Both the position numbers and the translations under genes were made by a program. A stretch of DNA of 64,000 nt from Adlercreutzia sp. ZJ141. Lineage in GTDB: Bacteria; Actinomycetota; Coriobacteriia; Coriobacteriales; Eggerthellaceae. This document shows positions 1 through 64,000 of the stretch, one piece after another; the first letter of the stretch is position 1, and the number at the start of each line of letters is the position of its first letter. The stretch is taken from assembly GCF_011038965.1 (NCBI RefSeq), contig NZ_JAAKEB010000007.1, forward strand, positions 1 to 64,000. Direction: 5' to 3'. The notes below the pieces were generated by a model. That model ran no database searches and had not been told where the DNA came from. It worked only from the letters and a program-made list of their open reading frames with translations.

Positions 1-55
1 CTTCATACACGTAAACGATGCCTGTAGCCTTGTCGGTCTGCCTTATCTGAGCCAT
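1..55 (-). CDS. IS1634-like transposase, N-terminal fragment (runs off left edge)
   Basis: Eighteen codons from an ATG at 55 read MAQIRQTDKATGIVYVYE. This matches the N-terminus commonly seen in IS1634-family (IS4-superfamily) DDE transposases of Gram-positive anaerobes, recognised from memory rather than by a search. An AGGAGA ribosome-binding site lies 6 bases upstream. The rest of the gene is outside the window, so it cannot be said whether the element is intact. It sits downstream of the polysaccharide locus and probably marks one edge of the variable region. Confidence 0.7.
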   Translation of the reverse strand, partial: MAQIRQTDKATGIVYVYE

Positions 56-442
56 TTTCTGTCTCCTGCACTGCCTAAACAACGTCATAATTATAACCTA
101 TGACGTTGTTTCTTGCAACAAAATATGGAGCACAGTGCCCCATATCGGAGGAATTACCACAAGATCATGTGGCAGGAATCAAATCACGTCATGGAAAAGC
201 GGGAATTCAGGCGGTTTGCGAGTTTCGCAACAAGGCAGGTTTTAGATATTTCACAGTCTTGCATCCTTGCGGCGTTGAACAGGGGTTTTAGTTGTCAAAG
301 AAACGTTCAATTCTGAGAGTTTTGCCTGATGCGAGTTGATTATTACTTTGTATGCCCTCGAATCGTCCACACTAAATCCTCGATACCCTAAATCCTTCAG
401 AACCCATCAAAGTGAAAGGACTCACCACACACGAGAGCCTCA
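56..442. other. Gene-free stretch between IS1634-like fragment and formyltransferase
   Basis: Apart from the inverted repeat at 78-110, only short ORFs with no recognisable protein were seen. The left part is probably the end of the insertion sequence. The right part is the 3' flank of the polysaccharide operon. No clear terminator hairpin was found after the last operon gene. Confidence 0.5.
78..110. repeat. Perfect 12-bp inverted repeat upstream of the transposase
   Basis: Positions 78-89 (AACAACGTCATA) and 99-110 (TATGACGTTGTT) are exact reverse complements separated by 9 bases. The repeat lies 23 bases upstream of the transposase start, inside what is probably the 5' end of the insertion sequence. 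It could be a transposase binding site, an operator, or a hairpin limiting read-through from flanking genes. Confidence 0.7.
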
Positions 443-1678
443 CTACAAACCTTCGCTTCTACTGCAGAATTCGCTTTCCACTATTCGAAGAACGTGCTCA
501 CCGTATTTTTCGGAACTCAAATAGTCCAGCAGCGACCGTCCAGAATAATCTTGCTCACAAGGTGAGACCCCGTGTTCCATGAACAATTTGAGCAGCCTGT
601 CATCGCCCGTGTTGATGTAGGCGTCCTTCGCGTACATAAGCAAGTTCGTACCCTTAAAATTTCGCTGACGTGGATCCGCTCCTTGCACCAAGAGATACTC
701 CACGATAGCTACCTTGTTGTTGTACGTCGCGACGATTAATGGCGTCCAACCGTGGTCGTCATATTGGTCGAGATAACACCCTACCCCATGGATCGACCTT
801 ACGCCCTCGAGATCCCCTGTTGCGCAATAGTGCATGAGGTCAGCAAAGCGATCCTTGTACAGCAGAATATCGTAGTCGACAGTGGCTAGTCTCAGTGAAA
901 TAGCGTCATCAGAAATCAGTGTTCCAGGTCGACTATGCGACCGATCGGCCGTAATCTCATAGTCGAAGATGTCATAACCCAGAACAGCTGGGAGCTGGAA
1001 CTCCCTGAAGGTGAACGCTCGAACCTGCCTGCCGATCTCACAAGCCGTTCTGTTAAGATCAAGGCGAACGTCAGAATAGTCGATAGCTGCCTTCGAGTAA
1101 TACGTAGAACCCCTGCACGGTTGCGGTCTCGCAGCATAAGTTCCGTCTAGAATGTCGTCGAGATAGGAAATAACCAGCTTCGACCCATGCTCTATATACT
1201 TCCGGTAGAGGTCTCTCGAAGAGTCTTCCTCCAGAAGCGCAAAGGTATCCTGCGCGATAATGCGACCAGTGTCTATTCCAGCATCGATTTCATGTAGAGT
1301 CACTCCGACAACAGTTTCCCCATTCAAAATTGGGAGGGCAGATGTGTACATCCCCTTATACGCTGGAAGCTTAGAGAAATGGATATTAAACAGCCGCCCA
1401 GACCTGAACAACTCAGGCTTTACAAGCCGGTCATACTCCATCGAGAGGAACACAAGCCCTTCAGTAGCTTGAGCCTCATCGAGCGTTATCTCCTCAACAC
1501 CGTAGAGAGCAGCGAAATAGCGCAGCGACCTCTGCCAGTCATTGCATCCATCTTCTGTTCGATTACAAGTTACAACCAAGCGAACGTTGGGAAGGTTCTT
1601 GGAGAGTATTTCCTCCAGAACATTAACGGCTATGTCATTCTTCCCCGCAACGCAGATCGTTTGCAACGTCTCGCACAT
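443..1678 (-). CDS. Sugar N-formyltransferase with C-terminal ankyrin repeats (FdtF/QdtF-like)
   Basis: This enzyme is predicted to transfer a formyl group from N10-formyl-tetrahydrofolate to the 3-amino group of a dTDP-3-amino-3,6-dideoxyhexose. The N-terminal half has formyltransferase signatures: TICVAGKNDIAV at the start, FNIHFSKLPAYKG with the Asn and His of the active site, and TLHEIDAGIDTGRI carrying the catalytic Asp. From about residue 260 the protein becomes ankyrin-like (GWTPLIVATYNNKVAIVEYL, then GADPRQRNFKG). That architecture is known for the Providencia QdtF enzyme, where the ankyrin part binds a second nucleotide sugar. Ketoisomerase and 3-aminotransferase genes for the same pathway lie just upstream in the operon. 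An in-frame GTG at 1744 gives a longer version, but the family N-terminus fits the ATG at 1678. Confidence 0.85.
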   Translation of the reverse strand: MCETLQTICVAGKNDIAVNVLEEILSKNLPNVRLVVTCNRTEDGCNDWQRSLRYFAALYGVEEITLDEAQATEGLVFLSMEYDRLVKPELFRSGRLFNIHFSKLPAYKGMYTSALPILNGETVVGVTLHEIDAGIDTGRIIAQDTFALLEEDSSRDLYRKYIEHGSKLVISYLDDILDGTYAARPQPCRGSTYYSKAAIDYSDVRLDLNRTACEIGRQVRAFTFREFQLPAVLGYDIFDYEITADRSHSRPGTLISDDAISLRLATVDYDILLYKDRFADLMHYCATGDLEGVRSIHGVGCYLDQYDDHGWTPLIVATYNNKVAIVEYLLVQGADPRQRNFKGTNLLMYAKDAYINTGDDRLLKLFMEHGVSPCEQDYSGRSLLDYLSSEKYGEHVLRIVESEFCSRSEGL

Positions 1679-1797
1679 TCCAAAACACCATCCCTTCCTC
1701 CAGTATCGAATGTCCCAGGCCGCCCTACGAAAACTTATCGGCACGCTCGCTGGAAAAGGCGGATAATGTAAGTAAGCGCGCCTTGACCGCCCTACAT

Positions 1798-3234
1798 CTA
1801 GACGTCCATTCTCAAGTTCACACTGAGCCTACGGCGCAGTCCGTGCAGTTCCTCACGGTACAGCCGCACGCAGAAGAGCGCGAAGCACATGAACAGAACA
1901 CAGAGTGCTGCGGTACTACCCATAAGGAGAAACCGCCACGTCAGCAAGTAGACAGCGAAGACCACGAACAACACGTGAAACCGCCTACGAACAGCCATAA
2001 GCTTCATGCGCGTGAGAACAACGAGGGCTATAACAACCGTCATGAAGTAACCCGCAATGGTACCGATGGCCGCACCTTCGATACCGAGTAAGGGCACGAG
2101 CGCAACCTGTAAGGCAATGCAAGTAGCAGCGCCACAGACAAGCATGAGAAGAGACGGCCAAGTCCTTTTCACTACGATGAGTTGGTTGACCGCCACTTGG
2201 TAAAGCATGAGCAAAAGCGGTGCCAAGAACAAGTACGGAACACACACAATGCCGCCAGTGTATTCATCCGAGAACAGCAGGCGGTAAACTGGGTCCATAA
2301 CGGCAATCACCAACGCCGTAGCCAACAGCGAGATAACTCCGAGGTATTCGTAGACTCGGGAGTTAAGTTCCACCTGGTCCTCATCCCTCATGGTAGAAAA
2401 GGCAAAGTACTGCCAGCCCTGCGCGAAGGCGGTGTAGATGAGCTGACTCACCTGACCGATCTTCGCAGCCACTGCGAAGATGCCCGCAGCAGATGCCCCT
2501 AACGCCGAAAGGATCACGAGCCTGCTAGCAGAGTTGAAGGCCCAATAGAACAGAAAGCTCGGCATGAGGGGCACGCCTATGACGAGCATCGTCTTGAGCA
2601 ACTTCGGATCGAAGTTCTTGAAAGAGAACCATTTGCGGTTAAGGAAAGCGAAGACCGCGAGAGCCGAAGCTGCCGCGACAAGAGCTGCGACTGGAAGCGC
2701 CATGAGATATTCCCCAACGAGGAGCAGTGGGATGGAGACCGTATAAGAGAGAATCGAAGTCGCCAGGTTCATGATGATGAAGACGCGCCTCTTGTTCATC
2801 ATGCGCGTGGGAGCTTGAATGATCGAATTGCTCCCGGAGACGAGAACGGTCATCGCGCTGACCACCACCAGGTTGACAAACTCCGCGTCGCCGAAGAATA
2901 ACCTAGCAATGGGATCTTCCAACAACAGCATGCATGCTGCAACAAGGACGGTCATACCCATGACGAAAAACAGCGCAGTGGAGCAGACACTCTTTTTGAA
3001 GTTTTCATCATCACGGTCGAAAAACATCCGAAACATCGCGTCATACATTCCCATGATGGCCACAGGTTGCATGAGAGAGACGAGTGTATTCGCGAGATCT
3101 GAGTAGCCGAAGTAGCTCGCATCAGGCATAAGACGCGTAACTACTGGCAGCATGACGAGCGGGATAACCTTAGCTACCATCGAGCCTAGACCATAAACGA
3201 CGAAGTTTTCTACGAACAGGCGAGCACGACTCAT
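1798..3234 (-). CDS. wzx: Polysaccharide flippase, Wzx type
   Basis: A 478-residue polytopic membrane protein of the MATE/polysaccharide-transport superfamily. The first helix region (ENFVVYGLGSMVAKVIPL) and about 12-14 hydrophobic segments are typical of Wzx/RfbX flippases, which move lipid-linked repeat units across the membrane. Its ATG overlaps the stop codon of the preceding small ORF (ATGA at 3231-3234), so the two are probably translationally coupled. A Wzy-type polymerase lies in the same locus, which supports Wzx/Wzy-dependent assembly. Substrate specificity cannot be read from the sequence. Confidence 0.9.
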   Translation of the reverse strand: MSRARLFVENFVVYGLGSMVAKVIPLVMLPVVTRLMPDASYFGYSDLANTLVSLMQPVAIMGMYDAMFRMFFDRDDENFKKSVCSTALFFVMGMTVLVAACMLLLEDPIARLFFGDAEFVNLVVVSAMTVLVSGSNSIIQAPTRMMNKRRVFIIMNLATSILSYTVSIPLLLVGEYLMALPVAALVAAASALAVFAFLNRKWFSFKNFDPKLLKTMLVIGVPLMPSFLFYWAFNSASRLVILSALGASAAGIFAVAAKIGQVSQLIYTAFAQGWQYFAFSTMRDEDQVELNSRVYEYLGVISLLATALVIAVMDPVYRLLFSDEYTGGIVCVPYLFLAPLLLMLYQVAVNQLIVVKRTWPSLLMLVCGAATCIALQVALVPLLGIEGAAIGTIAGYFMTVVIALVVLTRMKLMAVRRRFHVLFVVFAVYLLTWRFLLMGSTAALCVLFMCFALFCVRLYREELHGLRRRLSVNLRMDV

Positions 3235-3443
3235 GCAGCGGGCGCTTTCTTGACGCTAGTTATTGTCGGGAGAACACGCTTGGCAGCAAGTGCTACTACA
3301 GACAGAGCAAGACAGCAGACAAAGGAGACCGATACTGGAAGCAGCACACCAAGACTCAGCGCCGTCCAGTAGCGAATAACGAGTTGATGAACCATGAAAA
3401 GCTCAAGCCCGAGTCCACCGAAGGTGATAACGAGAATAAGCAT
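3231..3443 (-). pseudogene. C-terminal remnant of an acyltransferase-3 family protein
   Basis: A 70-residue hydrophobic ORF begins at an ATG 8 bases after the ketoisomerase stop and ends in an ATGA overlap with wzx. Its start, ITFGGLGLELFMVHQLVI, resembles the last conserved segment of acyltransferase-3 (OafA-like) O-acyltransferases, where a His-Gln pair follows a Phe-Glu-Leu-Phe run. The other 250 or more residues are missing, so this is best read as the tail left after a deletion that fused the operon. It may still be translated, because the reading frame links the two genes cleanly. The alternative is an unrelated small membrane protein. Confidence 0.55.
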
Positions 3444-3450
3444 ACGCTTT

Positions 3451-3861
3451 CTAGGCAAGACCAACCTCTCGTTGAAACTCTGCGAAGTCACGGATGTATT
3501 CCGTACCGTCGTAGTGTTCGCTCGCAAGTACGAGTAACACTGAGTCCTCTGAGAAGGCATACATATCTTTCCATGTCATACGGGGCACGTAAACTCCCAC
3601 GTGGGGCCGATCAAGATCAAATACCGTCTCCACACCGTCAGGCTCCACCGTCCTCACCTTGCTCGTCCCCGACACGTTCACAAGCACAAACTCGGTCAGC
3701 CGATTGGCATGCTCCCCGCGTACCACATCTGGGTCAGACCCGTACATGTAAAACGCCCTCCTGATCTCGAAGGGCACGTCCGAGCCACCCTCAACCACCA
3801 CAAGATGCCCGCGCTTATCCCCGTGCTGCGAGAACTCGAGAAACCTTGGCCTCTCGCTCAT
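3451..3861 (-). CDS. dTDP-4-keto-6-deoxyhexose 3,4-ketoisomerase (FdtA/QdtA-like cupin)
   Basis: A 136-residue single-domain cupin of the FdtA/QdtA/WxcM family. The family shifts the keto group of dTDP-4-keto-6-deoxyglucose from C4 to C3. Signatures seen are GDKRGHLVVVEGG near the start, IRRAFYMYGSDPDVVRGEHA with the active-site His, and VGVYVPRMTWKDMYAFSEDS. The ATG at 3861 is chosen because GGAGAAGG lies 5-10 bases upstream; a longer TTG-started reading from 3900 lacks such a site. The product is the substrate of the adjacent aminotransferase. Whether the isomer made is the gluco (Qui3N) or galacto (Fuc3N) form cannot be decided by eye. Confidence 0.88.
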   Translation of the reverse strand: MSERPRFLEFSQHGDKRGHLVVVEGGSDVPFEIRRAFYMYGSDPDVVRGEHANRLTEFVLVNVSGTSKVRTVEPDGVETVFDLDRPHVGVYVPRMTWKDMYAFSEDSVLLVLASEHYDGTEYIRDFAEFQREVGLA

Positions 3862-3914
3862 TGATCCTTCTCCTATTCCTTTTTCAAAGTACTGTTTCAA
3901 GCTATTTGGTTGAT

Positions 3915-5027
3915 CTAACCTTCAAATGCGTTAACCGACTCAATGACCCAGCTTTGTTCCTCTGCGGTCATGCCGTTATACATAGGTAGACTCAACACTT
4001 CTCCGGCCGCGCGTTCTGCTATCGGAAACGATCCAGAACCGAACCCGAGGTAGCGATACGCTTCCGAAAGGTGCGGAGGTATCGGATAGTGGATGATGGT
4101 TCCTACACCCCTCTGGGCAAGGAACTCCTTGAGAGCATCGCGCTTACCACCTCTCACGTGGATAACATACTGATGCCAGGATGAGTCCGCACCAGGGCGT
4201 ACCTTGGGCTTTATCACCAGCGGGTTCGATATACCAGAATCGTAAGCTGCAGCAATCGCACATCGCTCCTCATTCATTTCATCTAAGTAGCGCATCTTTA
4301 CTCGGAGTAATCCCGCTTGAATCTCATCAAGGCGACTGTTCATACCCACGACCGAATTGTGGTAGCGCCTCTCTGAACCATAATTGCGTATAACACGCGC
4401 TTGAGCATCCCACTCGGGGTTGTCAGTACATAGGGCTCCGCCATCCCCGAACGCACCACAACCCTTCGAAGGATAGAAACTAAAGCACGATATATCGCCG
4501 AGCGAGCCCGCACGCTTTCCATGCCAATGATTACCGTGTGACTGGGCGCAATCCTCTAACACGTACAGACCGTGCCGGTCAGCCACTTCTCTAATGGCAT
4601 CCATGTCACAGCACTGCCCAAAGAGGTGGACGGCAAGGATCGCCTTAGTTCGCGGAGACACCGCGTCCTCTATGCGGGATGCATTGATGTTGTCGTACTC
4701 GTCTGGCTCGACAAATACCGGCGTGCCTCCGTTTATGGTGATACCCATGACACAGGCGATGTAGGCGTTAGCCGCAACGATTACCTCGTCGCCCTCGCGG
4801 ACGCCGAGGACGCGGAACGCGATGACGAGCGCGTCGAGTCCGGAAGCCACACCCGCGCAGTGGGCAGTCCCCACGTAGTCCGCCCACTCGAACTCGAAGG
4901 CCTCGACCTCATGCCCGAGCACATACCACCCCGAATCCAGAATCTCGCAAGCCTTGGTCTTGTATTCATCAGCATGGAGGTTGTACTGGCGCTTCAGATT
5001 GTTCGGCATTATTTGCATTGACTTCAT
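3915..5027 (-). CDS. dTDP-3-amino-3,6-dideoxyhexose transaminase (FdtB/QdtB-like)
   Basis: A 370-residue PLP-dependent aminotransferase of the DegT/DnrJ/EryC1/StrS family. The internal aldimine lysine is in FYPSKGCGAFGDGG, preceded by the Asp of VLEDCAQSHG that contacts the pyridine nitrogen. The N-terminal pattern NNLKRQYNLHADEY, with SGWYVLGHEVEAFE following, fits the 3-aminotransferase subgroup. It is predicted to aminate the 3-keto sugar made by the neighbouring ketoisomerase, giving the substrate for the formyltransferase at 443-1678. RmlA and RmlB, which supply dTDP-4-keto-6-deoxyglucose, are not in this window. Confidence 0.88.
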   Translation of the reverse strand: MKSMQIMPNNLKRQYNLHADEYKTKACEILDSGWYVLGHEVEAFEFEWADYVGTAHCAGVASGLDALVIAFRVLGVREGDEVIVAANAYIACVMGITINGGTPVFVEPDEYDNINASRIEDAVSPRTKAILAVHLFGQCCDMDAIREVADRHGLYVLEDCAQSHGNHWHGKRAGSLGDISCFSFYPSKGCGAFGDGGALCTDNPEWDAQARVIRNYGSERRYHNSVVGMNSRLDEIQAGLLRVKMRYLDEMNEERCAIAAAYDSGISNPLVIKPKVRPGADSSWHQYVIHVRGGKRDALKEFLAQRGVGTIIHYPIPPHLSEAYRYLGFGSGSFPIAERAAGEVLSLPMYNGMTAEEQSWVIESVNAFEG

Positions 5028-5163
5028 CGACTCAGCCTTTCATATACTGGCTCTCTATAAAAGAGGCGTTTCAGCTATTAAAGATATTCTCAATTTAGCG
5101 AGTTATGCCTGATGGCAAGTTTTTTGAATCCTCTAATCAGCATTTTGGCTGAAACCAATTAAC

Positions 5164-6087
5164 TCATTCTTGAAAACTAGAAGCGCACGCTTGAATATGA
5201 GCCAAATATCTTGCAGCACTAGCCCATTGGTTCTCATATTCATTCTTACAAACACCCGTCTTGCCGATGTCCATCATATATGCAGGAAGATAGGCTGCTT
5301 TCTTAATTCTTCTTTCCCACTTGGTCTTTTGTCCTGAATTCGGACATGCAATCGACCTAATCTTCTCTTCTTCAATTCTGAATTGCGAAGCATCTTCATG
5401 TTTAAATGAAGTACTAATCCCTGAGCCCACTCTATACATCACATAAGGAACTACAGATCGACCAATAGCTATTTGATTGCATTGAACATTGAACAAATAA
5501 TGCCACATGGGCAAATCTTCGATATTTCGATACTGCGAGATATATTTTTGCAGTCCATCATCCTTTACAATCCGTCTTGATAAAAAAACTCCCGGAGCAG
5601 AAAAAAAATATCCCCTCGATAGATTTGTTTTGATTCGTTCTAGCGATATAGGCTTTACTCCATATCGATAACAGAACTCCAGCCCCTTCTTCGCTGAATA
5701 TTCCACGCCTTGACTTTCCGTGAAAGGGATTGTCGGTGTTTCAAAAAGATCAAATCTACCAACAGCATCAAACACATTGTTCATCGCATAAAGATCATCA
5801 CCAGCTAATATCTTGAATCTATCCTCTTTTACCAACGAAATCGCTTTGATAAAGTTACGAGTTAATCCCTCATTACGATGAGAGGAAACAACTTCTGCGT
5901 TTTGAAACAAGTCGCTATTCTTCGCTATCCATGTTTTCGCTTTTTTTACTGTCTTATCTCTAGAACAATCATCTACCACTAAAATAGAGCATGGCTCGGA
6001 GGCAAATCTCTCGACCTGGAATTTAATACTCTCCAGATGCTCGATAATATATTTCTCATGATTAAAGGTAAAAGCAATAAACTGCAT
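5164..6087 (-). CDS. Family 2 glycosyltransferase
   Basis: A 307-residue cytoplasmic GT-A glycosyltransferase. The start MQFIAFTFNHEKYIIEHLES is the usual beta-strand and loop of GT2 enzymes. VVDDCSRDKT is the nucleotide-binding Asp motif and ILAGDDLYAM carries the metal-binding Asp pair. AGGAAG lies 6 bases before the ATG. The gene is much more AT-rich than the regulatory half of the locus, which suggests recent acquisition. It lies between the dTDP-amino sugar genes and a decayed insertion sequence. Donor and acceptor are unknown. Confidence 0.85.
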   Translation of the reverse strand: MQFIAFTFNHEKYIIEHLESIKFQVERFASEPCSILVVDDCSRDKTVKKAKTWIAKNSDLFQNAEVVSSHRNEGLTRNFIKAISLVKEDRFKILAGDDLYAMNNVFDAVGRFDLFETPTIPFTESQGVEYSAKKGLEFCYRYGVKPISLERIKTNLSRGYFFSAPGVFLSRRIVKDDGLQKYISQYRNIEDLPMWHYLFNVQCNQIAIGRSVVPYVMYRVGSGISTSFKHEDASQFRIEEEKIRSIACPNSGQKTKWERRIKKAAYLPAYMMDIGKTGVCKNEYENQWASAARYLAHIQACASSFQE

Positions 6088-6130
6088 TCAAAACTTCCTG
6101 ATTCTTCCGGATCTAGCATTGCTTACTCTC

Positions 6131-7181
6131 GGGTAACCGCTAATTCGTGTGGGATTTTGCACGGTTTTCACCGCCTTGTGCCTACCCACATGTTTTCCGC
6201 CTGTTTTTGCGTGGTGCGCCGTTTTGTAAGTTTCCCCATGCCCCCAAGTCTTACAGTTTGAAAAACAGGACGGGTGTCTTTATTCAACGTATAGAGGGAC
6301 GGGATGCCTTGCCCGTCCGCAGTTCTGTTTGGGGTCTTAGGGAAGCTAGCACCTCCCCCAAGACCCCTATGGTAGCCCGTATCCTCGGAAAGTAAGGCAG
6401 ATATGGAGAACACAGGCAATACCACCGTAGGAGTAAAAGCGCGTCTATACGAGCGCATAGCGATTAGACTCTCGCTTAACCGGCCATTCAGATGGCTGGG
6501 TATACGAGCACTCGACAGACTTTGCGACCGTTGTCTTAACTCAGGCCGCTGCGTTAGTGACCTGTATAAGGATAGCTGGTATATCCCCGCAGACTTACTT
6601 GGATGCCCAGGCTTCTGTGCGATGATCTCGCACCTTTGAGGCTTGGAGAAATGGAAACCGTTTTGAAGCGATGGATATCTATCGCTCGACGCACTGACGT
6701 ACCTGAGATGCGCAGCGTGTCTAACACCATAAGCAGACGTAAGACCTACATCTTGAATGCCTGGGAATACGGGCGTACAAACGCAATTGCAGAAAGTTTG
6801 AACCGACAGATCAAAGACATCATTCGCACATGCCGTGGCTTTATGAGCTTTGCAGCTTTGAGACGCCGCTGTCTTTTGGTGCTTGGACACAAACAAAAGC
6901 CCAACAAGCCCATCCCGCTGTTTACAAGAAGCGACAAGAGAAAGGAGGGTGCTAACTAGCGAATAGGTCAAGTGCGATGGGTTTAAGGTCTCCCCCACAC
7001 CAGGCGTAACATATTCGATTTTCTGGCTTTTGGTCATCTTTTTTGAAGCTACTCTATGGAGGGCTTAGGTTGGTATGCCCTCTTTTTGCCCCCAAGTGAT
7101 AACTTGGGGTTAGATTCTCTTTGTTTTACCTGTTCAGACATTAGATTTGGCTATTATTCCCACACGAATTAAGACTTACCC
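6131..7181. mobile_element. Decayed ISL3-type insertion sequence, about 1.05 kb
   Basis: The element is bounded by imperfect terminal inverted repeats of 24 bp at 6131-6154 and 7158-7181. Both share GGGTAA and TAATTCGTGTGGGA, with four mismatched bases between them. Inside is a transposase remnant on the plus strand (6603-6959). The length is below the 1.3-1.6 kb usual for ISL3 elements and the N-terminal half of the transposase is missing. No 8-bp target duplication was found at the ends. A hairpin with arms GGGGTCTT (6331-6338) and AAGACCCC (6360-6367) lies inside. Confidence 0.65.
6603..6959 (+). pseudogene. ISL3-family transposase, C-terminal fragment
   Basis: The readable frame contains VLKRWISIARRTDVPEM, then NAIAESLNRQIKDIIRTCRG and a following FMSFAALRRRCLLVLGH. 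This is the C-terminal part of the DDE domain of ISL3 transposases, where the final catalytic Glu sits in the A-E-S/G-x-N-x-x-I-K motif. The N-terminal zinc-ribbon, helix-turn-helix and first two catalytic acids are absent or scrambled. The open frame at 6403-6639 may be part of the wreck, but no protein is recognisable in it. Confidence 0.75.
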
Positions 7182-7235
7182 AGTTGTTTTTATGTTATTC
7201 TATCCAACTTTTTGGCTGAACCTTTTTATCGAAAT

Positions 7236-8327
7236 TCAGCTCAGCGAGTAAAGTTTCTGTATGCAAGAACGTAGTGCGCTTTTGTCATACCCGTTTCTAC
7301 GAACAATATCTGCTGCGTCTTTACGGTTGTGTGTTCGATTAGCATGCGCTATCGCCTCAGCCCAGCTCTCAGGCCCATCTTCGAGACGTAGGTAATATAC
7401 GAAAGGATAGAAAGAAAAATCTCTGGGAATGTTCGTAGATAGAAGCGCTGGAAGACCCGAACAAATCGCTTCTAAAGCAGCGAAACCAAATCCCTCGTAC
7501 AACGACGGCATTAAGAACACATCGAACACATTGAGATACCGCTGAACGTCGGAGCACCTTCCGAGAAACAACACGTTTTCTTTAATCCCAAGAGAGCGGC
7601 ACATAGTCTCTAATCGCTCTTTTTCTGGACCATCTCCAACAAGAACAAGAGAAGCATCGATACCTTGTTTTATCAGCCTATTTAAAACCTGAATAGCAAA
7701 AGAAACGTTCTTTTCTTCCCCAAGATTTCCAACACACCCAAGGACCAATCGGCTGCCTAGTCCTAAACTATCCCTGAGGCTAACTCGCGTCTCTTCATTA
7801 AATCTAAACACTTCCACATTTATTGAATTATTGATTAAGACAGCTTTTTCAGAGGCGCTTTTGCCAAAAACAGATATCGCTGCCTCCTTCGAGCATGCCG
7901 CCAATGTTGTTGCAGAGACTCGAATCAACAGATGTCTAAGTCTACTAATTGCCATATACTTTAACCCGCGACCGCTCCTGTTTGTATGCGCATGGGCAAT
8001 TCTGATATTTACTCCAGCGAATTTTGCAATAAACAGAGGGTAGTAGCTTGTGTCGTTGTAATGAACATGAACTACATCATACTGTCCTTCAGCTAGGATC
8101 TTTCTTAGTTGCCTCATATATCTAATAGGATACCTAGACTTGAGAGGCAAAACAAAGAAATTACATCCAAGTTTCTCCAGATAACGTCCATTTGTTCCGA
8201 GCTGGCCATTATATACTGCGCAATCGTAAACGACATCGTCATACTTTAATGACTCGCAAATTGTCAAGACCACCTTTGAAATGCCACCCGATACTGCCCC
8301 ATTCATAATATGAAGGATTCTCTTCAT
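7236..8327 (-). CDS. Family 4 glycosyltransferase
   Basis: A 363-residue GT-B glycosyltransferase. The N-terminal acceptor domain starts MKRILHIMNGAVSGGISKVV with the Gly-rich loop. The C-terminal Rossmann domain has GNLGEEKNVSFAIQVL, LVLVGDGPEKERLE and the E-x7-E type motif MPSLYEGFGFAALEA that binds the nucleotide-sugar phosphate. AAAGGACG precedes the ATG. It follows the polymerase gene by 2 bases and is probably cotranscribed with it. The two form an AT-rich pair flanked on both sides by insertion-sequence remnants. Confidence 0.88.
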   Translation of the reverse strand: MKRILHIMNGAVSGGISKVVLTICESLKYDDVVYDCAVYNGQLGTNGRYLEKLGCNFFVLPLKSRYPIRYMRQLRKILAEGQYDVVHVHYNDTSYYPLFIAKFAGVNIRIAHAHTNRSGRGLKYMAISRLRHLLIRVSATTLAACSKEAAISVFGKSASEKAVLINNSINVEVFRFNEETRVSLRDSLGLGSRLVLGCVGNLGEEKNVSFAIQVLNRLIKQGIDASLVLVGDGPEKERLETMCRSLGIKENVLFLGRCSDVQRYLNVFDVFLMPSLYEGFGFAALEAICSGLPALLSTNIPRDFSFYPFVYYLRLEDGPESWAEAIAHANRTHNRKDAADIVRRNGYDKSALRSCIQKLYSLS

Positions 8328-8329
8328 AT

Positions 8330-9688
8330 CTACGTCCTTTCACTGCCCCTTAGGTCTTGAGCCAAGCTATTTCGACGATCACTATCTCGTTGATTCCTAT
8401 TAATTCGATCACTAATCTTCATGCCGAAGAGCATCCATAGCTCTTTTGATGTGAAAAAAGAGCCACTAAAAAAGCCACGAGGGAATACGGTGATTGAAAT
8501 CAGCAAAGCAAGCTCTCCTCTTGACGAATTCTCTGAAGAGAGCTTAACTGCAGATATTACCGACCAAGCTATAAGCAACCCTCCGATGAAATAGCCAAAA
8601 GTCACAAATATGTCCAAATACAAACTGTGCGTGAGACCTACGAGAACCTCACCACTAAAAGCCCCAAGTCCGGTCAATGGGCATTCATTAAGGCGATCGA
8701 CAACAACAGAATAGTAATCAGAGCGTCCAGAATCATAAAATGCCTGATCGCTCAGCATCAACACCAAAGTCCTACTAGATATCCCACGAGATTCCAAAAA
8801 TTCAATTATTGTAGACAGCAATTCCGTATAAAATAGGGTAGCAAACACAAAAGCTGTTAAAACAACAAGAGATATAATGATCTTCTTTCTCCCCTTCTCC
8901 ATCATTAGAAGAACAACCATAGCAATACCAATACTCAACAATGGCCCTCTCGAACCCGACAGAAGAATATAAACAACAGACAATATAAAGGCTACGATTA
9001 CCAGAGGGGTTTTCCTCCTTCGCATCTTCAGTAGAAGCAGCAAAGACAACAGCAACACCGCGTTACCGTATCCCATGCTGTATTGGATTGTTCGCGATTC
9101 GCTAATCGCAAGAGATGGGACTAATGAGCATACAAAAGCTATAGATGCAAACACAAACAAAACCGGACAACACTGCAACAAATTATTCAACAGGTGATCA
9201 TAATCTCTCATCATGGATAGAAGCATGAATAACGGCAGACTGTACATTAAGAATGTCTGAAGCTGCGATTTCACATAATTGTACGGAAATGTTGAATCAA
9301 CAAACAGACGGTTATCATGAATCCATGCCAAAGCAAAAAACATGAAACAGCAAATAATAATCAGTACCGTTATAGAAGATAGATTACCGATAACGGTACG
9401 ATCAAATAGAAGCCGAACATATAGTACTAACAACACCCCTATAACAATTGCATTTAATATATCGTTATAAGCGAAGGCAAGACTAGATGCACCCACAAGC
9501 ATATTCTTACAAGCTGGCAAAACTAAATGTACTGCAGCAACAAAAGCTATCCGTTCATCAGAACGTTTAAGCCTTTCTGAATCTGGTGTTGTTTTGCCAA
9601 TTTCTGACTCCATTATGGGCATGTCAACACAACTCTTATGGAGAGTTGTGTTGCTCTCATGGACTGTACTGAGGTGTTGCGATTTCAT
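8330..9688 (-). CDS. wzy: O-antigen/exopolysaccharide polymerase (Wzy-like)
   Basis: A membrane protein of up to 452 residues with about 10-12 hydrophobic helices and a large periplasmic-type loop between late helices (FLESRGISSRTLVLMLSDQA). The loop contains GRSDYYSVVVDRLNECPLTG. This layout and the GSRGPLLSIGIA helix fit O-antigen ligase/polymerase (Wzy_C) proteins. It would join repeat units flipped by the Wzx at 1798-3234. The start is uncertain: an ATG at 9622 (MPIMESEIGK) would remove 22 residues and place a perfect 12-bp hairpin (9625-9653) in the leader. Specific sugar linkage cannot be inferred. Confidence 0.8.
   Translation of the reverse strand: MKSQHLSTVHESNTTLHKSCVDMPIMESEIGKTTPDSERLKRSDERIAFVAAVHLVLPACKNMLVGASSLAFAYNDILNAIVIGVLLVLYVRLLFDRTVIGNLSSITVLIIICCFMFFALAWIHDNRLFVDSTFPYNYVKSQLQTFLMYSLPLFMLLSMMRDYDHLLNNLLQCCPVLFVFASIAFVCSLVPSLAISESRTIQYSMGYGNAVLLLSLLLLLKMRRRKTPLVIVAFILSVVYILLSGSRGPLLSIGIAMVVLLMMEKGRKKIIISLVVLTAFVFATLFYTELLSTIIEFLESRGISSRTLVLMLSDQAFYDSGRSDYYSVVVDRLNECPLTGLGAFSGEVLVGLTHSLYLDIFVTFGYFIGGLLIAWSVISAVKLSSENSSRGELALLISITVFPRGFFSGSFFTSKELWMLFGMKISDRINRNQRDSDRRNSLAQDLRGSERT
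9625..9653. repeat. Perfect 12-bp hairpin at the start of wzy
   Basis: CAACACAACTCT at 9625-9636 and AGAGTTGTGTTG at 9642-9653 are exact reverse complements with a 5-base loop. The structure lies just upstream of the alternative wzy start at 9622, on the transcribed strand. It could affect translation of the polymerase or be the edge of an insertion. Confidence 0.6.
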
Positions 9689-9740
9689 GCGGCCACTTTC
9701 ATGATTGTCGCAAGCTTCCGATTACATCTATTCACAACGA

Positions 9741-10629
9741 TTTCCGATAACGCAGATCCTGTAGCGTATCGGAAGCGGATAATCGAGAGGTGTAAGGTGC
9801 TAGCACCACCCCACACCCCCCTTGCGGCATCTGCGTCATCAAAGGATTGGAGAACTCCTGTGGACGGCAGAGAAGCCAACAAGAAAAGAAGGCTTGCATA
9901 CACGCAGGGATTGCTTCCCTATACATATGAGAGTGAGTGCACAAAACCCGACGGAAGGGTGTTAACCGCACACGAAGTCGAGCATGCAGTACTTGGAAGA
10001 ATCAAACAAGGCGAGCCCAGTGCATGGGATGTACTGTGTGCCGAGTCTCTTTCGGAGAAGTGCTTTTCACATGGCTGTGCTTTTGATGACGGCGCTATCG
10101 ATGAGTATCCCGGGTGGTGCAAGTTTGTCATCTTGGGATTTGAGGGCTGGGTGATGTGACTGCCACGATAAGCCATATCAACACCACTCGCGCAGAATCG
10201 ACCAACAACAAGATCAAAGAACTCAAAAGCGAAAGCCGAGGGTTTGACACCTTCAATGAAACCAGAAGACGACTTCTTTTGGCCTTTGGTGCACCCGATG
10301 CTGTTGAAGGATCTACTGCCTATGAAAGAAGAAAGAAGGCTCAAGCAAGCGCTTGTGCTTCCAAACCTTCCAAGCGAAGGAAGAAAAAGCGCTAGAGGAT
10401 AGACATGACACGCCTGTCTGTACCCAGAAGCCCGCCGGGACCCAAGGTCACATAATGTCGCATTTCTAGTTGTAAAGCTGCATCTCATAGCTTGTGTTTT
10501 AAGCCCTTAGATCCAAGGGCATCTGCCAGTGCGTCCTAAAACCCATCCTGTTTCTTCCGAAACTGGTGTTGCCGCCTTAGATCTCATATAAAATGCCTGA
10601 TCAAGTTAATGTTTTTGGGTTATCGGCAA
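9741..10629. mobile_element. Second decayed ISL3-like element
   Basis: A transposase remnant (10156-10395) lies in an 889-bp segment. Candidate terminal repeats are TTTCCGATAACGCAGAT at 9741-9757 and the reverse complement TTGCCGATAACCCAAAA at 10613-10629, matching at 13 of 17 bases. The boundaries are inferred and could be wrong. The ends differ from those of the element at 6131-7181, so the two are separate insertions. Inside are a 12-bp palindrome GGTGCTAGCACC near 9799 and a hairpin at 9742-9774. Confidence 0.45.
10156..10395 (+). pseudogene. ISL3-like transposase, C-terminal fragment
   Basis: The frame reads RAESTNNKIKELKSESRGFD followed by TFNETRRRLLLAFGAP. This matches the end of the DDE domain of ISL3-type transposases, where the last catalytic Glu is in AESTNNKIK. 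A basic tail (KPSKRRKKKR) ends the frame. No N-terminal domain is recognisable upstream. The long open frame at 9638-10159 shows no transposase motifs and is probably not a gene. Confidence 0.7.
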
Positions 10630-10641
10630 CACAGATTTCGG
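10557..10641. repeat. Imperfect 18-bp inverted repeat downstream of the ATP-grasp gene
   Basis: CCGAAACTGGTGTTGCCG at 10557-10574 pairs with CGGCAACACAGATTTCGG at 10624-10641 at 15 of 18 positions, with a 49-base loop. It lies just downstream (in transcription direction) of the gene ending at 10685 and overlaps the proposed right end of the second insertion sequence. Confidence 0.5.
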
Positions 10642-10684
10642 AAAGGCCAACGTTTATCAATTTGTCTGTGAGATGAATTTGATT

Positions 10685-11620
10685 TCATCTAGACTGGCTA
10701 CCACTGTTTTCTTGAGTAGTCGGAAGCGATAGATAACTCCCCCATAACCTATCATAGAATGGAGGTGTAATGTCCATCACTCCACCGCCATGGTGAAATG
10801 TCATCTCACCAAAAAACACTTGCGCACCAGTGTCATAAAAGTCAACCCGAACGTGAGGTATGCCTTCCGATAGCATTTCCGCCATATCAAGCATTTCACG
10901 AAAGTGAATTGGCGGATCCTGAACAAGCCTCTTATCATTGGCGCAACCATATTCAACATCTATAAATTCCCAATCCGTTGTATAGAAGTTTCGAATATGC
11001 TGAGAAAATCTACCTGAATCTACCTGAACAAACCTAGCAACTCCATCAAAGCAGAAAAATTTGTAATCAGTTAGCTCGTTTTTTCCAACATCCTCAACGT
11101 ACTGTTCTGCTATGACTTTTGGTTTTATCTTTCTATAATTTGGTTCTCTACTCTTCCAAAAATAATTCCTCTTCAATGCTTTACCGAGTTTCTTTTTTGC
11201 GGAATCGATATCAAAATTCTTTATATCTTTACAAACAACAACACTACCCGAATCATGATTACACTTAAGCACAAAAGATTCTGGAAGCTTTTGTGCGTCG
11301 ATATCTTCTACTCTATCCCAAACCGCAAGTGTCGGAATAACATGTTGATCACCCAATATCTTAGCTACATAGTTTTTAACAAGATACTTGTCGGTTAAAT
11401 TTGTATAAAACTCATTATATGTATGCAGTTTCAACCATTGAAGCTTTTCGTTAAAACCTTCCGGATTATTTAAATTTGGAAATATACCCTGGTACGCATA
11501 ATAGAAAAGATTTATGTACGTCCTATCACTGATAGCTCTTAAAGGCCATCGTTGACACATATGAACCAGCACAAGCGCCGGATTCTTTATTCCCTTCATT
11601 GCTTTTTCGATCACATACAT
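10685..11620 (-). CDS. TupA-like ATP-grasp protein
   Basis: A 311-residue protein of the ATPgrasp_TupA family, named after the teichuronopeptide biosynthesis protein. Family features seen are NLNNPEGFNEKLQWLKL near residue 50 and LTDKYLVKNYVAKILGD. The ATP-grasp core follows with SFVLKCNHDSGSVVVCKD, KPKVIAEQYVED, DYKFFCFDG and VRVDFYDT, then FGEMTFHHGGG. TupA-like enzymes are thought to form amide bonds or modify cell-surface polymers. The nucleotide-sugar dehydrogenase nearby would supply a carboxyl sugar. AAGGAAAAGG precedes the ATG at 11620; a longer frame to 11704 overlaps the upstream glycosyltransferase. Exact chemistry is unknown. Confidence 0.8.
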   Translation of the reverse strand: MYVIEKAMKGIKNPALVLVHMCQRWPLRAISDRTYINLFYYAYQGIFPNLNNPEGFNEKLQWLKLHTYNEFYTNLTDKYLVKNYVAKILGDQHVIPTLAVWDRVEDIDAQKLPESFVLKCNHDSGSVVVCKDIKNFDIDSAKKKLGKALKRNYFWKSREPNYRKIKPKVIAEQYVEDVGKNELTDYKFFCFDGVARFVQVDSGRFSQHIRNFYTTDWEFIDVEYGCANDKRLVQDPPIHFREMLDMAEMLSEGIPHVRVDFYDTGAQVFFGEMTFHHGGGVMDITPPFYDRLWGSYLSLPTTQENSGSQSR

Positions 11621-11633
11621 AATCCTTTTCCTT

Positions 11634-12731
11634 CTAGCCAATCGAATCACAATAGAGAGCGACATATCGCCTCGCAATATCGCACCAACGGAAAATACGC
11701 GCATATTGAGTAATTGTGCTCCTTTTTTGCGCGCTCATTGCAGACGCCAGTAATATCGCATCTGCAATTCCTTTAAAATCCGATGAATTAACGGCATAAC
11801 CTACTTCACCATTTCTAAATTGCCCATCAAATCCCTGATCTTTGGTGTAAACCACAGGTAAACCTTGACTCATGGCCTCAACATAAGACAAACCAAATGT
11901 TTCGTGATGGGATGGCATAACAAACACATCAGCCATACGATATTCAGCAATCAGATTCTTTTGTGACATAGGTGGATACAGGTCCACAAAAGAGCACCTT
12001 GTCAGCTTTTGAAACACTTTCCTATCCTTCACCTTACCAATTATTCTAAGACGCACATCGTAGCCTCGCTCACGTAGATTATGGCATGCCTTCATGGTTC
12101 CGAGCTGATTTTTGTTTTTGCTGATATCACCTACCTGCACAAGACGCATCGTGCCATCGTTACGCCGAGACTCGACGGGAGAATTGGCAAGGAATAGCTC
12201 ATTGATGCCATTAGGTATAACCAACGATTTCGACTCGATGCTTGCTTTTTTGCTAGCTGGAACAAAATCACGCAATACACGCTGGCGATAAGGTTCAGAA
12301 ATGAAAACAACTGCATTAGCGTTCTCCATAATTTCTAAGCCACATCTTCTTAACCATGGACGCATAGCGAAGAATTCATTAACGTCGCTATTTCGAACCG
12401 CAACGATATAAGGTGTTCCAATCTCTTTTTTAATTTCGTATGCAACGTATCCATTGGCAAAAAGACTATGCGCATGCACGACATCGTATTTCTCTTCAGA
12501 AAACAATTCACAAAACGCACGCATAACCTTGTGTTGTTTATGCTTGTAAAAGACCCTATCAAGCTGTCCATAGCACTCAGAAAAACGCACATTTGGGCTA
12601 GCAGCCGTGTAATTCGTGCCTCGAACAGCAAAATAGAACACGTCCTGTTCTATTCCCTTCTCGTGAAGCTTATCAAAAAGCAGCTTATACAAAGGACTGG
12701 AGTAATATGAACAAACCTGAAGTACTTTCAC
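11634..12731 (-). CDS. Family 4 glycosyltransferase
   Basis: A 365-residue GT-B enzyme with a GTG start at 12731 (VKVLQVCSYY). The C-terminal nucleotide-sugar domain has RLVQVGDISKNKNQLGTM, VRLRIIGKVKDRKVF and PSHHETFGLSYVEAMSQGLP, with the two conserved Glu residues. DVVHAHSLFANGYVAYEIKK is the typical acceptor-domain segment. It is 13 bases upstream of the ATP-grasp gene start and in the same operon. The ribosome-binding site is weak, so expression may depend on coupling to the dehydrogenase upstream. Donor is unknown. Confidence 0.88.
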   Translation of the reverse strand: MKVLQVCSYYSSPLYKLLFDKLHEKGIEQDVFYFAVRGTNYTAASPNVRFSECYGQLDRVFYKHKQHKVMRAFCELFSEEKYDVVHAHSLFANGYVAYEIKKEIGTPYIVAVRNSDVNEFFAMRPWLRRCGLEIMENANAVVFISEPYRQRVLRDFVPASKKASIESKSLVIPNGINELFLANSPVESRRNDGTMRLVQVGDISKNKNQLGTMKACHNLRERGYDVRLRIIGKVKDRKVFQKLTRCSFVDLYPPMSQKNLIAEYRMADVFVMPSHHETFGLSYVEAMSQGLPVVYTKDQGFDGQFRNGEVGYAVNSSDFKGIADAILLASAMSAQKRSTITQYARIFRWCDIARRYVALYCDSIG

Positions 12732-12745
12732 GCGCTGCCGCTAGT

Positions 12746-14065
12746 TTAGAGACGCCAGTACCGAATTCCGCATTGCGCTATCTCGATACGATCAAAGATA
12801 CCTTTTATATCAATAAGTACCTTTTCATTTGAAGGGACATCGGCAAACAAATATTCAATCTCTGAAACACTCATTGCTTTAAACTGATCGTGAGCTACAG
12901 CAACAATGACGCAATCGGCATTGCTTGCATCCTTAATTGGATGAAGATCGACCTTGTAATCTAACTTCGCATCTCGCTCAGAGGCCCAAGGGTCAACAAC
13001 AACGGGCTCTACACCGTACTCCCTCAGGCGGTTGATCACGTCGCCGACCTTCGAGTTCCGGCAATCAGGACAATTCTCCTTAAAGGTAAGACCCAAGATG
13101 ACAACCTTGGCTTTCGCGGGAGCTTTCCTAGCTCTAATCATCTGTTTAATTGCCGCATCGGCCACGAATTCGCCCATGCCATCGTTCACCTTACGACCAG
13201 ACAGGATAATCTGAGAATGGTAGCCAAGCTTCTCGGCTTCATAAGTGAAGTAATACGGATCAACTCCGATGCAATGGCCGCCGACCAACCCGGGGCGAAA
13301 ACCAAGGGCATTCCATTTCGTGTTCATCCCGTCGACAACTTCGTTTGTATCGATCCCCATCCGATCGAAAACCATAGCGAGCTCGTTCATAAACGCGATG
13401 TTTATGTCGCGCTGACTGTTCTCGACAACTTTGATAGCCTCCGCGGTTTTGATGGTAGAGACTGGATAAGTGCCAACCTCAATAACTAAGTCGTAGACTC
13501 TCTTGATCTGCTCAAGTGCATCTTCGTCGGAACCAGACACGATTTTCCGGATGTTCTGAAGGGTGTGTACCTTGTCACCTGGATTGATGCGCTCGGGACT
13601 GTAACCGACCTTAAAATCAGCCCCACATTTCAACCCCGATTCTTCTTCGAGGATAGGAACACAGACATCTTCCGTGACCCCCGGGTACACCGTCGACTCG
13701 AACACAACGATAGAGCCAGGAGTGAGACGCCTTCCTACAATCCTTGATGCCCCTTCGACAGGAGTCAAATCAGGTGTCTTGTCTAAGTTTACCGGAGTGG
13801 GAACTGCAACAATATGGAACTTTGATTCACGAAGACGTTCGGGATCGGCAGTAAAATCGACTGAGCATTGGGCAACCCCTTCGTCTCCGACTTCATGTGT
13901 AGGATCGATGCCTTTCTTGTAAAGCCCTATCTTCTCTTCATTCAAATCGTATCCAATTACTTGAACTTTTTTAGAAAAGGCAACGGCAATGGGCATACCA
14001 ACATACCCAAGACCTACAAGGGAGAGTTTCGTCTCTCTATTCAGCAGTTCCTCGTAGATTCCCAT
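12746..14065 (-). CDS. Nucleotide-sugar 6-dehydrogenase (WbpO/TviB-like)
   Basis: A 439-residue NAD-dependent UDP-sugar dehydrogenase that oxidises the C6 alcohol to a carboxylate in two steps. The N-terminal Rossmann motif is LSLVGLGYVGMPIAVAFSKK. The catalytic Cys lies in GGHCIGVDPYYFTYEA, and KVVENSQRDINIAFMNELA is the central dimer segment. The C-terminal domain has ILGLTFKENCPDCRNSKV. The pattern resembles UDP-HexNAc dehydrogenases such as WbpO/TviB more than UDP-glucose dehydrogenase, but this is by eye. AAAGGA precedes the ATG at 14065. The product is probably a HexNAc uronic acid for the polymer. Confidence 0.9.
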   Translation of the reverse strand: MGIYEELLNRETKLSLVGLGYVGMPIAVAFSKKVQVIGYDLNEEKIGLYKKGIDPTHEVGDEGVAQCSVDFTADPERLRESKFHIVAVPTPVNLDKTPDLTPVEGASRIVGRRLTPGSIVVFESTVYPGVTEDVCVPILEEESGLKCGADFKVGYSPERINPGDKVHTLQNIRKIVSGSDEDALEQIKRVYDLVIEVGTYPVSTIKTAEAIKVVENSQRDINIAFMNELAMVFDRMGIDTNEVVDGMNTKWNALGFRPGLVGGHCIGVDPYYFTYEAEKLGYHSQIILSGRKVNDGMGEFVADAAIKQMIRARKAPAKAKVVILGLTFKENCPDCRNSKVGDVINRLREYGVEPVVVDPWASERDAKLDYKVDLHPIKDASNADCVIVAVAHDQFKAMSVSEIEYLFADVPSNEKVLIDIKGIFDRIEIAQCGIRYWRL

Positions 14066-14112
14066 TTTTTTCCTTTCAGGTTTTGAAAACAAAACAGCTT
14101 CAACCGATAAAG

Positions 14113-15114
14113 CTAGCTGCGGCAGTTCCCCGTACATAGCTTCCCCAAGCCAAGTAGAGAACCAAGTCCATAAGAGATGTGGAAAACCGGAAACAGCATC
14201 GCAATCAGGACAATCTCTCGTAAAGATCGTGAGGCTTTGCATGCAAAGGCAGCGTCGAGAAGACAATACAGCACCAACTCAACGGCTAACAGCTCCCAAA
14301 ACACAGTTGCTACGACACCCAAAAGAGTCAGCGCCAAAATGGAAAGTACAAACGCGAGCGGCACGAAATGTCGAACACTCATAGAGCCTGGACACAGCTT
14401 CATCGTTATCACATTCCACATGCCATTCTGTATCGCCATTCTAGCTATACCTGACGCGGTGTCTCTGCAGTAGTAGGTTAGCCTGATGTCTTTCGACATG
14501 TAAATCTTTCCGCCATTGCTTCGAATCCGATAATTCATTTCGTTATCTTGGTTTCGGACAAGACGCTCATCGTACCCGCCCCATTTTTCGAAGACCTCGC
14601 GCCTAAAGGCCCCGAATGGAACAGTGTCAACATAGCCGCTTTCCCCTTCAGTTCGGAATTGGGAATTACCAACGCCGAATTTAGAAGAGAGCATTTTGGC
14701 GATTGCGTTACCTATAAACCCATGACTTTTTGTCTCAGCCACACCGCCGACATTGTCCGCATCGGTGTTTTCGAGGTAGTAGATGCATTTCTCAATGTAG
14801 TCATTGGCGTAACTCGCGTGCGCATCGAGTCTGATGATGTACTCGCCTTTTGCTTCGGCGATTCCAATATTCATCGCATAAGGAACGGTTTTGCTCGGAT
14901 TGTCTAAGAGATGAATTAGTCTCGGGAAACGCCTAACATACGAACTAATGATATTCCGTGTGTGGTCATTTGACATACCGTCGACGAAGATCCATTCCAT
15001 ATCGTCTATTGGATACGTTTGATTGAAGAGCGATTCAATGCAATTGGCTATGTACGCTTCCTCATTACGTACTGGCATTACTACAGAAATACTTGGCCGC
15101 TTAACCTTACTCAT
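14113..15114 (-). CDS. Family 2 glycosyltransferase, ExoA-like, membrane-anchored
   Basis: A 333-residue GT-A enzyme with C-terminal membrane helices. SISVVMPVRNEEAYIANCIE opens the fold, WIFVDGMSNDHTRN is the nucleotide loop, and YIIRLDAHASY carries the DXD-like metal motif. RNQDNEMNYRIRSNGGKIY contains the catalytic ED-type motif. Three hydrophobic segments follow from about residue 245, as in succinoglycan ExoA. Its ATG overlaps the stop of the upstream sugar transferase by 8 bases, suggesting translational coupling. It may add the second sugar of the repeat unit, which is inferred only from position. Confidence 0.88.
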   Translation of the reverse strand: MSKVKRPSISVVMPVRNEEAYIANCIESLFNQTYPIDDMEWIFVDGMSNDHTRNIISSYVRRFPRLIHLLDNPSKTVPYAMNIGIAEAKGEYIIRLDAHASYANDYIEKCIYYLENTDADNVGGVAETKSHGFIGNAIAKMLSSKFGVGNSQFRTEGESGYVDTVPFGAFRREVFEKWGGYDERLVRNQDNEMNYRIRSNGGKIYMSKDIRLTYYCRDTASGIARMAIQNGMWNVITMKLCPGSMSVRHFVPLAFVLSILALTLLGVVATVFWELLAVELVLYCLLDAAFACKASRSLREIVLIAMLFPVFHISYGLGSLLGLGKLCTGNCRS

Positions 15115-15871
15115 TACGATTCTTTACCTTGCGCCAACCCACTGTTTCAACTTCCTTTTCGTAAGGCTTTGAAACAGTCACTCTGAACCCCATAACCGCT
15201 CCAGTAGTTACAAGCACTAACTTGGCATCCCGCGAAAACGATAAGCTGGCTATGTCTTTCAGATTGCACGCCATCTTCCTTGGAAGGACGTCCTTCACAT
15301 AGGCTTGGTCAACATCTTCTGTGGAGTCGAGTAGTTCGGCCTCATCTTTGAATGTGATGCTTGCTGTGGAGGTCACTCCCGCAGGCAGGAGCAGGGTCGC
15401 CATCATCTCAGGCGTGTAAGATGCAACATATTTGGGAACTTCGGGTCTTGTACCCACAAAGCTCATTGTTCCGCGAAGTACATCGATCAGCTGACTGAAC
15501 TCATCGAGTCGGTACTTTCTTATGACAGCCCCGACGCGTGTAACACGATTGTCATCGTTCGTGGTCACCGCACTACCGATCTTGTCGGCTTCCTGCACCA
15601 TGGTTCGAAACTTAAAGATTCGAAACTCCTTGCCGTATTGGGTCACACGCATCTGACGGTAGAACACCGGGCCGGGAGAATCCAGCTTAATGGCGATTGC
15701 TAAGATAATAAACAGCCACCAGGTTAAGGCGAACAGAACCAAGGAGCCAATGATGTCGAATACCCGTTTGACAACGAGCTGGCCGCGCTTTTTGGCAAGT
15801 GAGTCGTAGTAAGGCCGCACCTCATCGCAGCGCATACTCTCTGGCAGTTCGTCCCAAGAAAGCCACTTCAT
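15107..15871 (-). CDS. Und-P sugar-1-phosphate transferase (PglC/WcaJ-type initiating enzyme)
   Basis: A 254-residue bacterial sugar transferase that starts the repeat unit by moving a sugar-1-phosphate to undecaprenyl phosphate. One membrane segment (IGSLVLFALTWWLFIILAIA) is followed by the family core: KLDSPGPVFYRQMRVTQYGK, FRIFKFRTMV, TRVGAVIRKYRLDEFSQL and SFVGTRPEVPKYV. Short PglC-type length suggests a bacillosamine-like substrate, which the two upstream genes could make. The start at 15871 overlaps the aminotransferase stop (ATGA), so the genes are coupled. A longer frame to 15901 is less likely. Confidence 0.9.
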   Translation of the reverse strand: MKWLSWDELPESMRCDEVRPYYDSLAKKRGQLVVKRVFDIIGSLVLFALTWWLFIILAIAIKLDSPGPVFYRQMRVTQYGKEFRIFKFRTMVQEADKIGSAVTTNDDNRVTRVGAVIRKYRLDEFSQLIDVLRGTMSFVGTRPEVPKYVASYTPEMMATLLLPAGVTSTASITFKDEAELLDSTEDVDQAYVKDVLPRKMACNLKDIASLSFSRDAKLVLVTTGAVMGFRVTVSKPYEKEVETVGWRKVKNRNE

Positions 15872-17082
15872 CGGAGGTTTTTCACCTCTTCTACGAAGCA
15901 CTCGATAACGTAGTCCACCTGCTCGTCAGTGAGACAGGTGTGTAAAGGCAGCGTTACTTCATTGGCAAAGCGCGCATAGGCGCCTGGGTAGTCGGCGATG
16001 TTAAACCCCAGCTTCTGGTAGGCCGTCATCATAGGCAGGGGCTTGTAATGGACATTGCAGGCAACGCCACGCTCGGCCATATTGACGATAAGGGCGTTGC
16101 GCTGCTCTGCATTGATGCCAGGAACACGGCAGATGTAGAGGTGCCCTGACGATGAGTGGTCTTCTGTGTAGTGCGGCAATGACTCAACACCAAGCGGCTT
16201 GAAGGCTTCGTCGTAGCGTGCGATGATCTCGCGGCGACGGGTAAGCATCGCTGGGTAGCGGTCAAGCTGTACTAGTCCAATTGCCGCCATAACGTCGGTC
16301 ATGTTGCACTTATACCAAGGATCCACAACATCGTATTCCCAAGCGCCAAGCTTGGTCTTAGCTAAAGCATCTTTTGACTGGCCGTGCAGGCTCAGCAACT
16401 GCAACTTATGGTAGATCTCTTCGTCATCAACACCAGGAATGCTTCGCCAGGTTAAGCATCCTCCTTCAGCAGTGGTGAGGTTCTTTACCGCATGGAAGCT
16501 AAACGAACTGAAGTCAGCTACAGAGCCGACCATCTTGCCGTGGTAGATCGCGCCCAGCGCATGTGCGGCATCGGCACAAACCGCCACCCTCCCCATTGCC
16601 TTCTGAACGGAGTTTGCTGGACGAAAGAGATGTTTCTTTCCCTCAACGATCCGAAAGATAGCATCGTAGTTACACGGCACACCACCCAAGTCAACCGGAA
16701 TGATAGCCTTCGTTCTTTCGTTAATGGCTGCTTCTACGGCACCGTAGTCCATCTCAAAGGATCCAGGCTGGCAGTCAACAAGCACAAGGGTTGCACCCAC
16801 GTGACAAACCACCGAAGCAGTAGCAGTGTAGGTGTAGGCCGGAACGATTACCTCATCCCCCGGTCCCACTCCCAACACGCGCAGCGCCAACTCAGCACAG
16901 GCAGTCTGCGAGTTCAGACAGCAGCAGCCATCAGCACCTAGATAATCCTTCAGCCTGCGCTCAAGTTCCTTCACTCGCGGGCCGGTGGTAATCCAGCCCG
17001 AACGCAATGCATCTGCAACCTCGGCAATCTCAGCTTCAGTGATATCTGGCGGCGAGAAGGGGATGCTCATCTTCACCGTCAC
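15868..17082 (-). CDS. DegT-family sugar aminotransferase (PglE-like)
   Basis: A 404-residue PLP-dependent aminotransferase. The lysine that binds PLP is in SFHAVKNLTTAEGG. VCADAAHALGA provides the Asp, and SGWITTGPRVKELERRLKDY is the common N-terminal segment. It follows the 4,6-dehydratase gene directly and is predicted to aminate UDP-4-keto-6-deoxy-GlcNAc to a UDP-4-amino sugar. A GTG at 17082 overlaps the dehydratase stop as GTGA; an ATG at 17070 (MSIPFSPPDI) is the alternative start. No PglD-type acetyltransferase is present, so the amino group may stay free or be modified elsewhere. Confidence 0.87.
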   Translation of the reverse strand: MTVKMSIPFSPPDITEAEIAEVADALRSGWITTGPRVKELERRLKDYLGADGCCCLNSQTACAELALRVLGVGPGDEVIVPAYTYTATASVVCHVGATLVLVDCQPGSFEMDYGAVEAAINERTKAIIPVDLGGVPCNYDAIFRIVEGKKHLFRPANSVQKAMGRVAVCADAAHALGAIYHGKMVGSVADFSSFSFHAVKNLTTAEGGCLTWRSIPGVDDEEIYHKLQLLSLHGQSKDALAKTKLGAWEYDVVDPWYKCNMTDVMAAIGLVQLDRYPAMLTRRREIIARYDEAFKPLGVESLPHYTEDHSSSGHLYICRVPGINAEQRNALIVNMAERGVACNVHYKPLPMMTAYQKLGFNIADYPGAYARFANEVTLPLHTCLTDEQVDYVIECFVEEVKNLR

Positions 17083-18965
17083 TGGCGAGCCGCCTTCGCT
17101 TCGCCATCTAGTTTCGGGTAATACGTTGGAACGACTTCTGCAAGTACCCGCTTGATGGAGTCGTTGTCCTTATTCAGGCACGACCGCAGCTTGTCAAGTT
17201 TCGCCGTGACAGTCTCAAGGTCTAAGGCATCCCCAGTTGACACCATAATGTCATCGTTTTCGGTTGGAACCACGTGCTCGTCAACCATAAGAAGCTCTTC
17301 GTAGAGCTTCTCCCCTGGGCGCAGACCTGTGATCTTGATCTCGATGTCACGGTCTGGCTCTAGGCCGGATAACTTGACCAGATTCACTGCCAAGTCGTAG
17401 ATTCGAACAGGCTCGCCCATGTTAAGCACGAAGACCTCACCACCGCGCGCCATAGCACCTGCGGTGATAACCAAGCGACTCGCTTCGGGGATAGTCATGA
17501 AGTAGCGGGTAATGTCTTTGTGGGTAACGGTGATGGGGCCACCTTCTGCAAGCTGGCGTTTAAAGAGTGGGATAACGCTACCGTGGCTTCCTAACACGTT
17601 TCCGAAGCGCACACAGGTAAATACCGTGCTTGAAATGCCTGCGTAGTACTGCACAATCATTTCATCCATACGCTTGGTTGCACCCATAACGTTGGTGGGG
17701 TTTACTGCCTTGTCAGTGGATATCTGCACGAAGTGGGTGCAACCCTTCTCATGCGCTAACCGAACCACATTCAGCGTGCCAAACACGTTGTTTTCTATAG
17801 CCTCACGAGCGTTTCTTTCCATAAGTGGTACGTGCTTGTGCGCTGCTGCATGGAACACAACTTGCGGCTCAAAGAGTTCAAACGCCTTGCTTATGGCTGG
17901 AACATGAGCGATAGAGCCAATGAATACACAGACATCTGTCCCTTGTTCTTTAGCAGGATGAACGATTTCGTGGAACAGCTCATAGGTGGTGTTCTCGTAT
18001 ATATCGAACAGAATAATCTGCGATGGCTTGGCGGGTAACAGTTGGCGCACAAGCTCACTTCCAATAGAGCCGCCTCCACCTGTCACCAGCACGCGCTTAC
18101 CAGACACGTATCCCATCTGACCCAGATTGAGTGCCACTTCTTCGCGCGCTAAAAGATCCGATATTTCGACATCCCTTAAAGCGACACGATCCAAAGCATC
18201 AATGGGTACATCCTTGATTCTTGGCAGTGTTACCGTCTTAATACCTGTGCTCATACAGATACCAAAGATGCGATCGCGTTCCGGCTTGGTAGCGCTTGGT
18301 GCCGCTATGACGATCTGTTCTACGCCAAGCCTTTTCGCTATTTCAGGAATTGCATCACAGGTGCCTGCAACCTTCACGCCATGAACATGTTTTCCCACCT
18401 TGGCGCTGTCATCATCAACAAGGGCAACGGGGAAGCCAGGCATATCAGGATTACAAGCCAACATGCGCTTGACTGTAAGTGAGCCGGTCTCCCCTGCCCC
18501 AACAACAATCGAGCGAGGAAGGCCTTCTGTTTGGGTTCCTAAGAAAGACCATCCTTTTCGCCCAGAGGTCACGCGAACAAGAAGGCGGCTTGCTCCGGCA
18601 ACGATGAAGAAAATGGCCCATTCGCAAACGTATACGGCAACGGGCATTCGAAATCCGAATGCGAACCAACTAACTACATCTCCGACAACCGAACCTGCAA
18701 GCGTGGCAACAACGATACGCATTGCTTCATCAATGCTTGCGTATTCCCAAAGGCAGCTGTACATGCGCATAGCCGCAAACACAACAACATTGATGACGGC
18801 AAGAACAGCGATACCTAACAGGGAGCCAGATGAACCTGGAATTATCGATTCAGACGCCGTGCCCCACGAAGCGATCACAAACGCAACAAACGTAGCCGCC
18901 ACGTCGATGATAACGAAGGGTACGGTCCTGATGACCCCTTTTCTGGTGATTCCAGCAACGGCCAT
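17079..18965 (-). CDS. capD: Membrane UDP-N-acetylglucosamine 4,6-dehydratase (CapD/PglF/WbpM type)
   Basis: A 628-residue protein with four N-terminal membrane helices (about residues 10-125). A nucleotide-binding domain follows (SIVVGAGETGSLTVKRML), then the catalytic SDR domain. The SDR domain has KRVLVTGGGGSIGSELVRQL, FHAAAHKHVPLMERN and STDKAVNPTNVMGATKR. As in WbpM and PglF, the usual Tyr of YxxxK is replaced (NVMGATK gives Met-x-x-x-Lys). It converts UDP-GlcNAc to a 4-keto-6-deoxy sugar. It is the first enzyme gene after loaP and is followed at once by the aminotransferase. Confidence 0.95.
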   Translation of the reverse strand: MAVAGITRKGVIRTVPFVIIDVAATFVAFVIASWGTASESIIPGSSGSLLGIAVLAVINVVVFAAMRMYSCLWEYASIDEAMRIVVATLAGSVVGDVVSWFAFGFRMPVAVYVCEWAIFFIVAGASRLLVRVTSGRKGWSFLGTQTEGLPRSIVVGAGETGSLTVKRMLACNPDMPGFPVALVDDDSAKVGKHVHGVKVAGTCDAIPEIAKRLGVEQIVIAAPSATKPERDRIFGICMSTGIKTVTLPRIKDVPIDALDRVALRDVEISDLLAREEVALNLGQMGYVSGKRVLVTGGGGSIGSELVRQLLPAKPSQIILFDIYENTTYELFHEIVHPAKEQGTDVCVFIGSIAHVPAISKAFELFEPQVVFHAAAHKHVPLMERNAREAIENNVFGTLNVVRLAHEKGCTHFVQISTDKAVNPTNVMGATKRMDEMIVQYYAGISSTVFTCVRFGNVLGSHGSVIPLFKRQLAEGGPITVTHKDITRYFMTIPEASRLVITAGAMARGGEVFVLNMGEPVRIYDLAVNLVKLSGLEPDRDIEIKITGLRPGEKLYEELLMVDEHVVPTENDDIMVSTGDALDLETVTAKLDKLRSCLNKDNDSIKRVLAEVVPTYYPKLDGEAKAARQ

Positions 18966-18992
18966 GTCTACCGCGCGTCTTCTATTCCCTTG

Positions 18993-19508
18993 TCAAGTTT
19001 GCTTTCGAACAATTTCGAGGCCTAGTTTGATTGCCTTTTGGCGTCCCATGATGGTCATGTTTAGATACGCGAGCCGTTTGTGACGATCGATCTTCTTGAT
19101 ATGTCCCGTCTGCCCTAAAAGCGGCCCGTTGAGAATCACTACTTTGTCGCCTTCAATCACACCTATCGACAGTTCCACCACACGAGTGCCCGGTTTTGCG
19201 AATGCGTTGATGAAGGCAATCTCTTCTTTATCCAAAGGAGCGAACGTGTCGTTGTTGCGCAGGATTTTCGTGAATAGGGGCACGTTTTTTCGCAGCTCGG
19301 ATTCCAGTTTTGCCGGATCATCCGTAACCACGAACACATAGCCCGGAAGCATCACGTCGGCGCGCTTTACCCACACGCCGCCAATGCGCTTCATGATTTC
19401 ACATCGAGGAATGAACAGTTCCTGAATGACAACGGTGTCCACTAGCTTTGCAATGAGGTTGAGTGCATGCTGCTCACGGCCACCTATGGTTTGTATGACG
19501 TACCACAT
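18993..19508 (-). CDS. loaP: LoaP/NusG-family transcription antiterminator
   Basis: A 171-residue NusG paralogue. The NGN domain starts MWYVIQTIGGREQHALNLIA and includes RADVMLPGYVFVVTDDP. The C-terminal KOW segment has IEGDKVVILNGPLLGQTGHI and then LNMTIMGRQKAIKLGLEIV. Specialised NusG paralogues of this type (LoaP, RfaH, UpxY) sit at the head of long polysaccharide operons and let polymerase read through terminators. Here it precedes about 19 kb of minus-strand biosynthesis genes. The start at 19508 has GGAGGTGG 4-11 bases upstream; the open frame continues to 19640 but across a strong hairpin. LoaP proteins bind an RNA hairpin in their own leader, and such a hairpin is present. Confidence 0.9.
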   Translation of the reverse strand: MWYVIQTIGGREQHALNLIAKLVDTVVIQELFIPRCEIMKRIGGVWVKRADVMLPGYVFVVTDDPAKLESELRKNVPLFTKILRNNDTFAPLDKEEIAFINAFAKPGTRVVELSIGVIEGDKVVILNGPLLGQTGHIKKIDRHKRLAYLNMTIMGRQKAIKLGLEIVRKQT

Positions 19509-19543
19509 GGCTCCACCTCCTTGCAGTTCGCAGAGCAAAGCTT

Positions 19544-19592
19544 GGTGCCGGCTGTTTTGAAGCCGTTCAATAGCCACAAAACAGCCGGCACC
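19544..19592 (-). promoter_or_regulatory. Perfect 16-bp RNA hairpin in the loaP leader
   Basis: Arms GGTGCCGGCTGTTTTG at 19544-19559 and CAAAACAGCCGGCACC at 19577-19592 are exact reverse complements with a 17-base loop. The base of the stem is about 35 bases upstream of the loaP ATG. No T-run follows on the minus strand, so it is not a normal terminator. Known LoaP proteins recognise a dsRNA hairpin in the 5' leader of their target operon, and this structure is in the right place. Autoregulatory or anti-pausing roles are inferred. Confidence 0.7.
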
Positions 19593-19602
19593 ACTAAGCC
19601 CG

Positions 19603-19758
19603 TCACTTATCGAATTCTTCAACAAGCAACTTGTAAACACATGCGCGCAAACGCGCGCATAGCTTCGCCTTGATAACCTTGGTCATCACGTCAACAACGA
19701 CTATTCGCTCCTTTGGATCCTCGAAACGCGCACTCAGCGACGATTCCGCGATTCCCAA
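19603..19758 (-). CDS. Small ORF (51 aa) between cpsB and loaP
   Basis: A 51-codon frame from a TTG at 19758 ends at a TGA just upstream of the loaP leader hairpin. The product reads GIAESSLSARFEDPKERIVV, then VDVMTKVIKAKLCARLRACV and YKLLVEEFDK. It looks protein-like (mixed amphipathic, charged) but I do not recognise it. AAAGGAG lies inside the frame near 19710, so translation might begin downstream at the ATG at 19686, giving 27 residues. It could be a leader peptide, a small regulator, or the remnant of a longer gene. Confidence 0.35.
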   Translation of the reverse strand: MGIAESSLSARFEDPKERIVVVDVMTKVIKAKLCARLRACVYKLLVEEFDK

Positions 19759-19962
19759 AGTATGTATCTATCTCATCGGCCTTGCCTTGCGGCGCAACCG
19801 CTGAAACCTTGTTTAAGACGCGTCGGTATTTCCTCCCCCTAGCGCCTCATCTATGGCGCAGTTTCCCGCTGCAAAAGCAATTCTTTACCATTGCACCCGC
19901 GGCAGAAAGCTTGTTTTCACCCTACCACACTTTCGCGACGTTACGCCGCACAAACCCATGCT
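19759..19962. other. Intergenic DNA before loaP transcription unit
   Basis: The stretch after cpsB holds no recognisable gene or clear terminator. It probably contains the loaP promoter, but no convincing -35/-10 pair was found on the minus strand. Confidence 0.4.
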
Positions 19963-20616
19963 TTACAGTCTAGCGTGCGCGCCACACGTTCGGTAGTTCG
20001 CGCGCGCTTCAGCCAGATACGTGTAGTGCTCTATGCGATGCGCGTCGCTCGCGATGTAACTATACAGCCCTTGCTCAAACAGCGCCCGCGCTGGCTTTTT
20101 CTCGCGGCCCAACCGCCCACCACGCACGAAGTCGGCCGATGCTTGTAGCTTGCACCCCATATGCGCGAGCCGCCGCGCCAAGCCAACATCCTCTTGGATG
20201 GCAGCGTAACGTTCCGGATGCGCAATAATCACGCGATACCCGCGCCCCTGCAGCTCGTAGATCGTGCGCTCGTATTCCACAAAATCAGACGCTTTCGCCC
20301 GCGATGACAACTCAAGCAGAAAATCCTTACTGCCATCAAAATGCAAGTAGTCGACCCAATGTAGCCCCAGCTCCATGAGCTTTGAGTGGTTCACCTCAAA
20401 TCCCATTTGCAGTGGAAACCCATCTGCATGAGCCTTCAGAAGTTCGTAGGCATTCCACATAGCCTCGTAGTCGAAATACGGGTCGCGACAATGCGGCGTG
20501 CACACGATACTAGTTACGCCCGCGCGCTTAGCCGCTTCAAGCATAGCCAAGCTTTCCGCCAAGTTAGCGGCGCCGTCATCTACACCAGGTAATATATGGC
20601 AATGGATATCGCGCAC
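19963..20616 (-). CDS. cpsB: CpsB/CapC-type PHP tyrosine-protein phosphatase
   Basis: A 217-residue manganese-dependent phosphatase of the PHP superfamily that dephosphorylates the capsule tyrosine kinase. Metal ligands appear as DIHCHILPGVDDGA at the N-terminus, IVCTPHCRDP, a His in FEVNHSK, IAHPERY and SDAHR near the C-terminus. The length is slightly below the usual 240-250 residues. It follows cpsD by 24 bases in an lcp-cpsC-cpsD-cpsB unit, the order of Wzy-dependent capsule loci in Gram-positive bacteria. Confidence 0.93.
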   Translation of the reverse strand: MRDIHCHILPGVDDGAANLAESLAMLEAAKRAGVTSIVCTPHCRDPYFDYEAMWNAYELLKAHADGFPLQMGFEVNHSKLMELGLHWVDYLHFDGSKDFLLELSSRAKASDFVEYERTIYELQGRGYRVIIAHPERYAAIQEDVGLARRLAHMGCKLQASADFVRGGRLGREKKPARALFEQGLYSYIASDAHRIEHYTYLAEARANYRTCGAHARL

Positions 20617-20640
20617 CGCTTCGCCTTTTCCGCCTTTGCC

Positions 20641-21606
20641 CTACCGGTTCTTCCGCGCGCCGTTTGCGCGGTAAGCACCCGAGTTTCGGCTGTACTGTGA
20701 TGCCGACTGGTTGGCTGCGTTCGGCATCGCCGACCCAGCCGACCCAGCTGATCCCACGCCGCTCACGTTCGCACTCGAACCGGCACTTACGCCTGTGGTT
20801 GCTGCTTTCGTACGGCCCGACTTCGATGAAGCTGGCCTTGCCGTGCTCGCATTCGACGACGCATAGTTGCCACTCCACGACTCGGTGTTGAGCTGCGGTG
20901 CGTCGTCGGAAGACGAATCACTTCGACCCGACTTCTTCACGCGCTTACCGTCTTTGTTGTAGTATGCGTAATAATAATCGCTGCTTTCCATTTCGCAGCA
21001 GTTCATCACCACGCCGATTACGTTCGCCTCGGCCTTTTTCAGCTGCTCATAGGCATCTGCCAGCGTCTGGCGCTTCGTGAAATTCTCGCGAACCACCAGT
21101 ATCGTCGCATCCGCCAACGAAGACAGCACGGCAGCGTCTACGAACGTGCCCACCGGCGGTGTGTCGAAGACCACATAATCGTAGGCTTCTTCCAGCCTTT
21201 TCATAAGACGACGGAAGCGCTTCGACGCCAAAATGTCAGCCGGATTGGGAATATGCGGTTCAGCATCAAGAAAGTACATGTTTTGCTGTCGCGTGGCAAC
21301 CACTGCAGACTCAAGCGACGCCTGATCCGACAGCACGGCATACAACCCCGAAAGAGCATGCATACCTAAATCGTCGGCAAGCGAACGGCGACGCATGTCG
21401 CATTCCACTAACAGTACCTGCTTGCCCGACGTGGCAATAGCCTGCGCAAGGTTAAGAGACACCGTCGACTTGCCTTCGTTTGGAATGGAGCTTGTAATAA
21501 CAATCGAGCGAATGGGATTATCCACACCCATGAAGCGGATGTTTGCAAGCAGCGTCTTCGCCGCGTTCTGCACTTCGAGCTTGCTCGCCTGAGCTTTCTT
21601 CGCCAT
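20641..21606 (-). CDS. cpsD: CpsD-type capsular tyrosine kinase with low-complexity tail
   Basis: A 321-residue BY-kinase. The Walker A is SSIPNEGKSTVSLNLAQA, the second Walker motif is VLLVECDMRRRSLADDLG, and Walker B is YDYVVFDTPPVGTFVD. A tyrosine cluster (DYYYAYYNKDGKR) at about residue 210 is the likely autophosphorylation site. Unusually, about 90 further residues follow, rich in Ser, Ala, Gly and Asn, placing the tyrosines in the middle of the protein. CpsC, 3 bases upstream, is the membrane activator that such kinases need. Confidence 0.93.
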   Translation of the reverse strand: MAKKAQASKLEVQNAAKTLLANIRFMGVDNPIRSIVITSSIPNEGKSTVSLNLAQAIATSGKQVLLVECDMRRRSLADDLGMHALSGLYAVLSDQASLESAVVATRQQNMYFLDAEPHIPNPADILASKRFRRLMKRLEEAYDYVVFDTPPVGTFVDAAVLSSLADATILVVRENFTKRQTLADAYEQLKKAEANVIGVVMNCCEMESSDYYYAYYNKDGKRVKKSGRSDSSSDDAPQLNTESWSGNYASSNASTARPASSKSGRTKAATTGVSAGSSANVSGVGSAGSAGSAMPNAANQSASQYSRNSGAYRANGARKNR

Positions 21607-21609
21607 AGC

Positions 21610-22269
21610 TTACTTGCCCTCCTTCATTGCAGGGATTCGCCCGATCACAGGCAGCCCCAGCAATTCCTCAACATCCTCGGCATTGCGAGCGCGCGTGTTC
21701 AGCATGTCAGCAAGAACCACCAAGGCGACAGCTAAGAACAGGCCGGCCAAAAGCGCAACCGCCGTGTACATAAGACGATTCGGACCGCTCGGGCTTTCGG
21801 GCGTTTCTGCCTGATCGATGGCGTTTACGCTTTTCACGTCCATAACTTCCTGCGCCACCACACTTGCCTGCTCAGCAAGCTTGTTGGCAATGATGGCCGT
21901 GCTCTGCGCGTCCTCGCCCGTTACCGACAGCGTGATTACACGCGTAGTGGTGGCACTGGTAACCTCGATGGTGTAGTCGTTCAGGCTTTCCATCTGCAGT
22001 GCTTCGGCTGTGTCGTTCATCACACGGTCGCCTTCAATGAGCGTAGCCACGTCGTTGGTGAGCATCTGGCTAGCCGTGAGGTCTTGGTTGTTCAGGCCTC
22101 CGGTTTCCTCGGTGCTCTTTGTGAGCACATACATGCTCACTGACGAAGTGTAAGTGTTTGGCAGGAACAAAAACGCTACTAAGGCCATGGCAATGCCACA
22201 CGCAAGCGGCAGCGCAATCATCAGCTTCAAATGCTTGCGCATAAGTTGAAGCAGTTCGAGCAACGTCAT
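21610..22269 (-). CDS. cpsC: CpsC/Wzz-type chain-length regulator and kinase activator
   Basis: A 219-residue membrane protein with the Wzz topology: a helix near residues 15-37 (LKLMIALPLACGIAMALVAF), an extracytoplasmic domain, and a second helix near 168-190 (LMYTAVALLAGLFLAVALVV). The short cytoplasmic tail has the segment DVEELLGLPVIGRIP that contacts CpsD in related systems. A Pro-rich SPSGPNR motif precedes the second helix. The start overlaps the lcp stop by one base (TGATG), indicating coupling. Confidence 0.92.
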   Translation of the reverse strand: MTLLELLQLMRKHLKLMIALPLACGIAMALVAFLFLPNTYTSSVSMYVLTKSTEETGGLNNQDLTASQMLTNDVATLIEGDRVMNDTAEALQMESLNDYTIEVTSATTTRVITLSVTGEDAQSTAIIANKLAEQASVVAQEVMDVKSVNAIDQAETPESPSGPNRLMYTAVALLAGLFLAVALVVLADMLNTRARNAEDVEELLGLPVIGRIPAMKEGK

Positions 22270-23753
22270 CAGTTGTTCACCTCCGGGGCAACATCATCCG
22301 TAGTTAATCCTGCATTAGCCGCCAAATCGGCGTAATCGCGCGGCGCCGGCGAGTTTGGAGCGGCACCCAAAGCGGCGTTGTCCAGCTGCTCTTGCGGAAT
22401 GACGGCGTTTTTATCGTTGGGGTCAAGCCCCGCATCTACCCGCTGCATCATAGCGCGCCATTCGTCAAACATGGGGCACACATAGCTAATGCCGTCGACG
22501 TTGTAGCTGTAGCTTGGGCATGCCGCGGAATACATGGTAAGGTTTTTGCCTTGGAACTTTTGTGCGAGCGGCACAAGATCACTCATGGCAAGGTCGGTTG
22601 ACACACAGCCCGCCAAGTTGCCGATAAGCCCCGGCATCTCAACTGGTGACGCCGCCAAAATCTGCTTGATAATAGCTTCCACGATAATACGCTGCGCCTG
22701 AGCACGACCGAAATCGCCGCCCGACACGTTGTAGCGCTCGCGCGCGAACGCCAACGCCTGATCGCCATTGAGCAGCTGTTCGCCCGCCTGTAAGCTAACG
22801 CCACCATTGCCCGAACTAAACCCTTCAGGCACGTTCACCCATACGCCGCCGAGCATATCCACCAGAGTTTTCAGTTCATCGAAATGAATTTCGGCATAGT
22901 GACTAATGGGAACACCTGCAAACTCCGACACCGTCTCTACTGCACCCGCCGGTCCGCCGAACGTGTATGCCGCATTGATTTTCTGCGTACCCTGACCTTC
23001 GATGGTGACCATGGTGTCGCGCGGAATAGAAATAAGATCAACCTTCGCCGATGCGGAATCAATGCGAGCCAGCATAGTCACGTCGGAACGGCTAGCCTCG
23101 TCACCACGCGCATCGCTACCTAAAAGCAGCATGTAGAATGGCTCGTCAGACTCCTTCACCGACACGGACGGCGCAAGCGCATCCTTCAATTCGGTGGCTT
23201 GCTGTTCGTCTTCAATGCTCATGGACTTCCCAAGAGAACCAACCCATGCGGCAAACGCAATACCTAAGCCCACGATGATTGTGAATAACACCGCAAACAC
23301 AATAAGTGCGATTTTCACGGCCTTATTTTTTTTCTTCTTGACCTTAACTAGGCCATCAGACCCAAAAGCTTCGGCACCGTACGCACCAGCTGCACCGTAC
23401 GCACCTGAACCGATACCGCGCGCACCCGAGCCAGCACCATAAGGCGCGCCACTATACGATGCACCGCGCGTGACCGGAACGAAACCGGATTGCGGAGCGG
23501 GGGCATGCGTTTGCGTTCGCGTATGTGTCGACGCGGCGGGCACTTGTGTATGCGCAGGCGCGGCATGCGCACCTGCAGCGGACCTTCCTGCGACAGGCCT
23601 ACCAGCGGTAGGCTTCCCTGCGGCGGACTTGCCAGCGGCGGGCGCCCCTTTATCCGAGCCTTCCCCGCGCGGCACATTCATACCCTGACCACGTCCGGCA
23701 GGATGAGCCTGCTCAGGCCGGAGCGTATGTCGATGTCCATTAATATCAGTCAT
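22269..23753 (-). CDS. LytR-CpsA-Psr (LCP) family phosphotransferase with long disordered N-terminus
   Basis: LCP enzymes attach finished polysaccharide from its lipid carrier to peptidoglycan on the outside of the membrane. The protein has 494 residues. The first 135 or so are low-complexity, rich in Ala, Gly, Pro and His. A basic stretch (KVKKKKNKAVK) and one membrane helix (IALIVFAVLFTIIVGLGIAF) follow. The catalytic domain has LLLGSDARGDEASRSDVTML, ISIPRDTMVTIEG, KINAAYTFGG and LNGDQALAFARERYN with the conserved Arg and Asp residues. It is the first gene of the polysaccharide locus. AAAGGAAG lies 19 bases from the ATG, so the true start could differ. Confidence 0.93.
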   Translation of the reverse strand: MTDINGHRHTLRPEQAHPAGRGQGMNVPRGEGSDKGAPAAGKSAAGKPTAGRPVAGRSAAGAHAAPAHTQVPAASTHTRTQTHAPAPQSGFVPVTRGASYSGAPYGAGSGARGIGSGAYGAAGAYGAEAFGSDGLVKVKKKKNKAVKIALIVFAVLFTIIVGLGIAFAAWVGSLGKSMSIEDEQQATELKDALAPSVSVKESDEPFYMLLLGSDARGDEASRSDVTMLARIDSASAKVDLISIPRDTMVTIEGQGTQKINAAYTFGGPAGAVETVSEFAGVPISHYAEIHFDELKTLVDMLGGVWVNVPEGFSSGNGGVSLQAGEQLLNGDQALAFARERYNVSGGDFGRAQAQRIIVEAIIKQILAASPVEMPGLIGNLAGCVSTDLAMSDLVPLAQKFQGKNLTMYSAACPSYSYNVDGISYVCPMFDEWRAMMQRVDAGLDPNDKNAVIPQEQLDNAALGAAPNSPAPRDYADLAANAGLTTDDVAPEVNN

Positions 23754-23991
23754 GCGGGTTGCGCGATGAGCGCTTCCTTTCGTCTTCTTTCGTGCCCTTG
23801 CGAAACACAGCGCCGCTACCGAAGCGACGCTGTATAACGATTTGTATGGGCGCTTGTAATCAATGTGCGATTATAAGCAACCCCTCCAGTAAACCAAAGA
23901 CAGGGGTTATATCTTTTTCCGAAATCTGGCGAAAACCCATGTTTAGCACCGTTTTCACTATCTTTCGCTTTCTTTCTTCACCAAGTTTCAC
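23754..23991. other. Intergenic region upstream of the polysaccharide locus
   Basis: This 238-base gap between ychF (ending at 23992, minus) and lcp should contain the promoter of the lcp operon and the ychF terminator. No gene is visible. A small inverted repeat of the form AAACCAAAGACAGG was considered but is not convincing as a terminator. Confidence 0.4.
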
Positions 23992-25065
23992 TTACACATT
24001 GAACTTGAAATGCATGACGTCGCCGTCTTGTACTACGTAGTCTTTACCCTCTTGTCGCAGTTTGCCTGCATCGCGGCAGCCTTTTTCGCCACCGAGTGCC
24101 ACGTAGTCTTCATAGCTGGCGGTTTCCGCTTTAATGAAACCGCGTTCGAAGTCGGAATGGATAACGCCTGCCGCCTGCGGGGCCTTCGCTCCTACGGGAA
24201 TAGTCCATGCGCGCGATTCCGTTTCGCCGCTGGTGAAGTAGCTTTGCAGCCCCAGCAACTGATACGCACCGCGAATCAGGCGCGCCAACCCGCTTTCGGA
24301 TAGCCCCAGCACTTCCATGTACTCGGCGGCCTCATCGGGGTCCATCTCGGCCAGCTCGGCGATGTCGGCTTCCACCTTCGCACAAATAGGCACCGGTACG
24401 CAGCCGTCGATTTCAGGCAGCTCGGAAGCAACTTTATCCTCGTCGACGTTGGCAATGTAGAGCATCGGCTTCATGGTGAGCAGATGGAGTTCGAAAATAG
24501 CCGCGGCATCTTCGTCAGACAAGTCCAGCGTGCGGGCGCGGTGCCCATTATTTAAACCTTCGAGCACACGCTTGGCAACTTCTAGCTTGCGAGCATTGTC
24601 TTTGTCGCGCTTCGCTTCCTTTTCCAAACGCGGCAGGGCCTTCTCCACCGTAGCAATGTCGGCCAAAATGAGCTCGGTCTTGATGGTTTCAACGTCACTT
24701 TGCGGATCAACCTTGCCCGTTACGTGCGTAACGTCGGGATCTCCGAAGAAGCGCACCACCTCGGCAATAGCATCGGTTTCGCGGATGTTTGCCAAAAACT
24801 GGTTTCCCAGGCCCTCTCCTTGACTGGCACCCGCCACCAGACCGGCGATGTCAACGAATTCCACCGTCGCCGGCACAATGCGCGCCGGATGATCGATTTT
24901 GGCCAGCTCGTCCAAACGGGAATCGGGAACCGGCACCACGCCGACATTCGGCTCGATGGTGGCGAAGGGGTAGTTCGCCGCCAAGCCGCCTTTGTTGGTG
25001 AGAGCTGTAAATAGCGTCGACTTGCCAACGTTGGGCAACCCTACGATACCAATAGAAAGTGCCAT
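23992..25065 (-). CDS. ychF: YchF/OLA1-family ribosome-associated ATPase
   Basis: A 357-residue Obg-superfamily P-loop protein that binds ATP rather than GTP. G1 is [19 protein letters not shown]3 is [20 protein letters not shown], and NVDEDK occupies the place of the usual NKxD specificity motif, as expected for YchF. A coiled-coil insert and the C-terminal TGS domain ([20 protein letters not shown] to the end) are present. Length is normal. It is transcribed towards the polysaccharide locus but is unrelated to it. Confidence 0.96.
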
Positions 25066-25500
25066 GGAGCTTCCTTCTCTTCCGCTTTGATGCTTGCGTT
25101 ATGCACGCACGTACGCTTGCGCCGTACGCTGTTCGAATACCTAACCGGATGATGATAGCACGCTTGCATAGTACGCGCGTTCATATCGTACGAAAGCACC
25201 ACGTCGAACAATGCAGCCGAACGGCGCGACCACCCTATGCAGAGCAGAGCACCGCTGCACCCTCACGCGCTTTCAATCAAGCTATTTAACAAGCACAGCC
25301 GCTTTGACAACAACGAGCGAGACTGCATGTAATACACAATTCGGAACAATTTTTCGAAAAATCAATTTGGCGACATTTCGCCTCTTATTCAACCGTTTGA
25401 CCATTTCATGAGCGCGTTATGCAGATTCTATAGATGCTTGACTCGCGTGATAAAATTTGTGCCGTGATGACTCTGTACTAGCACAATGAGGATGGAAAGC
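25066..25500. other. Divergent promoter region between ychF and veg
   Basis: No gene is seen in these 435 bases. The part nearest veg is AT-rich, with a TAAAAT hexamer at 25451-25456 that could serve as a -10 box, though no good -35 lies 17 bases upstream. A TTGACC at 25397-25402 lacks a matching -10. Confidence 0.35.
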
Positions 25501-25842
25501 ATGGAACTAGCAAAGCAAGCAAAAATCGTCGACTCCATTCATGACACGCTGAACGACTTTGTCGGACAGCGTTTGAAGGTGCGCGCGAACATGGGCCGCT
25601 CGAAGATCGTTGAGAGCGAAGGCGTGCTCATGCAGGTGCATCCGCAGCTGTTCATCATGGAAGTCGATCGTAAGCGTGGCCGCACCGCGCGTCAATCATA
25701 TCAGTATGTCGACGTACTCACCGGCATGGTTGAGCTGTCGCAAAACGGCGAACCACTATTCGAGCCTTTCGTACCCGATGCCCCCGATCCTATGGACACG
25801 CTCGAGCATAAAGACTTTCATCGCGAAACTGTGCTGCTGTAG
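25501..25842 (+). CDS. veg: Veg family protein
   Basis: A 113-residue protein of the Veg (DUF1021) family. KIVDSIHDTLNDFVGQRLKV and KGRSK-like RANMGRSKIVESEGVLMQVH are the conserved segments. FIMEVDRKRGRTARQSYQYV follows and matches the small beta-barrel fold. In Firmicutes veg lies next to ksgA/rsmA, as here, although the two are convergent in this genome. In Bacillus subtilis Veg promotes biofilm matrix expression; a similar role here is not shown. GAGG lies 9 bases before the ATG at 25501; an in-frame ATG at 25486 is less well placed. Confidence 0.88.
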   Translation: MELAKQAKIVDSIHDTLNDFVGQRLKVRANMGRSKIVESEGVLMQVHPQLFIMEVDRKRGRTARQSYQYVDVLTGMVELSQNGEPLFEPFVPDAPDPMDTLEHKDFHRETVLL

Positions 25843-25916
25843 CGCGGCACTCCATAGCACCCGCGCGTTTGCGGCAGATCCACCGCATCGATGCCGCCGC
25901 AGTATCGTTAGCGATT

Positions 25917-25962
25917 TCAAAAAGCCCGCCTGTTAGACAAACGACAGACGGGCTTTTCTTTT
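25917..25962. terminator. Bidirectional terminator between veg and rsmA
   Basis: AAAGCCCGCCTGT at 25921-25933 pairs with ACAGACGGGCTTT at 25944-25956 with one mismatch. A T-rich run follows on the plus strand and an A-run precedes it, giving a U-tract on either transcript. It can end both the veg transcript and the convergent rsmA transcript. Confidence 0.88.
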
Positions 25963-25969
25963 CTCTCTT

Positions 25970-25997
25970 TAGGAAACACTGCTCGATTCCACCAGCC
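25970..25997. repeat. Diverged single end of the GGGAAACACTG foldback family
   Basis: TAGGAAACACTG followed by CTCGATTCCACCAGCC resembles the first 29 bases of the foldback element at 28151-28312 (TAGGGAAACACTG then ATTAATTCCGCCAGCC). It lies between the veg/rsmA terminator and the rsmA stop. No matching second end was found nearby. Confidence 0.5.
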
Positions 25998-26006
25998 AGA
26001 ACCCTT

Positions 26007-27191
26007 TCATGACTGCAACAGATAACGTCCCTCAAGCAACTTCACGTATGCGCTTCCTAAGCGTATAAATTCTTCGAGCTCGAGCGTTTCCCCCCGGCGT
26101 GTTGCTTCAATTCCCGCACCGGCTAGCAACTCAGGGATGCGAGCGGCAACCGCGGCACCCGCTTCCCCTCTGCCTGCGAAAAACGTCTTACATGAGTTCG
26201 CGATGGTCTTGCGGCGGCTAGCAAACGCCGCATCGGCCATCAAGCACGCTGCATCGACCAGCTCACGCGAGGCGGGGCTGCCATCAATTCCCGCACTTTC
26301 ACACCGATCGAGCCTGATCACTGAACTCTCCACACGCGGCGGCGGAAAAAAGTTGCCCGGCCCCACCGCAAAGCGGCCCGCCGGACGCGCGAACAGGCGA
26401 AGCTTCACCGTGTAGGCACCGTAGTTCTTCGTGCCGGGAGATGCACACATGCGGTCGGCTACTTCTTTCTGCACCATAACCGTAGCGCTCTCCAAACTAG
26501 AGAGCTGCTGGAAATAGCCCAGCACCACTGTGGCGGCAACCGCGTACGGTAGGTTCGCCACCAACTTGTTCGGCAACGCTGCAACATCCCCATCGACCGG
26601 CATTGCAGAGTGCTCATCGGTCGGCGTCTCAAGACACCCATCAGTTGTCGTCGCGGGGTGCCGTTTCCGTTCCACATCAGAAGGAAGCAGATGAAGCGCA
26701 TCCTTTTGAATAAGACGGAAGCGATCGGCCCATGGTGCGCACGTTTCGTTAAGCACGGCAGGCAGGTCGGCGTCGATTTCCACCGATGTCACAAAGCCAG
26801 CAGTTTTCAGTAACGCGATGGTCAGCGTACCAATGCCGGGTCCTACCTCGAGCACCGAGTCGCGCGGCGTCACACCAGCAAGCTGGATGATCTTGCGTAC
26901 AATAGCATCGTTTACAAGGAAGTTCTGACCGAACGAATACTTCGTCGAGAGTCCATGGGCGTCTAGTACCGCACGCGTTGCCGACACGTTGGCTAGTGGG
27001 GAAAGCGTGGCCGCGGCACCATCCAAGCCCGCTTCCCGCAAGTTAGCCACGACGCTTTCCGTTTCGTCCAGCAGCCCGAGCACTCCCTTGGCCACCCCTG
27101 CCACGAGACGGCTTGTTTGTGCGCCCGCCTTGACCTTGACCAGGCTTCTTTCGCTTGTCGTGTTCGGCAGCAGCACCGGGCTTTGCACCAT
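26007..27191 (-). CDS. rsmA: 16S rRNA dimethyladenosine transferase RsmA (KsgA)
   Basis: RsmA dimethylates two adjacent adenosines near the 3' end of 16S rRNA. The family core starts at about residue 68 of the longest frame (GLSTKYSFGQNFLVNDAIVR). SAM motif I is VLEVGPGIGTLTIALL, the acidic loop is VTSVEIDADL, and the catalytic motif is NLPYAVAAT. FFPPPRVESSVIRL lies in the C-terminal part. Two oddities are seen. The longest frame overlaps the flavodoxin-like gene by 149 bases, so the true start is probably internal (a GTG or TTG between 27045 and 26985). An insert of about 30 polar residues, including ATTTDGCLETPTDEHSAMPV, separates the acidic loop from NLPY. Confidence 0.93.
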   Translation of the reverse strand: MVQSPVLLPNTTSERSLVKVKAGAQTSRLVAGVAKGVLGLLDETESVVANLREAGLDGAAATLSPLANVSATRAVLDAHGLSTKYSFGQNFLVNDAIVRKIIQLAGVTPRDSVLEVGPGIGTLTIALLKTAGFVTSVEIDADLPAVLNETCAPWADRFRLIQKDALHLLPSDVERKRHPATTTDGCLETPTDEHSAMPVDGDVAALPNKLVANLPYAVAATVVLGYFQQLSSLESATVMVQKEVADRMCASPGTKNYGAYTVKLRLFARPAGRFAVGPGNFFPPPRVESSVIRLDRCESAGIDGSPASRELVDAACLMADAAFASRRKTIANSCKTFFAGRGEAGAAVAARIPELLAGAGIEATRRGETLELEEFIRLGSAYVKLLEGRYLLQS

Positions 27192-28059
27192 TTAGCCCCA
27201 GATCAAGACGCGGTTTTCCGCCCGTTCGCTTCTTGGAGGCATCCTTCTGAGCGTCTTTCCGCACGTCCTTTTGCGAACTCTTTTGGGCGCCCTTTTGCGC
27301 ATCGGCCTGCCCAGCATTGGATTCGCCGAGGACAACGATGTTACCCGCATGTGCTTGCGGTCGCCTTGGCGACACGTCGTACACAACAGCCTCTTCGACG
27401 ATCTCACCGGTGTCGTCAATGCGGCCCACCCAATCGAGCACCGTGTCTAAGCGGAAGCCCGCCACCGCAAGCGCCGACTTCACCACAGTAATGAGCGCAT
27501 CGAAGCCATGCGGGTCGCCACCTTCACCTACCACGTGCAGCGTCGCCGGGCGCTTAACGCCCTTGCGCGCGTTAGTCCAGAAATAAGGCTGCAAGCGATC
27601 GAGCAGCGCTTTGAGCTGCGACGGTGCACCCGCGAAGTACACCGGAGACACCACTACCAGCTCGTCGGCGGCATCGATGAGCGGGTATATCTCCTGCATG
27701 TCGTCACCGATCACGCACACCGGCGCACCGTCGATAGCACCGTCGGCGTCCACATGCGCGCAAGTGCCTGACGCGTCAGCACCTACACGAGCACAAGCAT
27801 CCGGTGCGTCGTCTTTGCCTGTATCGGCTTCATCCGCGCGTTCACCGTCATCCTCACCGTTTTCATCGCACACGTCGCACCGCACGGGCATGCAGCAGGC
27901 GCACCCCGTGCAACCCGCAATGTCGAGCGTCGACACCGGAACGAGCGCCACCTCTTCATCGGGATGCTCTTCAATACACGCTTCAAATAGTAGGTCGGCA
28001 AGCGCCGCACTGCGCCCATTCACCCGCGGCGAACCAACGATTATCAGCCGGTTTGTCAT
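27043..28059 (-). CDS. Flavodoxin-like NAD(P)H-dependent FMN reductase with basic tail
   Basis: A 338-residue protein. The N-terminal flavodoxin fold (IIVGSPRVNGRSAALADLLF, then CTGCACC and VVSPVYFAGAPSQLKALLDR) matches iron-sulfur-flavoprotein/NADPH-dependent FMN reductase enzymes. The Cys-rich loop is expanded by about 50 acidic residues with further cysteines. From about residue 245 the sequence becomes a Lys/Gln/Gly/Arg-rich low-complexity tail (QKDVRKDAQKDASKKRTGGK), ending RAAGRNGKRRG. The tail overlaps the rsmA frame. The electron partner is unknown. Confidence 0.8.
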   Translation of the reverse strand: MTNRLIIVGSPRVNGRSAALADLLFEACIEEHPDEEVALVPVSTLDIAGCTGCACCMPVRCDVCDENGEDDGERADEADTGKDDAPDACARVGADASGTCAHVDADGAIDGAPVCVIGDDMQEIYPLIDAADELVVVSPVYFAGAPSQLKALLDRLQPYFWTNARKGVKRPATLHVVGEGGDPHGFDALITVVKSALAVAGFRLDTVLDWVGRIDDTGEIVEEAVVYDVSPRRPQAHAGNIVVLGESNAGQADAQKGAQKSSQKDVRKDAQKDASKKRTGGKPRLDLGLNGAKPGAAAEHDKRKKPGQGQGGRTNKPSRGRGGQGSARAAGRNGKRRG

Positions 28060-28150
28060 CTTATCCCCTCACTTGAAGCCAGTGGCCCCGTCGTTTCTCC
28101 GCCTCAGTCCTGTGCGCCCCTGTTCGCAATGCTCACGGCGCGCAAATTAT

Positions 28151-28312
28151 CTAGGGAAACACTGATTAATTCCGCCAGCCTTGCACTGACGAACCGGTAT
28201 CTGAGAATTTCAGACCTCATTTACGCACGTCAGTGCGCGCATTCGGTCTTCAATCCTCAGGTATCCGCCTCGCCAGCGCAAGGCAAGACGGCTTTAATCA
28301 GTGTTTCCCTAG
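28151..28312. repeat. 162-bp foldback (MITE-like) element at the 3' end of tatD
   Basis: The ends are perfect 19-bp inverted repeats: CTAGGGAAACACTGATTAA at 28151-28169 and its complement at 28294-28312. The similarity between arms continues inwards with mismatches (CCTTGC, CTGACG/CTGGCG, GGTATC, TGAGAATTTCAGACC) almost to the middle, where GCAC and GTGC close the fold. The whole element can therefore form one long imperfect hairpin. The right 56 bases are translated as the end of tatD. Related single ends occur at 25970, 32325 and 59661. Confidence 0.8.
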
Positions 28313-29402
28313 CGCATACGTAATCGTGCGCGTGCGTTTCTTGCCACGGCGTGCGCGGACGATCCAAAAACGCACGCGCATTGAGTTCGAGTTGTTCAAG
28401 CAACGCCTGGCGCTCGGTGCCCAAAGCGCACCCACGAACCTCGGCAAGGCGTGCCGCCGTGAACAAAACGTGCACCGGCTCGCATTCCACACCGCGCAAT
28501 GGAACGGGGGTCATGTACGGCGAATCGGTTTCGGTGAGCAGCCTATCTGCGGGAACGCGCGCCGCAGCGTCGCGGATGGCCTCACCGCTGTTAAACGTCA
28601 GCGCCCCGCCGAACGCCACGTAGCACCCCGCATCAACCCAGGGAGCAAGCGTTTCCCAATCGGACGTGAAACAATGCAACAGCACACCAGCCTTTGGCCA
28701 GCCTTGCTCCTCCAAAATGGAGAACGCGTCGTCATGAGCCTCCCGCACATGTAGCGCCACGGGCAGCCCCGTTTCGTGTGCGAGCTGAATTTGGCGCGCA
28801 AACACGCTTTTCTGTGCAGCGCGCGGCGACAGGTCGTAATGGTAATCGAGCCCGATCTCGCCGATAGCAGCAACGCGTGCGCAAGTTAGATGGCGACGCA
28901 ACGCACCTTCAATATCGGGCGTCCAATCCTTCGCATTGTGAGGATGCACTCCTACGCACAACCGCACGTCCGGCAAGGACGGCACGGGCGATACAGCGCC
29001 GCACGCTGCAGCTTCGCCCCCTTCCCCACCGCACGCCAACGCGGACACTTCGGCCGCTGCCGCAGCAGCTGCCGTACCCATCGGATCAGCCGCCGCAGCC
29101 GTGTTCGCCAGAAGCTGCGGCAACAGCTCTTCAGCCTCGCGCAGCCAACCATCGAGTGCAGCAAACGGCGTATTACCGTCTTCCACTTCGTCAATAATAA
29201 GTCCCAAAAGCGACATCCCATACGCTGCCGCGCGCGCAAACGCCAGCGACGGATGCTTCAGATAGTGAACGTGGGCATGCGTATCGACAACCGGAGCCTC
29301 AAGCTTCGGCGCGGCAACCACCTTGTACGTGTCGCTCTTCCGCCGAACGCGGAAGAGCGCATCGCAAAATGCCTGATTATTGTCACAGCTTTCGTCGGAC
29401 AT
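28257..29402 (-). CDS. tatD: TatD-family metal-dependent hydrolase with alanine-rich insert
   Basis: A 381-residue amidohydrolase-fold deoxyribonuclease; the family is usually about 260 residues. Metal ligands are VDTHAHVHYLKHP, IGEIGLDYHYD, PVALHVREAHDDAF, VLLHCFTSDW and LLTETDSPYMTPVP. An insert between residues about 75 and 145 is rich in Ala, Gly and Glu and looks disordered. The last 18 codons, starting RETLIKAVLP, lie inside the foldback element at 28151-28312, so the natural stop seems to have been replaced by element sequence. The upstream metG gene is 23 bases away and probably cotranscribed. Confidence 0.92.
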   Translation of the reverse strand: MSDESCDNNQAFCDALFRVRRKSDTYKVVAAPKLEAPVVDTHAHVHYLKHPSLAFARAAAYGMSLLGLIIDEVEDGNTPFAALDGWLREAEELLPQLLANTAAAADPMGTAAAAAAAEVSALACGGEGGEAAACGAVSPVPSLPDVRLCVGVHPHNAKDWTPDIEGALRRHLTCARVAAIGEIGLDYHYDLSPRAAQKSVFARQIQLAHETGLPVALHVREAHDDAFSILEEQGWPKAGVLLHCFTSDWETLAPWVDAGCYVAFGGALTFNSGEAIRDAAARVPADRLLTETDSPYMTPVPLRGVECEPVHVLFTAARLAEVRGCALGTERQALLEQLELNARAFLDRPRTPWQETHAHDYVCARETLIKAVLPCAGEADT

Positions 29403-29425
29403 GCCCTCGGTGCCCTTCCGTTTCC

Positions 29426-31000
29426 TTACAGCTCAGGAATATCGGTCAGGCGCGGGAACAGCGGGTCACCCACCTCAACAGCGTTACCGGCGGGCAGCTG
29501 ACCCCATGCGGTGGCAGCTTCGATGTCGCAAACAGACGACACATCGCCCAAGCTCAAGCGCCGGAACACCTCTGCCGAGGTATTCGGCATGAACGGCGCC
29601 ATGTACAGTGCAATAATGCGGATAGACTCAAGCGAGTTATACATGACAGCTGCCAATTGATCTGCGGTTTCCTCGGACTTCGCCAGGTTCCACGGCGCCG
29701 ATTCCTCAACGTAGAGGTTCACGCGACTCGCTAGCTTCTGCACAGCTGCGGCAGCCCCAGTGAAGTCGACCTGTGCCATGCAGGCGTCGTATTCGGCATA
29801 CAGCGCGTCGCTGATTTCGCGCAGCGGATTTTCGGCCGCGAACGCAGGCGCAGCAGGCACCTTTGCACCGAAGTACTTCTTCGTCATGTTGAACACGCGG
29901 CTCACCAGGTTTCCCCAGGTGTTGGCCAAATCGGCGTTGTACACCTGCACCATGCGTTCCATAGAGATGTTGCCATCTTGGCCGAACTGCACGTCGCTCA
30001 TGAAATAGTAACGGTACGCATCCACGCCGAACACCTTCACCAGGTCGGCCGGCATAAGGCCGTTGCCCTTGCTCTTCGACATCTTCTCGCCCTTGGTCAG
30101 CAAAAAGCCATGGCCAAACACCGTATGCGTAATGGGCAGTCCTGCCGCCATCAGCATGGCTGGCCAGATAACGCAGTGAAAACGCGTGATGTCCTTCCCC
30201 ACGAAATGGTATTGCATAGGCCAACGCCGCTCGAACTCGCCAGCGCGCTCGTCCTCGTCAGCGTACCCAATACCGGTCAGATACGCGATCAGCGCATCGG
30301 CCCACACGTAGGCCACATGCCCCTGATCAAACGGCAGCGGCACGCCCCAGCTAAACGTCGACCGACTGATGGAGAGATCCTTCAGGCCGCTTTTCACAAA
30401 CGTCACGATCTCGTTCTTGCGGGTTTCAGGACGAATGAAATCGGGGTTCGCCTCGAAGAAGTCAAGCAGTGGCTGTTGGAATTCCGACAGTTTGAAGAAC
30501 CAGTTTTCCTCACCCGACGCCATCAGCTGCACTGGGCGCTTGCAGTCGGGACACACGAACTGGCCGTCGTCGTTTTTCTCCAAGTCACTTTCGGCATAAT
30601 AGGTTTCCTCGTGTACGCAGTACCAACCCTCGTAACTGCTCTTGTACAGGTAGCCCTTGTCGTGCAGATCGCACCAAAACTTCTGCACGCTGCGCGCATG
30701 ACGCGGCTCGGTGGTGCGCACGAAGTCGGTATAGGTGATGTTCAACAAGTCCCATGCGTCACGAAACGCCGGTTCCATGGAGTCGCACCATTCCTGAGGC
30801 TGCATGCCCTTAGCGGCAGCGGTGTCGGCCACCTTCTGGCCATGCTCATCCATGCCGGTGACGAAGGCCACGTCGTAGCCGTTCATTCGCTGGTAGCGAG
30901 CCACCGTGTCGGCGGCCACCGTAGTGTAGGCCGTACCCAGATGCGGCGCGGCATTCACGTAGTAGATCGGCGTGGTGAACGAATAGGTTCCCTTGGACAT
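29426..31000 (-). CDS. metG: Methionyl-tRNA synthetase
   Basis: A 524-residue class I synthetase. The HIGH-type motif is NAAPHLGTAYTTV and the KMSKS motif is GEKMSKSKGNGLMP. The connective domain keeps one zinc-type pair (FVCPDCKRPVQL). GKDITRFHCVIWPAMLMAA is the typical catalytic-domain segment. There is no C-terminal EMAP-type tRNA-binding domain, as in short MetG forms. The start at 31000 is chosen for AAGGGAG 10 bases upstream; an in-frame start at 31027 is weaker. tatD follows directly, a common pairing (metG-tatD-rsmA) that is only partly kept here because the flavodoxin-like gene intervenes. Confidence 0.96.
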   Translation of the reverse strand: MSKGTYSFTTPIYYVNAAPHLGTAYTTVAADTVARYQRMNGYDVAFVTGMDEHGQKVADTAAAKGMQPQEWCDSMEPAFRDAWDLLNITYTDFVRTTEPRHARSVQKFWCDLHDKGYLYKSSYEGWYCVHEETYYAESDLEKNDDGQFVCPDCKRPVQLMASGEENWFFKLSEFQQPLLDFFEANPDFIRPETRKNEIVTFVKSGLKDLSISRSTFSWGVPLPFDQGHVAYVWADALIAYLTGIGYADEDERAGEFERRWPMQYHFVGKDITRFHCVIWPAMLMAAGLPITHTVFGHGFLLTKGEKMSKSKGNGLMPADLVKVFGVDAYRYYFMSDVQFGQDGNISMERMVQVYNADLANTWGNLVSRVFNMTKKYFGAKVPAAPAFAAENPLREISDALYAEYDACMAQVDFTGAAAAVQKLASRVNLYVEESAPWNLAKSEETADQLAAVMYNSLESIRIIALYMAPFMPNTSAEVFRRLSLGDVSSVCDIEAATAWGQLPAGNAVEVGDPLFPRLTDIPEL

Positions 31001-31072
31001 ATCGCGCAAACTCCCTTCCCGCCGCAAACGAATGGTGCCCTTGGCGGATATCGTGAAAACAACCTTTGCATT

Positions 31073-32194
31073 TTAGCACGCGAAGCAAGGTGAATTTCGT
31101 CGTAAATAGTCACGCAGATACGGCAACGCGAAATCAACTTCACCTCTTTTGGGCTCGAACAAGATATGCGCATCAAGCAACCTCCGCCGATACGTACCCG
31201 CATACTGCGGAGTCTTGCCCATGATTTCGGCAATGGCGGCATTATTGGCGGAACCATCGAATCGAGCAAGCGCTTCTAGATACTCAACACCACCGGCCGA
31301 CAAACCGGCAAGCTCCGGCTCACACACAGCAGCATCAAGCTCAATGGTCGACTGCGCGATGCCCGCCATTACATCAGCGGCAGTTACACGCACGCCATTT
31401 ATATCCCTCGACACCACGCTGTCCCACATGTTGTAGCCCACAAGTTGCACCATGTACGGATACCCATACGTAGCCTCAGCCGCACGGCAAGCGAGATCAG
31501 CATCAAGCGCCATCCCCCGCAACTCAAACGTTTCTTTATATGATGCGCTTACTTCCTCAATAGGAACATCGAAGAGAACTTCTCGCTTCGCACGACGCAT
31601 GAACGTGAGAACATCGTCATTCAGCAGGTCAGACACAAGGCTCGGTAGCCCTGCGAACACAATAGCAACCTCTCGATTCTCGCTCACAAGGTGTTGAATG
31701 GCCGTTGCCACAGCAACCAAGTCGTCACGGTGCGCCGCCTGCGCTTCATCAATGGTAACAAGAAGCCCCACGCCCTTCCGCTCGAGTTTGTTCAAACGTT
31801 CGGAAAACGCCTGACGCAATGTGAGCGGCATGGTCTTACCAGAAAGCTCAACTTGCCCCAAGCTACCACTCATACCCAACATACTTACTTCTGGGCGCAC
31901 GACAAGCTTATCAACAAGTCCGGCTTTGCCCGACAACGCCTGAACCAACCGTTCGGACAGTCCTTCCGAGCCCGTTTCAGACACCACCGCCCATCCGCGC
32001 TCTTTGGCTCGATTCGCTAAGCTAGCGAGCGTAACTGTTTTCCCCGTTCCACGCGCACCTGTTACCAGCATGATGCGCCCCGGCGCACCGACACCGTTGT
32101 CCAGGCCTTTCTCGAAATCCCGAACCACTTCGGTTCGACCGATCATCTTCGGCGGGTTGCCGCCCGCCGTCGGCTTAAACGGGTTTGCTCGCAT
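31073..32194 (-). CDS. AAA ATPase (Orc1/Cdc6-like fold), function unknown
   Basis: A 373-residue P-loop ATPase. Walker A is MLVTGARGTGKTVTLASLAN and Walker B is GLLVTIDEAQAAHRDDLVAV, followed by a sensor-like IVFAGLPSL. The N-terminus MRANPFKPTAGGNPPKMIGR and the C-terminal winged-helix-like part (AEIMGKTPQYAGTYRRRLLD) fit a group of AAA proteins common in Actinomycetota and distantly like archaeal Orc1/Cdc6 ATPases. GAAGGAAGG precedes the ATG at 32194. Three exact 18-bp repeats lie upstream and are read through only if an upstream TTG or ATG is used. No partner gene indicates a role. Confidence 0.8.
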   Translation of the reverse strand: MRANPFKPTAGGNPPKMIGRTEVVRDFEKGLDNGVGAPGRIMLVTGARGTGKTVTLASLANRAKERGWAVVSETGSEGLSERLVQALSGKAGLVDKLVVRPEVSMLGMSGSLGQVELSGKTMPLTLRQAFSERLNKLERKGVGLLVTIDEAQAAHRDDLVAVATAIQHLVSENREVAIVFAGLPSLVSDLLNDDVLTFMRRAKREVLFDVPIEEVSASYKETFELRGMALDADLACRAAEATYGYPYMVQLVGYNMWDSVVSRDINGVRVTAADVMAGIAQSTIELDAAVCEPELAGLSAGGVEYLEALARFDGSANNAAIAEIMGKTPQYAGTYRRRLLDAHILFEPKRGEVDFALPYLRDYLRRNSPCFAC

Positions 32195-32240
32195 CGCATA
32201 GCCTTCCTTCGAAACCAAAACTGCCTCGATTATGCCGAGC

Positions 32241-32294
32241 AAAATAGACAGAATAAACAAAATAGACAGAATAAACAAAATAGACAGAATAAAC
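32241..32294. repeat. Three perfect 18-bp tandem repeats upstream of the AAA ATPase
   Basis: The unit AAAATAGACAGAATAAAC occurs three times without change at 32241-32258, 32259-32276 and 32277-32294. It lies 47-100 bases upstream of the ATPase start in its leader or promoter. The repeat keeps reading frame (18 = 6 codons), so an N-terminally extended protein would carry a hydrophobic FILSIL repeat. It could be a protein-binding array or a slippage-prone tract. Confidence 0.9.
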
Positions 32295-32315
32295 AGCGGG
32301 TGCGCCAAGCGGATT

Positions 32316-33857
32316 CTACCGCCCAGGGAAACACTGATTAAGTCGATAGACTTGTACGCACACGTCCTCAATCGCGCTTACCACCGCTTCGATATCGCAT
32401 TCGCGAAGGGTGCTGTAGTCTACGACGAGCGTTTGGTCGGCAGAAAGCCACGCAAGGTCATCTGCAGAATCGGCAGCGATGCGACACGAGGTGTCATCTG
32501 TAGCGCACGCAACTTTGGCATACGCTGCACCTTGGCAGAAACTCGCAAGCGACCGCACTCGCACGCCCCGCTCGTGCAGCGCCGCCACCACTTCATCGAC
32601 AGACTGTACACCGGCAGCGCCCCTGCACATGCGCAGCAAAAAACTCAACCCCGCATCTTCGTTGAGCACTTGCACGCGACTCGCCAGTGGCCCTGCTGCC
32701 AACCGTGCGAGCAGTACATCACGCAACATACGGCACCTCGTACGCAACCGGCTCACGTGCCGCTCGTAAGCACCGCTTTCTAAAAAGCGCGCCATGGCAA
32801 CCTGCTCGATGCTGCCCACCGTACTCGAATAAAACGACAGTTCACCAGCAAGTCGTTCTGCCAGCCGCTCGGGAAGCACCAGGTAGGCTAGGCGAAACGA
32901 CGGCCCCATACTCTTCGTGAACGTGTTCGCGTAGATAACCTTACCGCAAGCGTCCATACTCTGTAACGTAGGAAGCGGGCGTCCCGCCAAGCGAAATTGA
33001 CAATCGTAGTCATCTTCCACGATGTAGCGATCAGCACACTTCGCCGCCCATGCAAGCAATTCGTAGCGACGGGGGGCCGCCGTCACGCCACCCGTGGGAA
33101 ACTGATGCGACGGCATAAGATGCGCGACGCGTGCCCCACTTCGCTCGAGCACGGTCATCGAAACACCAGATGGCTCGAGGGGAATCGGCACTGCACGAAC
33201 CCCGAGCGAGTGGTACACGTGCGTTAAGCGCGGATACCCCGGGTCTTCGACCGCATAGGCACCTCCACTACCGATAAGCTGCACGATCAAGCTGTACAGC
33301 GTTTGTGCGCCCGCACCTACAACCACCTGATCAGGCGATGCATGCATACCCCGCTCGCTGCGTACATGATGGGCAATAGCTTCGCGCAAGCGCGGATGTC
33401 CGAACACACCCGGCTGCGAAAGCAGCGTTTTCTCTGATTCCTGGCTAAGCGTCGCGCGCAACTCGCGCGACCACTGCGCAAGCGGAAACCAGCTGCGCCC
33501 CGCGGACGACCCCGTAAGGTCGATAACAGCACCGCACCCAGCCGACGTTCGCAGCCCTTCGAGTGCCAACATGCTTTGAGTGCCTGCTGCCACCGACGTC
33601 GCCGACACACGAGGCGGAAGCTCGCACGCGAAATAACCCCGTCGTTCTTCTGCTCGAACATACCCTTCCGCAACCAGCTGGGCATACGCCCCTTCAACCG
33701 TAACAACACTCACACCCAAATGCTTGGCGAATGCCCGCTTGCTCGGCAGCTTCTCATTCGGTGCGATAACGCCTCCCTCAATGTCGGAGCGCAAGCACGC
33801 ATACAAATGCGCATATAGGCTTTTCTCGTCCCGGTTCTCCATGTTGTACGTAAGCAC
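32316..33857 (-). CDS. pdxR: MocR/PdxR-type regulator (GntR DNA-binding domain fused to aminotransferase fold)
   Basis: A 513-residue regulator. The N-terminal winged helix has SLYAHLYACLRSDIEGGVIA and LPSKRAFAKHLGVSVVTVEG. The C-terminal type I aminotransferase domain has VVGAGAQTLYSLIVQLIGSG, IVEDDYDCQF and the PLP lysine in YANTFTKSMGPSFRLAYLV. Such proteins sense PLP and control vitamin B6 genes. It is divergent from pdxY, whose product makes PLP, so control of pdxY is likely. The GTG at 33857 is preferred because AAGGAGA lies 6-12 bases upstream; an ATG at 33842 has none. The last codons (LNQCFPGR) are encoded by a copy of the GGGAAACACTGATTAA repeat. Confidence 0.88.
   Translation of the reverse strand: MLTYNMENRDEKSLYAHLYACLRSDIEGGVIAPNEKLPSKRAFAKHLGVSVVTVEGAYAQLVAEGYVRAEERRGYFACELPPRVSATSVAAGTQSMLALEGLRTSAGCGAVIDLTGSSAGRSWFPLAQWSRELRATLSQESEKTLLSQPGVFGHPRLREAIAHHVRSERGMHASPDQVVVGAGAQTLYSLIVQLIGSGGAYAVEDPGYPRLTHVYHSLGVRAVPIPLEPSGVSMTVLERSGARVAHLMPSHQFPTGGVTAAPRRYELLAWAAKCADRYIVEDDYDCQFRLAGRPLPTLQSMDACGKVIYANTFTKSMGPSFRLAYLVLPERLAERLAGELSFYSSTVGSIEQVAMARFLESGAYERHVSRLRTRCRMLRDVLLARLAAGPLASRVQVLNEDAGLSFLLRMCRGAAGVQSVDEVVAALHERGVRVRSLASFCQGAAYAKVACATDDTSCRIAADSADDLAWLSADQTLVVDYSTLRECDIEAVVSAIEDVCVQVYRLNQCFPGR
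32325..32341. repeat. Single end of the GGGAAACACTG foldback family in the mocR 3' end
   Basis: AGGGAAACACTGATTAA is identical to the inner 17 bases of both ends of the element at 28151-28312. It is translated in reverse as part of the last codons of the MocR-type regulator. A second short inverted pair (AAGTC / GACTT) follows immediately. No matching opposite end was found close by. Confidence 0.75.
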
Positions 33858-33899
33858 AGTTTGTCTCCTTATTTTCAGCAGCAACCGCAGCGAAGCAGC

Positions 33900-33975
33900 G
33901 AAGATGGAGGGGTGAAGCATTACGTGCTCAAGCAGGTGCTCGCTTGAGCACGTAATGCTTCGCACCTCCGTCTTC
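33900..33975. repeat. Foldback A in the pdxR-pdxY intergenic region
   Basis: Two 34-bp arms (33900-33933 and 33942-33975) are inverted repeats with an 8-base loop. The inner 20 bp, GAAGCATTACGTGCTCAAGC, match perfectly, and the outer part has three mismatches. It lies 43 bases upstream of the pdxR start. Confidence 0.85.
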
Positions 33976-34002
33976 ACTCCTGCCCCTCTGCACGGTCACA
34001 AC

Positions 34003-34136
34003 GAAGAAGTGGGGAGAAGGGCTCGGGGCGTTGCGCGCGCAGATTGCGCAGCGACTGAAACGGTCCAGTGGACCGTTTCACCAAGCGAGCACTTGCTTGA
34101 GCACGTAACACTCCGAGCCCTTCTCCCCACTTCTTC
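34003..34136. repeat. Foldback B in the pdxR-pdxY intergenic region
   Basis: The outer arms are a perfect 24-bp inverted repeat (34003-34026 and 34113-34136; left arm begins GAAGAAGTGGGGAGAAGG). The tip is an 11-bp perfect repeat TGAAACGGTCC / GGACCGTTTCA at 34056-34066 and 34070-34080. The right arm also carries GCTTGAGCACGTAA, shared with foldback A. The whole 134 bases can fold into one long hairpin. Confidence 0.85.
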
Positions 34137-34262
34137 ACACCACAGACCACAACACCTTCCGTATCTGGTCTTATCGAAAACACCGTAACTGACTATATCA
34201 ACCTATCCATATGGATTTTATACTGACGCCCAATACGCAAAGAAACGCCAAAGGAGGCTATC

Positions 34263-35183
34263 ATGACCGAAGTACAATCCGTCGCCACTGCGGCAACTAA
34301 CGCAACTATTGAATCCTCTCGTCTGTACGAACGCGACGGTGCCTACATCCCCCGTATCGCCGCCGTGCACGACCTGTGCGGCTACGGCAAGTGCTCGCTC
34401 GGCGTGGCAATTCCCGTGCTGTCTGCGGCAGGATGCGACGTTTGCCCTGTTCCAACGGGTCTGTTCTCGTCGCACACCGCTTTTCCCGGTTGGTACATGC
34501 ACGACACCACCGCCATTCTCGATGACTACGTGAGCGCATGGACGGGCATTGGCGTCGACATCGACGCAATTTATTCCGGCTTTTTGGGTGCGCCTGAGCA
34601 AGTGAATCTCATCCGCCGTCTGTACGACCTGTTCCCGAACGCGCTGCGCGTGGTTGACCCGGTTATGGCCGATCACGGCAAGGTGTATCCCACATATACC
34701 CCCGAGCTATGCGACGCCATGGCACAACTCGCACATGGCGCCGACGTTCTTACACCGAACCTCACCGAAGCCGCCATTATCTTGGGCGAGCCCATCGGCG
34801 AGAACTGGTGCGGTACAGACATCTCAGATGAGGAAGCTGCCCGCATGATCCACGCACTACAGGAACGCGGCGCGAAGAATGTGGTATTAAAAGGCATTCA
34901 GCGCAACGGAGAAAGCATCATCCGCAACTTCGTGGGCACGGAAAACGGCTGCATTGAGGAAGTAAGCAACGAGTACGTACCCTACATGCTCCACGGAACG
35001 GGCGATGTATACTGCTCGTGCTTGCTCGCAGCCATTATGGCTGGCAAGACACTAGCGGAAGCTGTTGCATTCGCGGGTGATTTCACGCACGACTCTATGC
35101 TGGTCAGCGCCAAGCAGCCCGATTTCAAAAACCGCGGCGTTAGCTTCGAACCTCTGCTGGGGAAGGTAACCGCACTGCTGTAA
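34263..35183 (+). CDS. pdxY: Pyridoxal/pyridoxine kinase
   Basis: A 306-residue kinase of the ribokinase-like superfamily that phosphorylates pyridoxal and related vitamers to PLP. HDLCGYGKCSLGVAIPVLSA binds the vitamer, YSGFLGAPEQVNLI and VVDPVMADHGKVY are pyridoxal-kinase signatures, and LHGTGDVYCSCLLAAIMAG carries the catalytic GTGD anion hole. The first 26 residues are an extra, variable N-terminus. AAAGGAGG lies 5 bases before the ATG. The divergent MocR-type regulator probably controls it. A TATACT hexamer at 34220-34225 could be its -10 box, with foldbacks A and B upstream. Confidence 0.94.
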   Translation: MTEVQSVATAATNATIESSRLYERDGAYIPRIAAVHDLCGYGKCSLGVAIPVLSAAGCDVCPVPTGLFSSHTAFPGWYMHDTTAILDDYVSAWTGIGVDIDAIYSGFLGAPEQVNLIRRLYDLFPNALRVVDPVMADHGKVYPTYTPELCDAMAQLAHGADVLTPNLTEAAIILGEPIGENWCGTDISDEEAARMIHALQERGAKNVVLKGIQRNGESIIRNFVGTENGCIEEVSNEYVPYMLHGTGDVYCSCLLAAIMAGKTLAEAVAFAGDFTHDSMLVSAKQPDFKNRGVSFEPLLGKVTALL

Positions 35184-35255
35184 CCAGCGATGATGCGCTG
35201 GTGTTGATGCTGAAAAAACGGCGACATCAGCGCGCAAGCGGAATAATCGATCGCA

Positions 35256-35297
35256 CTGATTGAGGGCGGCACGGCGCATCGGGCCGCCCTCAATCAG
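35256..35297. terminator. Perfect 15-bp hairpin between convergent pdxY and secreted-protein genes
   Basis: CTGATTGAGGGCGGC at 35256-35270 and GCCGCCCTCAATCAG at 35283-35297 are exact reverse complements with a 12-base loop. It lies between the convergent gene ends at 35183 and 35332. There is no strong T-run on either strand, so it is a probable but not classical terminator. Confidence 0.65.
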
Positions 35298-35331
35298 TTA
35301 GAAACCGCTCGAAACCCGTTCGATACGTTCG

Positions 35332-36498
35332 TTAAATGTAGCTCATTTGCGCAGATGTGGTGTTATACCAATGCTGCCAATTCGGTGGGCAATACTTCTT
35401 CGCAGCAGCCTCCGAAATAGTGTAACCATACCCACGCGCCAAACCACGCACATGAGTGTCAATAGCTTCTTCCCAACTACCCCAGCTCGAGCTTCCCCAT
35501 CCCCATGCGTTATGGGGAAGGAAGCATGCAGCACCCAAACTGCTTTCGGTGTAGGCGATGGCAGGTGACCAACGCGGATCGACACCGTAGTTCCATGCAG
35601 CTTCAGCGAATGCGGTGCCCTGACCCGCCAGAGGCGATCCAGCAAGGTAAGCATCAATACGATTCGCCCATTCGCTTACGAATGCCGTTTTGTCCAAGCT
35701 CCAGTCAGCATCGTCGGTGGTTATACCACCCGATACCTGTTCTCCCGATGAAGCGCCGCTCGACGATTCGGAAAATTCCTGTGATGTTTCTTGATCAACC
35801 TCTGCAGCTGCGCGTTCGTCGTCCTGCTGTTTCTGAGCCGCTGCGGCCGCTGCAGCCTCGGCAGCCGCACGTTCAGCAGCTTCTCGCTCCGCTTGTTCCT
35901 GTGCTCTACGTTGCGCATCCTCGCGAGCAGTCTGCGCAGCAGCAAGCGCGTCGCTGGCCTCGTCAAGAGCCTGGTTTGCTTCGACCTTAGCGTCGGCTAA
36001 GGTCGCTTTCGTACGATCGAGCTCGTTACTCAGAGAAGCTAACTCATCAATTTCCGCCATGTTGCGGGCATGCAGATGATCAAGGTACTCATACGTAGTC
36101 AGAAAGGAGTTCAGGTCTCCTGCCCCCAGCACCATATCGATGAGTGCATGAACCTGCTGCTGGAACTTGTACATGAAACGCATCGCCTGCGCGCTTCGCT
36201 CCTGTTGTTCAGGAAGGGCAGCCTCGATTTGTTCAATACGCTGCTCATTGTCGGCAATCTTGGCGTCCAGCTCATCAACCAGTGCAACTGCTTCGTCGTA
36301 GGCAGCAGCCGTACGCTCGACCTCCTGCTGAGCAGCATCGGCTTCGGCATCAATGTCGGTGGTTTTGGCACAAGCGACGCGCGGAGCAGCAAAGCTCACA
36401 GCCACCATGCACAACATTAAAGCGAGCACACAAAGAGCAGCATGGATTCGACATCGTGCCGCGCCCGCTCGCGTCTGTTCCGTTTTCGCAAGAACCAT
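35332..36498 (-). CDS. Secreted coiled-coil protein with C-terminal lysozyme-like domain
   Basis: A 388-residue exported protein. A signal peptide (about residues 20-45, LCVLALMLCMVAVSFAAPRV then ACA) is followed by a long coiled coil rich in Ala, Glu and Gln (about 46-250). A Ser-rich linker comes next. The C-terminal region has FVSEWANRIDAYLAGSPLAG, GVDPRWSPAIAYTESSLGAA and NAWGWGSSSWGSWEEAIDTH, which resemble transglycosylase or glucosaminidase-type domains with a Glu as probable catalytic residue (TES). The coiled-coil plus hydrolase layout is typical of cell-separation peptidoglycan hydrolases. Enzyme class is inferred. Confidence 0.75.
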   Translation of the reverse strand: MVLAKTEQTRAGAARCRIHAALCVLALMLCMVAVSFAAPRVACAKTTDIDAEADAAQQEVERTAAAYDEAVALVDELDAKIADNEQRIEQIEAALPEQQERSAQAMRFMYKFQQQVHALIDMVLGAGDLNSFLTTYEYLDHLHARNMAEIDELASLSNELDRTKATLADAKVEANQALDEASDALAAAQTAREDAQRRAQEQAEREAAERAAAEAAAAAAAQKQQDDERAAAEVDQETSQEFSESSSGASSGEQVSGGITTDDADWSLDKTAFVSEWANRIDAYLAGSPLAGQGTAFAEAAWNYGVDPRWSPAIAYTESSLGAACFLPHNAWGWGSSSWGSWEEAIDTHVRGLARGYGYTISEAAAKKYCPPNWQHWYNTTSAQMSYI

Positions 36499-36781
36499 AT
36501 CGTCCGTTTCTCGTACGTTTCACGTTTGCGCACGCACAGCCGCTTCGGTACGAGCTGCCCGCGTATTCAGTTGCGCAGCACGCAGCCAAACAACCTATAA
36601 CATTTTATTATAGGAACGGAGCCACAACAGAAGCTCAGATGACACGAAAACCGCATAGACACAGAGAGAATCCTCAGCGGATTCTTGTCGCAACCGACAC
36701 ACCCTACACGCCTGCCATAGCTTTGCGCGACGGAACTTGCGTCCGTACACGCCACAGGAAATTCCGCCACATGAGGCGCTT
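36499..36781. other. Intergenic DNA between MATE transporter and secreted protein genes
   Basis: No gene seen in about 283 bases. It should contain the promoter of the secreted coiled-coil protein gene and the end of the rsmI-MATE transcript. Confidence 0.4.
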
Positions 36782-38269
36782 TTAGAACCGCACCTTTTGT
36801 TTGCCGTTGCGTAAGCGGAGCAAGAACAACACCGCAAAGGTTGCCGTGAAACACGCCGTTATGGCTTCGGCAGCGGGGAAGGTTGCCCACACGCCTATCA
36901 TACCGAACGCCTGAGCCAGCACAAACGCGCAGATGAGCATGGCAGGAAGCCCTCGAATGATCGAGATAGTCAGCCCTCGACTCGGAAGCTCCACTGCGCT
37001 GAAATACGCCGCCGCAACAATGTTGGCCCCCGCGAAGAAATACCCCACGAAGTAGATGCGCATGCCTTGCGCTGCCAACTGCGTGAGCGTAGGGTCGTTG
37101 TCACGATTGAAAGCCAGCGCCAACGGCTCGGCAAACGCGAATACCGCCGCATAGACAGCAACGGCGATAGCCAGTGCCGTTGCCAGTGCCATGCCGAGCA
37201 CGGCGCGCACGTCATGCGCATCGCCGCGTGCATAGGCATTACTGGCCAGCGGCTGCAACCCCTGGGCGATGCCCGTGAACATAGCCGTCGCCACGAACGA
37301 GAAGTTTGCCACCACGCCATAGGCGGCCACACCGATAGTTCCCTCGAAATGCAGAATTATGAGGTTCAGCACCAGCAGCACCAGCCCACCGGATGCTTCC
37401 ACCACAAACGACGAGAAGCCCAGTGTCAGTTCGCGACCGACAAGCCGCGCGTCAAACGCCATGCGCACTGGCCGAAACGTGCTTCGCTTGCGCACAAAGT
37501 GCGCAAGCAGGATACCGATACTTATCGCCGGAGAGAACCCCGTGGCAAGCGCCGCTCCGAACATACCCCACCCAAAGCCAAACACGAATAGCCAGTCACC
37601 CAGAATATTCATAAAGCTGCTTATAACCATGGCTGCCATTGCCAACTGCGGAGCGCCATCGTTGCGCACGAACGGCAGCAACACATCGTTGAGCAGGAAT
37701 AACGGTGCGAAAGCGAACAGCACGCGCAGGTATTGTACGGTTAAATCGAACGTGTCTTCACGTGCACCCAGCGCAATGGCAAGCTGCGGAGCGAGTGCCT
37801 GTACGGTGGCCAAGAACAGCGCCGATGCTATCAATGCGACGACAACCGCCATAGTGAACGCTCGATTGGCCCCCTGCGTATCGCCACACGACTTCCTTAC
37901 CTGAAACTCCGTCGCCGCGCCAATGCCGAGCATGAGCCCCGTTGCGTGCATGAGCGTATACACCACGATTGCGTAATTGAGCGCGGCCAACCCTTCGGGG
38001 CCAACTCCGTTAGCAATAAAGAAGGTGTCAGCCAGAATGTACACCGACACACCCAACATGCCCAGCACGTTCAGCGACACATACTGGGAAAACGAACGCG
38101 CCACGCTCGTGCCGCCCATACTGCCCGATCTGCCTTGCTGGTCACGCCGGCCACCAGGACCACGCCCGTCACCAGAGCCACGCCCGCTGCTCATGTCACG
38201 CCCACTGAGCCCTTCGCTGTTTTCCTCGTCGCGCCGCTTATCAGCGGACATTTCAACCTCTCGCGCCAT
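36782..38269 (-). CDS. MATE-family efflux transporter
   Basis: A 495-residue membrane protein with 12 predicted helices and MATE signatures such as LGMLGVSVYILADTFFIANG and GVGPEGLAALNYAIVVYTLM. GIGAATEFQVRKSCGDTQGA is the conserved loop after helix 2. The first 55 residues are polar and low-complexity (RGSGDGRGPGGRRDQQGRSG) and are unusual for the family. MATE proteins export drugs or metabolites using Na+ or H+ gradients. It follows rsmI by 8 bases and is likely cotranscribed with it. Substrate is unknown. Confidence 0.9.
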   Translation of the reverse strand: MAREVEMSADKRRDEENSEGLSGRDMSSGRGSGDGRGPGGRRDQQGRSGSMGGTSVARSFSQYVSLNVLGMLGVSVYILADTFFIANGVGPEGLAALNYAIVVYTLMHATGLMLGIGAATEFQVRKSCGDTQGANRAFTMAVVVALIASALFLATVQALAPQLAIALGAREDTFDLTVQYLRVLFAFAPLFLLNDVLLPFVRNDGAPQLAMAAMVISSFMNILGDWLFVFGFGWGMFGAALATGFSPAISIGILLAHFVRKRSTFRPVRMAFDARLVGRELTLGFSSFVVEASGGLVLLVLNLIILHFEGTIGVAAYGVVANFSFVATAMFTGIAQGLQPLASNAYARGDAHDVRAVLGMALATALAIAVAVYAAVFAFAEPLALAFNRDNDPTLTQLAAQGMRIYFVGYFFAGANIVAAAYFSAVELPSRGLTISIIRGLPAMLICAFVLAQAFGMIGVWATFPAAEAITACFTATFAVLFLLRLRNGKQKVRF

Positions 38270-38277
38270 GCTCGACC

Positions 38278-39144
38278 TTACGCTTCCAACGCAATAGCAT
38301 AGGCATCGTTGCGCGCGATACCGAACTCATCTACCAACGCGCGCGCGATCTGTTTCTTGCGCATGCCTGCATCCGCAAGCTGGTGGGCGCGCACACGAGC
38401 CGCCTCTGTGGCAGCGTCCGCATCGGATACGCGCTCTGCTTCGCTTTGTCCGTCGATAACGATAACGATCTCGCCTTTTATACCAGCACCCTTCCCTGTC
38501 GCAGCGCTGGTCTCGCGTGCGCGAAACTCGTCTCGCACCTGCCCCGATACACCGGAAACAACCTCTTCGTGCAGCTTCGTCAGCTCGCGGCACACCGACA
38601 CGCAGCGCAAGGGGAGCACATCAGCAATGCAATCCAAGGCATCGACCAGCCTATTCGGGCTTTCGTAGAAAATAAGCGCCGCATCGAGCGCACGCACAGC
38701 CTCAAGTGCCGCTGTGCGCTCGGCATCTTTTCGCGGAAAGAAGCCACCGAAGAAAAACCGCGGGTTCGTGCAGCCGCTGGCCACGTATGCTGTTGCCGCA
38801 GCGGTTGGGCCAGGAAGAACCTCCACCGCTACACCTGCTTCGCGCGCTGCACGTACCAAGCGAAGCCCCGGGTCAGACACGCCCGGCATACCGGCATCGC
38901 TGCAATAAGCGATCACTTCACCATCACGCACTCGTTGTACCACGCCTTCAGCGCGACGAGCCATGAGTGTCTCGTCTAAACGTTCGACGCGCTTTTCGAT
39001 ACCAAACGCGAGCAGCAGCTTGCCCGTAACGCGAGTATCTTCCGCACACACCACATCGGAAGTACGCAGCGCTTCGAGTGCGCGGGCCGTCATGTCGCCC
39101 AAGTTCCCAATGGGCGTGGGTACAATGATAAGTTTTCCGGTCAC
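38278..39144 (-). CDS. rsmI: 16S rRNA 2'-O-ribose methyltransferase RsmI
   Basis: A 288-residue tetrapyrrole-methylase-fold enzyme that methylates C1402 of 16S rRNA. The start MTGKLIIVPTPIGNLGDMTA, then CAEDTRVTGKLLLAFGI and YCSDAGMPGVSDPGLRLV, are diagnostic. VLPGPTAAATAYVASG and FGGFFPRKD follow. ESPNRLVDAL and CRELTKLHEEV complete the set. The gene starts 3 bases after the stop of the giant activase gene and is the second gene of that operon. Confidence 0.96.
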   Translation of the reverse strand: MTGKLIIVPTPIGNLGDMTARALEALRTSDVVCAEDTRVTGKLLLAFGIEKRVERLDETLMARRAEGVVQRVRDGEVIAYCSDAGMPGVSDPGLRLVRAAREAGVAVEVLPGPTAAATAYVASGCTNPRFFFGGFFPRKDAERTAALEAVRALDAALIFYESPNRLVDALDCIADVLPLRCVSVCRELTKLHEEVVSGVSGQVRDEFRARETSAATGKGAGIKGEIVIVIDGQSEAERVSDADAATEAARVRAHQLADAGMRKKQIARALVDEFGIARNDAYAIALEA

Positions 39145-39147
39145 GCC

Positions 39148-42100
39148 TTACGCTCGCTTCGTTTCCACCTCGAGCTCACCGCCATGCGACTGCTCGCCGC
39201 GAGCGCCATCGGCGTCCACAAACCAATCGCGCGTGGAACGAGCCTCATCTTCCTTGGCAGCCAGGTTCGCCTTAGCAACGGCGATCATCAGTTTGATGCG
39301 GTTGAGCTGGTTCACCTCAGATGCACCGGGGTCGTAATCGACCGCCACAATGTTACTTTGTGGATAGCGGCGACGCAGCTCTTTGATCACGGCTTTGCCA
39401 ACCACGTGGTTCGGCAAGCATGCGAACGGCTGGGCGCACACCACATTCGGACAACCGCCGCGAATCAGTTCGCACATCTCGGCGGTGAGGAGCCACCCTT
39501 CGCCCATGGAGTTGCACAGCGACAGGATTTCACTCGCGTATTCAGCCAGCTCATAAATGCTTGCGGGCGGCTCGAAACGGCTCGATGCGCGCAGCGCGTC
39601 GTTCACCGGCTTGCGGAACCTTCCAATGACCCCCAGTGCCAGCCTGCCACCGAGCGCACTTTTCGCCGAGCGGCCAAGCGGGTCTTTCTGGAAAATCGAC
39701 CCCGCCACGCCAAACAGGAAGAACTCGATAAGGCCTGGCACCACAGCTTCGCAGCCTTCGCGCTCGATGACGTCGACCAGCTGATTGTTCGCTGTAGGAT
39801 GGAACTTCACCAGAATCTCGCCGACCACGCCCACACGCGGCTTGCTTCCCTCACCTACAAGCGGAATGGTGTCGAAATCTTCAACGATGCGGCGTACTGT
39901 GCGCTTCCATTCGCCACGGCGAACGCCGCGCGCCAGTTGCGCCTTGCAGTCGGCCATCCACGTGTCGAACAGCCTATTCACACTGCCGGGTTCCATTTCG
40001 TAGGGACGCGTGCGATACAAACACTGCATAAGCAAATCACCGTACGTGAGTGCGTACACAGCTTGCAAGAGCATCTTCGGCGTAATTTTGAATCCGGGAT
40101 TCTCTTCGCCGAGATCTTTAAACGACAGCGCGATAACGGGAATATGCCCCAGTCCCACACTCTTGAGCGCCTTGCGGATAAGAGCGATGTAATTCGTGGC
40201 ACGACATCCACCGCCGGTCTGTGTAATGAGCACAGCAAGTTTGTCGGTGTCGTATTTGCCACTCATCACCGCTTCCATGATTTGCCCGGTTACCAAAATC
40301 GATGGGTAGCAGATGTCGTTGTTCACGTACTTTAAGCCCGCATCAACCGCGCCATGATCAACACTGGGCAAAAGCACCGCGTTGTAGCCGAAGCGATGAA
40401 AGATTGGCACTAGCAGCTCGAAATGGTACGGCGCCATTTGCGGAGCCAAAATCGTATAGCCGGCGTCCTTCATCTCCTTGGTGAACTGCACGCGCTCGAA
40501 CTGCGTCGATTCGCCTTCGCGCTGCTTGAAGCGCTGCGTCACCTCGCTGTTAGCCTTCTTTGTGAACGTAGCGGGCGCACCGGGAATACCCAGCTCAGCA
40601 TCGCTTACTGCACGCACGGCCTGCTTCGTGGCATCCTCATCCGTGACGATCTGAGCCTCAGACAGGTCGAAATCGCACGCCGGACAGCCACGGTCGGTGA
40701 GCGCGGCATCCATGGCGGCGCTCGCAAGGTCATCTTGCTGGTCTTTCAGCGCGGCCAGCAGACTGCGCACGCGAATGCGCGCGGCACCGAGGTTCGATAC
40801 CTCGTCGATTTTCAGCACGGTGTACACCTTGCCGGCGGCCTCTAAGATCTCCTGCACCTGGTCGGTTGTCAACGCGTCCAAGCCGCAGCCGAAACTGTTC
40901 AGCTGGATGAGGTCGAGGTCACGCCGCTCGGTTGCCACCTTAGCAGCAGCGTAGAGGCGCGTATGGTACATCCACTGGTCGACCACGCGAATGGGGCGCT
41001 GCAGCGTACCCAGATGTGCAATTGAGTCTTCGGTGAGCACCGCCAAGCCGAAGCTGGTTAAAAGCTCGGGGATGGCGTGGTTGATCTCGGGATCGTTATG
41101 GTAAGGGCGCCCCGCCAGCACAATGCCGTGCGTGCCGGTTTCTTCCATCCATGCAAGCGTTTCTTCGCCCTTGGTGCGCATGTCGGCCTTGAACGCCTCG
41201 TCTTCGGCCCACGCGGCGTCCACGGCAGCGTCCACTTCCTCTTGCGTGGGCACGCCAGATGCGCCCATCAGCTCAGGGTGAGCTTCCATGAGCTCCACAT
41301 AGATACGCTTCTTCAGGTGCTCTTTCTGATCGTACGGCAACCACGGGTTCAAAAACGGCACGCTTTCGGTGCGTAGCTCATCGATGTTTAAGCGCAGCGC
41401 CTCGGCATAGCTAGCTACAATAGGGCAGTTGAAATGGTTGCCCGCGGTGCCGTCTTCTTGGCGCTCCCACTTGCTGCAGGGAAACCAGATAAAGTCGGGA
41501 TGCTTCGCCAGCAGGTTCATCACGTGTCCGTGCGACAACTTCGCCGGATAGCACACGCTTTCCGACGGCATCGATTCGATACCCGCCTCGTAGGTTTTCT
41601 TTGTTGACGGGTCACTGACAAGCACGCGGAAACCCAGTTTCGTGAAGAAGGTAAACCAGAATGGGAAGTTCTCATACATGCTCAGCGCGCGCGGAATACC
41701 CACCGTAGCGCGCGTTGCTTCCTCAGGCGACAGCGGCTCATAGCCGAACAGGCGCTTGCTTTTGTACTCGTACAGGTTCGGAACGTTTTTCGCCTCGTTC
41801 TGCACGCCCGCGCCCTTTTCGCAGCGGTTACCCGTGATGAAGCGGCGTCGCTTGCCGGTTTGTTCGTCGCGGCCGAAGTCATTCACCGTAAGCAAACACG
41901 AATTTGAGCAACCCTTGCAGCGCACCGTGCGGTGCGACGGCGTAAGCGACTCGATTTCCGCAAGCGGCAGCATCGAGGTGATGGGGGGTTCGACGTCAGC
42001 TGGGCCCTGCCCACGCTCCACGGCAGCCATGCACGCGCGGTCATACGCATCGCGGAAGCGGTCGCGCGCAAGGAGCGCAGCACCGTACGCACCCATGTTA

Positions 42101-43830
42101 CCGGCGATGTCGGGGCGCACTGCGTTCACTTCCGACAGCTGCTCAAACGCGCGCAGTACGGCATCGTTTAAGAAAGTGCCGCCCTGCACGATAACGCGGG
42201 TGCCTACATCGCGCGGGTCACGGATCTTGATGACCTTGAACAGCGCATTCTTTATGACCGATATCGCCAAGCCAGCGGCGATATCGCCCACCGTGGCACC
42301 TTCCTTCTGCGCCTGCTTAACGCGGCTGTTCATAAACACCGTGCAACGACTTCCCAGGTCAACCGGATGAGCAGCAGAAATGGCAGTTTTCGCGAAGTCA
42401 GATACGTTAAGGTTTAAGCCACTCGCGAAGCTTTCGATAAAGCTACCACAGCCCGACGAGCACGCTTCGTTGAGCATGATGTGGTCGATTACGCCGTCTT
42501 TCACCCGCAGGCACTTCATGTCCTGCCCGCCAATGTCTAAGATGAATTCCACGCCCGGCAGCATCTCCTGCGCGCCGCGCAAGTGCGCCACCGTTTCAAT
42601 TTCACCGGAGTCGACGCGCAGCGCCTCAAGCAGAAGCCCCTCGCCGTAACCGGTGACCGTGGCATGTCCGATTTCTACCAGCGCTTCGCCGGTAACGGCA
42701 TTGACCGGCAGTTCATTGTATAAGTCGGCGATGGCACGCTTCGCGCAGCCAAGCACGTCGCCCTTGTTGCTGACATACGTGCTCCACAACAGCTCGCCCT
42801 CTTCGCCGATGAGCGCCGCCTTAAACGTGGTGGAGCCCGCGTCAATGCCCAGATAAGCCATTCCGGTGTAGTCCATCAGGCTGCCGCGCTTCACGCACTC
42901 GGTTGCGTGGCGTTCGTTGAATTCCGCAAGCTCTTCCTCGTTGGCGAACAGCGGGGCTAAGCGCACGACCTCAGAACCTTGAACGTCGCCTAAATTCTTC
43001 AGGCGCTCGAGCACGTCGCTTAAACGCTCGGCGCGCGCCATGTCGCTTGCCGCACCGGCGATGGCACAACCGCTTGCCACGAACAGGTGTGCGTTCTCGG
43101 GTACAATAATGTGGTCATCATCCAAGTTGAGTGTTTCGTAGAAGCGGCGGCGCAGCTCAGGCAGGTACTGTAACGGGCCACCCAAAAACGCCACATTACC
43201 GCGGATAGGACGTCCACACGCCAGGCCCGAGATGGTTTGCGTGACGACCGATTGGAAGATGGATGCAGCGATGTCTTCCTTGCGCGCGCCCTCGTTGAGC
43301 AGAGGTTGCACATCGGTTTTCGCGAACACGCCGCAGCGGCTGGCAATGGGGTAGATGGTGGTGTGGCTTTGCGCGAGCTCGTTCAGACCGCCCGCATCGG
43401 TATCTAAAAGCGCGGCCATCTGATCGATGAAGGCACCTGTGCCGCCGGCGCACGTGCCGTTCATACGCTGCTCGATACCCTGATCGAAGTAGATGATCTT
43501 CGCATCTTCGCCGCCCAGCTCGATGGCCACATCGGTTTTGGGAATGAACGTTTCCACGGCTGTTTTTGAGGCAATAACCTCCTGCACAAACTCGATACCC
43601 AACCATTGCGCCAAAAGCAAGCCGCCCGACCCGGTGATGGCAATGGTCATGGGCTCATCGCCGTACTCGACCGCCGCTTCGGAGAGCACTTCGACGATGG
43701 TCGCACGCACGTCAGCATGATGGCGGCGGTACACCGCCCAACGCACCTGGTTGTTATTATCGAGAATCGCCAGCTTCACCGTAGTTGAGCCAACGTCGAT
43801 GCCGATATGCAGATGTTCGTCAAAACCCAT
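39148..43830 (-). CDS. Giant 2-hydroxyacyl-CoA dehydratase activase-like fusion (BcrAD/BadF ATPase x2, DUF2229, HgdB-like)
   Basis: A 1560-residue protein. Two acetate/sugar-kinase-fold ATPase domains begin at about residue 8 ([16 protein letters not shown]) and 325 ([16 protein letters not shown]). Both have the [11 protein letters not shown] or [11 protein letters not shown] Cys motif of HgdC-type activators, where a [4Fe-4S] cluster bridges subunits. A Cys motif ([13 protein letters not shown]) lies near 637. A DUF2229 domain starts near 708 ([20 protein letters not shown]). The C-terminal third resembles dehydratase subunits ([32 protein letters not shown]). Related proteins couple ATP hydrolysis to low-potential electron transfer. 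The substrate is not known. A ferredoxin-like ORF lies upstream. Confidence 0.88.
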
Positions 43831-44155
43831 ATGCAGTGTCCTCGGTTACGATTGCGTTCGTTAACTCCCAGTCACAGGCCTGTTTGTGCAGCCAGACGTA
43901 TGACGGGCCCATACAGCCAAAGCACCAAGGCCACACGACCAAAGTGCTTGTTTTCTCCCACTGAACTAATTTTAGCATTCGGCTTTTTTTGATTATCGAG
44001 CGCCCAAACTCAAATTGCATCAACAGAAAGAGAACAAATTCCCCGCTTGCAAGTCAGCGGCAAAGCTCCACGGCAGGCGCGCCTCTGCAACGAGCAGGCC
44101 CTGGCAAGTCTCCGCAGCAGCTACGCCCGAACTTAAGGAAATACCGTGGGAAACG
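43831..44155. other. Leader region of the giant activase gene
   Basis: No gene is seen in 325 bases. A hairpin at 43920-43949 (AAGCACCAAGGCC and GACCAAAGTGCTT, nine of 13 pairs) is followed by a short T-rich stretch on the plus strand. It may be a leader structure of the activase transcript or a weak plus-strand terminator. Confidence 0.4.
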
Positions 44156-44488
44156 TCAGCGGTTCGCGCGGCGACGCACACGGAAGTCGCCTAAGCGCTT
44201 GCGGGGAGCCGCGCCACTTGCAACGCCTTGCGCGCCTGTCCGCAGCGAAAGCGCTTTGCCTGGGCATCGGGAAACACACGCTCCACACCCAATGCATGCT
44301 TGCTGGTCAAACGCAACAGCAACGCCACCGATCAGGCTAAACGCCCCAACAGGACAACTTTGTACGCATTCGTGAGGGCATACACTCAAGCACTTCGAGC
44401 CGTCGCGTTCGCAAACAACACCGCGCCCGCGCTGTTCCCTACCGCGCCCGCGACCTTCTTCACCACACTCTCGCTTTTCCCTATTCAT
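44156..44488 (-). CDS. Ferredoxin-like 2[4Fe-4S] protein
   Basis: A 110-residue ORF with two Cys clusters. The first is [18 protein letters not shown] and the second is [18 protein letters not shown], the latter a classical CxxCxxCxxxCP cluster site. The start at 44488 is chosen because GGAG lies 7 bases upstream. The first 25 residues are a Glu/Arg/Gly-rich stretch and the last 20 are basic, both unusual for ferredoxins. It lies upstream of, and on the same strand as, the giant activase, so it may feed electrons to it. Divergent from the UPF0210 gene. The frame overlaps a longer plus-strand frame that has no known motifs. Confidence 0.6.
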
Positions 44489-44614
44489 GCGCATTCTCCA
44501 ATCTTTACCCACACTTCCTTATCCCGCCATCGCGGTTTTACCATGCGCGCCACTCGTCGCGCACCGAGGTTTGCTATCCTATGCCAGACACATCAAACCG
44601 TCAAAGGAAGCGAC

Positions 44615-45979
44615 ATGCAAATAACCCCCGCGGAAATTCGCGAAACGCTCGCGATGGTGAACAAGCAGAACCTCGACATCCGAACCATCACGCTTGGCCT
44701 AAACCTGCGAGCATGCACCGATTCTGACGTCGATACCATGGCGCGCAAGGTATACGACCGCATGACCCATGCGGCAGAGCGGTTAGTTCCTACCGCTGAA
44801 CAGCTCGAACGTGAATTCGGTATTCCTATCGTGAACAAACGAATCTCTGTTACGCCCATCGCCGAAATTTGCGCGGCCACCAACGCTACCGACCTGTCAC
44901 CCATCGCGCGGGCTATGGATCACGCCGGCAAAGAGGTAGGTGTCGATTTCGTCGGCGGCTTTTCTGCACTGGTACACAAAGGTGCCAGCCGCGCCGACAA
45001 CTGCCTGATGGAATCGATCCCTGAGGCACTGGCCACTACCGATCGGGTATGCTCGAGCGTAAACGTGGGATCAACGCGAGCCGGCATTAACATGGACGCC
45101 GTACTGAAGATGGCCGGTATCATCCGCGAAACCGCCGAGCGCACCGCCGACAACGAATGTATGGGCGCAGGCAAGTTGGTGGTGTTCTGCAACGCCGTTG
45201 AGGACAACCCGTTCATGGCTGGGGCTTTCCATGGTGCCGGCGAGGCCGACGAGACCATAAACGTGGGCGTGTCGGGCCCGGGCGTGGTGCGATCGGTGCT
45301 AGCTGACCTGCCGAAAGACGCCGATCTGACCACCGTGGCAGAAGCTATCAAGGCCACCGCGTTCAAGATCACCCGCGCAGGCGAACTCATGGCACGCGAG
45401 GCTTCGCAACGCCTCGGCTACGCGAAGGGCATCCTGGACCTGTCGCTTGCCCCCACCCCAGCCGAAGGCGACTCTGTTGCCGAAATTCTTGAGGCCATTG
45501 GCGTGGGACAATGCGGCGGCCCGGGCACCACAGCGGCACTGGCCATGCTCAACGACGCCGTGAAGAAGGGCGGCGTTATGGCGTCAAGTTCCGTCGGGGG
45601 GCTTTCCGGCGCGTTCATTCCCGTATCGGAAGACGCCGGCATGATTCGCGCTGCGGAATCCGGCGCACTGTGCTTGGAGAAACTCGAAGCCATGACCTGC
45701 GTGTGCTCGGTTGGCCTGGACATGATTGCCGTTCCCGGCGACACCACGGTAGAAACGATAGCGGGCATTATCGCTGATGAATGTGCTATCGGAATGATCA
45801 ACAACAAGACCACCGCTGTGCGCATCATTCCCGCCATTGGGCGCAGTATGGGGGAGCGCCTAGAGTTCGGCGGGCTTTTGGGATACGCACCCATCATGCC
45901 CGTGAACAAGCATGCAGGCAGCGTGTTCGCTCACCGCGGCGGCCGCATCCCCGCGCCTATCAACAGCTTGAAGAATTAG
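44615..45979 (+). CDS. UPF0210 (PFL/DUF711 family) protein
   Basis: A 454-residue protein of the DUF711 family, which shares a pyruvate-formate-lyase-like fold but lacks a proven reaction. Family segments seen are [35 protein letters not shown] and [68 protein letters not shown] and [16 protein letters not shown] follow. AAAGGAAG precedes the ATG at 44615; the frame stays open upstream to 44228 without family similarity. In many genomes an ACT-domain UPF0237 gene sits directly upstream, but none is seen here. Confidence 0.92.
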
Positions 45980-46011
45980 GGTTACCCAAGAGCTAAACGT
46001 ACCGATTGAGG

Positions 46012-46048
46012 ATGCCGGCCCTTCACCAACGGGCCGGCATTTGATATG
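46012..46048 (+). terminator. Terminator after the UPF0210 gene
   Basis: ATGCCGGCCC at 46012-46021 and GGGCCGGCAT at 46031-46040 are exact complements with a 9-base loop, followed by TTTGATAT. It lies 33 bases after the stop codon. Confidence 0.85.
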
Positions 46049-46155
46049 TCTAGCGTTTCGAAATGGCAAAGGTGGACACCACTGCCAGCGATCTCACTGT
46101 CATGCAACCAAGCTAACGCTTAGCACCTTCGCAGCTTCTTCGAAGCCCGGTCATT

Positions 46156-46878
46156 CTACCGATAAAACCTCGGATATGTTACCGATACACCGCGCGCTTC
46201 GCGGATGCCATCAAGCGATGCCGCCGTCAAATGGGCAAGTCCCTCGTAGAAGGGATGTTCGGCTGCCTCGGCAAGCTCATCGAGGAAATGCCCCGACCAC
46301 GTGAGGAAGTGATCGCGCAAAAACTCGTCTAGACACGTCGGCCGCTCACGCGCAAGCGTTGCCATAAGCGCTAGCATGAGCCCGATATGATCTTCGGGCG
46401 TGCGCTCATCCTGTGTGCGGGCAATGCCATGTGCCCGCATCCACGCACGTAGCTCGAGCGTACTTTTGCCAAACACGACCATTTCGCGGTCAGTATATAC
46501 CGACCCCCAGGGTGGTGTAGGCTTCTTACCTGGACCAATAAACAAACGGCGATATTCCCACATCAGATCGTCATCTGACAAGAAACGTCCTTCGTCGTCG
46601 CGGCAGGTAGCGAGCGAGTCAACCATCATGCGAAGCGCCGATGCCGCCTGATCCTCCGGAACAAACGGCCATGCGGGTGCGGCGGCCTCAACATCGAGAT
46701 CGACCATCGCCTGAAACGACACAGCTGCCGCGCCCTTACGCGGGTCTTGCAGGTAGAACGGGGAAAGCGCCTCCCCAATAAACGCGATCGCCTCAAGTTG
46801 ATCGGCGTCGCGCAACTCAAACTCGTCGGTGTCGCACAGCATTTCGTCGTCGCTTTGGACGCTCTCTTGCTCCGTCAT
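46156..46878 (-). CDS. TorD/DmsD-family redox-enzyme chaperone
   Basis: A 240-residue all-helical cytoplasmic chaperone that helps insert molybdenum cofactor into Tat-exported DMSO/TMAO/selenate-type reductases. LMWEYRRLFIGPGKKPTPPW and GSVYTDREMVVFGKSTLELR are family segments. The conserved TPEDHIGLMLALMATLA motif is present (E-P/x-D-H type). No reductase genes (dmsABC-like) are in this window, so its client must be encoded elsewhere. The first 40 residues are acidic and variable. Confidence 0.85.
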   Translation of the reverse strand: MTEQESVQSDDEMLCDTDEFELRDADQLEAIAFIGEALSPFYLQDPRKGAAAVSFQAMVDLDVEAAAPAWPFVPEDQAASALRMMVDSLATCRDDEGRFLSDDDLMWEYRRLFIGPGKKPTPPWGSVYTDREMVVFGKSTLELRAWMRAHGIARTQDERTPEDHIGLMLALMATLARERPTCLDEFLRDHFLTWSGHFLDELAEAAEHPFYEGLAHLTAASLDGIREARGVSVTYPRFYR

Positions 46879-46913
46879 AGTTCCTCCTTACACCTTTTCC
46901 TGCCGCTTTCTCC

Positions 46914-47837
46914 TTATGCAAGCGGCAGGAGACCTTCTTCTAAGCGCTTTTGTAGAAGCGCCTTGCGAGATTCTCTTACGGCGTCGGACATGATGATGTG
47001 GCCGTAGGCTTCAGTGGGAACGTCGTCGATAATGTCATTGATGATTCGCATGTCAACCGCCGTAAGAAAACGGCTGATAGCAGCTTTTAAATCGGGATTG
47101 GCGCTGTTCCTCATGTAGTCGAAGGGATGAATGGCGTGGCTTTCGCCGTTCTCGTCAACCAAACGATAGCACGACACATTGGCACCGAACGCATCTTGCT
47201 CGAGCGCTTCGGCACTCGCCATGCGTCGCTGAGCCACGGAAGAACTCCGCTTACTGAACAGGGAGCTACCTAAATCGTACACAGGAGCCAACTCATAGGT
47301 CATGTTTTGCCTCATGAGCAGGCCCCAGTTGCCGTTGTTTCGATCGGGATTCTTAATGAACGCATCCACCACGAACATATCCCAAAACCGCTCGCGCACA
47401 CCAGGTGTTCGCTTGAGCAGGTCGGACGTTTCTATCGCAGCCAAAACATCTCCGAGATAGACGCTTTCACCATCCGACGGAGCAGAACTGAATCCTGCAT
47501 TGTCGTCTGACAGGGCATTCTTGATGTCCTTAAACTCGAACAGACGCGAGTCGGGAAACGTGAAGTCCTTGCAAGCGCAGACGATCTTGCCATTTCGATA
47601 GGCGAGGAAAGTTTCGTGCGCGGGAATACCCAACGACTTGTAAATGAGGGCACCAACATGCTCGGAAACAGGGCTTGACGTGTACGAGGGAAGATGACGA
47701 CCTTGCAAGTCACGTGTTGTGCGCGGGTACTTCGCGATCCACGGCTCCCCTTCAAAGACAATGCCTTCTTTCTGGCCGGCGCGCCCGCCATAGAACAAGC
47801 CGCTTATTTTACATTCACGCAGATCAACAACGTCCAC
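46914..47837 (-). CDS. HipA-like (CtkA-type) protein kinase
   Basis: A 307-residue protein with HipA/CtkA kinase features. WIAKYPRTT carries the candidate ATP-binding Lys, and the catalytic loop is FIKNPDRNNGNWGLL with Asp and Asn. The metal-binding motif is ELAPVYDLGSSLFSKRSS. SSPVSEHVGALIYKSLGIPA is the typical N-lobe helix. The GTG at 47837 is preferred because GGGAGGAAA lies 6-14 bases upstream; the frame extends to an ATG at 47873 without such a site. No HipB-type antitoxin gene adjoins it, as in single-gene CtkA kinases. Its target is not known. Confidence 0.8.
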   Translation of the reverse strand: MDVVDLRECKISGLFYGGRAGQKEGIVFEGEPWIAKYPRTTRDLQGRHLPSYTSSPVSEHVGALIYKSLGIPAHETFLAYRNGKIVCACKDFTFPDSRLFEFKDIKNALSDDNAGFSSAPSDGESVYLGDVLAAIETSDLLKRTPGVRERFWDMFVVDAFIKNPDRNNGNWGLLMRQNMTYELAPVYDLGSSLFSKRSSSVAQRRMASAEALEQDAFGANVSCYRLVDENGESHAIHPFDYMRNSANPDLKAAISRFLTAVDMRIINDIIDDVPTEAYGHIIMSDAVRESRKALLQKRLEEGLLPLA

Positions 47838-47941
47838 GAAGCTTTCCTCCCTGTGCGATTCTCTCGACACCATTGTAGCCGATTCGCCCTACGAGAAGGC
47901 ACCATTCGGTGGATTCAGAGCGGGCGAAGCTGGCGGTGGAG

Positions 47942-49621
47942 CTAGTCGCGAGTGAGCTTGCGATGGACGCGATGCGGTTTGGCGGCTTCCTCTCCCAAAC
48001 GCTCGATCTTGTTCTTCTGGTAGCTGTCGAAGTTGCCTTCGAACCAGAACCAGGCACCGGGGTTTTCGTCAGTGCCTTCCCACGCCAGAATGTGTGTGGC
48101 AATGCGGTCAAGGAACATGCGATCGTGGCTAGTCACCACAACGCAACCGGGAAACTCCATGAGCGCTTCCTCGAGGCTTTCCAACGTTTCGACATCAAGG
48201 TCGTTCGTGGGTTCGTCAAGCAGCAGCAGGTTACCGCCTTCTTTAAGCGTGAGCGCCAGGTTCAGGCGATTGCGCTCGCCACCCGACAGCACGCCTGCCG
48301 GTTTCTGCTGATCGGAGCCCTTAAAGCCAAACGCGGCAACGTACGCGCGGCTGGGAACTTCGGTGTCACCCACCTGCATGAAGTCGAGCCCGTCGGACAC
48401 AACCTCCCACAGTTTCTTGTTCGGATCGATATTCTCGCGACCCTGATCAACGTAGGATACCTTGGCCGTCTCGCCCAACGTAAGCGCACCTGACGTGGGT
48501 GCTTCCTGCCCGACGATCATCTTGAACAGCGTCGACTTACCCACGCCATTCGGGCCGATGACGCCAACGATGCCATTGCGCGGCAGGTTAAACGACAGGT
48601 CGTCGATGAGCACGCGATCACCGAACGCCTTGTGCAGGTGCTCAGCACGCAGCACTTCTGCCCCCAAGCGCGGACCGACGGGAATGTGGATTTCCGTGAA
48701 GTCAACGCGCTTTGACGCAGCTGCTTCGGCAACCATGCGGTCGTAGTTCTCCAAACGGGCCTTACTCTTCGCCTGACGAGCCTTCGGCGAACTGCGCACC
48801 CACTCGAGTTCCCGGCGCATGCGCTTGGCTAGCTTCGCGTCTTTTTGGCCCTGCGCCTCCATGCGCGCCGCCTTCGTTTCCAAATATGTGGAGTAGTTGC
48901 CCTTGTACGGGAACAACCGCCCGCGATCGACTTCGCAAATCCACTCGGCCACATTGTCGAGGAAGTAGCGGTCGTGCGTGACAGCCAGCACGGCGCCGGG
49001 ATAGCGCTTCAAGAACTGCTCGAGCCACAGCACCGACTCCGCATCGAGATGATTCGTAGGCTCGTCAAGAAGCAGCAGGTCGGGCGCTTCAAGCAACAAG
49101 CGGCACAGCGCCACGCGGCGACGCTCGCCGCCCGACAGCACGCGCACCGGCATATCGGGATCGGGGCATTGCAGAGCGTCCATCGCCTGCGACAATTGGC
49201 TGTCCAAATCCCAGCCGTTCTTCGCATCGATTTCGTCTTGCAAACGGCCCATCTCGTCCATGAGTGCGTCGAAGTCGGCATCAGGCTCGGCCATTTCCAT
49301 GCCGATAGCGTTAAAGCGCTCGACTTTTGCCAGAATATCGCCGAATGCCATCTGCACGTTTTCGAGAACGGTCTTGTCGTCGTCAAGCGGCGGCTCCTGC
49401 TGCAAAATACCCACCGTATAGCCCGGCGTTAAGCGCGCCTCGCCGTTCGACACGTCTTCGAGCCCTGCCATTAGCTTCAGCAGCGTCGACTTCCCCATGC
49501 CGTTCGGGCCGACCACGCCGATCTTCGCGCCTGGATAAAACGACAGCGACACGTCGTCGAGGATAACCTTGTCGCCGTGGGCCTTACGGGCCTTATACAT
49601 TTGATAGATGAATTCCGCCAT
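47942..49621 (-). CDS. ettA: Energy-dependent translational throttle protein EttA (ABC-F)
   Basis: A 559-residue soluble twin-ABC protein. The N-terminus EFIYQMYKARKAHGDKVILD is characteristic of EttA. The first ABC has VGPNGMGKSTLLKLMAG, LSGGERRRVALCRLLL and LLLLDEPTNHLDAES. The arm and PtIM linker region (about 240-300) is present. The second ABC has GPNGVGKSTLFKMIVG, LSGGERNRLNLALTL and LLLLDEPTNDLDVET. EttA senses the ATP/ADP ratio at the ribosomal E site and gates the first elongation step. Monocistronic by spacing. Confidence 0.95.
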   Translation of the reverse strand: MAEFIYQMYKARKAHGDKVILDDVSLSFYPGAKIGVVGPNGMGKSTLLKLMAGLEDVSNGEARLTPGYTVGILQQEPPLDDDKTVLENVQMAFGDILAKVERFNAIGMEMAEPDADFDALMDEMGRLQDEIDAKNGWDLDSQLSQAMDALQCPDPDMPVRVLSGGERRRVALCRLLLEAPDLLLLDEPTNHLDAESVLWLEQFLKRYPGAVLAVTHDRYFLDNVAEWICEVDRGRLFPYKGNYSTYLETKAARMEAQGQKDAKLAKRMRRELEWVRSSPKARQAKSKARLENYDRMVAEAAASKRVDFTEIHIPVGPRLGAEVLRAEHLHKAFGDRVLIDDLSFNLPRNGIVGVIGPNGVGKSTLFKMIVGQEAPTSGALTLGETAKVSYVDQGRENIDPNKKLWEVVSDGLDFMQVGDTEVPSRAYVAAFGFKGSDQQKPAGVLSGGERNRLNLALTLKEGGNLLLLDEPTNDLDVETLESLEEALMEFPGCVVVTSHDRMFLDRIATHILAWEGTDENPGAWFWFEGNFDSYQKNKIERLGEEAAKPHRVHRKLTRD

Positions 49622-49802
49622 GATGCTCCTTGCTCACGTGGGGCGCACCGCTCCCGCGTTTGCGGCGCGACGTGCGGTTGCGCGCTCGTATGCGCGCCTG
49701 CCCAGGGGCTTTCCGAATGTCGTCTATTTTCGCATGGAATGTTGAAGAGGGCGAGAAGAATTCAAGGGAACAGAACGAGCGCTCGTGAACGCGCGCGACG
49801 AG

Positions 49803-51716
49803 CTATTCCCCGAAGAACGCTCCCGATTGACGCCCCCACAGGTGCGCGTACGTGCCGCCCGCTTCGACCAACTGGTCGTGTGTTCCGTCTTCCACCACAC
49901 CGCCATCGCCAAGCACCACGATGCGGTCGAGGTTCGCCACCGTGCTCAACCGATGCGCCACCACAATGGCCGTACGGCCGCTCATCAGGCGTGCGAGTGC
50001 ATCTTGTACGAGCGCTTCGCTTTCCGAATCGAGGGCGCTGGTAGCCTCATCGAGCACCAGAATAGGGCAGTCGGCCAGCATGGCCCGCGCGATAACAATG
50101 CGCTGCCGCTGCCCACCCGATAGCTTGATGCCGCGCTCGCCGGTGATGGTGTCGAAACCCTGCGGCAGCTTCTCGATAAACTCAAGCGCGTTCGCCTGCC
50201 GCGCCGCCTCGCGAATTTGGTCGATGGTTGCATCGGGTCTGCCGTACGCAATGTTTTCGGCGATGCTACGATGGAACAGCAGCGACTCCTGCGGTACGTA
50301 CGCGATGTTGCGACGCAGGCTTTGCTGTGTGACGCGCGCAACATCTTGCCCGTCAACAAGGATACGCCCTTCCTGAATGTCAACCAACCGCAGCAGCAAC
50401 TTTGTGAGCGTAGTTTTTCCCGCCCCACTCATGCCCACCAAGCCAACGCGCTGACCAGCGGGAATGTGCAAGTCGAAATCGTGGAATACGCTCGTTTGTA
50501 CGCCACCATCGTCGTAGCTAAACCCGATGCGCTCGAAGTCGATAGAGCCTTCGCGCACCACCAGCGGCGTTGCATCGTCAACGTCGGCCACAAGCCGCGG
50601 TTCATCGAGCACCACCGTCATGCCACTCGCATCGCCGAACGCACGGTTAAAGCGCTGCAGCCCCGAGTTAATGAAGTTGAACTGGATGGTGATGGTGTAG
50701 GTGTAGGTGAACATCATCACCAGCGTGCCCGCCGTAATACCGAACCACGCGTTGCCACCTGAAATGAACACCGTCACCACACTCATGATGACAACCGCCA
50801 AGCATGCGGTAATAATGCCACGCGCCAGCGACGAACGCATCCGCTTCGAATCACGCGCAACTACTTCCTTATTCGCCGCATCGAACAAGGCACGCTCGTA
50901 GTCTTCTCGGCCGTAGGTTTTCACCGACAGAATGTTCGTAACAGCATCGGAAAGCTCGCCTGACAAGTTGTTCTGCGCCGTGGCAGCCTTCTCGTTTAAG
51001 TGCAGGATGCGCTTGTACATGATGTAAGACACGCTGGCATACACCGACAGTAGCACGAGCAGCACGCACACATACACCGGAACGCGCGGGCCTAACAGCA
51101 CACACACATAGATGATCGAGCCCGTGACCGGCAGAAACGGATGCACCATCGCCTCAACAAGCTGGTTGTACGCGCTCATGAACTTCGAGGTTTGCGACAC
51201 CAGCGTACCGCCGAAGCGGTTCGTGTGGAAACTCATCGATTGGTTCGACAGCGCGTCGAATGCCATGGTTGCAAGATCGTAGTTCACGGCAATTTCGAGC
51301 TTCCACAGCGTGTAGTCTTGCAGCTTACTGCACGTTTGCCCGCACACGTTGATAAGCACCAACGCAGCAATGTAAGGCCCGAACACCTGAAACACCTGAT
51401 CGGGTGGAACTGGAGAAGAACTCACCCGGTCGACGATAAGGCCCATAACAAACGGGTTGCCGTACGTTTGAAATCCGCCGAACCCAAGCGTCGACAGAAC
51501 CAGCGCCACAAACAGCCCTAAGTGGTTCTTTGTCGCCACCCAATAATAGTGAAGCGTGCGGCGCGTAACGGAAGGGCGCGCTTGCTTGCCACCCTGCTCG
51601 CGCTGCTGATCTTGGCCGCTCTGCCCGCTTTGTCCGCCCTGCTGGTTCTGCTTGTGCTGCTCGCTCTGCTCGCGCTGCTGCCCGTCGCACGTGTTCGCAT
51701 TCTGCTTATCCGACAT
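49803..51716 (-). CDS. ABC exporter (fused membrane and ATPase domains)
   Basis: A 637-residue type IV ABC exporter half-transporter. After a Gln/Gly-rich N-terminal tail (about 50 residues) come six membrane helices. The ATPase domain follows with VGMSGAGKTTLTKLLLRLV (Walker A), LSGGQRQRIVIARAML (signature), ILVLDEATSALDSESEALVQ (Walker B) and VVAHRLSTV (His switch). The start overlaps the tlyA stop by 11 bases, so it is coupled to tlyA. It probably acts as a homodimer because no second half-transporter adjoins. Substrate is unknown. Confidence 0.92.
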   Translation of the reverse strand: MSDKQNANTCDGQQREQSEQHKQNQQGGQSGQSGQDQQREQGGKQARPSVTRRTLHYYWVATKNHLGLFVALVLSTLGFGGFQTYGNPFVMGLIVDRVSSSPVPPDQVFQVFGPYIAALVLINVCGQTCSKLQDYTLWKLEIAVNYDLATMAFDALSNQSMSFHTNRFGGTLVSQTSKFMSAYNQLVEAMVHPFLPVTGSIIYVCVLLGPRVPVYVCVLLVLLSVYASVSYIMYKRILHLNEKAATAQNNLSGELSDAVTNILSVKTYGREDYERALFDAANKEVVARDSKRMRSSLARGIITACLAVVIMSVVTVFISGGNAWFGITAGTLVMMFTYTYTITIQFNFINSGLQRFNRAFGDASGMTVVLDEPRLVADVDDATPLVVREGSIDFERIGFSYDDGGVQTSVFHDFDLHIPAGQRVGLVGMSGAGKTTLTKLLLRLVDIQEGRILVDGQDVARVTQQSLRRNIAYVPQESLLFHRSIAENIAYGRPDATIDQIREAARQANALEFIEKLPQGFDTITGERGIKLSGGQRQRIVIARAMLADCPILVLDEATSALDSESEALVQDALARLMSGRTAIVVAHRLSTVANLDRIVVLGDGGVVEDGTHDQLVEAGGTYAHLWGRQSGAFFGE

Positions 51717-52455
51717 ACACCGACCTCACCAAATACTCCACGTTGCCTTCCGCCCCTCGAATGGGGCTTTCCACCACGCCTGTTACACGAAAGTTTTGCG
51801 CGCCAAGTGCCGCGCACACCTCATCGACCGTGCGCAGGCGAACTGTCTCGTCGCGAACGATGCCGCGGTCGGTTTCGTTGTGTGCCGACTCGAACTGGGG
51901 TTTCACCAGCGCAATGAGCACGCTTTCCTGCCCGGGTGCCGCCCCGCGTTTGCACAACCCCGCAAACACCGGCGCTAAGTCGGCGAGCCCAATGAAGCTC
52001 AAATCGGCCACCAGCACGTCAAAAGGCGCCCCCAGTTGCTCAGGCGTTGCAAGCCTGATATTTGTCCGCTCGAAGATGCGCACGCGAGCATCTTGCTGCA
52101 ACTTCCACGCGAGCAGCCCGTAGCCAACATCCACGCAGGTAACCTGTACCGCGCCCGCCTGTAGCAGGCAATCGGTGAAACCGCCGGTCGATGATCCGAT
52201 GTCGATACAGCGCAAGCCGCGCACGCTTTGCCCGAACGCGTCGAGTGCGCCTTGCAGCTTGTGCCCTCCACGCGACACGAAGCGCTTGCGGCCGCGCACG
52301 AAGATGCTGGCATCGGGGCGAACCTTCATGGCCGCACTGGTTGCATACACGTCATCAACGCGCACCTCGTGTGCGATAACGGCCCGCAACACCTCGTCGC
52401 GAGATTCGAATGATCCCTGCTCAACCAACAGATCGTCGAGCCGCACCTTCCGCAT
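51706..52455 (-). CDS. tlyA: TlyA-family rRNA 2'-O-methyltransferase
   Basis: A 249-residue protein with an N-terminal S4 RNA-binding domain (RLDDLLVEQGSFESRDEVLR) and a C-terminal FtsJ-type methyltransferase. SAM motif I is CIDIGSSTGGFTDCLLQAGA. VDVGYGLLAWKL, FDVLVADLSFIGLADL and LIALVKPQFES carry the K-D-K-E type catalytic residues. TlyA methylates C1920 of 23S and, in some species, C1409 of 16S rRNA. The start at 52455 has AAAGG 11 bases upstream. The gene follows asd by 20 bases and overlaps the exporter gene downstream. Confidence 0.93.
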   Translation of the reverse strand: MRKVRLDDLLVEQGSFESRDEVLRAVIAHEVRVDDVYATSAAMKVRPDASIFVRGRKRFVSRGGHKLQGALDAFGQSVRGLRCIDIGSSTGGFTDCLLQAGAVQVTCVDVGYGLLAWKLQQDARVRIFERTNIRLATPEQLGAPFDVLVADLSFIGLADLAPVFAGLCKRGAAPGQESVLIALVKPQFESAHNETDRGIVRDETVRLRTVDEVCAALGAQNFRVTGVVESPIRGAEGNVEYLVRSVYVG

Positions 52456-52475
52456 GCCGCTAAAAACCTTTGAGG

Positions 52476-53525
52476 TTAGGGCAACAATAGCTGGGCGATC
52501 TGTACTGCGTTCAACGCCGCCCCTTTGCGGATTTGATCGGCGACATTCCAAAACGCCAAGCCGTGCTCCACGGTGGGGTCTTTACGCAAACGCCCCACGT
52601 ACGAGCCGTCGGTTCCGGCCAGCAAGCCGGGCATGGGGTACACGTTGTTCGCCGGATCGTCCATGAGGGTGATTCCTGGCGCAGCCGCAAGCGCAGCGCG
52701 AGCAGCATCCACCGTCACGTCGCCCTCGAACTCCACGTTGATGGATTCGCCGTGGCAGCGAAGTACAGGCACGCGCACGCACGTAGCGGCAACCTGAATA
52801 TTGTCATCACCCATGATCTTCTTGGTTTCCACAACCATCTTCCATTCTTCCTTAGTGGAAGCGTCGTCGAGGAATTTGTCGATATGAGGAATGCAATTGA
52901 ACGCAATACGATGCTGGAACGCCTTTACCGTCAGCTCGTCGTCGGGTGTGCCGTTGAGGTACTCGCGCGTCTGGTCGTACAGCTCGGCCATGGCAGGCGC
53001 ACCCGCGCCGCTGGCTGCTTGGTAGGTGGACACCACCACGCGCGTGATACGCGACAGCTCGTAGAGCGGCTTTAAGGCCACCACCATCTGGATGGTGGAG
53101 CAGTTGGGGTTGGCAATAACGCCATTGTGCCAACTCACGTCGGTCGGGTTCACCTCGGGCACCACCAGCGGCACGTCTGCGTCCATACGGAACGCGCTGG
53201 AGTTGTCGATCATAACCGCACCGGCAGCAACCACGGCCTCGCGCATGGCGTGCGACACGTCCGACCCAGCACTGAAGAGGGCAATATCTACGCCCTCAAA
53301 CGCCTGAGGTGTCATTTCTTGCACGGTCAATTCGCCTGCGGCAACCTGCCCACAGCCGTCAAAAGGCACCGTTGTACCGGCACTGCGAGCCGACGCCAAC
53401 GCGCGAACTTCGCTCGCCGGAAAATCGAGATCATGCAGCACCTTCAAAAACTCGCGTCCCACCGCGCCCGTTGCTCCCGCAACCGCCACCACCGGGTTTG
53501 CCGGCATTTCCTTCGTCCACGCCAT
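52476..53525 (-). CDS. asd: Aspartate-semialdehyde dehydrogenase
   Basis: A 349-residue enzyme that reduces aspartyl phosphate to aspartate semialdehyde, the second step to lysine/DAP, threonine and methionine. VAVAGATGAVGREFLKVL binds NADPH, IANPNCSTIQMVVAL carries the catalytic Cys, and RVPVLRCHGESINVEF holds the catalytic His. Length and domains are normal. lysC, which encodes the preceding enzyme, lies upstream on the same strand, separated by about 220 bases of foldback DNA rather than the short gap expected. Confidence 0.96.
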   Translation of the reverse strand: MAWTKEMPANPVVAVAGATGAVGREFLKVLHDLDFPASEVRALASARSAGTTVPFDGCGQVAAGELTVQEMTPQAFEGVDIALFSAGSDVSHAMREAVVAAGAVMIDNSSAFRMDADVPLVVPEVNPTDVSWHNGVIANPNCSTIQMVVALKPLYELSRITRVVVSTYQAASGAGAPAMAELYDQTREYLNGTPDDELTVKAFQHRIAFNCIPHIDKFLDDASTKEEWKMVVETKKIMGDDNIQVAATCVRVPVLRCHGESINVEFEGDVTVDAARAALAAAPGITLMDDPANNVYPMPGLLAGTDGSYVGRLRKDPTVEHGLAFWNVADQIRKGAALNAVQIAQLLLP

Positions 53526-53602
53526 AATCTTCTCCTTGTTCGCAAAAACCCTTATCGTTCGTACTTGATGTAAAAGCTACTGGTCGTTCGTAGAGTCAGC
53601 GA

Positions 53603-53702
53603 GAAGCGTTCCGGTGCTCCAGATTGACGCGAAAGTGCGAGGAAGCGTACTTTGGTACGCGACGAGCACTTGGAGCGGCAAGATGGAGTGCCCGAACGCT
53701 TC
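53603..53702. repeat. Foldback element between lysC and asd
   Basis: Two 48-base arms (53603-53650 and 53655-53702) are imperfect inverted repeats with a 4-base loop. About 34 of 48 positions pair, with GAAGCGTTC at the base, an AAGTGC block in the middle and GCGTAC at the tip. It occupies most of the asd leader. Confidence 0.75.
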
Positions 53703-53715
53703 GTAGCGTCGGCCC

Positions 53716-53743
53716 GTTCCGTCGATCGTTAGATCGACGGAAC
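53716..53743. repeat. Perfect 12-bp hairpin immediately after lysC
   Basis: GTTCCGTCGATC at 53716-53727 and GATCGACGGAAC at 53732-53743 are exact complements with a 4-base loop. The stem starts 2 bases beyond the lysC stop. No T-run follows on the minus strand, so it may stabilise the lysC mRNA or attenuate read-through into asd rather than end transcription fully. Confidence 0.75.
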
Positions 53744-53745
53744 CA

Positions 53746-55023
53746 TCAGCGGCCTTTGTTCATCTTCGCGGCGATTTCTTCCGCAGAGAGCATTTTTTCC
53801 TCGAACACGGTGTCGGAATCCAAATCGAATGCGGTATGCAGGCAGCGCACTGCGTCGGTTGCTTGCGATGCTGCCACGATAACCGACAGGCGAATGGGCG
53901 ACGTTGATACCGAGATGATGTTGATGTCGTTCGCGCCGAGCGTGGTGAATGCTTTTGCGGCCACACCAGGCTGCGACTTCATGCCCGTTCCTACCAGACT
54001 CACCTTGGCGATGTCTTTGTCCACCAGATATCCGGTCGCGCCGATTTCCTGAACCAGACGGTCGAGCGTTTCCTCCGCGCGATCGATGTCGGCAACGGGG
54101 CACGTGAAGCTGATGTTCGCCAGCCCATCAAACGACGTGTTCTGGATAATCATGTCGACGTTCACCATATTGCCGGCCAGCGCGGAAAACACCTTTGCCG
54201 CCACGCCCGACGTGTCGGGAATGCCTCGCAGCGTGAACTTCACTTCCGACGTATCGTGCGCAATGCCGGTGATGACGGCTTCCTCCATATCGGGTTCCTC
54301 CTTGATGTAGGTGCCTTCCGCATCGGAGAATGCCGAGCGGGAATGAATGACCACGTTCCATTTCTTCGCAAACTCAACCGCGCGCGACTGCAGCACGCCC
54401 GCACCGGCGCTGGAAAGCTCGAGCATATCGTCGTAGGAAATCTGGTCGAGCTTCTTGGCGCGCGGACACACGCGCGGGTCGGACGTGTACACGCCGTCGA
54501 CGTCGGAATAGATTTCGCAGACGTCGGCGTTAATGCCCCACGCCACCGCAACCGCCGTGGTGTCGGAGCCGCCGCGGCCAAGCGTGGTCATGTCGTCGTT
54601 GGCGTCGATACCCTGAAAACCAGCAATAACGGGAATGTAGCCCTCGTCAAGCGCGGCAAGAATGCGTTTGCTGTTGATGCTGGTGATCTTCGCTTTGTTG
54701 TGCGTGCCGTCGGTTTTGATTCCTGCCTGGCGACCAGTGAAGCTGATGGACTTGTAGCCGCGCGCCTCAATTGCCATAGCCAGAAGTGTCATGGACACCT
54801 GCTCGCCCGTGGACAGCAGCCGATCCATTTCACGCGCCGGCGGGTTGGCATTGAGTGCCTTAGCAAGACCCACCAATTCGTCGGTGGTCTTGCCCATAGC
54901 GGACACAACCGCCACCACCTTATGCCCTTCCTGGCGCTTCGCGATGAGCCGCTTGGCAACGTTGCCGATGCGCTCTGCGGAAGCGACGGACGTGCCACCG
55001 AATTTGCAAACGATAATTGACAT
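53746..55023 (-). CDS. lysC: Aspartate kinase
   Basis: A 425-residue aspartokinase that phosphorylates aspartate in the first step of the aspartate family pathway. The N-terminus SIIVCKFGGTSVASAERIGN and GGSDTTAVAVAWGINADVCE form the kinase domain. STGEQVSMTLLAMAIEARGY is also family-typical. Two ACT domains follow from about residue 265 (ITGIAHDTSEVKFTLRGIPD) and 345 (KVSLVGTGMKSQPGVAAKAF), which bind feedback inhibitors. Whether lysine, threonine or both inhibit it cannot be told by eye. Confidence 0.96.
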   Translation of the reverse strand: MSIIVCKFGGTSVASAERIGNVAKRLIAKRQEGHKVVAVVSAMGKTTDELVGLAKALNANPPAREMDRLLSTGEQVSMTLLAMAIEARGYKSISFTGRQAGIKTDGTHNKAKITSINSKRILAALDEGYIPVIAGFQGIDANDDMTTLGRGGSDTTAVAVAWGINADVCEIYSDVDGVYTSDPRVCPRAKKLDQISYDDMLELSSAGAGVLQSRAVEFAKKWNVVIHSRSAFSDAEGTYIKEEPDMEEAVITGIAHDTSEVKFTLRGIPDTSGVAAKVFSALAGNMVNVDMIIQNTSFDGLANISFTCPVADIDRAEETLDRLVQEIGATGYLVDKDIAKVSLVGTGMKSQPGVAAKAFTTLGANDINIISVSTSPIRLSVIVAASQATDAVRCLHTAFDLDSDTVFEEKMLSAEEIAAKMNKGR

Positions 55024-55204
55024 GGTTTTCCGTTCTTGACGTGCTTAAATCGACAGCCCCACACTATAGCAAACCAAAGCGTTGCCGACAGCCCCCGCAG
55101 GGGCGTTTACCGGTATTTAACGTCAGGCGGTACCGATGTCAGTAAGTTGAGCACAGGCACCATTTCGCCAACGTGCATGTCAAATGATCCCTTAGCACAC
55201 CGAA

Positions 55205-55231
55205 AACGGGCCCACCGTTTGGCGGGCCCGC
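55205..55231 (-). terminator. Terminator downstream of the NSS transporter
   Basis: CGGGCCC at 55207-55213 and GGGCCCG at 55224-55230 form a GC-rich stem with a partly paired loop. On the minus strand it is followed by GTTTTC. It lies about 48 bases after the transporter stop and upstream of lysC. Confidence 0.75.
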
Positions 55232-55277
55232 ACTATGCGAAGTCGTTCTTCAGGAAACGCTGTTCTTAACCGGCACG

Positions 55278-56714
55278 CTACAACGTGAATAAGCCGAGCG
55301 ATTGCAGCAGTAAGATGGCCAGCAGCACGGGGCACACGAACTTCATCATGATGACGTACAGATGACGGCGCTGGAACTTGAACTTGCCCCCTTGCTCAAC
55401 TTCGTCGATGATGACTTTCGGCTTGACAACCCACCCGAACAAAATGCAAGTGAGCAGCGCCAACAGCGGCATGAACAAGTTGTTCGATGCGTAGTCCATA
55501 ACGTCAAGAATCTGTGCAACCGCGCCGTTGGGCAGCGTCAGTTCAAAGTAGAACACGTTGTAACCCAGGCACACGATAAGCCCCGCAATAAGCGCCCACA
55601 TGGCCGTGATAATCACGCTTTTTTTGCGGCTCAGTTTAAACTTGTCTATGATGCTCGACACAATAGCTTCCATGATGGACACAGCCGACGTAATGGCAGC
55701 GAACGTAACCAACAGGAAGAACAGCAGGCCCACGATGGGACCGGCAGCACCCATGGCAGCGAACACCTTCGGCAAACTGACGAACATAAGGCCAGGTCCT
55801 GCGCCCATGCCCTCAACGCCCATGAACACGAACACGGCGGGCACGATCATCAAACCGGCGAGCATGGCGGCCAGCGTGTCGAAGAACTCGATGCGGTTGA
55901 TGGACTGCATGAGGTTCGAATCGCTGCGCGCATACGAGCCGTACGCAACCATGATGCCCATGGCAACGCTGATACTAAAGAACAGCTGACCGGTCGCATC
56001 GGTGAGAACCACCAGGAACTGTTGCAACGTGATGCCCGAGAAATCGGGGATCACATAAACAGCCAGACCCTCCAACCCCGTGCGGGTAACACCTTGCGCG
56101 TCGGTATAGGACAGCGTGAGCGCGAAAATGGAAATACCCACGATCAAAACCAGCAAGATAGGCATGAGGATGCGGCTAGTGGTTTCGATACCTTTGTTCA
56201 CGCCGCGATACACCACAACAGCCGACACACCCAAAAACACGATCATCCACACGATCGGTTCAGCGAAGCTGGTAATGTGCCCTGTAAAGAAGCCATCCTG
56301 CGCGGCATCGGCACCACCGAACGTAAGGAACGTGGCCAGGTACTTCAGCACCCAACCGCCAATAGCGCAGTAGTACGGCAAGATGATAACCGGCACCAAG
56401 CAGGCAAGCACTCCAAGGAAACCCCAGCGCTTGTTGATTTTGCCGTAAGCAGTCAGCGGCCCTTGCCGCGTCTTGCGCCCAAGCGTCACCTCGGTGGTGA
56501 GCAGGGCGAAGCCAAACGTTAAAACCAAGACCAAATACACCAGCAAGAACAGGCCGCCGCCATCCTTTGCCGCCAAATACGGGAAACGCCAAAGGTTTCC
56601 TAGGCCGATTGCACTGCCGGCGGCTGCAAGCACGAATCCAAACGATCCGGTAAAGGTCCCCCGCTTGCCCGCGAGGCTGGGCCCCTCCGTCGCGGACGAT
56701 TTCATTTCTTCCAT
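55278..56714 (-). CDS. Neurotransmitter:sodium symporter family (SNF) transporter
   Basis: A 478-residue sodium-dependent transporter of the LeuT/NSS family. The first helix motif GSAIGLGNLWRFPYLAAKDG contains the substrate- and Na+-binding residues. Helices 6-8 have DATGQLFFSISVAMGIMVAY and FAAITSAVSIMEAIVSSIID. About 11-12 helices are present, the usual bacterial number. AAAGGAG precedes the ATG. Such proteins take up amino acids; tryptophan, tyrosine or leucine-like substrates cannot be separated from sequence alone. Confidence 0.94.
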   Translation of the reverse strand: MEEMKSSATEGPSLAGKRGTFTGSFGFVLAAAGSAIGLGNLWRFPYLAAKDGGGLFLLVYLVLVLTFGFALLTTEVTLGRKTRQGPLTAYGKINKRWGFLGVLACLVPVIILPYYCAIGGWVLKYLATFLTFGGADAAQDGFFTGHITSFAEPIVWMIVFLGVSAVVVYRGVNKGIETTSRILMPILLVLIVGISIFALTLSYTDAQGVTRTGLEGLAVYVIPDFSGITLQQFLVVLTDATGQLFFSISVAMGIMVAYGSYARSDSNLMQSINRIEFFDTLAAMLAGLMIVPAVFVFMGVEGMGAGPGLMFVSLPKVFAAMGAAGPIVGLLFFLLVTFAAITSAVSIMEAIVSSIIDKFKLSRKKSVIITAMWALIAGLIVCLGYNVFYFELTLPNGAVAQILDVMDYASNNLFMPLLALLTCILFGWVVKPKVIIDEVEQGGKFKFQRRHLYVIMMKFVCPVLLAILLLQSLGLFTL

Positions 56715-57007
56715 TCCTTCTCCTTTGCCGTGTGTGCATCGGGCGCGGCTTCACGAAACTAAAGAAACGCACATGCGCGGCCCGCACAGCCGCCCTGACG
56801 CAAAACATGTCCGAGAAACATACCACGAACGGAAGCATACGTCCAATACCGCAGCCTGCCAGCCGACGTATATCGCGCGGCGAACGGACAGGTGTGGCAC
56901 ATGTAGAAAAGCGCATGCTATCAGGCACTTCATCGCAGTAGAGCGCTGGAGAATAAGTCGGGCACTGCGTTTTCTGTTATAGACCGCGCGACGAGTGCGC
57001 ACTCGCG
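56715..57007. other. Intergenic DNA upstream of the NSS transporter
   Basis: No gene is seen in 293 bases. It should carry the transporter promoter and the end of the ABC-F transcript. Confidence 0.35.
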
Positions 57008-58945
57008 CTATTCCCCCAGTTTCTCCGCCGCTTCCAGCCACTCGAGTTCGAGCTCGTCGATGCGTGCTTGGAAACCGGCTATCTCGTCTTGCTTCTCAGT
57101 GAGCGCCACGTAGTCGGATTGATCGACGCTTGCCATGGCCTCGCGCGTAGCGGCAATTTTACCGCGTAAGGTTTCCACCTTGCCTTCGTTTGACTGCATA
57201 AGCTTGCGCAGCGCACGCACTTCCCCACCTGACAAGCGCGGCGCACTTGCGACACCACCGGCATCGCGAGATGCGTTGCCCGCCGATGCGCCACCTGCCA
57301 GCGCGCCACCCGTAGCCGTGCTGCCCGCACCCGCGCCACCTGCCAGCGCGCCACCTGTAGCCGTGCCGCCCGCAGCCGCATGGCCCGCCGTGGTACCGCC
57401 GCTCGTTACAGCCCGCATGTCAGCCACAATGCTGAGGTATTCGTCCACGCCACCCGGCAAATGACGAATCTTACCCTGAAGCAAAGCGAACTGATGGTCG
57501 GTCACGCGCTCCATCAAGTAGCGATCGTGCGTGACAAGCAAAAGTGTTCCTGGCCAGCCGTCGAGCATGTCTTCCACAACGGCCAGCATGTCGACATCCA
57601 TGTCGTTTCCCGGCTCGTCAAGCACAAGCACGTTCGGCTCGTCCAACAGAATAAGCATGAGCGCAAGCCGGCGTTTCTGGCCACCCGACAAGTCGCTCAC
57701 CGGTTCGTTCAGATCGCCTTTCGTGAACCCCAGCCGCTCGAGTAACTGCGCGGGAGTCATTTCCTTGCCATCGAGCATCGTGCGTCTGCCATAGCGCGAT
57801 ATCACCTGACGAACGCGATCATCGCCGTATTTCGCCAGCTCATGAAGGTGTTGCGACAGCACCGCGAACCGCACCGTCTGGCCAATGCGCACCGTACCCT
57901 TAGTCGGCTGCTGCACGCCCTGAATGACGTTCAGTAGCGTGGTTTTGCCTGCGCCGTTTTCGCCAACGATACCGTAGCGGTCGCCCGGCCCGAGCGCCCA
58001 ACTAACGTCGTCGAGCACCGTATGCGGCACGCCCGACGCGTCATTAAATGCAACCGTCACATTCTCAAGATCGACCACCTGCTTGCCCAGTCGCGCCACA
58101 GCCATCCTCTTCAGTTCAACAGGATTGCGCAGCTCGGGCACATCGGCAATGAGGGCACGGGCAGCGGCCACGTGGAACTTCGGCTTTGTTGCGCGCGCAC
58201 GTGCCCCGCGCGACAGCCACGCAAGTTCGCGGCGAAGCTGATTTTGGCGCTTTTGCTCGGCAAGGTCGGCTAAGCGATCGCGCTCGACACGCTGCATGAT
58301 GTAGGCAGAAAAGCCGCCTTCGAACGGCTCGATGCCACCGCCGTGCACCTCCCACATGCTCGTACACACTTCATCGAGAAACCACCGGTCATGTGTCACC
58401 ACCAGCAGCGCTCCGCACCCCAGCCGCCACCGCCCTTTCAGATGCGCCGCAAGCCACGCGATGGCCCGCACATCCAAGTGATTTGTGGGCTCGTCAAGCA
58501 TGAGCACGTCCCAGTCGCCAATGAGCAGGCGCGCGAGATCGACCCGACGGCGTTGCCCACCAGACAAATCGCCCACTCGTCCGTCCCATGGAATGTCGGA
58601 CACCAGCCCAGCAATAATGTCGCGAATGCGCGGGCTGCCCGCCCACTCGTATTCCTGCAAGTTGCCCACAATGGCATGTTCGACGGTGTCATCGGCATGC
58701 AAAGAGTCGCTTTGCCCCAGCACGCCCACCGTCACGCCGCGCGTTCGAATGACGCGCCCTTCCTCGAAGCCCTCTTCAGGTTCGATCTGCCCTGCCAGCA
58801 ACCTGAGCAGCGTCGACTTGCCATCACCATTGCGGCCAACAATGCCGATTCGCGCGCCCTCGTCTACACCGATCGAAACGTTGTCGAACACCCGCTTCGT
58901 CGGGAAGTCGATCCGAACTTTCTCACATCCCAGCAAAAACGCCAT
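57008..58945 (-). CDS. Uup-type ABC-F ATPase
   Basis: A 645-residue soluble twin-ABC protein. The first ABC has GRNGDGKSTLLRLLAG, DLSGGQRRRVDLARLL and LMLDEPTNHLDVRA. The second has GENGAGKTTLLNVIQG, DLSGGQKRRLALMLIL and LVLDEPGNDMDVDM. A C-terminal coiled coil (EVRALRKLMQSNEGKVETLR onwards) is typical of Uup, which helps resolve stalled ribosomes or binds DNA branches. Between the second ABC and the coiled coil is a Gly/Ala/Thr linker encoded by tandem repeats. The start at 58945 (MAFLLGCEKV) fits the family; the frame stays open to 59071. Confidence 0.9.
   Translation of the reverse strand: MAFLLGCEKVRIDFPTKRVFDNVSIGVDEGARIGIVGRNGDGKSTLLRLLAGQIEPEEGFEEGRVIRTRGVTVGVLGQSDSLHADDTVEHAIVGNLQEYEWAGSPRIRDIIAGLVSDIPWDGRVGDLSGGQRRRVDLARLLIGDWDVLMLDEPTNHLDVRAIAWLAAHLKGRWRLGCGALLVVTHDRWFLDEVCTSMWEVHGGGIEPFEGGFSAYIMQRVERDRLADLAEQKRQNQLRRELAWLSRGARARATKPKFHVAAARALIADVPELRNPVELKRMAVARLGKQVVDLENVTVAFNDASGVPHTVLDDVSWALGPGDRYGIVGENGAGKTTLLNVIQGVQQPTKGTVRIGQTVRFAVLSQHLHELAKYGDDRVRQVISRYGRRTMLDGKEMTPAQLLERLGFTKGDLNEPVSDLSGGQKRRLALMLILLDEPNVLVLDEPGNDMDVDMLAVVEDMLDGWPGTLLLVTHDRYLMERVTDHQFALLQGKIRHLPGGVDEYLSIVADMRAVTSGGTTAGHAAAGGTATGGALAGGAGAGSTATGGALAGGASAGNASRDAGGVASAPRLSGGEVRALRKLMQSNEGKVETLRGKIAATREAMASVDQSDYVALTEKQDEIAGFQARIDELELEWLEAAEKLGE
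57288..57377. repeat. Two 45-bp tandem repeats inside the ABC-F gene
   Basis: Positions 57288-57332 and 57333-57377 are near-identical 45-bp copies beginning GCGCCACCTGCCAGCGCGCC. They encode a Gly/Ala/Thr-rich linker (GGALAGGAGAGSTAT type). The unit is a multiple of three, so copy-number change would keep the frame. Confidence 0.85.
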
Positions 58946-59092
58946 ATTTTGTTTGCCCACCCTTCGAGCTGCCACATTCCTCACGCTAAACGAAGGCTCG
59001 CCACCAACTCGAGCAGCGAGCCTACAATCGTGCGCTTTCCGCACTTCATTGTGCGAGCGCCCTGTCCGCACGGGCGCAACGGACGCTTCGCT

Positions 59093-59650
59093 TCAGTTAA
59101 ACGCCTGCTGGGTCTTCTCCAACCCGTCGGACACGATGGAAAGCGCCGCCTGTGCCCCCAGGTCACACGTGTGTTCGAACTCGTCTACCGCGTCCTTGCG
59201 CGGGCGCGACAGCACCCAGTCGACCACAGGCATGCGCCCCGGCGGACGCCCAATGCCGCACCGCACGCGGAACCAGTCGCGCGTGCCCAGCTTGTCGCAG
59301 ATGCTGCGCAAGCCGTTGTGCCCCGCATGCCCGCCGCCGAACTTGCAGCGAATCGAACCCGGTTCAATGTCGAGCTCGTCATGAATGACAATCAGATGAT
59401 CGGGAGCAACTTTGTAGGTTGCGCACAGCTGCTTCACCGGTCCACCCGACGTGTTCATGAAGCTTTGGGGCTTCGCGATCACGACGGGCACGCCGCGATG
59501 CGACCCTGCGGCCGTAAGCGCGCCGCATTCGGTTTTCCAATAGCGCGCGCCCACCTCGCCAGCAATGCGGTCGATCGCGTCGAACCCGGCGTTGTGCCGG
59601 GTGTGTGCGTACTCATCGCCCGGATTTCCCAGGCCAACGATTAGAAACAT
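59093..59650 (-). CDS. pth: Peptidyl-tRNA hydrolase
   Basis: A 185-residue enzyme that recycles peptidyl-tRNA. The N-terminus FLIVGLGNPGDEYAHTRHNA includes the catalytic His and Asn. KPQSFMNTSG and LIVIHDELDIEPGSIRCKFG carry further active-site residues, and GGHAGHNGLRSI the conserved His. Length is normal. Its ribosome-binding site, AAAGG, is contributed by a copy of the GGAAACACCGATTAAAG repeat directly upstream. Confidence 0.95.
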   Translation of the reverse strand: MFLIVGLGNPGDEYAHTRHNAGFDAIDRIAGEVGARYWKTECGALTAAGSHRGVPVVIAKPQSFMNTSGGPVKQLCATYKVAPDHLIVIHDELDIEPGSIRCKFGGGHAGHNGLRSICDKLGTRDWFRVRCGIGRPPGRMPVVDWVLSRPRKDAVDEFEHTCDLGAQAALSIVSDGLEKTQQAFN

Positions 59651-59660
59651 GCAGATAAAC

Positions 59661-59680
59661 CTTTAATCGGTGTTTCCTTG
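59661..59680. repeat. Single end of the GGGAAACACTG foldback family upstream of pth
   Basis: Read on the minus strand this is CAAGGAAACACCGATTAAAG, which differs from the tatD element end (CTAGGGAAACACTGATTAAAG) at a few positions. It fills most of the 46-base gap between prs and pth. Confidence 0.6.
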
Positions 59681-59696
59681 GTTCGGGCCATATCGT

Positions 59697-60662
59697 CTAG
59701 TCGAACAAAACCGAAATCGAACCGCAATGGAAGATCGTATCGATGGTTTTCGCGAACAGCGGTGCCACCGACAACACCTTGATCTTGCCAGTCTGACGCT
59801 CAAGCGGCACGGGTACGGCGTTTGTAACCACCACTTCTTCGATACAGGAATTCGCGATGCGCTCGTATGCCGGGCCACTGAACAGGCCATGCGTGGCGCA
59901 CGCGTACACTTGCGTTGCGCCCTTCGCCTTCAGCGTGCTGGCTGCGGCCACCAACGAACCCGCGGTGTCAATCATGTCGTCGTTTAAGATGCAGATTTTG
60001 CCAGCTACGTCGCCGATGAGCGCCGTAATTTCGGCTTGATTGTGCTTCGGACGATCCTTGTGCATGATGGCAAGATCGCAATCGAGCAGCGTGGAGAACT
60101 TCTTCGCAGCCTTTGCGCGACCCACGTCGGGAGACACCACGCACAACTTGCTGGCGTCAAGACCTTTGTTGGTGAAGTAGTCAACAAAAATAGGCATAGC
60201 CGTCATGTGGTTCACCGGTGAGTTGAAAAAGCCCTGAATGGCGTCTTGATGCAGGTCGATGGCAACAATGTTGTCCACACCGGCAGCGGTAAGCAGGTCG
60301 GCCACGAGCTTGGCTGTAATAGGTTCGCGTGGAGCGGCCTTGCGGTCTTGGCGGGCGTAACCATAGTGGGCAATAACAGCCGACACCGTACGAGCGGAAG
60401 CACGCTTGGCGGCATCAACCATAATCAGCAGCTCCATGAGCGCGTCGTTTACATCGTAGCCCGAACCGGCGCACACTGACTGAATGAGGAACACATCGGC
60501 CCCGCGCACGCTTTCCTGATAGCGCGCGTAGATTTCGCCATTAGCGAACTTCTCGTGCTTCACGTTGCCTAACGATATGTTCAGTTCCTTGGCAACCTGA
60601 TGGGCAAGCTCGGGATTCACCGAACCCGAAAACAGCAGCATCTTCCTCTGATCATCCGCCAT
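59697..60662 (-). CDS. prs: Ribose-phosphate pyrophosphokinase
   Basis: A 321-residue PRPP synthase feeding purine, pyrimidine, His, Trp and NAD synthesis. KHEKFANGEIYARYQESVRG, AHYGYARQDRK and the PRPP motif ICILNDDMIDTAGSLVAAAS are present. GFFNSPVNHMTAMPIF and VVSPDVGRAKAAKKFS are also conserved. AAGGAG lies 8 bases before the ATG at 60662; a GTG at 60671 is less well placed. glmU lies upstream on the same strand and pth downstream, the glmU-prs-pth order common in Gram-positive bacteria. Confidence 0.96.
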   Translation of the reverse strand: MADDQRKMLLFSGSVNPELAHQVAKELNISLGNVKHEKFANGEIYARYQESVRGADVFLIQSVCAGSGYDVNDALMELLIMVDAAKRASARTVSAVIAHYGYARQDRKAAPREPITAKLVADLLTAAGVDNIVAIDLHQDAIQGFFNSPVNHMTAMPIFVDYFTNKGLDASKLCVVSPDVGRAKAAKKFSTLLDCDLAIMHKDRPKHNQAEITALIGDVAGKICILNDDMIDTAGSLVAAASTLKAKGATQVYACATHGLFSGPAYERIANSCIEEVVVTNAVPVPLERQTGKIKVLSVAPLFAKTIDTIFHCGSISVLFD

Positions 60663-60738
60663 GGCACGCACTCCTTCATGTTGTGATTCAAGGCCGCCGC
60701 GCTGTATCGCGCAGCGGTGCCTATTCTACTACGGAAAC

Positions 60739-62133
60739 CTATTCGCCCGCCTGCGAAGCGCGCTTCTTGTCAGCCCAACCGGGCACTTCAAGCTGATTGG
60801 AGCGCTCTACAGCAAGCGAACCCGCCTGAACGTCCTTCGTGATGGTTGAACCCGCGCCTACCACTGCGCCTGCCCCAATGGCAACCGGGGCAACCATCAT
60901 GGTGTCGCTGCCAATAAAGGCGTCATCGCCAATAGTAGTTTGCCACTTGTTCTTGCCATCGTAGTTGCAGGTGATAGAGCCCGCGCCTACGTTCACGCCT
61001 TCTCCCATGATGGTGTCACCAATGTAGGAAAGATGCGGGACCTTGCTTCCCTTACCAATCGTGGATTTCTTAATTTCTACGTGCGTGCCAGCTTTCGCCC
61101 CTTCACAGAGGTGCGTACCCGGCCGCAAATAAGCGCGCGGACCGCACGTTGCAGCAGCATCTACGCGTGCTTGCACGGCAACCGTTTCATCCATTCGGCA
61201 GCACTGGCCGACAGTGGTATCGGTTAGGCGGGAATTGGGGCCAATCACGCTGCCGGAACCGACAGAGGTTCTTCCCAGCAAATACGTTTGCGGCAGCAGC
61301 TCAACGTCTTGACCGATTGTTACCTCGGGGCCAATCCACACCTGGTCGGGGTCCCACATAGTTACGCCCGATGCCATGTGACGTGCGTTAATGCGGCGTT
61401 GCATGATTTTGGTCGCCTCGGCTAGCTGCGCGCGCGAATTCACACCTAAGCACTCTTCGGCGGTTTCGGTGCGAAGAGCCATTACGGGACGCCCCGCAGT
61501 GCGGCAGATTTCCAGCACGTCGGTTAAGTACAACTCGCCTTGCGCGTTGTTATTTCCCACCCGAACGAGCGCCTCGAACAAATCGCGCGCATTGAAGCAG
61601 TAGAAGCCCGAATTGCACTCACGCACGGCAGCCTCTTCGGGCGTGGCGTCCTTCTGCTCTACAATGCGCAACACCTGGCCCGACTCATCGCGGATGATGC
61701 GGCCGTAGCCGAAGGGGTTTTCCAGTTCCATGGTAAGTGCCACCACAGCAGCGTCGTTTTCTTCGCACGTTTCCATAAGCCGAGAAATGGTGCCTGGCGT
61801 GATAAGCGGGCTGTCGCCTGAAAGCACCACCACAGGCGCTCCAACAAGAGCTGCGTGCGCGAGGGCATCTTTACACACCAGCACCGCGCCCGCCGTACCG
61901 TTGCGCTGCTGCTGCACCACCACGTGCGTGTCGTCGCACACCAGCGGCTCAACTTGCTCGCGCGCGTGCCCGACAACCGTAACCACACTTGCCGCGCCAG
62001 CTTCTTTCGCGGCATCAACTACCCATCTAACCAGGGGTTTTCCTAGTATTTCATGCGCCACTTTGGGCTTGTCGGATTTCATGCGCGTGCCAGCGCCGGC
62101 GGCCAGCACAATTGCAGCTGCAGCAGTTGCCAT
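60739..62133 (-). CDS. glmU: Bifunctional UDP-GlcNAc pyrophosphorylase / GlcN-1-P acetyltransferase
   Basis: A 464-residue enzyme that makes UDP-GlcNAc, the precursor of peptidoglycan and of the capD pathway in the polysaccharide locus. The uridylyltransferase domain has AAIVLAAGAGTRMKSDKPKV and NGTAGAVLVCKDAL. The left-handed beta-helix acetyltransferase domain has hexapeptide repeats and LSYIGDTIMGEGVNVGAGSI, then TCNYDGKNKWQTTIGDD with the catalytic region. AAAGGAAG precedes the ATG at 62133; the frame is open to 62211. Confidence 0.96.
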   Translation of the reverse strand: MATAAAAIVLAAGAGTRMKSDKPKVAHEILGKPLVRWVVDAAKEAGAASVVTVVGHAREQVEPLVCDDTHVVVQQQRNGTAGAVLVCKDALAHAALVGAPVVVLSGDSPLITPGTISRLMETCEENDAAVVALTMELENPFGYGRIIRDESGQVLRIVEQKDATPEEAAVRECNSGFYCFNARDLFEALVRVGNNNAQGELYLTDVLEICRTAGRPVMALRTETAEECLGVNSRAQLAEATKIMQRRINARHMASGVTMWDPDQVWIGPEVTIGQDVELLPQTYLLGRTSVGSGSVIGPNSRLTDTTVGQCCRMDETVAVQARVDAAATCGPRAYLRPGTHLCEGAKAGTHVEIKKSTIGKGSKVPHLSYIGDTIMGEGVNVGAGSITCNYDGKNKWQTTIGDDAFIGSDTMMVAPVAIGAGAVVGAGSTITKDVQAGSLAVERSNQLEVPGWADKKRASQAGE

Positions 62134-62200
62134 GAACGGTCTTCCTTTCGGAGCTTGCGGGCTTGCGACTTTTGTGAAGTATATCGCAAGCGCGCCTACG

Positions 62201-62229
62201 TTGTGCAGCATATTCAGCTGTGCTAAAAT
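62201..62229 (+). promoter_or_regulatory. Candidate promoter upstream of hpf
   Basis: TTGTGC at 62201-62206 and TAAAAT at 62224-62229 are spaced by exactly 17 bases. They resemble a housekeeping-type -35/-10 pair on the plus strand. Transcription would start near 62236, well upstream of hpf at 62444 and before the terminator-like hairpin at 62283. Confidence 0.5.
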
Positions 62230-62235
62230 AACGGC

Positions 62236-62317
62236 CAGCGGAAAGCCTGCGGTTGTGGGCGGGCAGCACCGTTAGTTTGTTAGACCGCTAGACTACCATC
62301 TAGCGGTCCTTCTTTTC
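62236..62317 (+). ncRNA. Candidate small RNA or terminated leader upstream of hpf
   Basis: A plausible promoter (62201-62229) and a strong terminator (62283-62317) bracket about 80 bases of GC-rich DNA with no open frame of note. The transcript would begin near CGGCCAGCGG and contains GGGCGGGCAGCACC. It could be a free small RNA, or an attenuated leader with hpf downstream. I do not recognise a known RNA family in it. Confidence 0.4.
62283..62317 (+). terminator. Terminator-like hairpin upstream of hpf
   Basis: GACCGCTAGA at 62283-62292 and TCTAGCGGTC at 62299-62308 are exact complements with a 6-base loop, followed by CTTCTTTTC. It lies in the 310-base gap between the divergent glmU and hpf genes, where no upstream plus-strand gene needs a terminator. 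Confidence 0.8.
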
Positions 62318-62443
62318 GGGCTCCCCCAGCGTCTTTACGAACCAATTCTACAAACCTGACACGGTATCAATGTTGCTTCCACACAAGCGCGCCTAGATGC
62401 GCTATGCTGTATATATTGTCGGATGCAGAGAAAGGGTTGCATC

Positions 62444-63013
62444 ATGAGCATTATTGTTACTGGACGCAAGATGACCATCACCAACGCACTGCGTGCCTAC
62501 GCCGAAGAGAAGATCGGCAACTCCATGAAGGTCATGGATATCGATCCACTCGACGCCGAAGTTGTGTTGCTTTCAGAGAAGAATCCTGCCAACCCCCGCC
62601 CCGCCGTATGCGAGGTTACCCTGCGCACTAAGGGTCATTTGATTCGCGTGCAGGAAAATGAAGAGGACATGTACGCCGCTATCGACGTTGCTGCTGCAAA
62701 AGTGCTCCGTCAGCTGCGCAAGTTCAAGACGCGTGTTATCGATCGTCGCACGCGTGCCGCCGCCGATGCGCCCGAAGTGAACGCTAACGGCGCCGAGCTC
62801 GACCTGGATGCTCTGATGGAAGAGCTTGCGCCTGCCGATGAGGTGGTACGCGTGAAGGAAATGGAGTTCGAGCCTCTTACCGAAGATGAGGCCCTGGTGA
62901 AGATTGAGCTTCTGGGCCACGATTTCTTCGCGTACACCGATCGCGATACCAACTTGGTAAACGTGTTGTACCGTCGCAACGACGGCGGCTACGGCCTGCT
63001 GAAGCAGAAATAA
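62444..63013 (+). CDS. hpf: Long-form ribosome hibernation promoting factor
   Basis: A 189-residue long HPF (RaiA family). The N-terminal domain has IIVTGRKMTITNALRAYAEE and binds the 30S decoding site. The C-terminal domain (VVRVKEMEFEPLTEDEALVK then HDFFAYTDRDTNLVNVLYRR) dimerises to form 100S ribosomes. A flexible acidic linker lies between. AAAGGG lies 7 bases before the ATG at 62444; an in-frame ATG at 62423 is less likely. A TATATATT stretch near 62411 may be part of a gene-proximal promoter. Confidence 0.95.
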   Translation: MSIIVTGRKMTITNALRAYAEEKIGNSMKVMDIDPLDAEVVLLSEKNPANPRPAVCEVTLRTKGHLIRVQENEEDMYAAIDVAAAKVLRQLRKFKTRVIDRRTRAAADAPEVNANGAELDLDALMEELAPADEVVRVKEMEFEPLTEDEALVKIELLGHDFFAYTDRDTNLVNVLYRRNDGGYGLLKQK

Positions 63014-63027
63014 CGCGCTGCTAATAT

Positions 63028-63066
63028 GCGAGGGAGACCAGAAAAGGCCTCCCTCGCTGTCTTTTG
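63028..63066 (+). terminator. Terminator after hpf
   Basis: GCGAGGGAG at 63028-63036 and CTCCCTCGC at 63049-63057 are exact complements with a 12-base loop, followed by TGTCTTTTG. It lies 15 bases after the hpf stop. Confidence 0.85.
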
Positions 63067-63143
63067 CTTTCGTGGCACAAGCCGTAAAGTCGCCACGTAA
63101 GCTCACCTGAACCTTTCAATCTTCGCGAAAAAGGAGCGACAGC

Positions 63144-63362
63144 ATGACAACCATCGAGCAGATTAAGGAGCTGCTGCAGGAGAACCTGAATATCGACCCC
63201 GAGCACGTGAGCGACGACTCCACGTTCGATTCCTTAGGCATCGACTCGCTTGACATGGTTGAGCTCATCTGCGAGCTGGAAGACCGCATGGACGTCGACT
63301 TCGGCGAGCCCGACGGCCTAGAAACCGTCGCTGACTTGGTTGCTTACGTCGACTCCCTGTAA
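63144..63362 (+). CDS. acpP: Acyl carrier protein
   Basis: A 72-residue acidic helical carrier. The phosphopantetheine attachment serine is in FDSLGIDSLDMVELICELED. The N-terminal helix TTIEQIKELLQENLNIDPEH is typical. AAAGGAG lies 8 bases before the ATG. Fatty-acid synthesis genes do not adjoin it, so it might serve the general pathway or a dedicated one; length and motif favour the standard AcpP. Confidence 0.93.
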   Translation: MTTIEQIKELLQENLNIDPEHVSDDSTFDSLGIDSLDMVELICELEDRMDVDFGEPDGLETVADLVAYVDSL

Positions 63363-63427
63363 AACGAAGCTGCGGGCTCGTGCACGCGCACCGTTTGCCA
63401 ACGTGCCCGACTTGCCCTTCATGCCCC

Positions 63428-64000
63428 ATGCACCAGATTCCTGAAATACACGAAACATCAGGCCGCTGGTCGTGGCGCAATGCGTGGCGTCATTTCTCTA
63501 CCATCACGCGGCATCGGACACTCGTCATGCGGCACTGTTTCAAGGCGGGTCTCTACTGGCAAGGTCTCACGCACGATCTGTCAAAATACAGCCCCACCGA
63601 GTTCAAAATAGGTGTGCGGTATTATCAGGGAGACAAAAGTCCAAACGCCGCCGAGCGACACGACAAGGGCTACTCCGAAGCGTGGATGCATCACAAGGGG
63701 CGAAACAAGCATCATTTCGAGTACTGGATCGACCTACCCTGTAAGCGCGGCGCGGCACTGGAGGGCAAGCGAATGCCGCCGCGCTATTTGGTTGAGATGG
63801 TGTGCGATCGCATCGCCGCGAGCAAGGTGTACCAGGGCGACGCCTACACCGATCGCGCATCGCTTGACTACTTCACCATGGAGAAAACAAGCGCCGCATT
63901 CCTTATGCATCCCGAAACCAAGCGCGAGCTGGAGTTTTTGCTAACCATGGTAGCCAACGAAGGAGAAGACGCCGCCTTCCGCTACATGAAACACCACGTA
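63428..64000 (+). CDS. DUF5662 family protein, C-terminus beyond right edge
   Basis: An open frame of 191 codons runs from an ATG at 63428 to the end of the window without a stop. The product has RHFSTITRHRTLVMRHCFKA, then GLYWQGLTHDLSKYSPTEFK and SEAWMHHKGRNKHHFEYWID. These His/Asp-rich segments match the DUF5662 (catalase-like helical) family, which is widespread in gut anaerobes and has an HD-like metal site. MPPRYLVEMVCDRIAASKVY and PETKRELEFLL follow. No good ribosome-binding site precedes the ATG, so the start is tentative. The function of the family is not established. Confidence 0.85.
   Translation, partial: MHQIPEIHETSGRWSWRNAWRHFSTITRHRTLVMRHCFKAGLYWQGLTHDLSKYSPTEFKIGVRYYQGDKSPNAAERHDKGYSEAWMHHKGRNKHHFEYWIDLPCKRGAALEGKRMPPRYLVEMVCDRIAASKVYQGDAYTDRASLDYFTMEKTSAAFLMHPETKRELEFLLTMVANEGEDAAFRYMKHHV

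Follow-up and report, generated by a model that had tools for sequence, protein, structure and literature searches.

The window analysed is a stretch of 64,000 nucleotides from the genome of Adlercreutzia sp. ZJ141, and near its middle the minus-strand gene tatD ends inside a small palindromic element (Table 1). The inverted ends of the segment 28151-28312 (162 bases) are perfect over 19 bp, and the segment can fold back nearly end to end; the coordinates, ends and fold given for it in an earlier note were all reproduced on recomputation. The outer 4 bp of each 19-bp end (CTAG) are the target duplication. The element proper is therefore 154 bp long, and the net gain from the insertion is 158 bp, or 3n+2. 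The fold is strong in both forms of the nucleic acid, with -50.1 kcal/mol (z -9.9) for the DNA and -114 kcal/mol (z -13.7) for the RNA in the sense of tatD.

Table 1. Features of the tatD locus (window coordinates)
Feature	Position	Strand	Basis or remark
NADPH-dependent FMN reductase-like gene, next gene on the same strand as tatD	27043..28059	-	
Empty-site TAA that would end tatD (365 aa)	28147..28149	-	element and one CTAG removed in silico
Target duplication CTAG, left copy	28151..28154	.	same 4 bp at both ends; CTAG or TTAA at other copies
IS5-type foldback element (non-autonomous MITE), 154 bp	28155..28308	.	full-length, diverged and short genomic copies
Left terminal inverted repeat GGAAACACTGATTAA	28155..28169	+	matches the ends of the IS5 element at locus L114
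Conserved centre, GCGCACGTCAGTGCGC-like hairpin with conserved internal loop	28209..28251	+	BLAST, alignment, covariation
tatD, 381 aa as present	28257..29402	-	TatD_DNase Pfam match 143-345
16 element-derived codons ETLIKAVLPCAGEADT	28260..28307	-	stop TGA at 28257-28259; peptide absent from aligned relatives
Right terminal inverted repeat	28294..28308	-	inverted match to the left end
Target duplication CTAG, right copy	28309..28312	.	same basis as the left copy

A hairpin of this kind can resemble a structured RNA. An end-to-end match to the model of the Rfam sRNA family Clostridiales-1 (RF01699) was obtained with E 0.016 in a 186-base search. It scores 20.2 bits, short of the gathering score of 48, the alignment is poor, and the family is absent among the matches listed in a 20-locus search. 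We judge the weak score to be a chance hairpin match and regard this identity as having almost no likelihood. In the Rfam scan of the window, no family reaches its gathering score.

The new end of TatD

The minus-strand frame of tatD enters the element from the right and halts at a TGA inside it. The right 56 bases supply two bases of an alanine codon, AGG (Arg), 16 new codons and the TGA. Removal of the element together with one CTAG in silico gives a TatD of 365 residues that ends in ...WQETHAHDYVCAR-TAA (...HDYVCAR-TAA); this earlier sequence is deduced from the target duplication, as the species is the sole member of its genus in the genome set. The insertion point lies 5 nt before the TAA of the empty site. 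The arginine is kept (AGA became AGG) and the 16 residues are added behind it. The claim that an insertion had replaced the natural stop codon is thus supported by the deduced empty site. The right 56 bases do code for the end of the frame, as had also been noted, but the number of new residues is 16 and not 18.

The added peptide is absent from TatD in 29 of 29 aligned relatives, so the proposal withstood the comparison that the earlier note had named as its refutation. In these 29 proteins, the tail past the conserved WQ is short or variable. The extension lies outside the TatD_DNase domain, whose Pfam match ends at residue 345, and it is predicted to be disordered, with a pLDDT of about 32-53 across the last 21 residues of the structure model. 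The idea that a small palindromic element had altered a conserved protein holds in that the change is real; it is peripheral, being confined to the variable tail, which is the least conserved part of the protein. The extended TatD is presumably made and functional, and the change is probably close to neutral. One might instead suppose that the tail has been domesticated and that the 16 residues confer a new property on TatD. In favour of this, the frame is open and the rest of the protein is intact. Nevertheless, the tails vary among relatives, the extension is of predicted disorder and it is by chance that the position of the CTAG gives this frame, which makes such domestication very improbable.

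Copies, target sites and the matching insertion sequence

The genome of ZJ141 is available as a 2.29-Mb draft in 57 contigs. It holds five full-length copies of the element at 97-100% identity, about seven at 72-80% and one truncated copy, as well as a short class of about 60-75 bp that has the same ends and consists of hardly more than both arms. The ends were found 55 times genome-wide (at most three mismatches), compared with 0 times for a reversed control pattern. The proposal had also been open to refutation by a lack of further copies, and it survived this search too. Intact copies are bordered by CTAG/CTAG or TTAA/TTAA. Among 66 copies with clear ends, drawn from this and related genomes, identical 4-mers are still present on both sides in 29, with CTAG and TTAA predominating.

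Other traces of repeats were seen in the same window. A solo end CCAGGGAAACACTGATTAA (exact 16-mer, GGGAAACACTGATTAA) stands without its partner arm at 32323..32341, where it codes for ...LNQCFP.. near the C-terminus of a gene for a GntR/aminotransferase (MocR/PdxR-like) regulator (32316-33977, minus strand); this is possibly a second C-terminus in the window shaped by the element. The solo end is adjoined by a short tandem repeat (CAAAATAGACAGAATAAACA) in 9-base steps at 32240-32295. Two more large foldbacks, with arms of 40 and 39 nt that are 87-88% complementary, lie at 33894-34136, in the space separating the regulator gene from a divergent gene at 34263-35183 that is pyridoxal-kinase-like, and they have segments in common, such as TTACGTGCTCAAGC.

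A complete IS5 element of 1.29 kb with matching ends (GGGAAACGCTGATCAA and GGGAAACGCTGATTAA) and CTAG on both flanks was found in a related genome (G136, locus L114). It encodes a 331-residue transposase of the IS5 family, which scores 285 bits against NF033581 (cut-off 140 bits) and also matches PF01609 and PF05598. A MITE-like end directly adjoins this insertion sequence. Other transposase loci of the group show GGTAAACGCTGATTTA, GGGAAACGCTGATTAA or GGGAACCGCTGATAAA following CTA, and GGGAACCGCTGATAAA is similar to the left end of elements in Curtanaerobium respiraculi (G085), another member of the Eggerthellaceae. A 200-bp stretch with CTAG and the same ends around a different interior occurs in a metagenome-assembled genome of Clostridiales Family XIII (L113), where the ends may have been transferred or the contig may be misbinned.

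The tatD element therefore has the features by which a MITE is recognised: it is short, it has terminal inverted repeats without a transposase gene, its copies are dispersed, the intact ones show a target-site duplication, and its ends are common to an autonomous insertion sequence, namely the one in G136 rather than one in its own genome. Assignment to the YTAR group of IS5 follows from the 4-bp YTAR duplication and from the IS5-family DDE transposase of the matching autonomous element. The DDE_Tnp_1 transposases of ZJ141 itself (a 616-residue type and fragments) were considered as mobilisers and rejected, as they lack the ends of the element. A search with PF13586 gave no match. Because protein and profile searches of the draft assembly found no IS5 transposase of the matching type, we can only infer that the element moves in trans.

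The most probable history (a probability of roughly 0.9) is that a 154-bp foldback MITE, moved in trans by an IS5-type transposase, was inserted immediately ahead of the tatD stop codon and added 16 residues to the protein. A DDE transposase of this type would recognise ends of the type GGAAACRCTGATYAA, cut palindromic CTAG or TTAA (YTAR) tetranucleotides and duplicate 4 bp. One copy would have entered the CTAG formed by the codons GCT-AGA, 5 nt ahead of the TAA. Three frames lead into the element from either end: one meets a TAG at once, within CTAG, one runs through four codons, L-G-K-H, to a TGA, and one is open. TatD would have fallen into the open frame, so as to end at the TGA of the element with 16 residues gained in a dispensable tail.

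The conserved centre and the placement of copies

BLAST matches in two further genomes (G024 and G122) are limited to element bases 59-101. These matches form the middle of foldbacks of about 162 bp that lie at CTAG or TTAA and have quite different outer ends; IS5 elements with ends of the G122 or G024 type were looked for and none were found. Across 23 aligned elements, both partners have changed in 22 of 30 pairs without loss of pairing. The covariation score is 0.553, whereas shuffles give 0.243 and slid versions no more than 0.156. Covariation does not by itself prove function, since intramolecular palindrome correction could also yield paired changes. When the inner 108 bases are used as a model, matches are obtained in 21 of 138 Eggerthellaceae genomes (E ≤1e-3) and in three genomes of another family of the same order (E ≤1e-5); the copies per genome obtained with it are lower bounds, and matches near 20-35 bits are uncertain. 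A scan of viral contigs for the core gave no match.

Related cores (CTCGCTCRCGTAC..GTACGC..CGCTCGG) also occur in foldbacks that have no obvious transposon ends (L156, L161-L179, L200-L213). These often stand in tandem (G133) or, in G017 and others, follow a GTTCCGCCG hairpin that resembles a terminator. In the other family of the order (f6), foldbacks of about 105 bp share the core (L300, L301 and L302); two of them stand directly after TAG, and one ends in a terminator-like T run.

The conserved centre with its exchanged ends is the part left unexplained if the element is a MITE of a known kind. We tentatively consider, as an idea with less than even chances, that there is a foldback family throughout the Coriobacteriia which keeps a co-varying GCGCACGTCAGTGCGC centre while exchanging its ends (GGGAAACACTGATTAA, GGGAACCGCTGATATA, GGTCATGATGAATAAAT or GGGAGACGCGTCTTTAT). 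Its centre might then be a functional module, either an RNA or a DNA/protein-binding hairpin, that borrows the ends of insertion sequences, and not a degenerate remnant of one.

The co-varying pairs, the conserved internal loop and the very strong RNA fold would also suit a host regulatory element selected behind genes, such as a terminator, a stabiliser of mRNA 3' ends or an RNase III site, so that its position at tatD would be functional. There is precedent in Correia elements, which are processed by RNase III, and in the known effects of ERIC sequences at 3' ends (PMC10969869). The placement of copies agrees with this in part, as convergent gaps are favoured over divergent ones (16 versus 5) and copies often adjoin stop codons. 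Of the 66 elements, 19 lie exactly on a stop codon within CTAG or TTAA, with 22 gene ends concerned, and the stop is simply regenerated because it lies inside the duplicated tetranucleotide. For a few genes the reading frame continues 15-19 nt into the element, and for tatD 56 nt. The gene calls in this analysis are heuristic, with reading frames scored by codon usage. Of 23 background CTAG sites flanking copies in G136 and G085, 5 are stop codons, which is about the same share. Strong targeting of stop codons was therefore rejected, and the pattern is explained by target preference combined with selection against insertions that disrupt genes. Copies show no bias in orientation towards the genes beside them: in tandem gaps 12 point the same way and 8 the opposite way, and the counts for stop codons are 8 and 7. 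Left out of this count were 22 of the 66 candidates, whose core was too diverged to orient. The lack of bias argues against an orientation-specific cis-RNA role. The element contains no match to a promoter or to an intrinsic terminator, that is, a G+C-rich hairpin followed by a T run, and its mobility is evident from the target duplications and the near-identical copies. A regulatory origin thus appears rather unlikely.

Relation to known elements and significance

Insertion by an IS5-type transposase agrees with what is known from other systems. IS5 of Escherichia coli follows the YTAR target rule (PMC10359306) and shares the 4-bp duplication and the transposase family with the elements described here, although it is autonomous and has different ends. 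MITEPsy1 of Pseudomonas syringae, whose transposition has been demonstrated, makes a 4-bp duplication of CTAG or YTAA and is alike in mechanism (PMC3189936). It is about 100 bp long, with 18-bp ends that start with GGAA and resemble those of the IS5-family element ISPsy2. The tatD element differs from it in the sequence of the ends and the body, in its 154-bp length and in a centre conserved across genera. As regards the consequence for the protein, a direct precedent is QMITE2 of Coxiella burnetii, a MITE found at the 3' ends of genes and presumed to provide EnhC of the Dugway strain with its final 33 residues (PMC5896051). It is known from a different phylum and has a different partner, and no sequence in common with the tatD element was noted. 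Rickettsia palindromic elements are likewise palindromes of about 150 bp that become coding sequence (PMC10969869). They insert in frame inside genes, whereas the tatD element, with its 158 bp (3n+2) at a gene end, shifts the frame and only replaces the stop.

IS5-type MITEs are a known kind of element, and the tatD element represents a new family among them, one whose centre is unusually conserved. The papers searched contain no account of this family in Eggerthellaceae, and a search for papers on repeats or hairpins in Coriobacteriia gave no result. The tatD element shows cleanly how the end of a protein can be rewritten by a small mobile hairpin. Because the 4-bp target and the frame that is read determine the outcome, sequence alone suffices to predict the three possible tails. 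The same centre inside unrelated ends is not expected from the usual view of MITEs as decayed insertion sequences, and it allows one to ask whether the interiors of such elements have a function.
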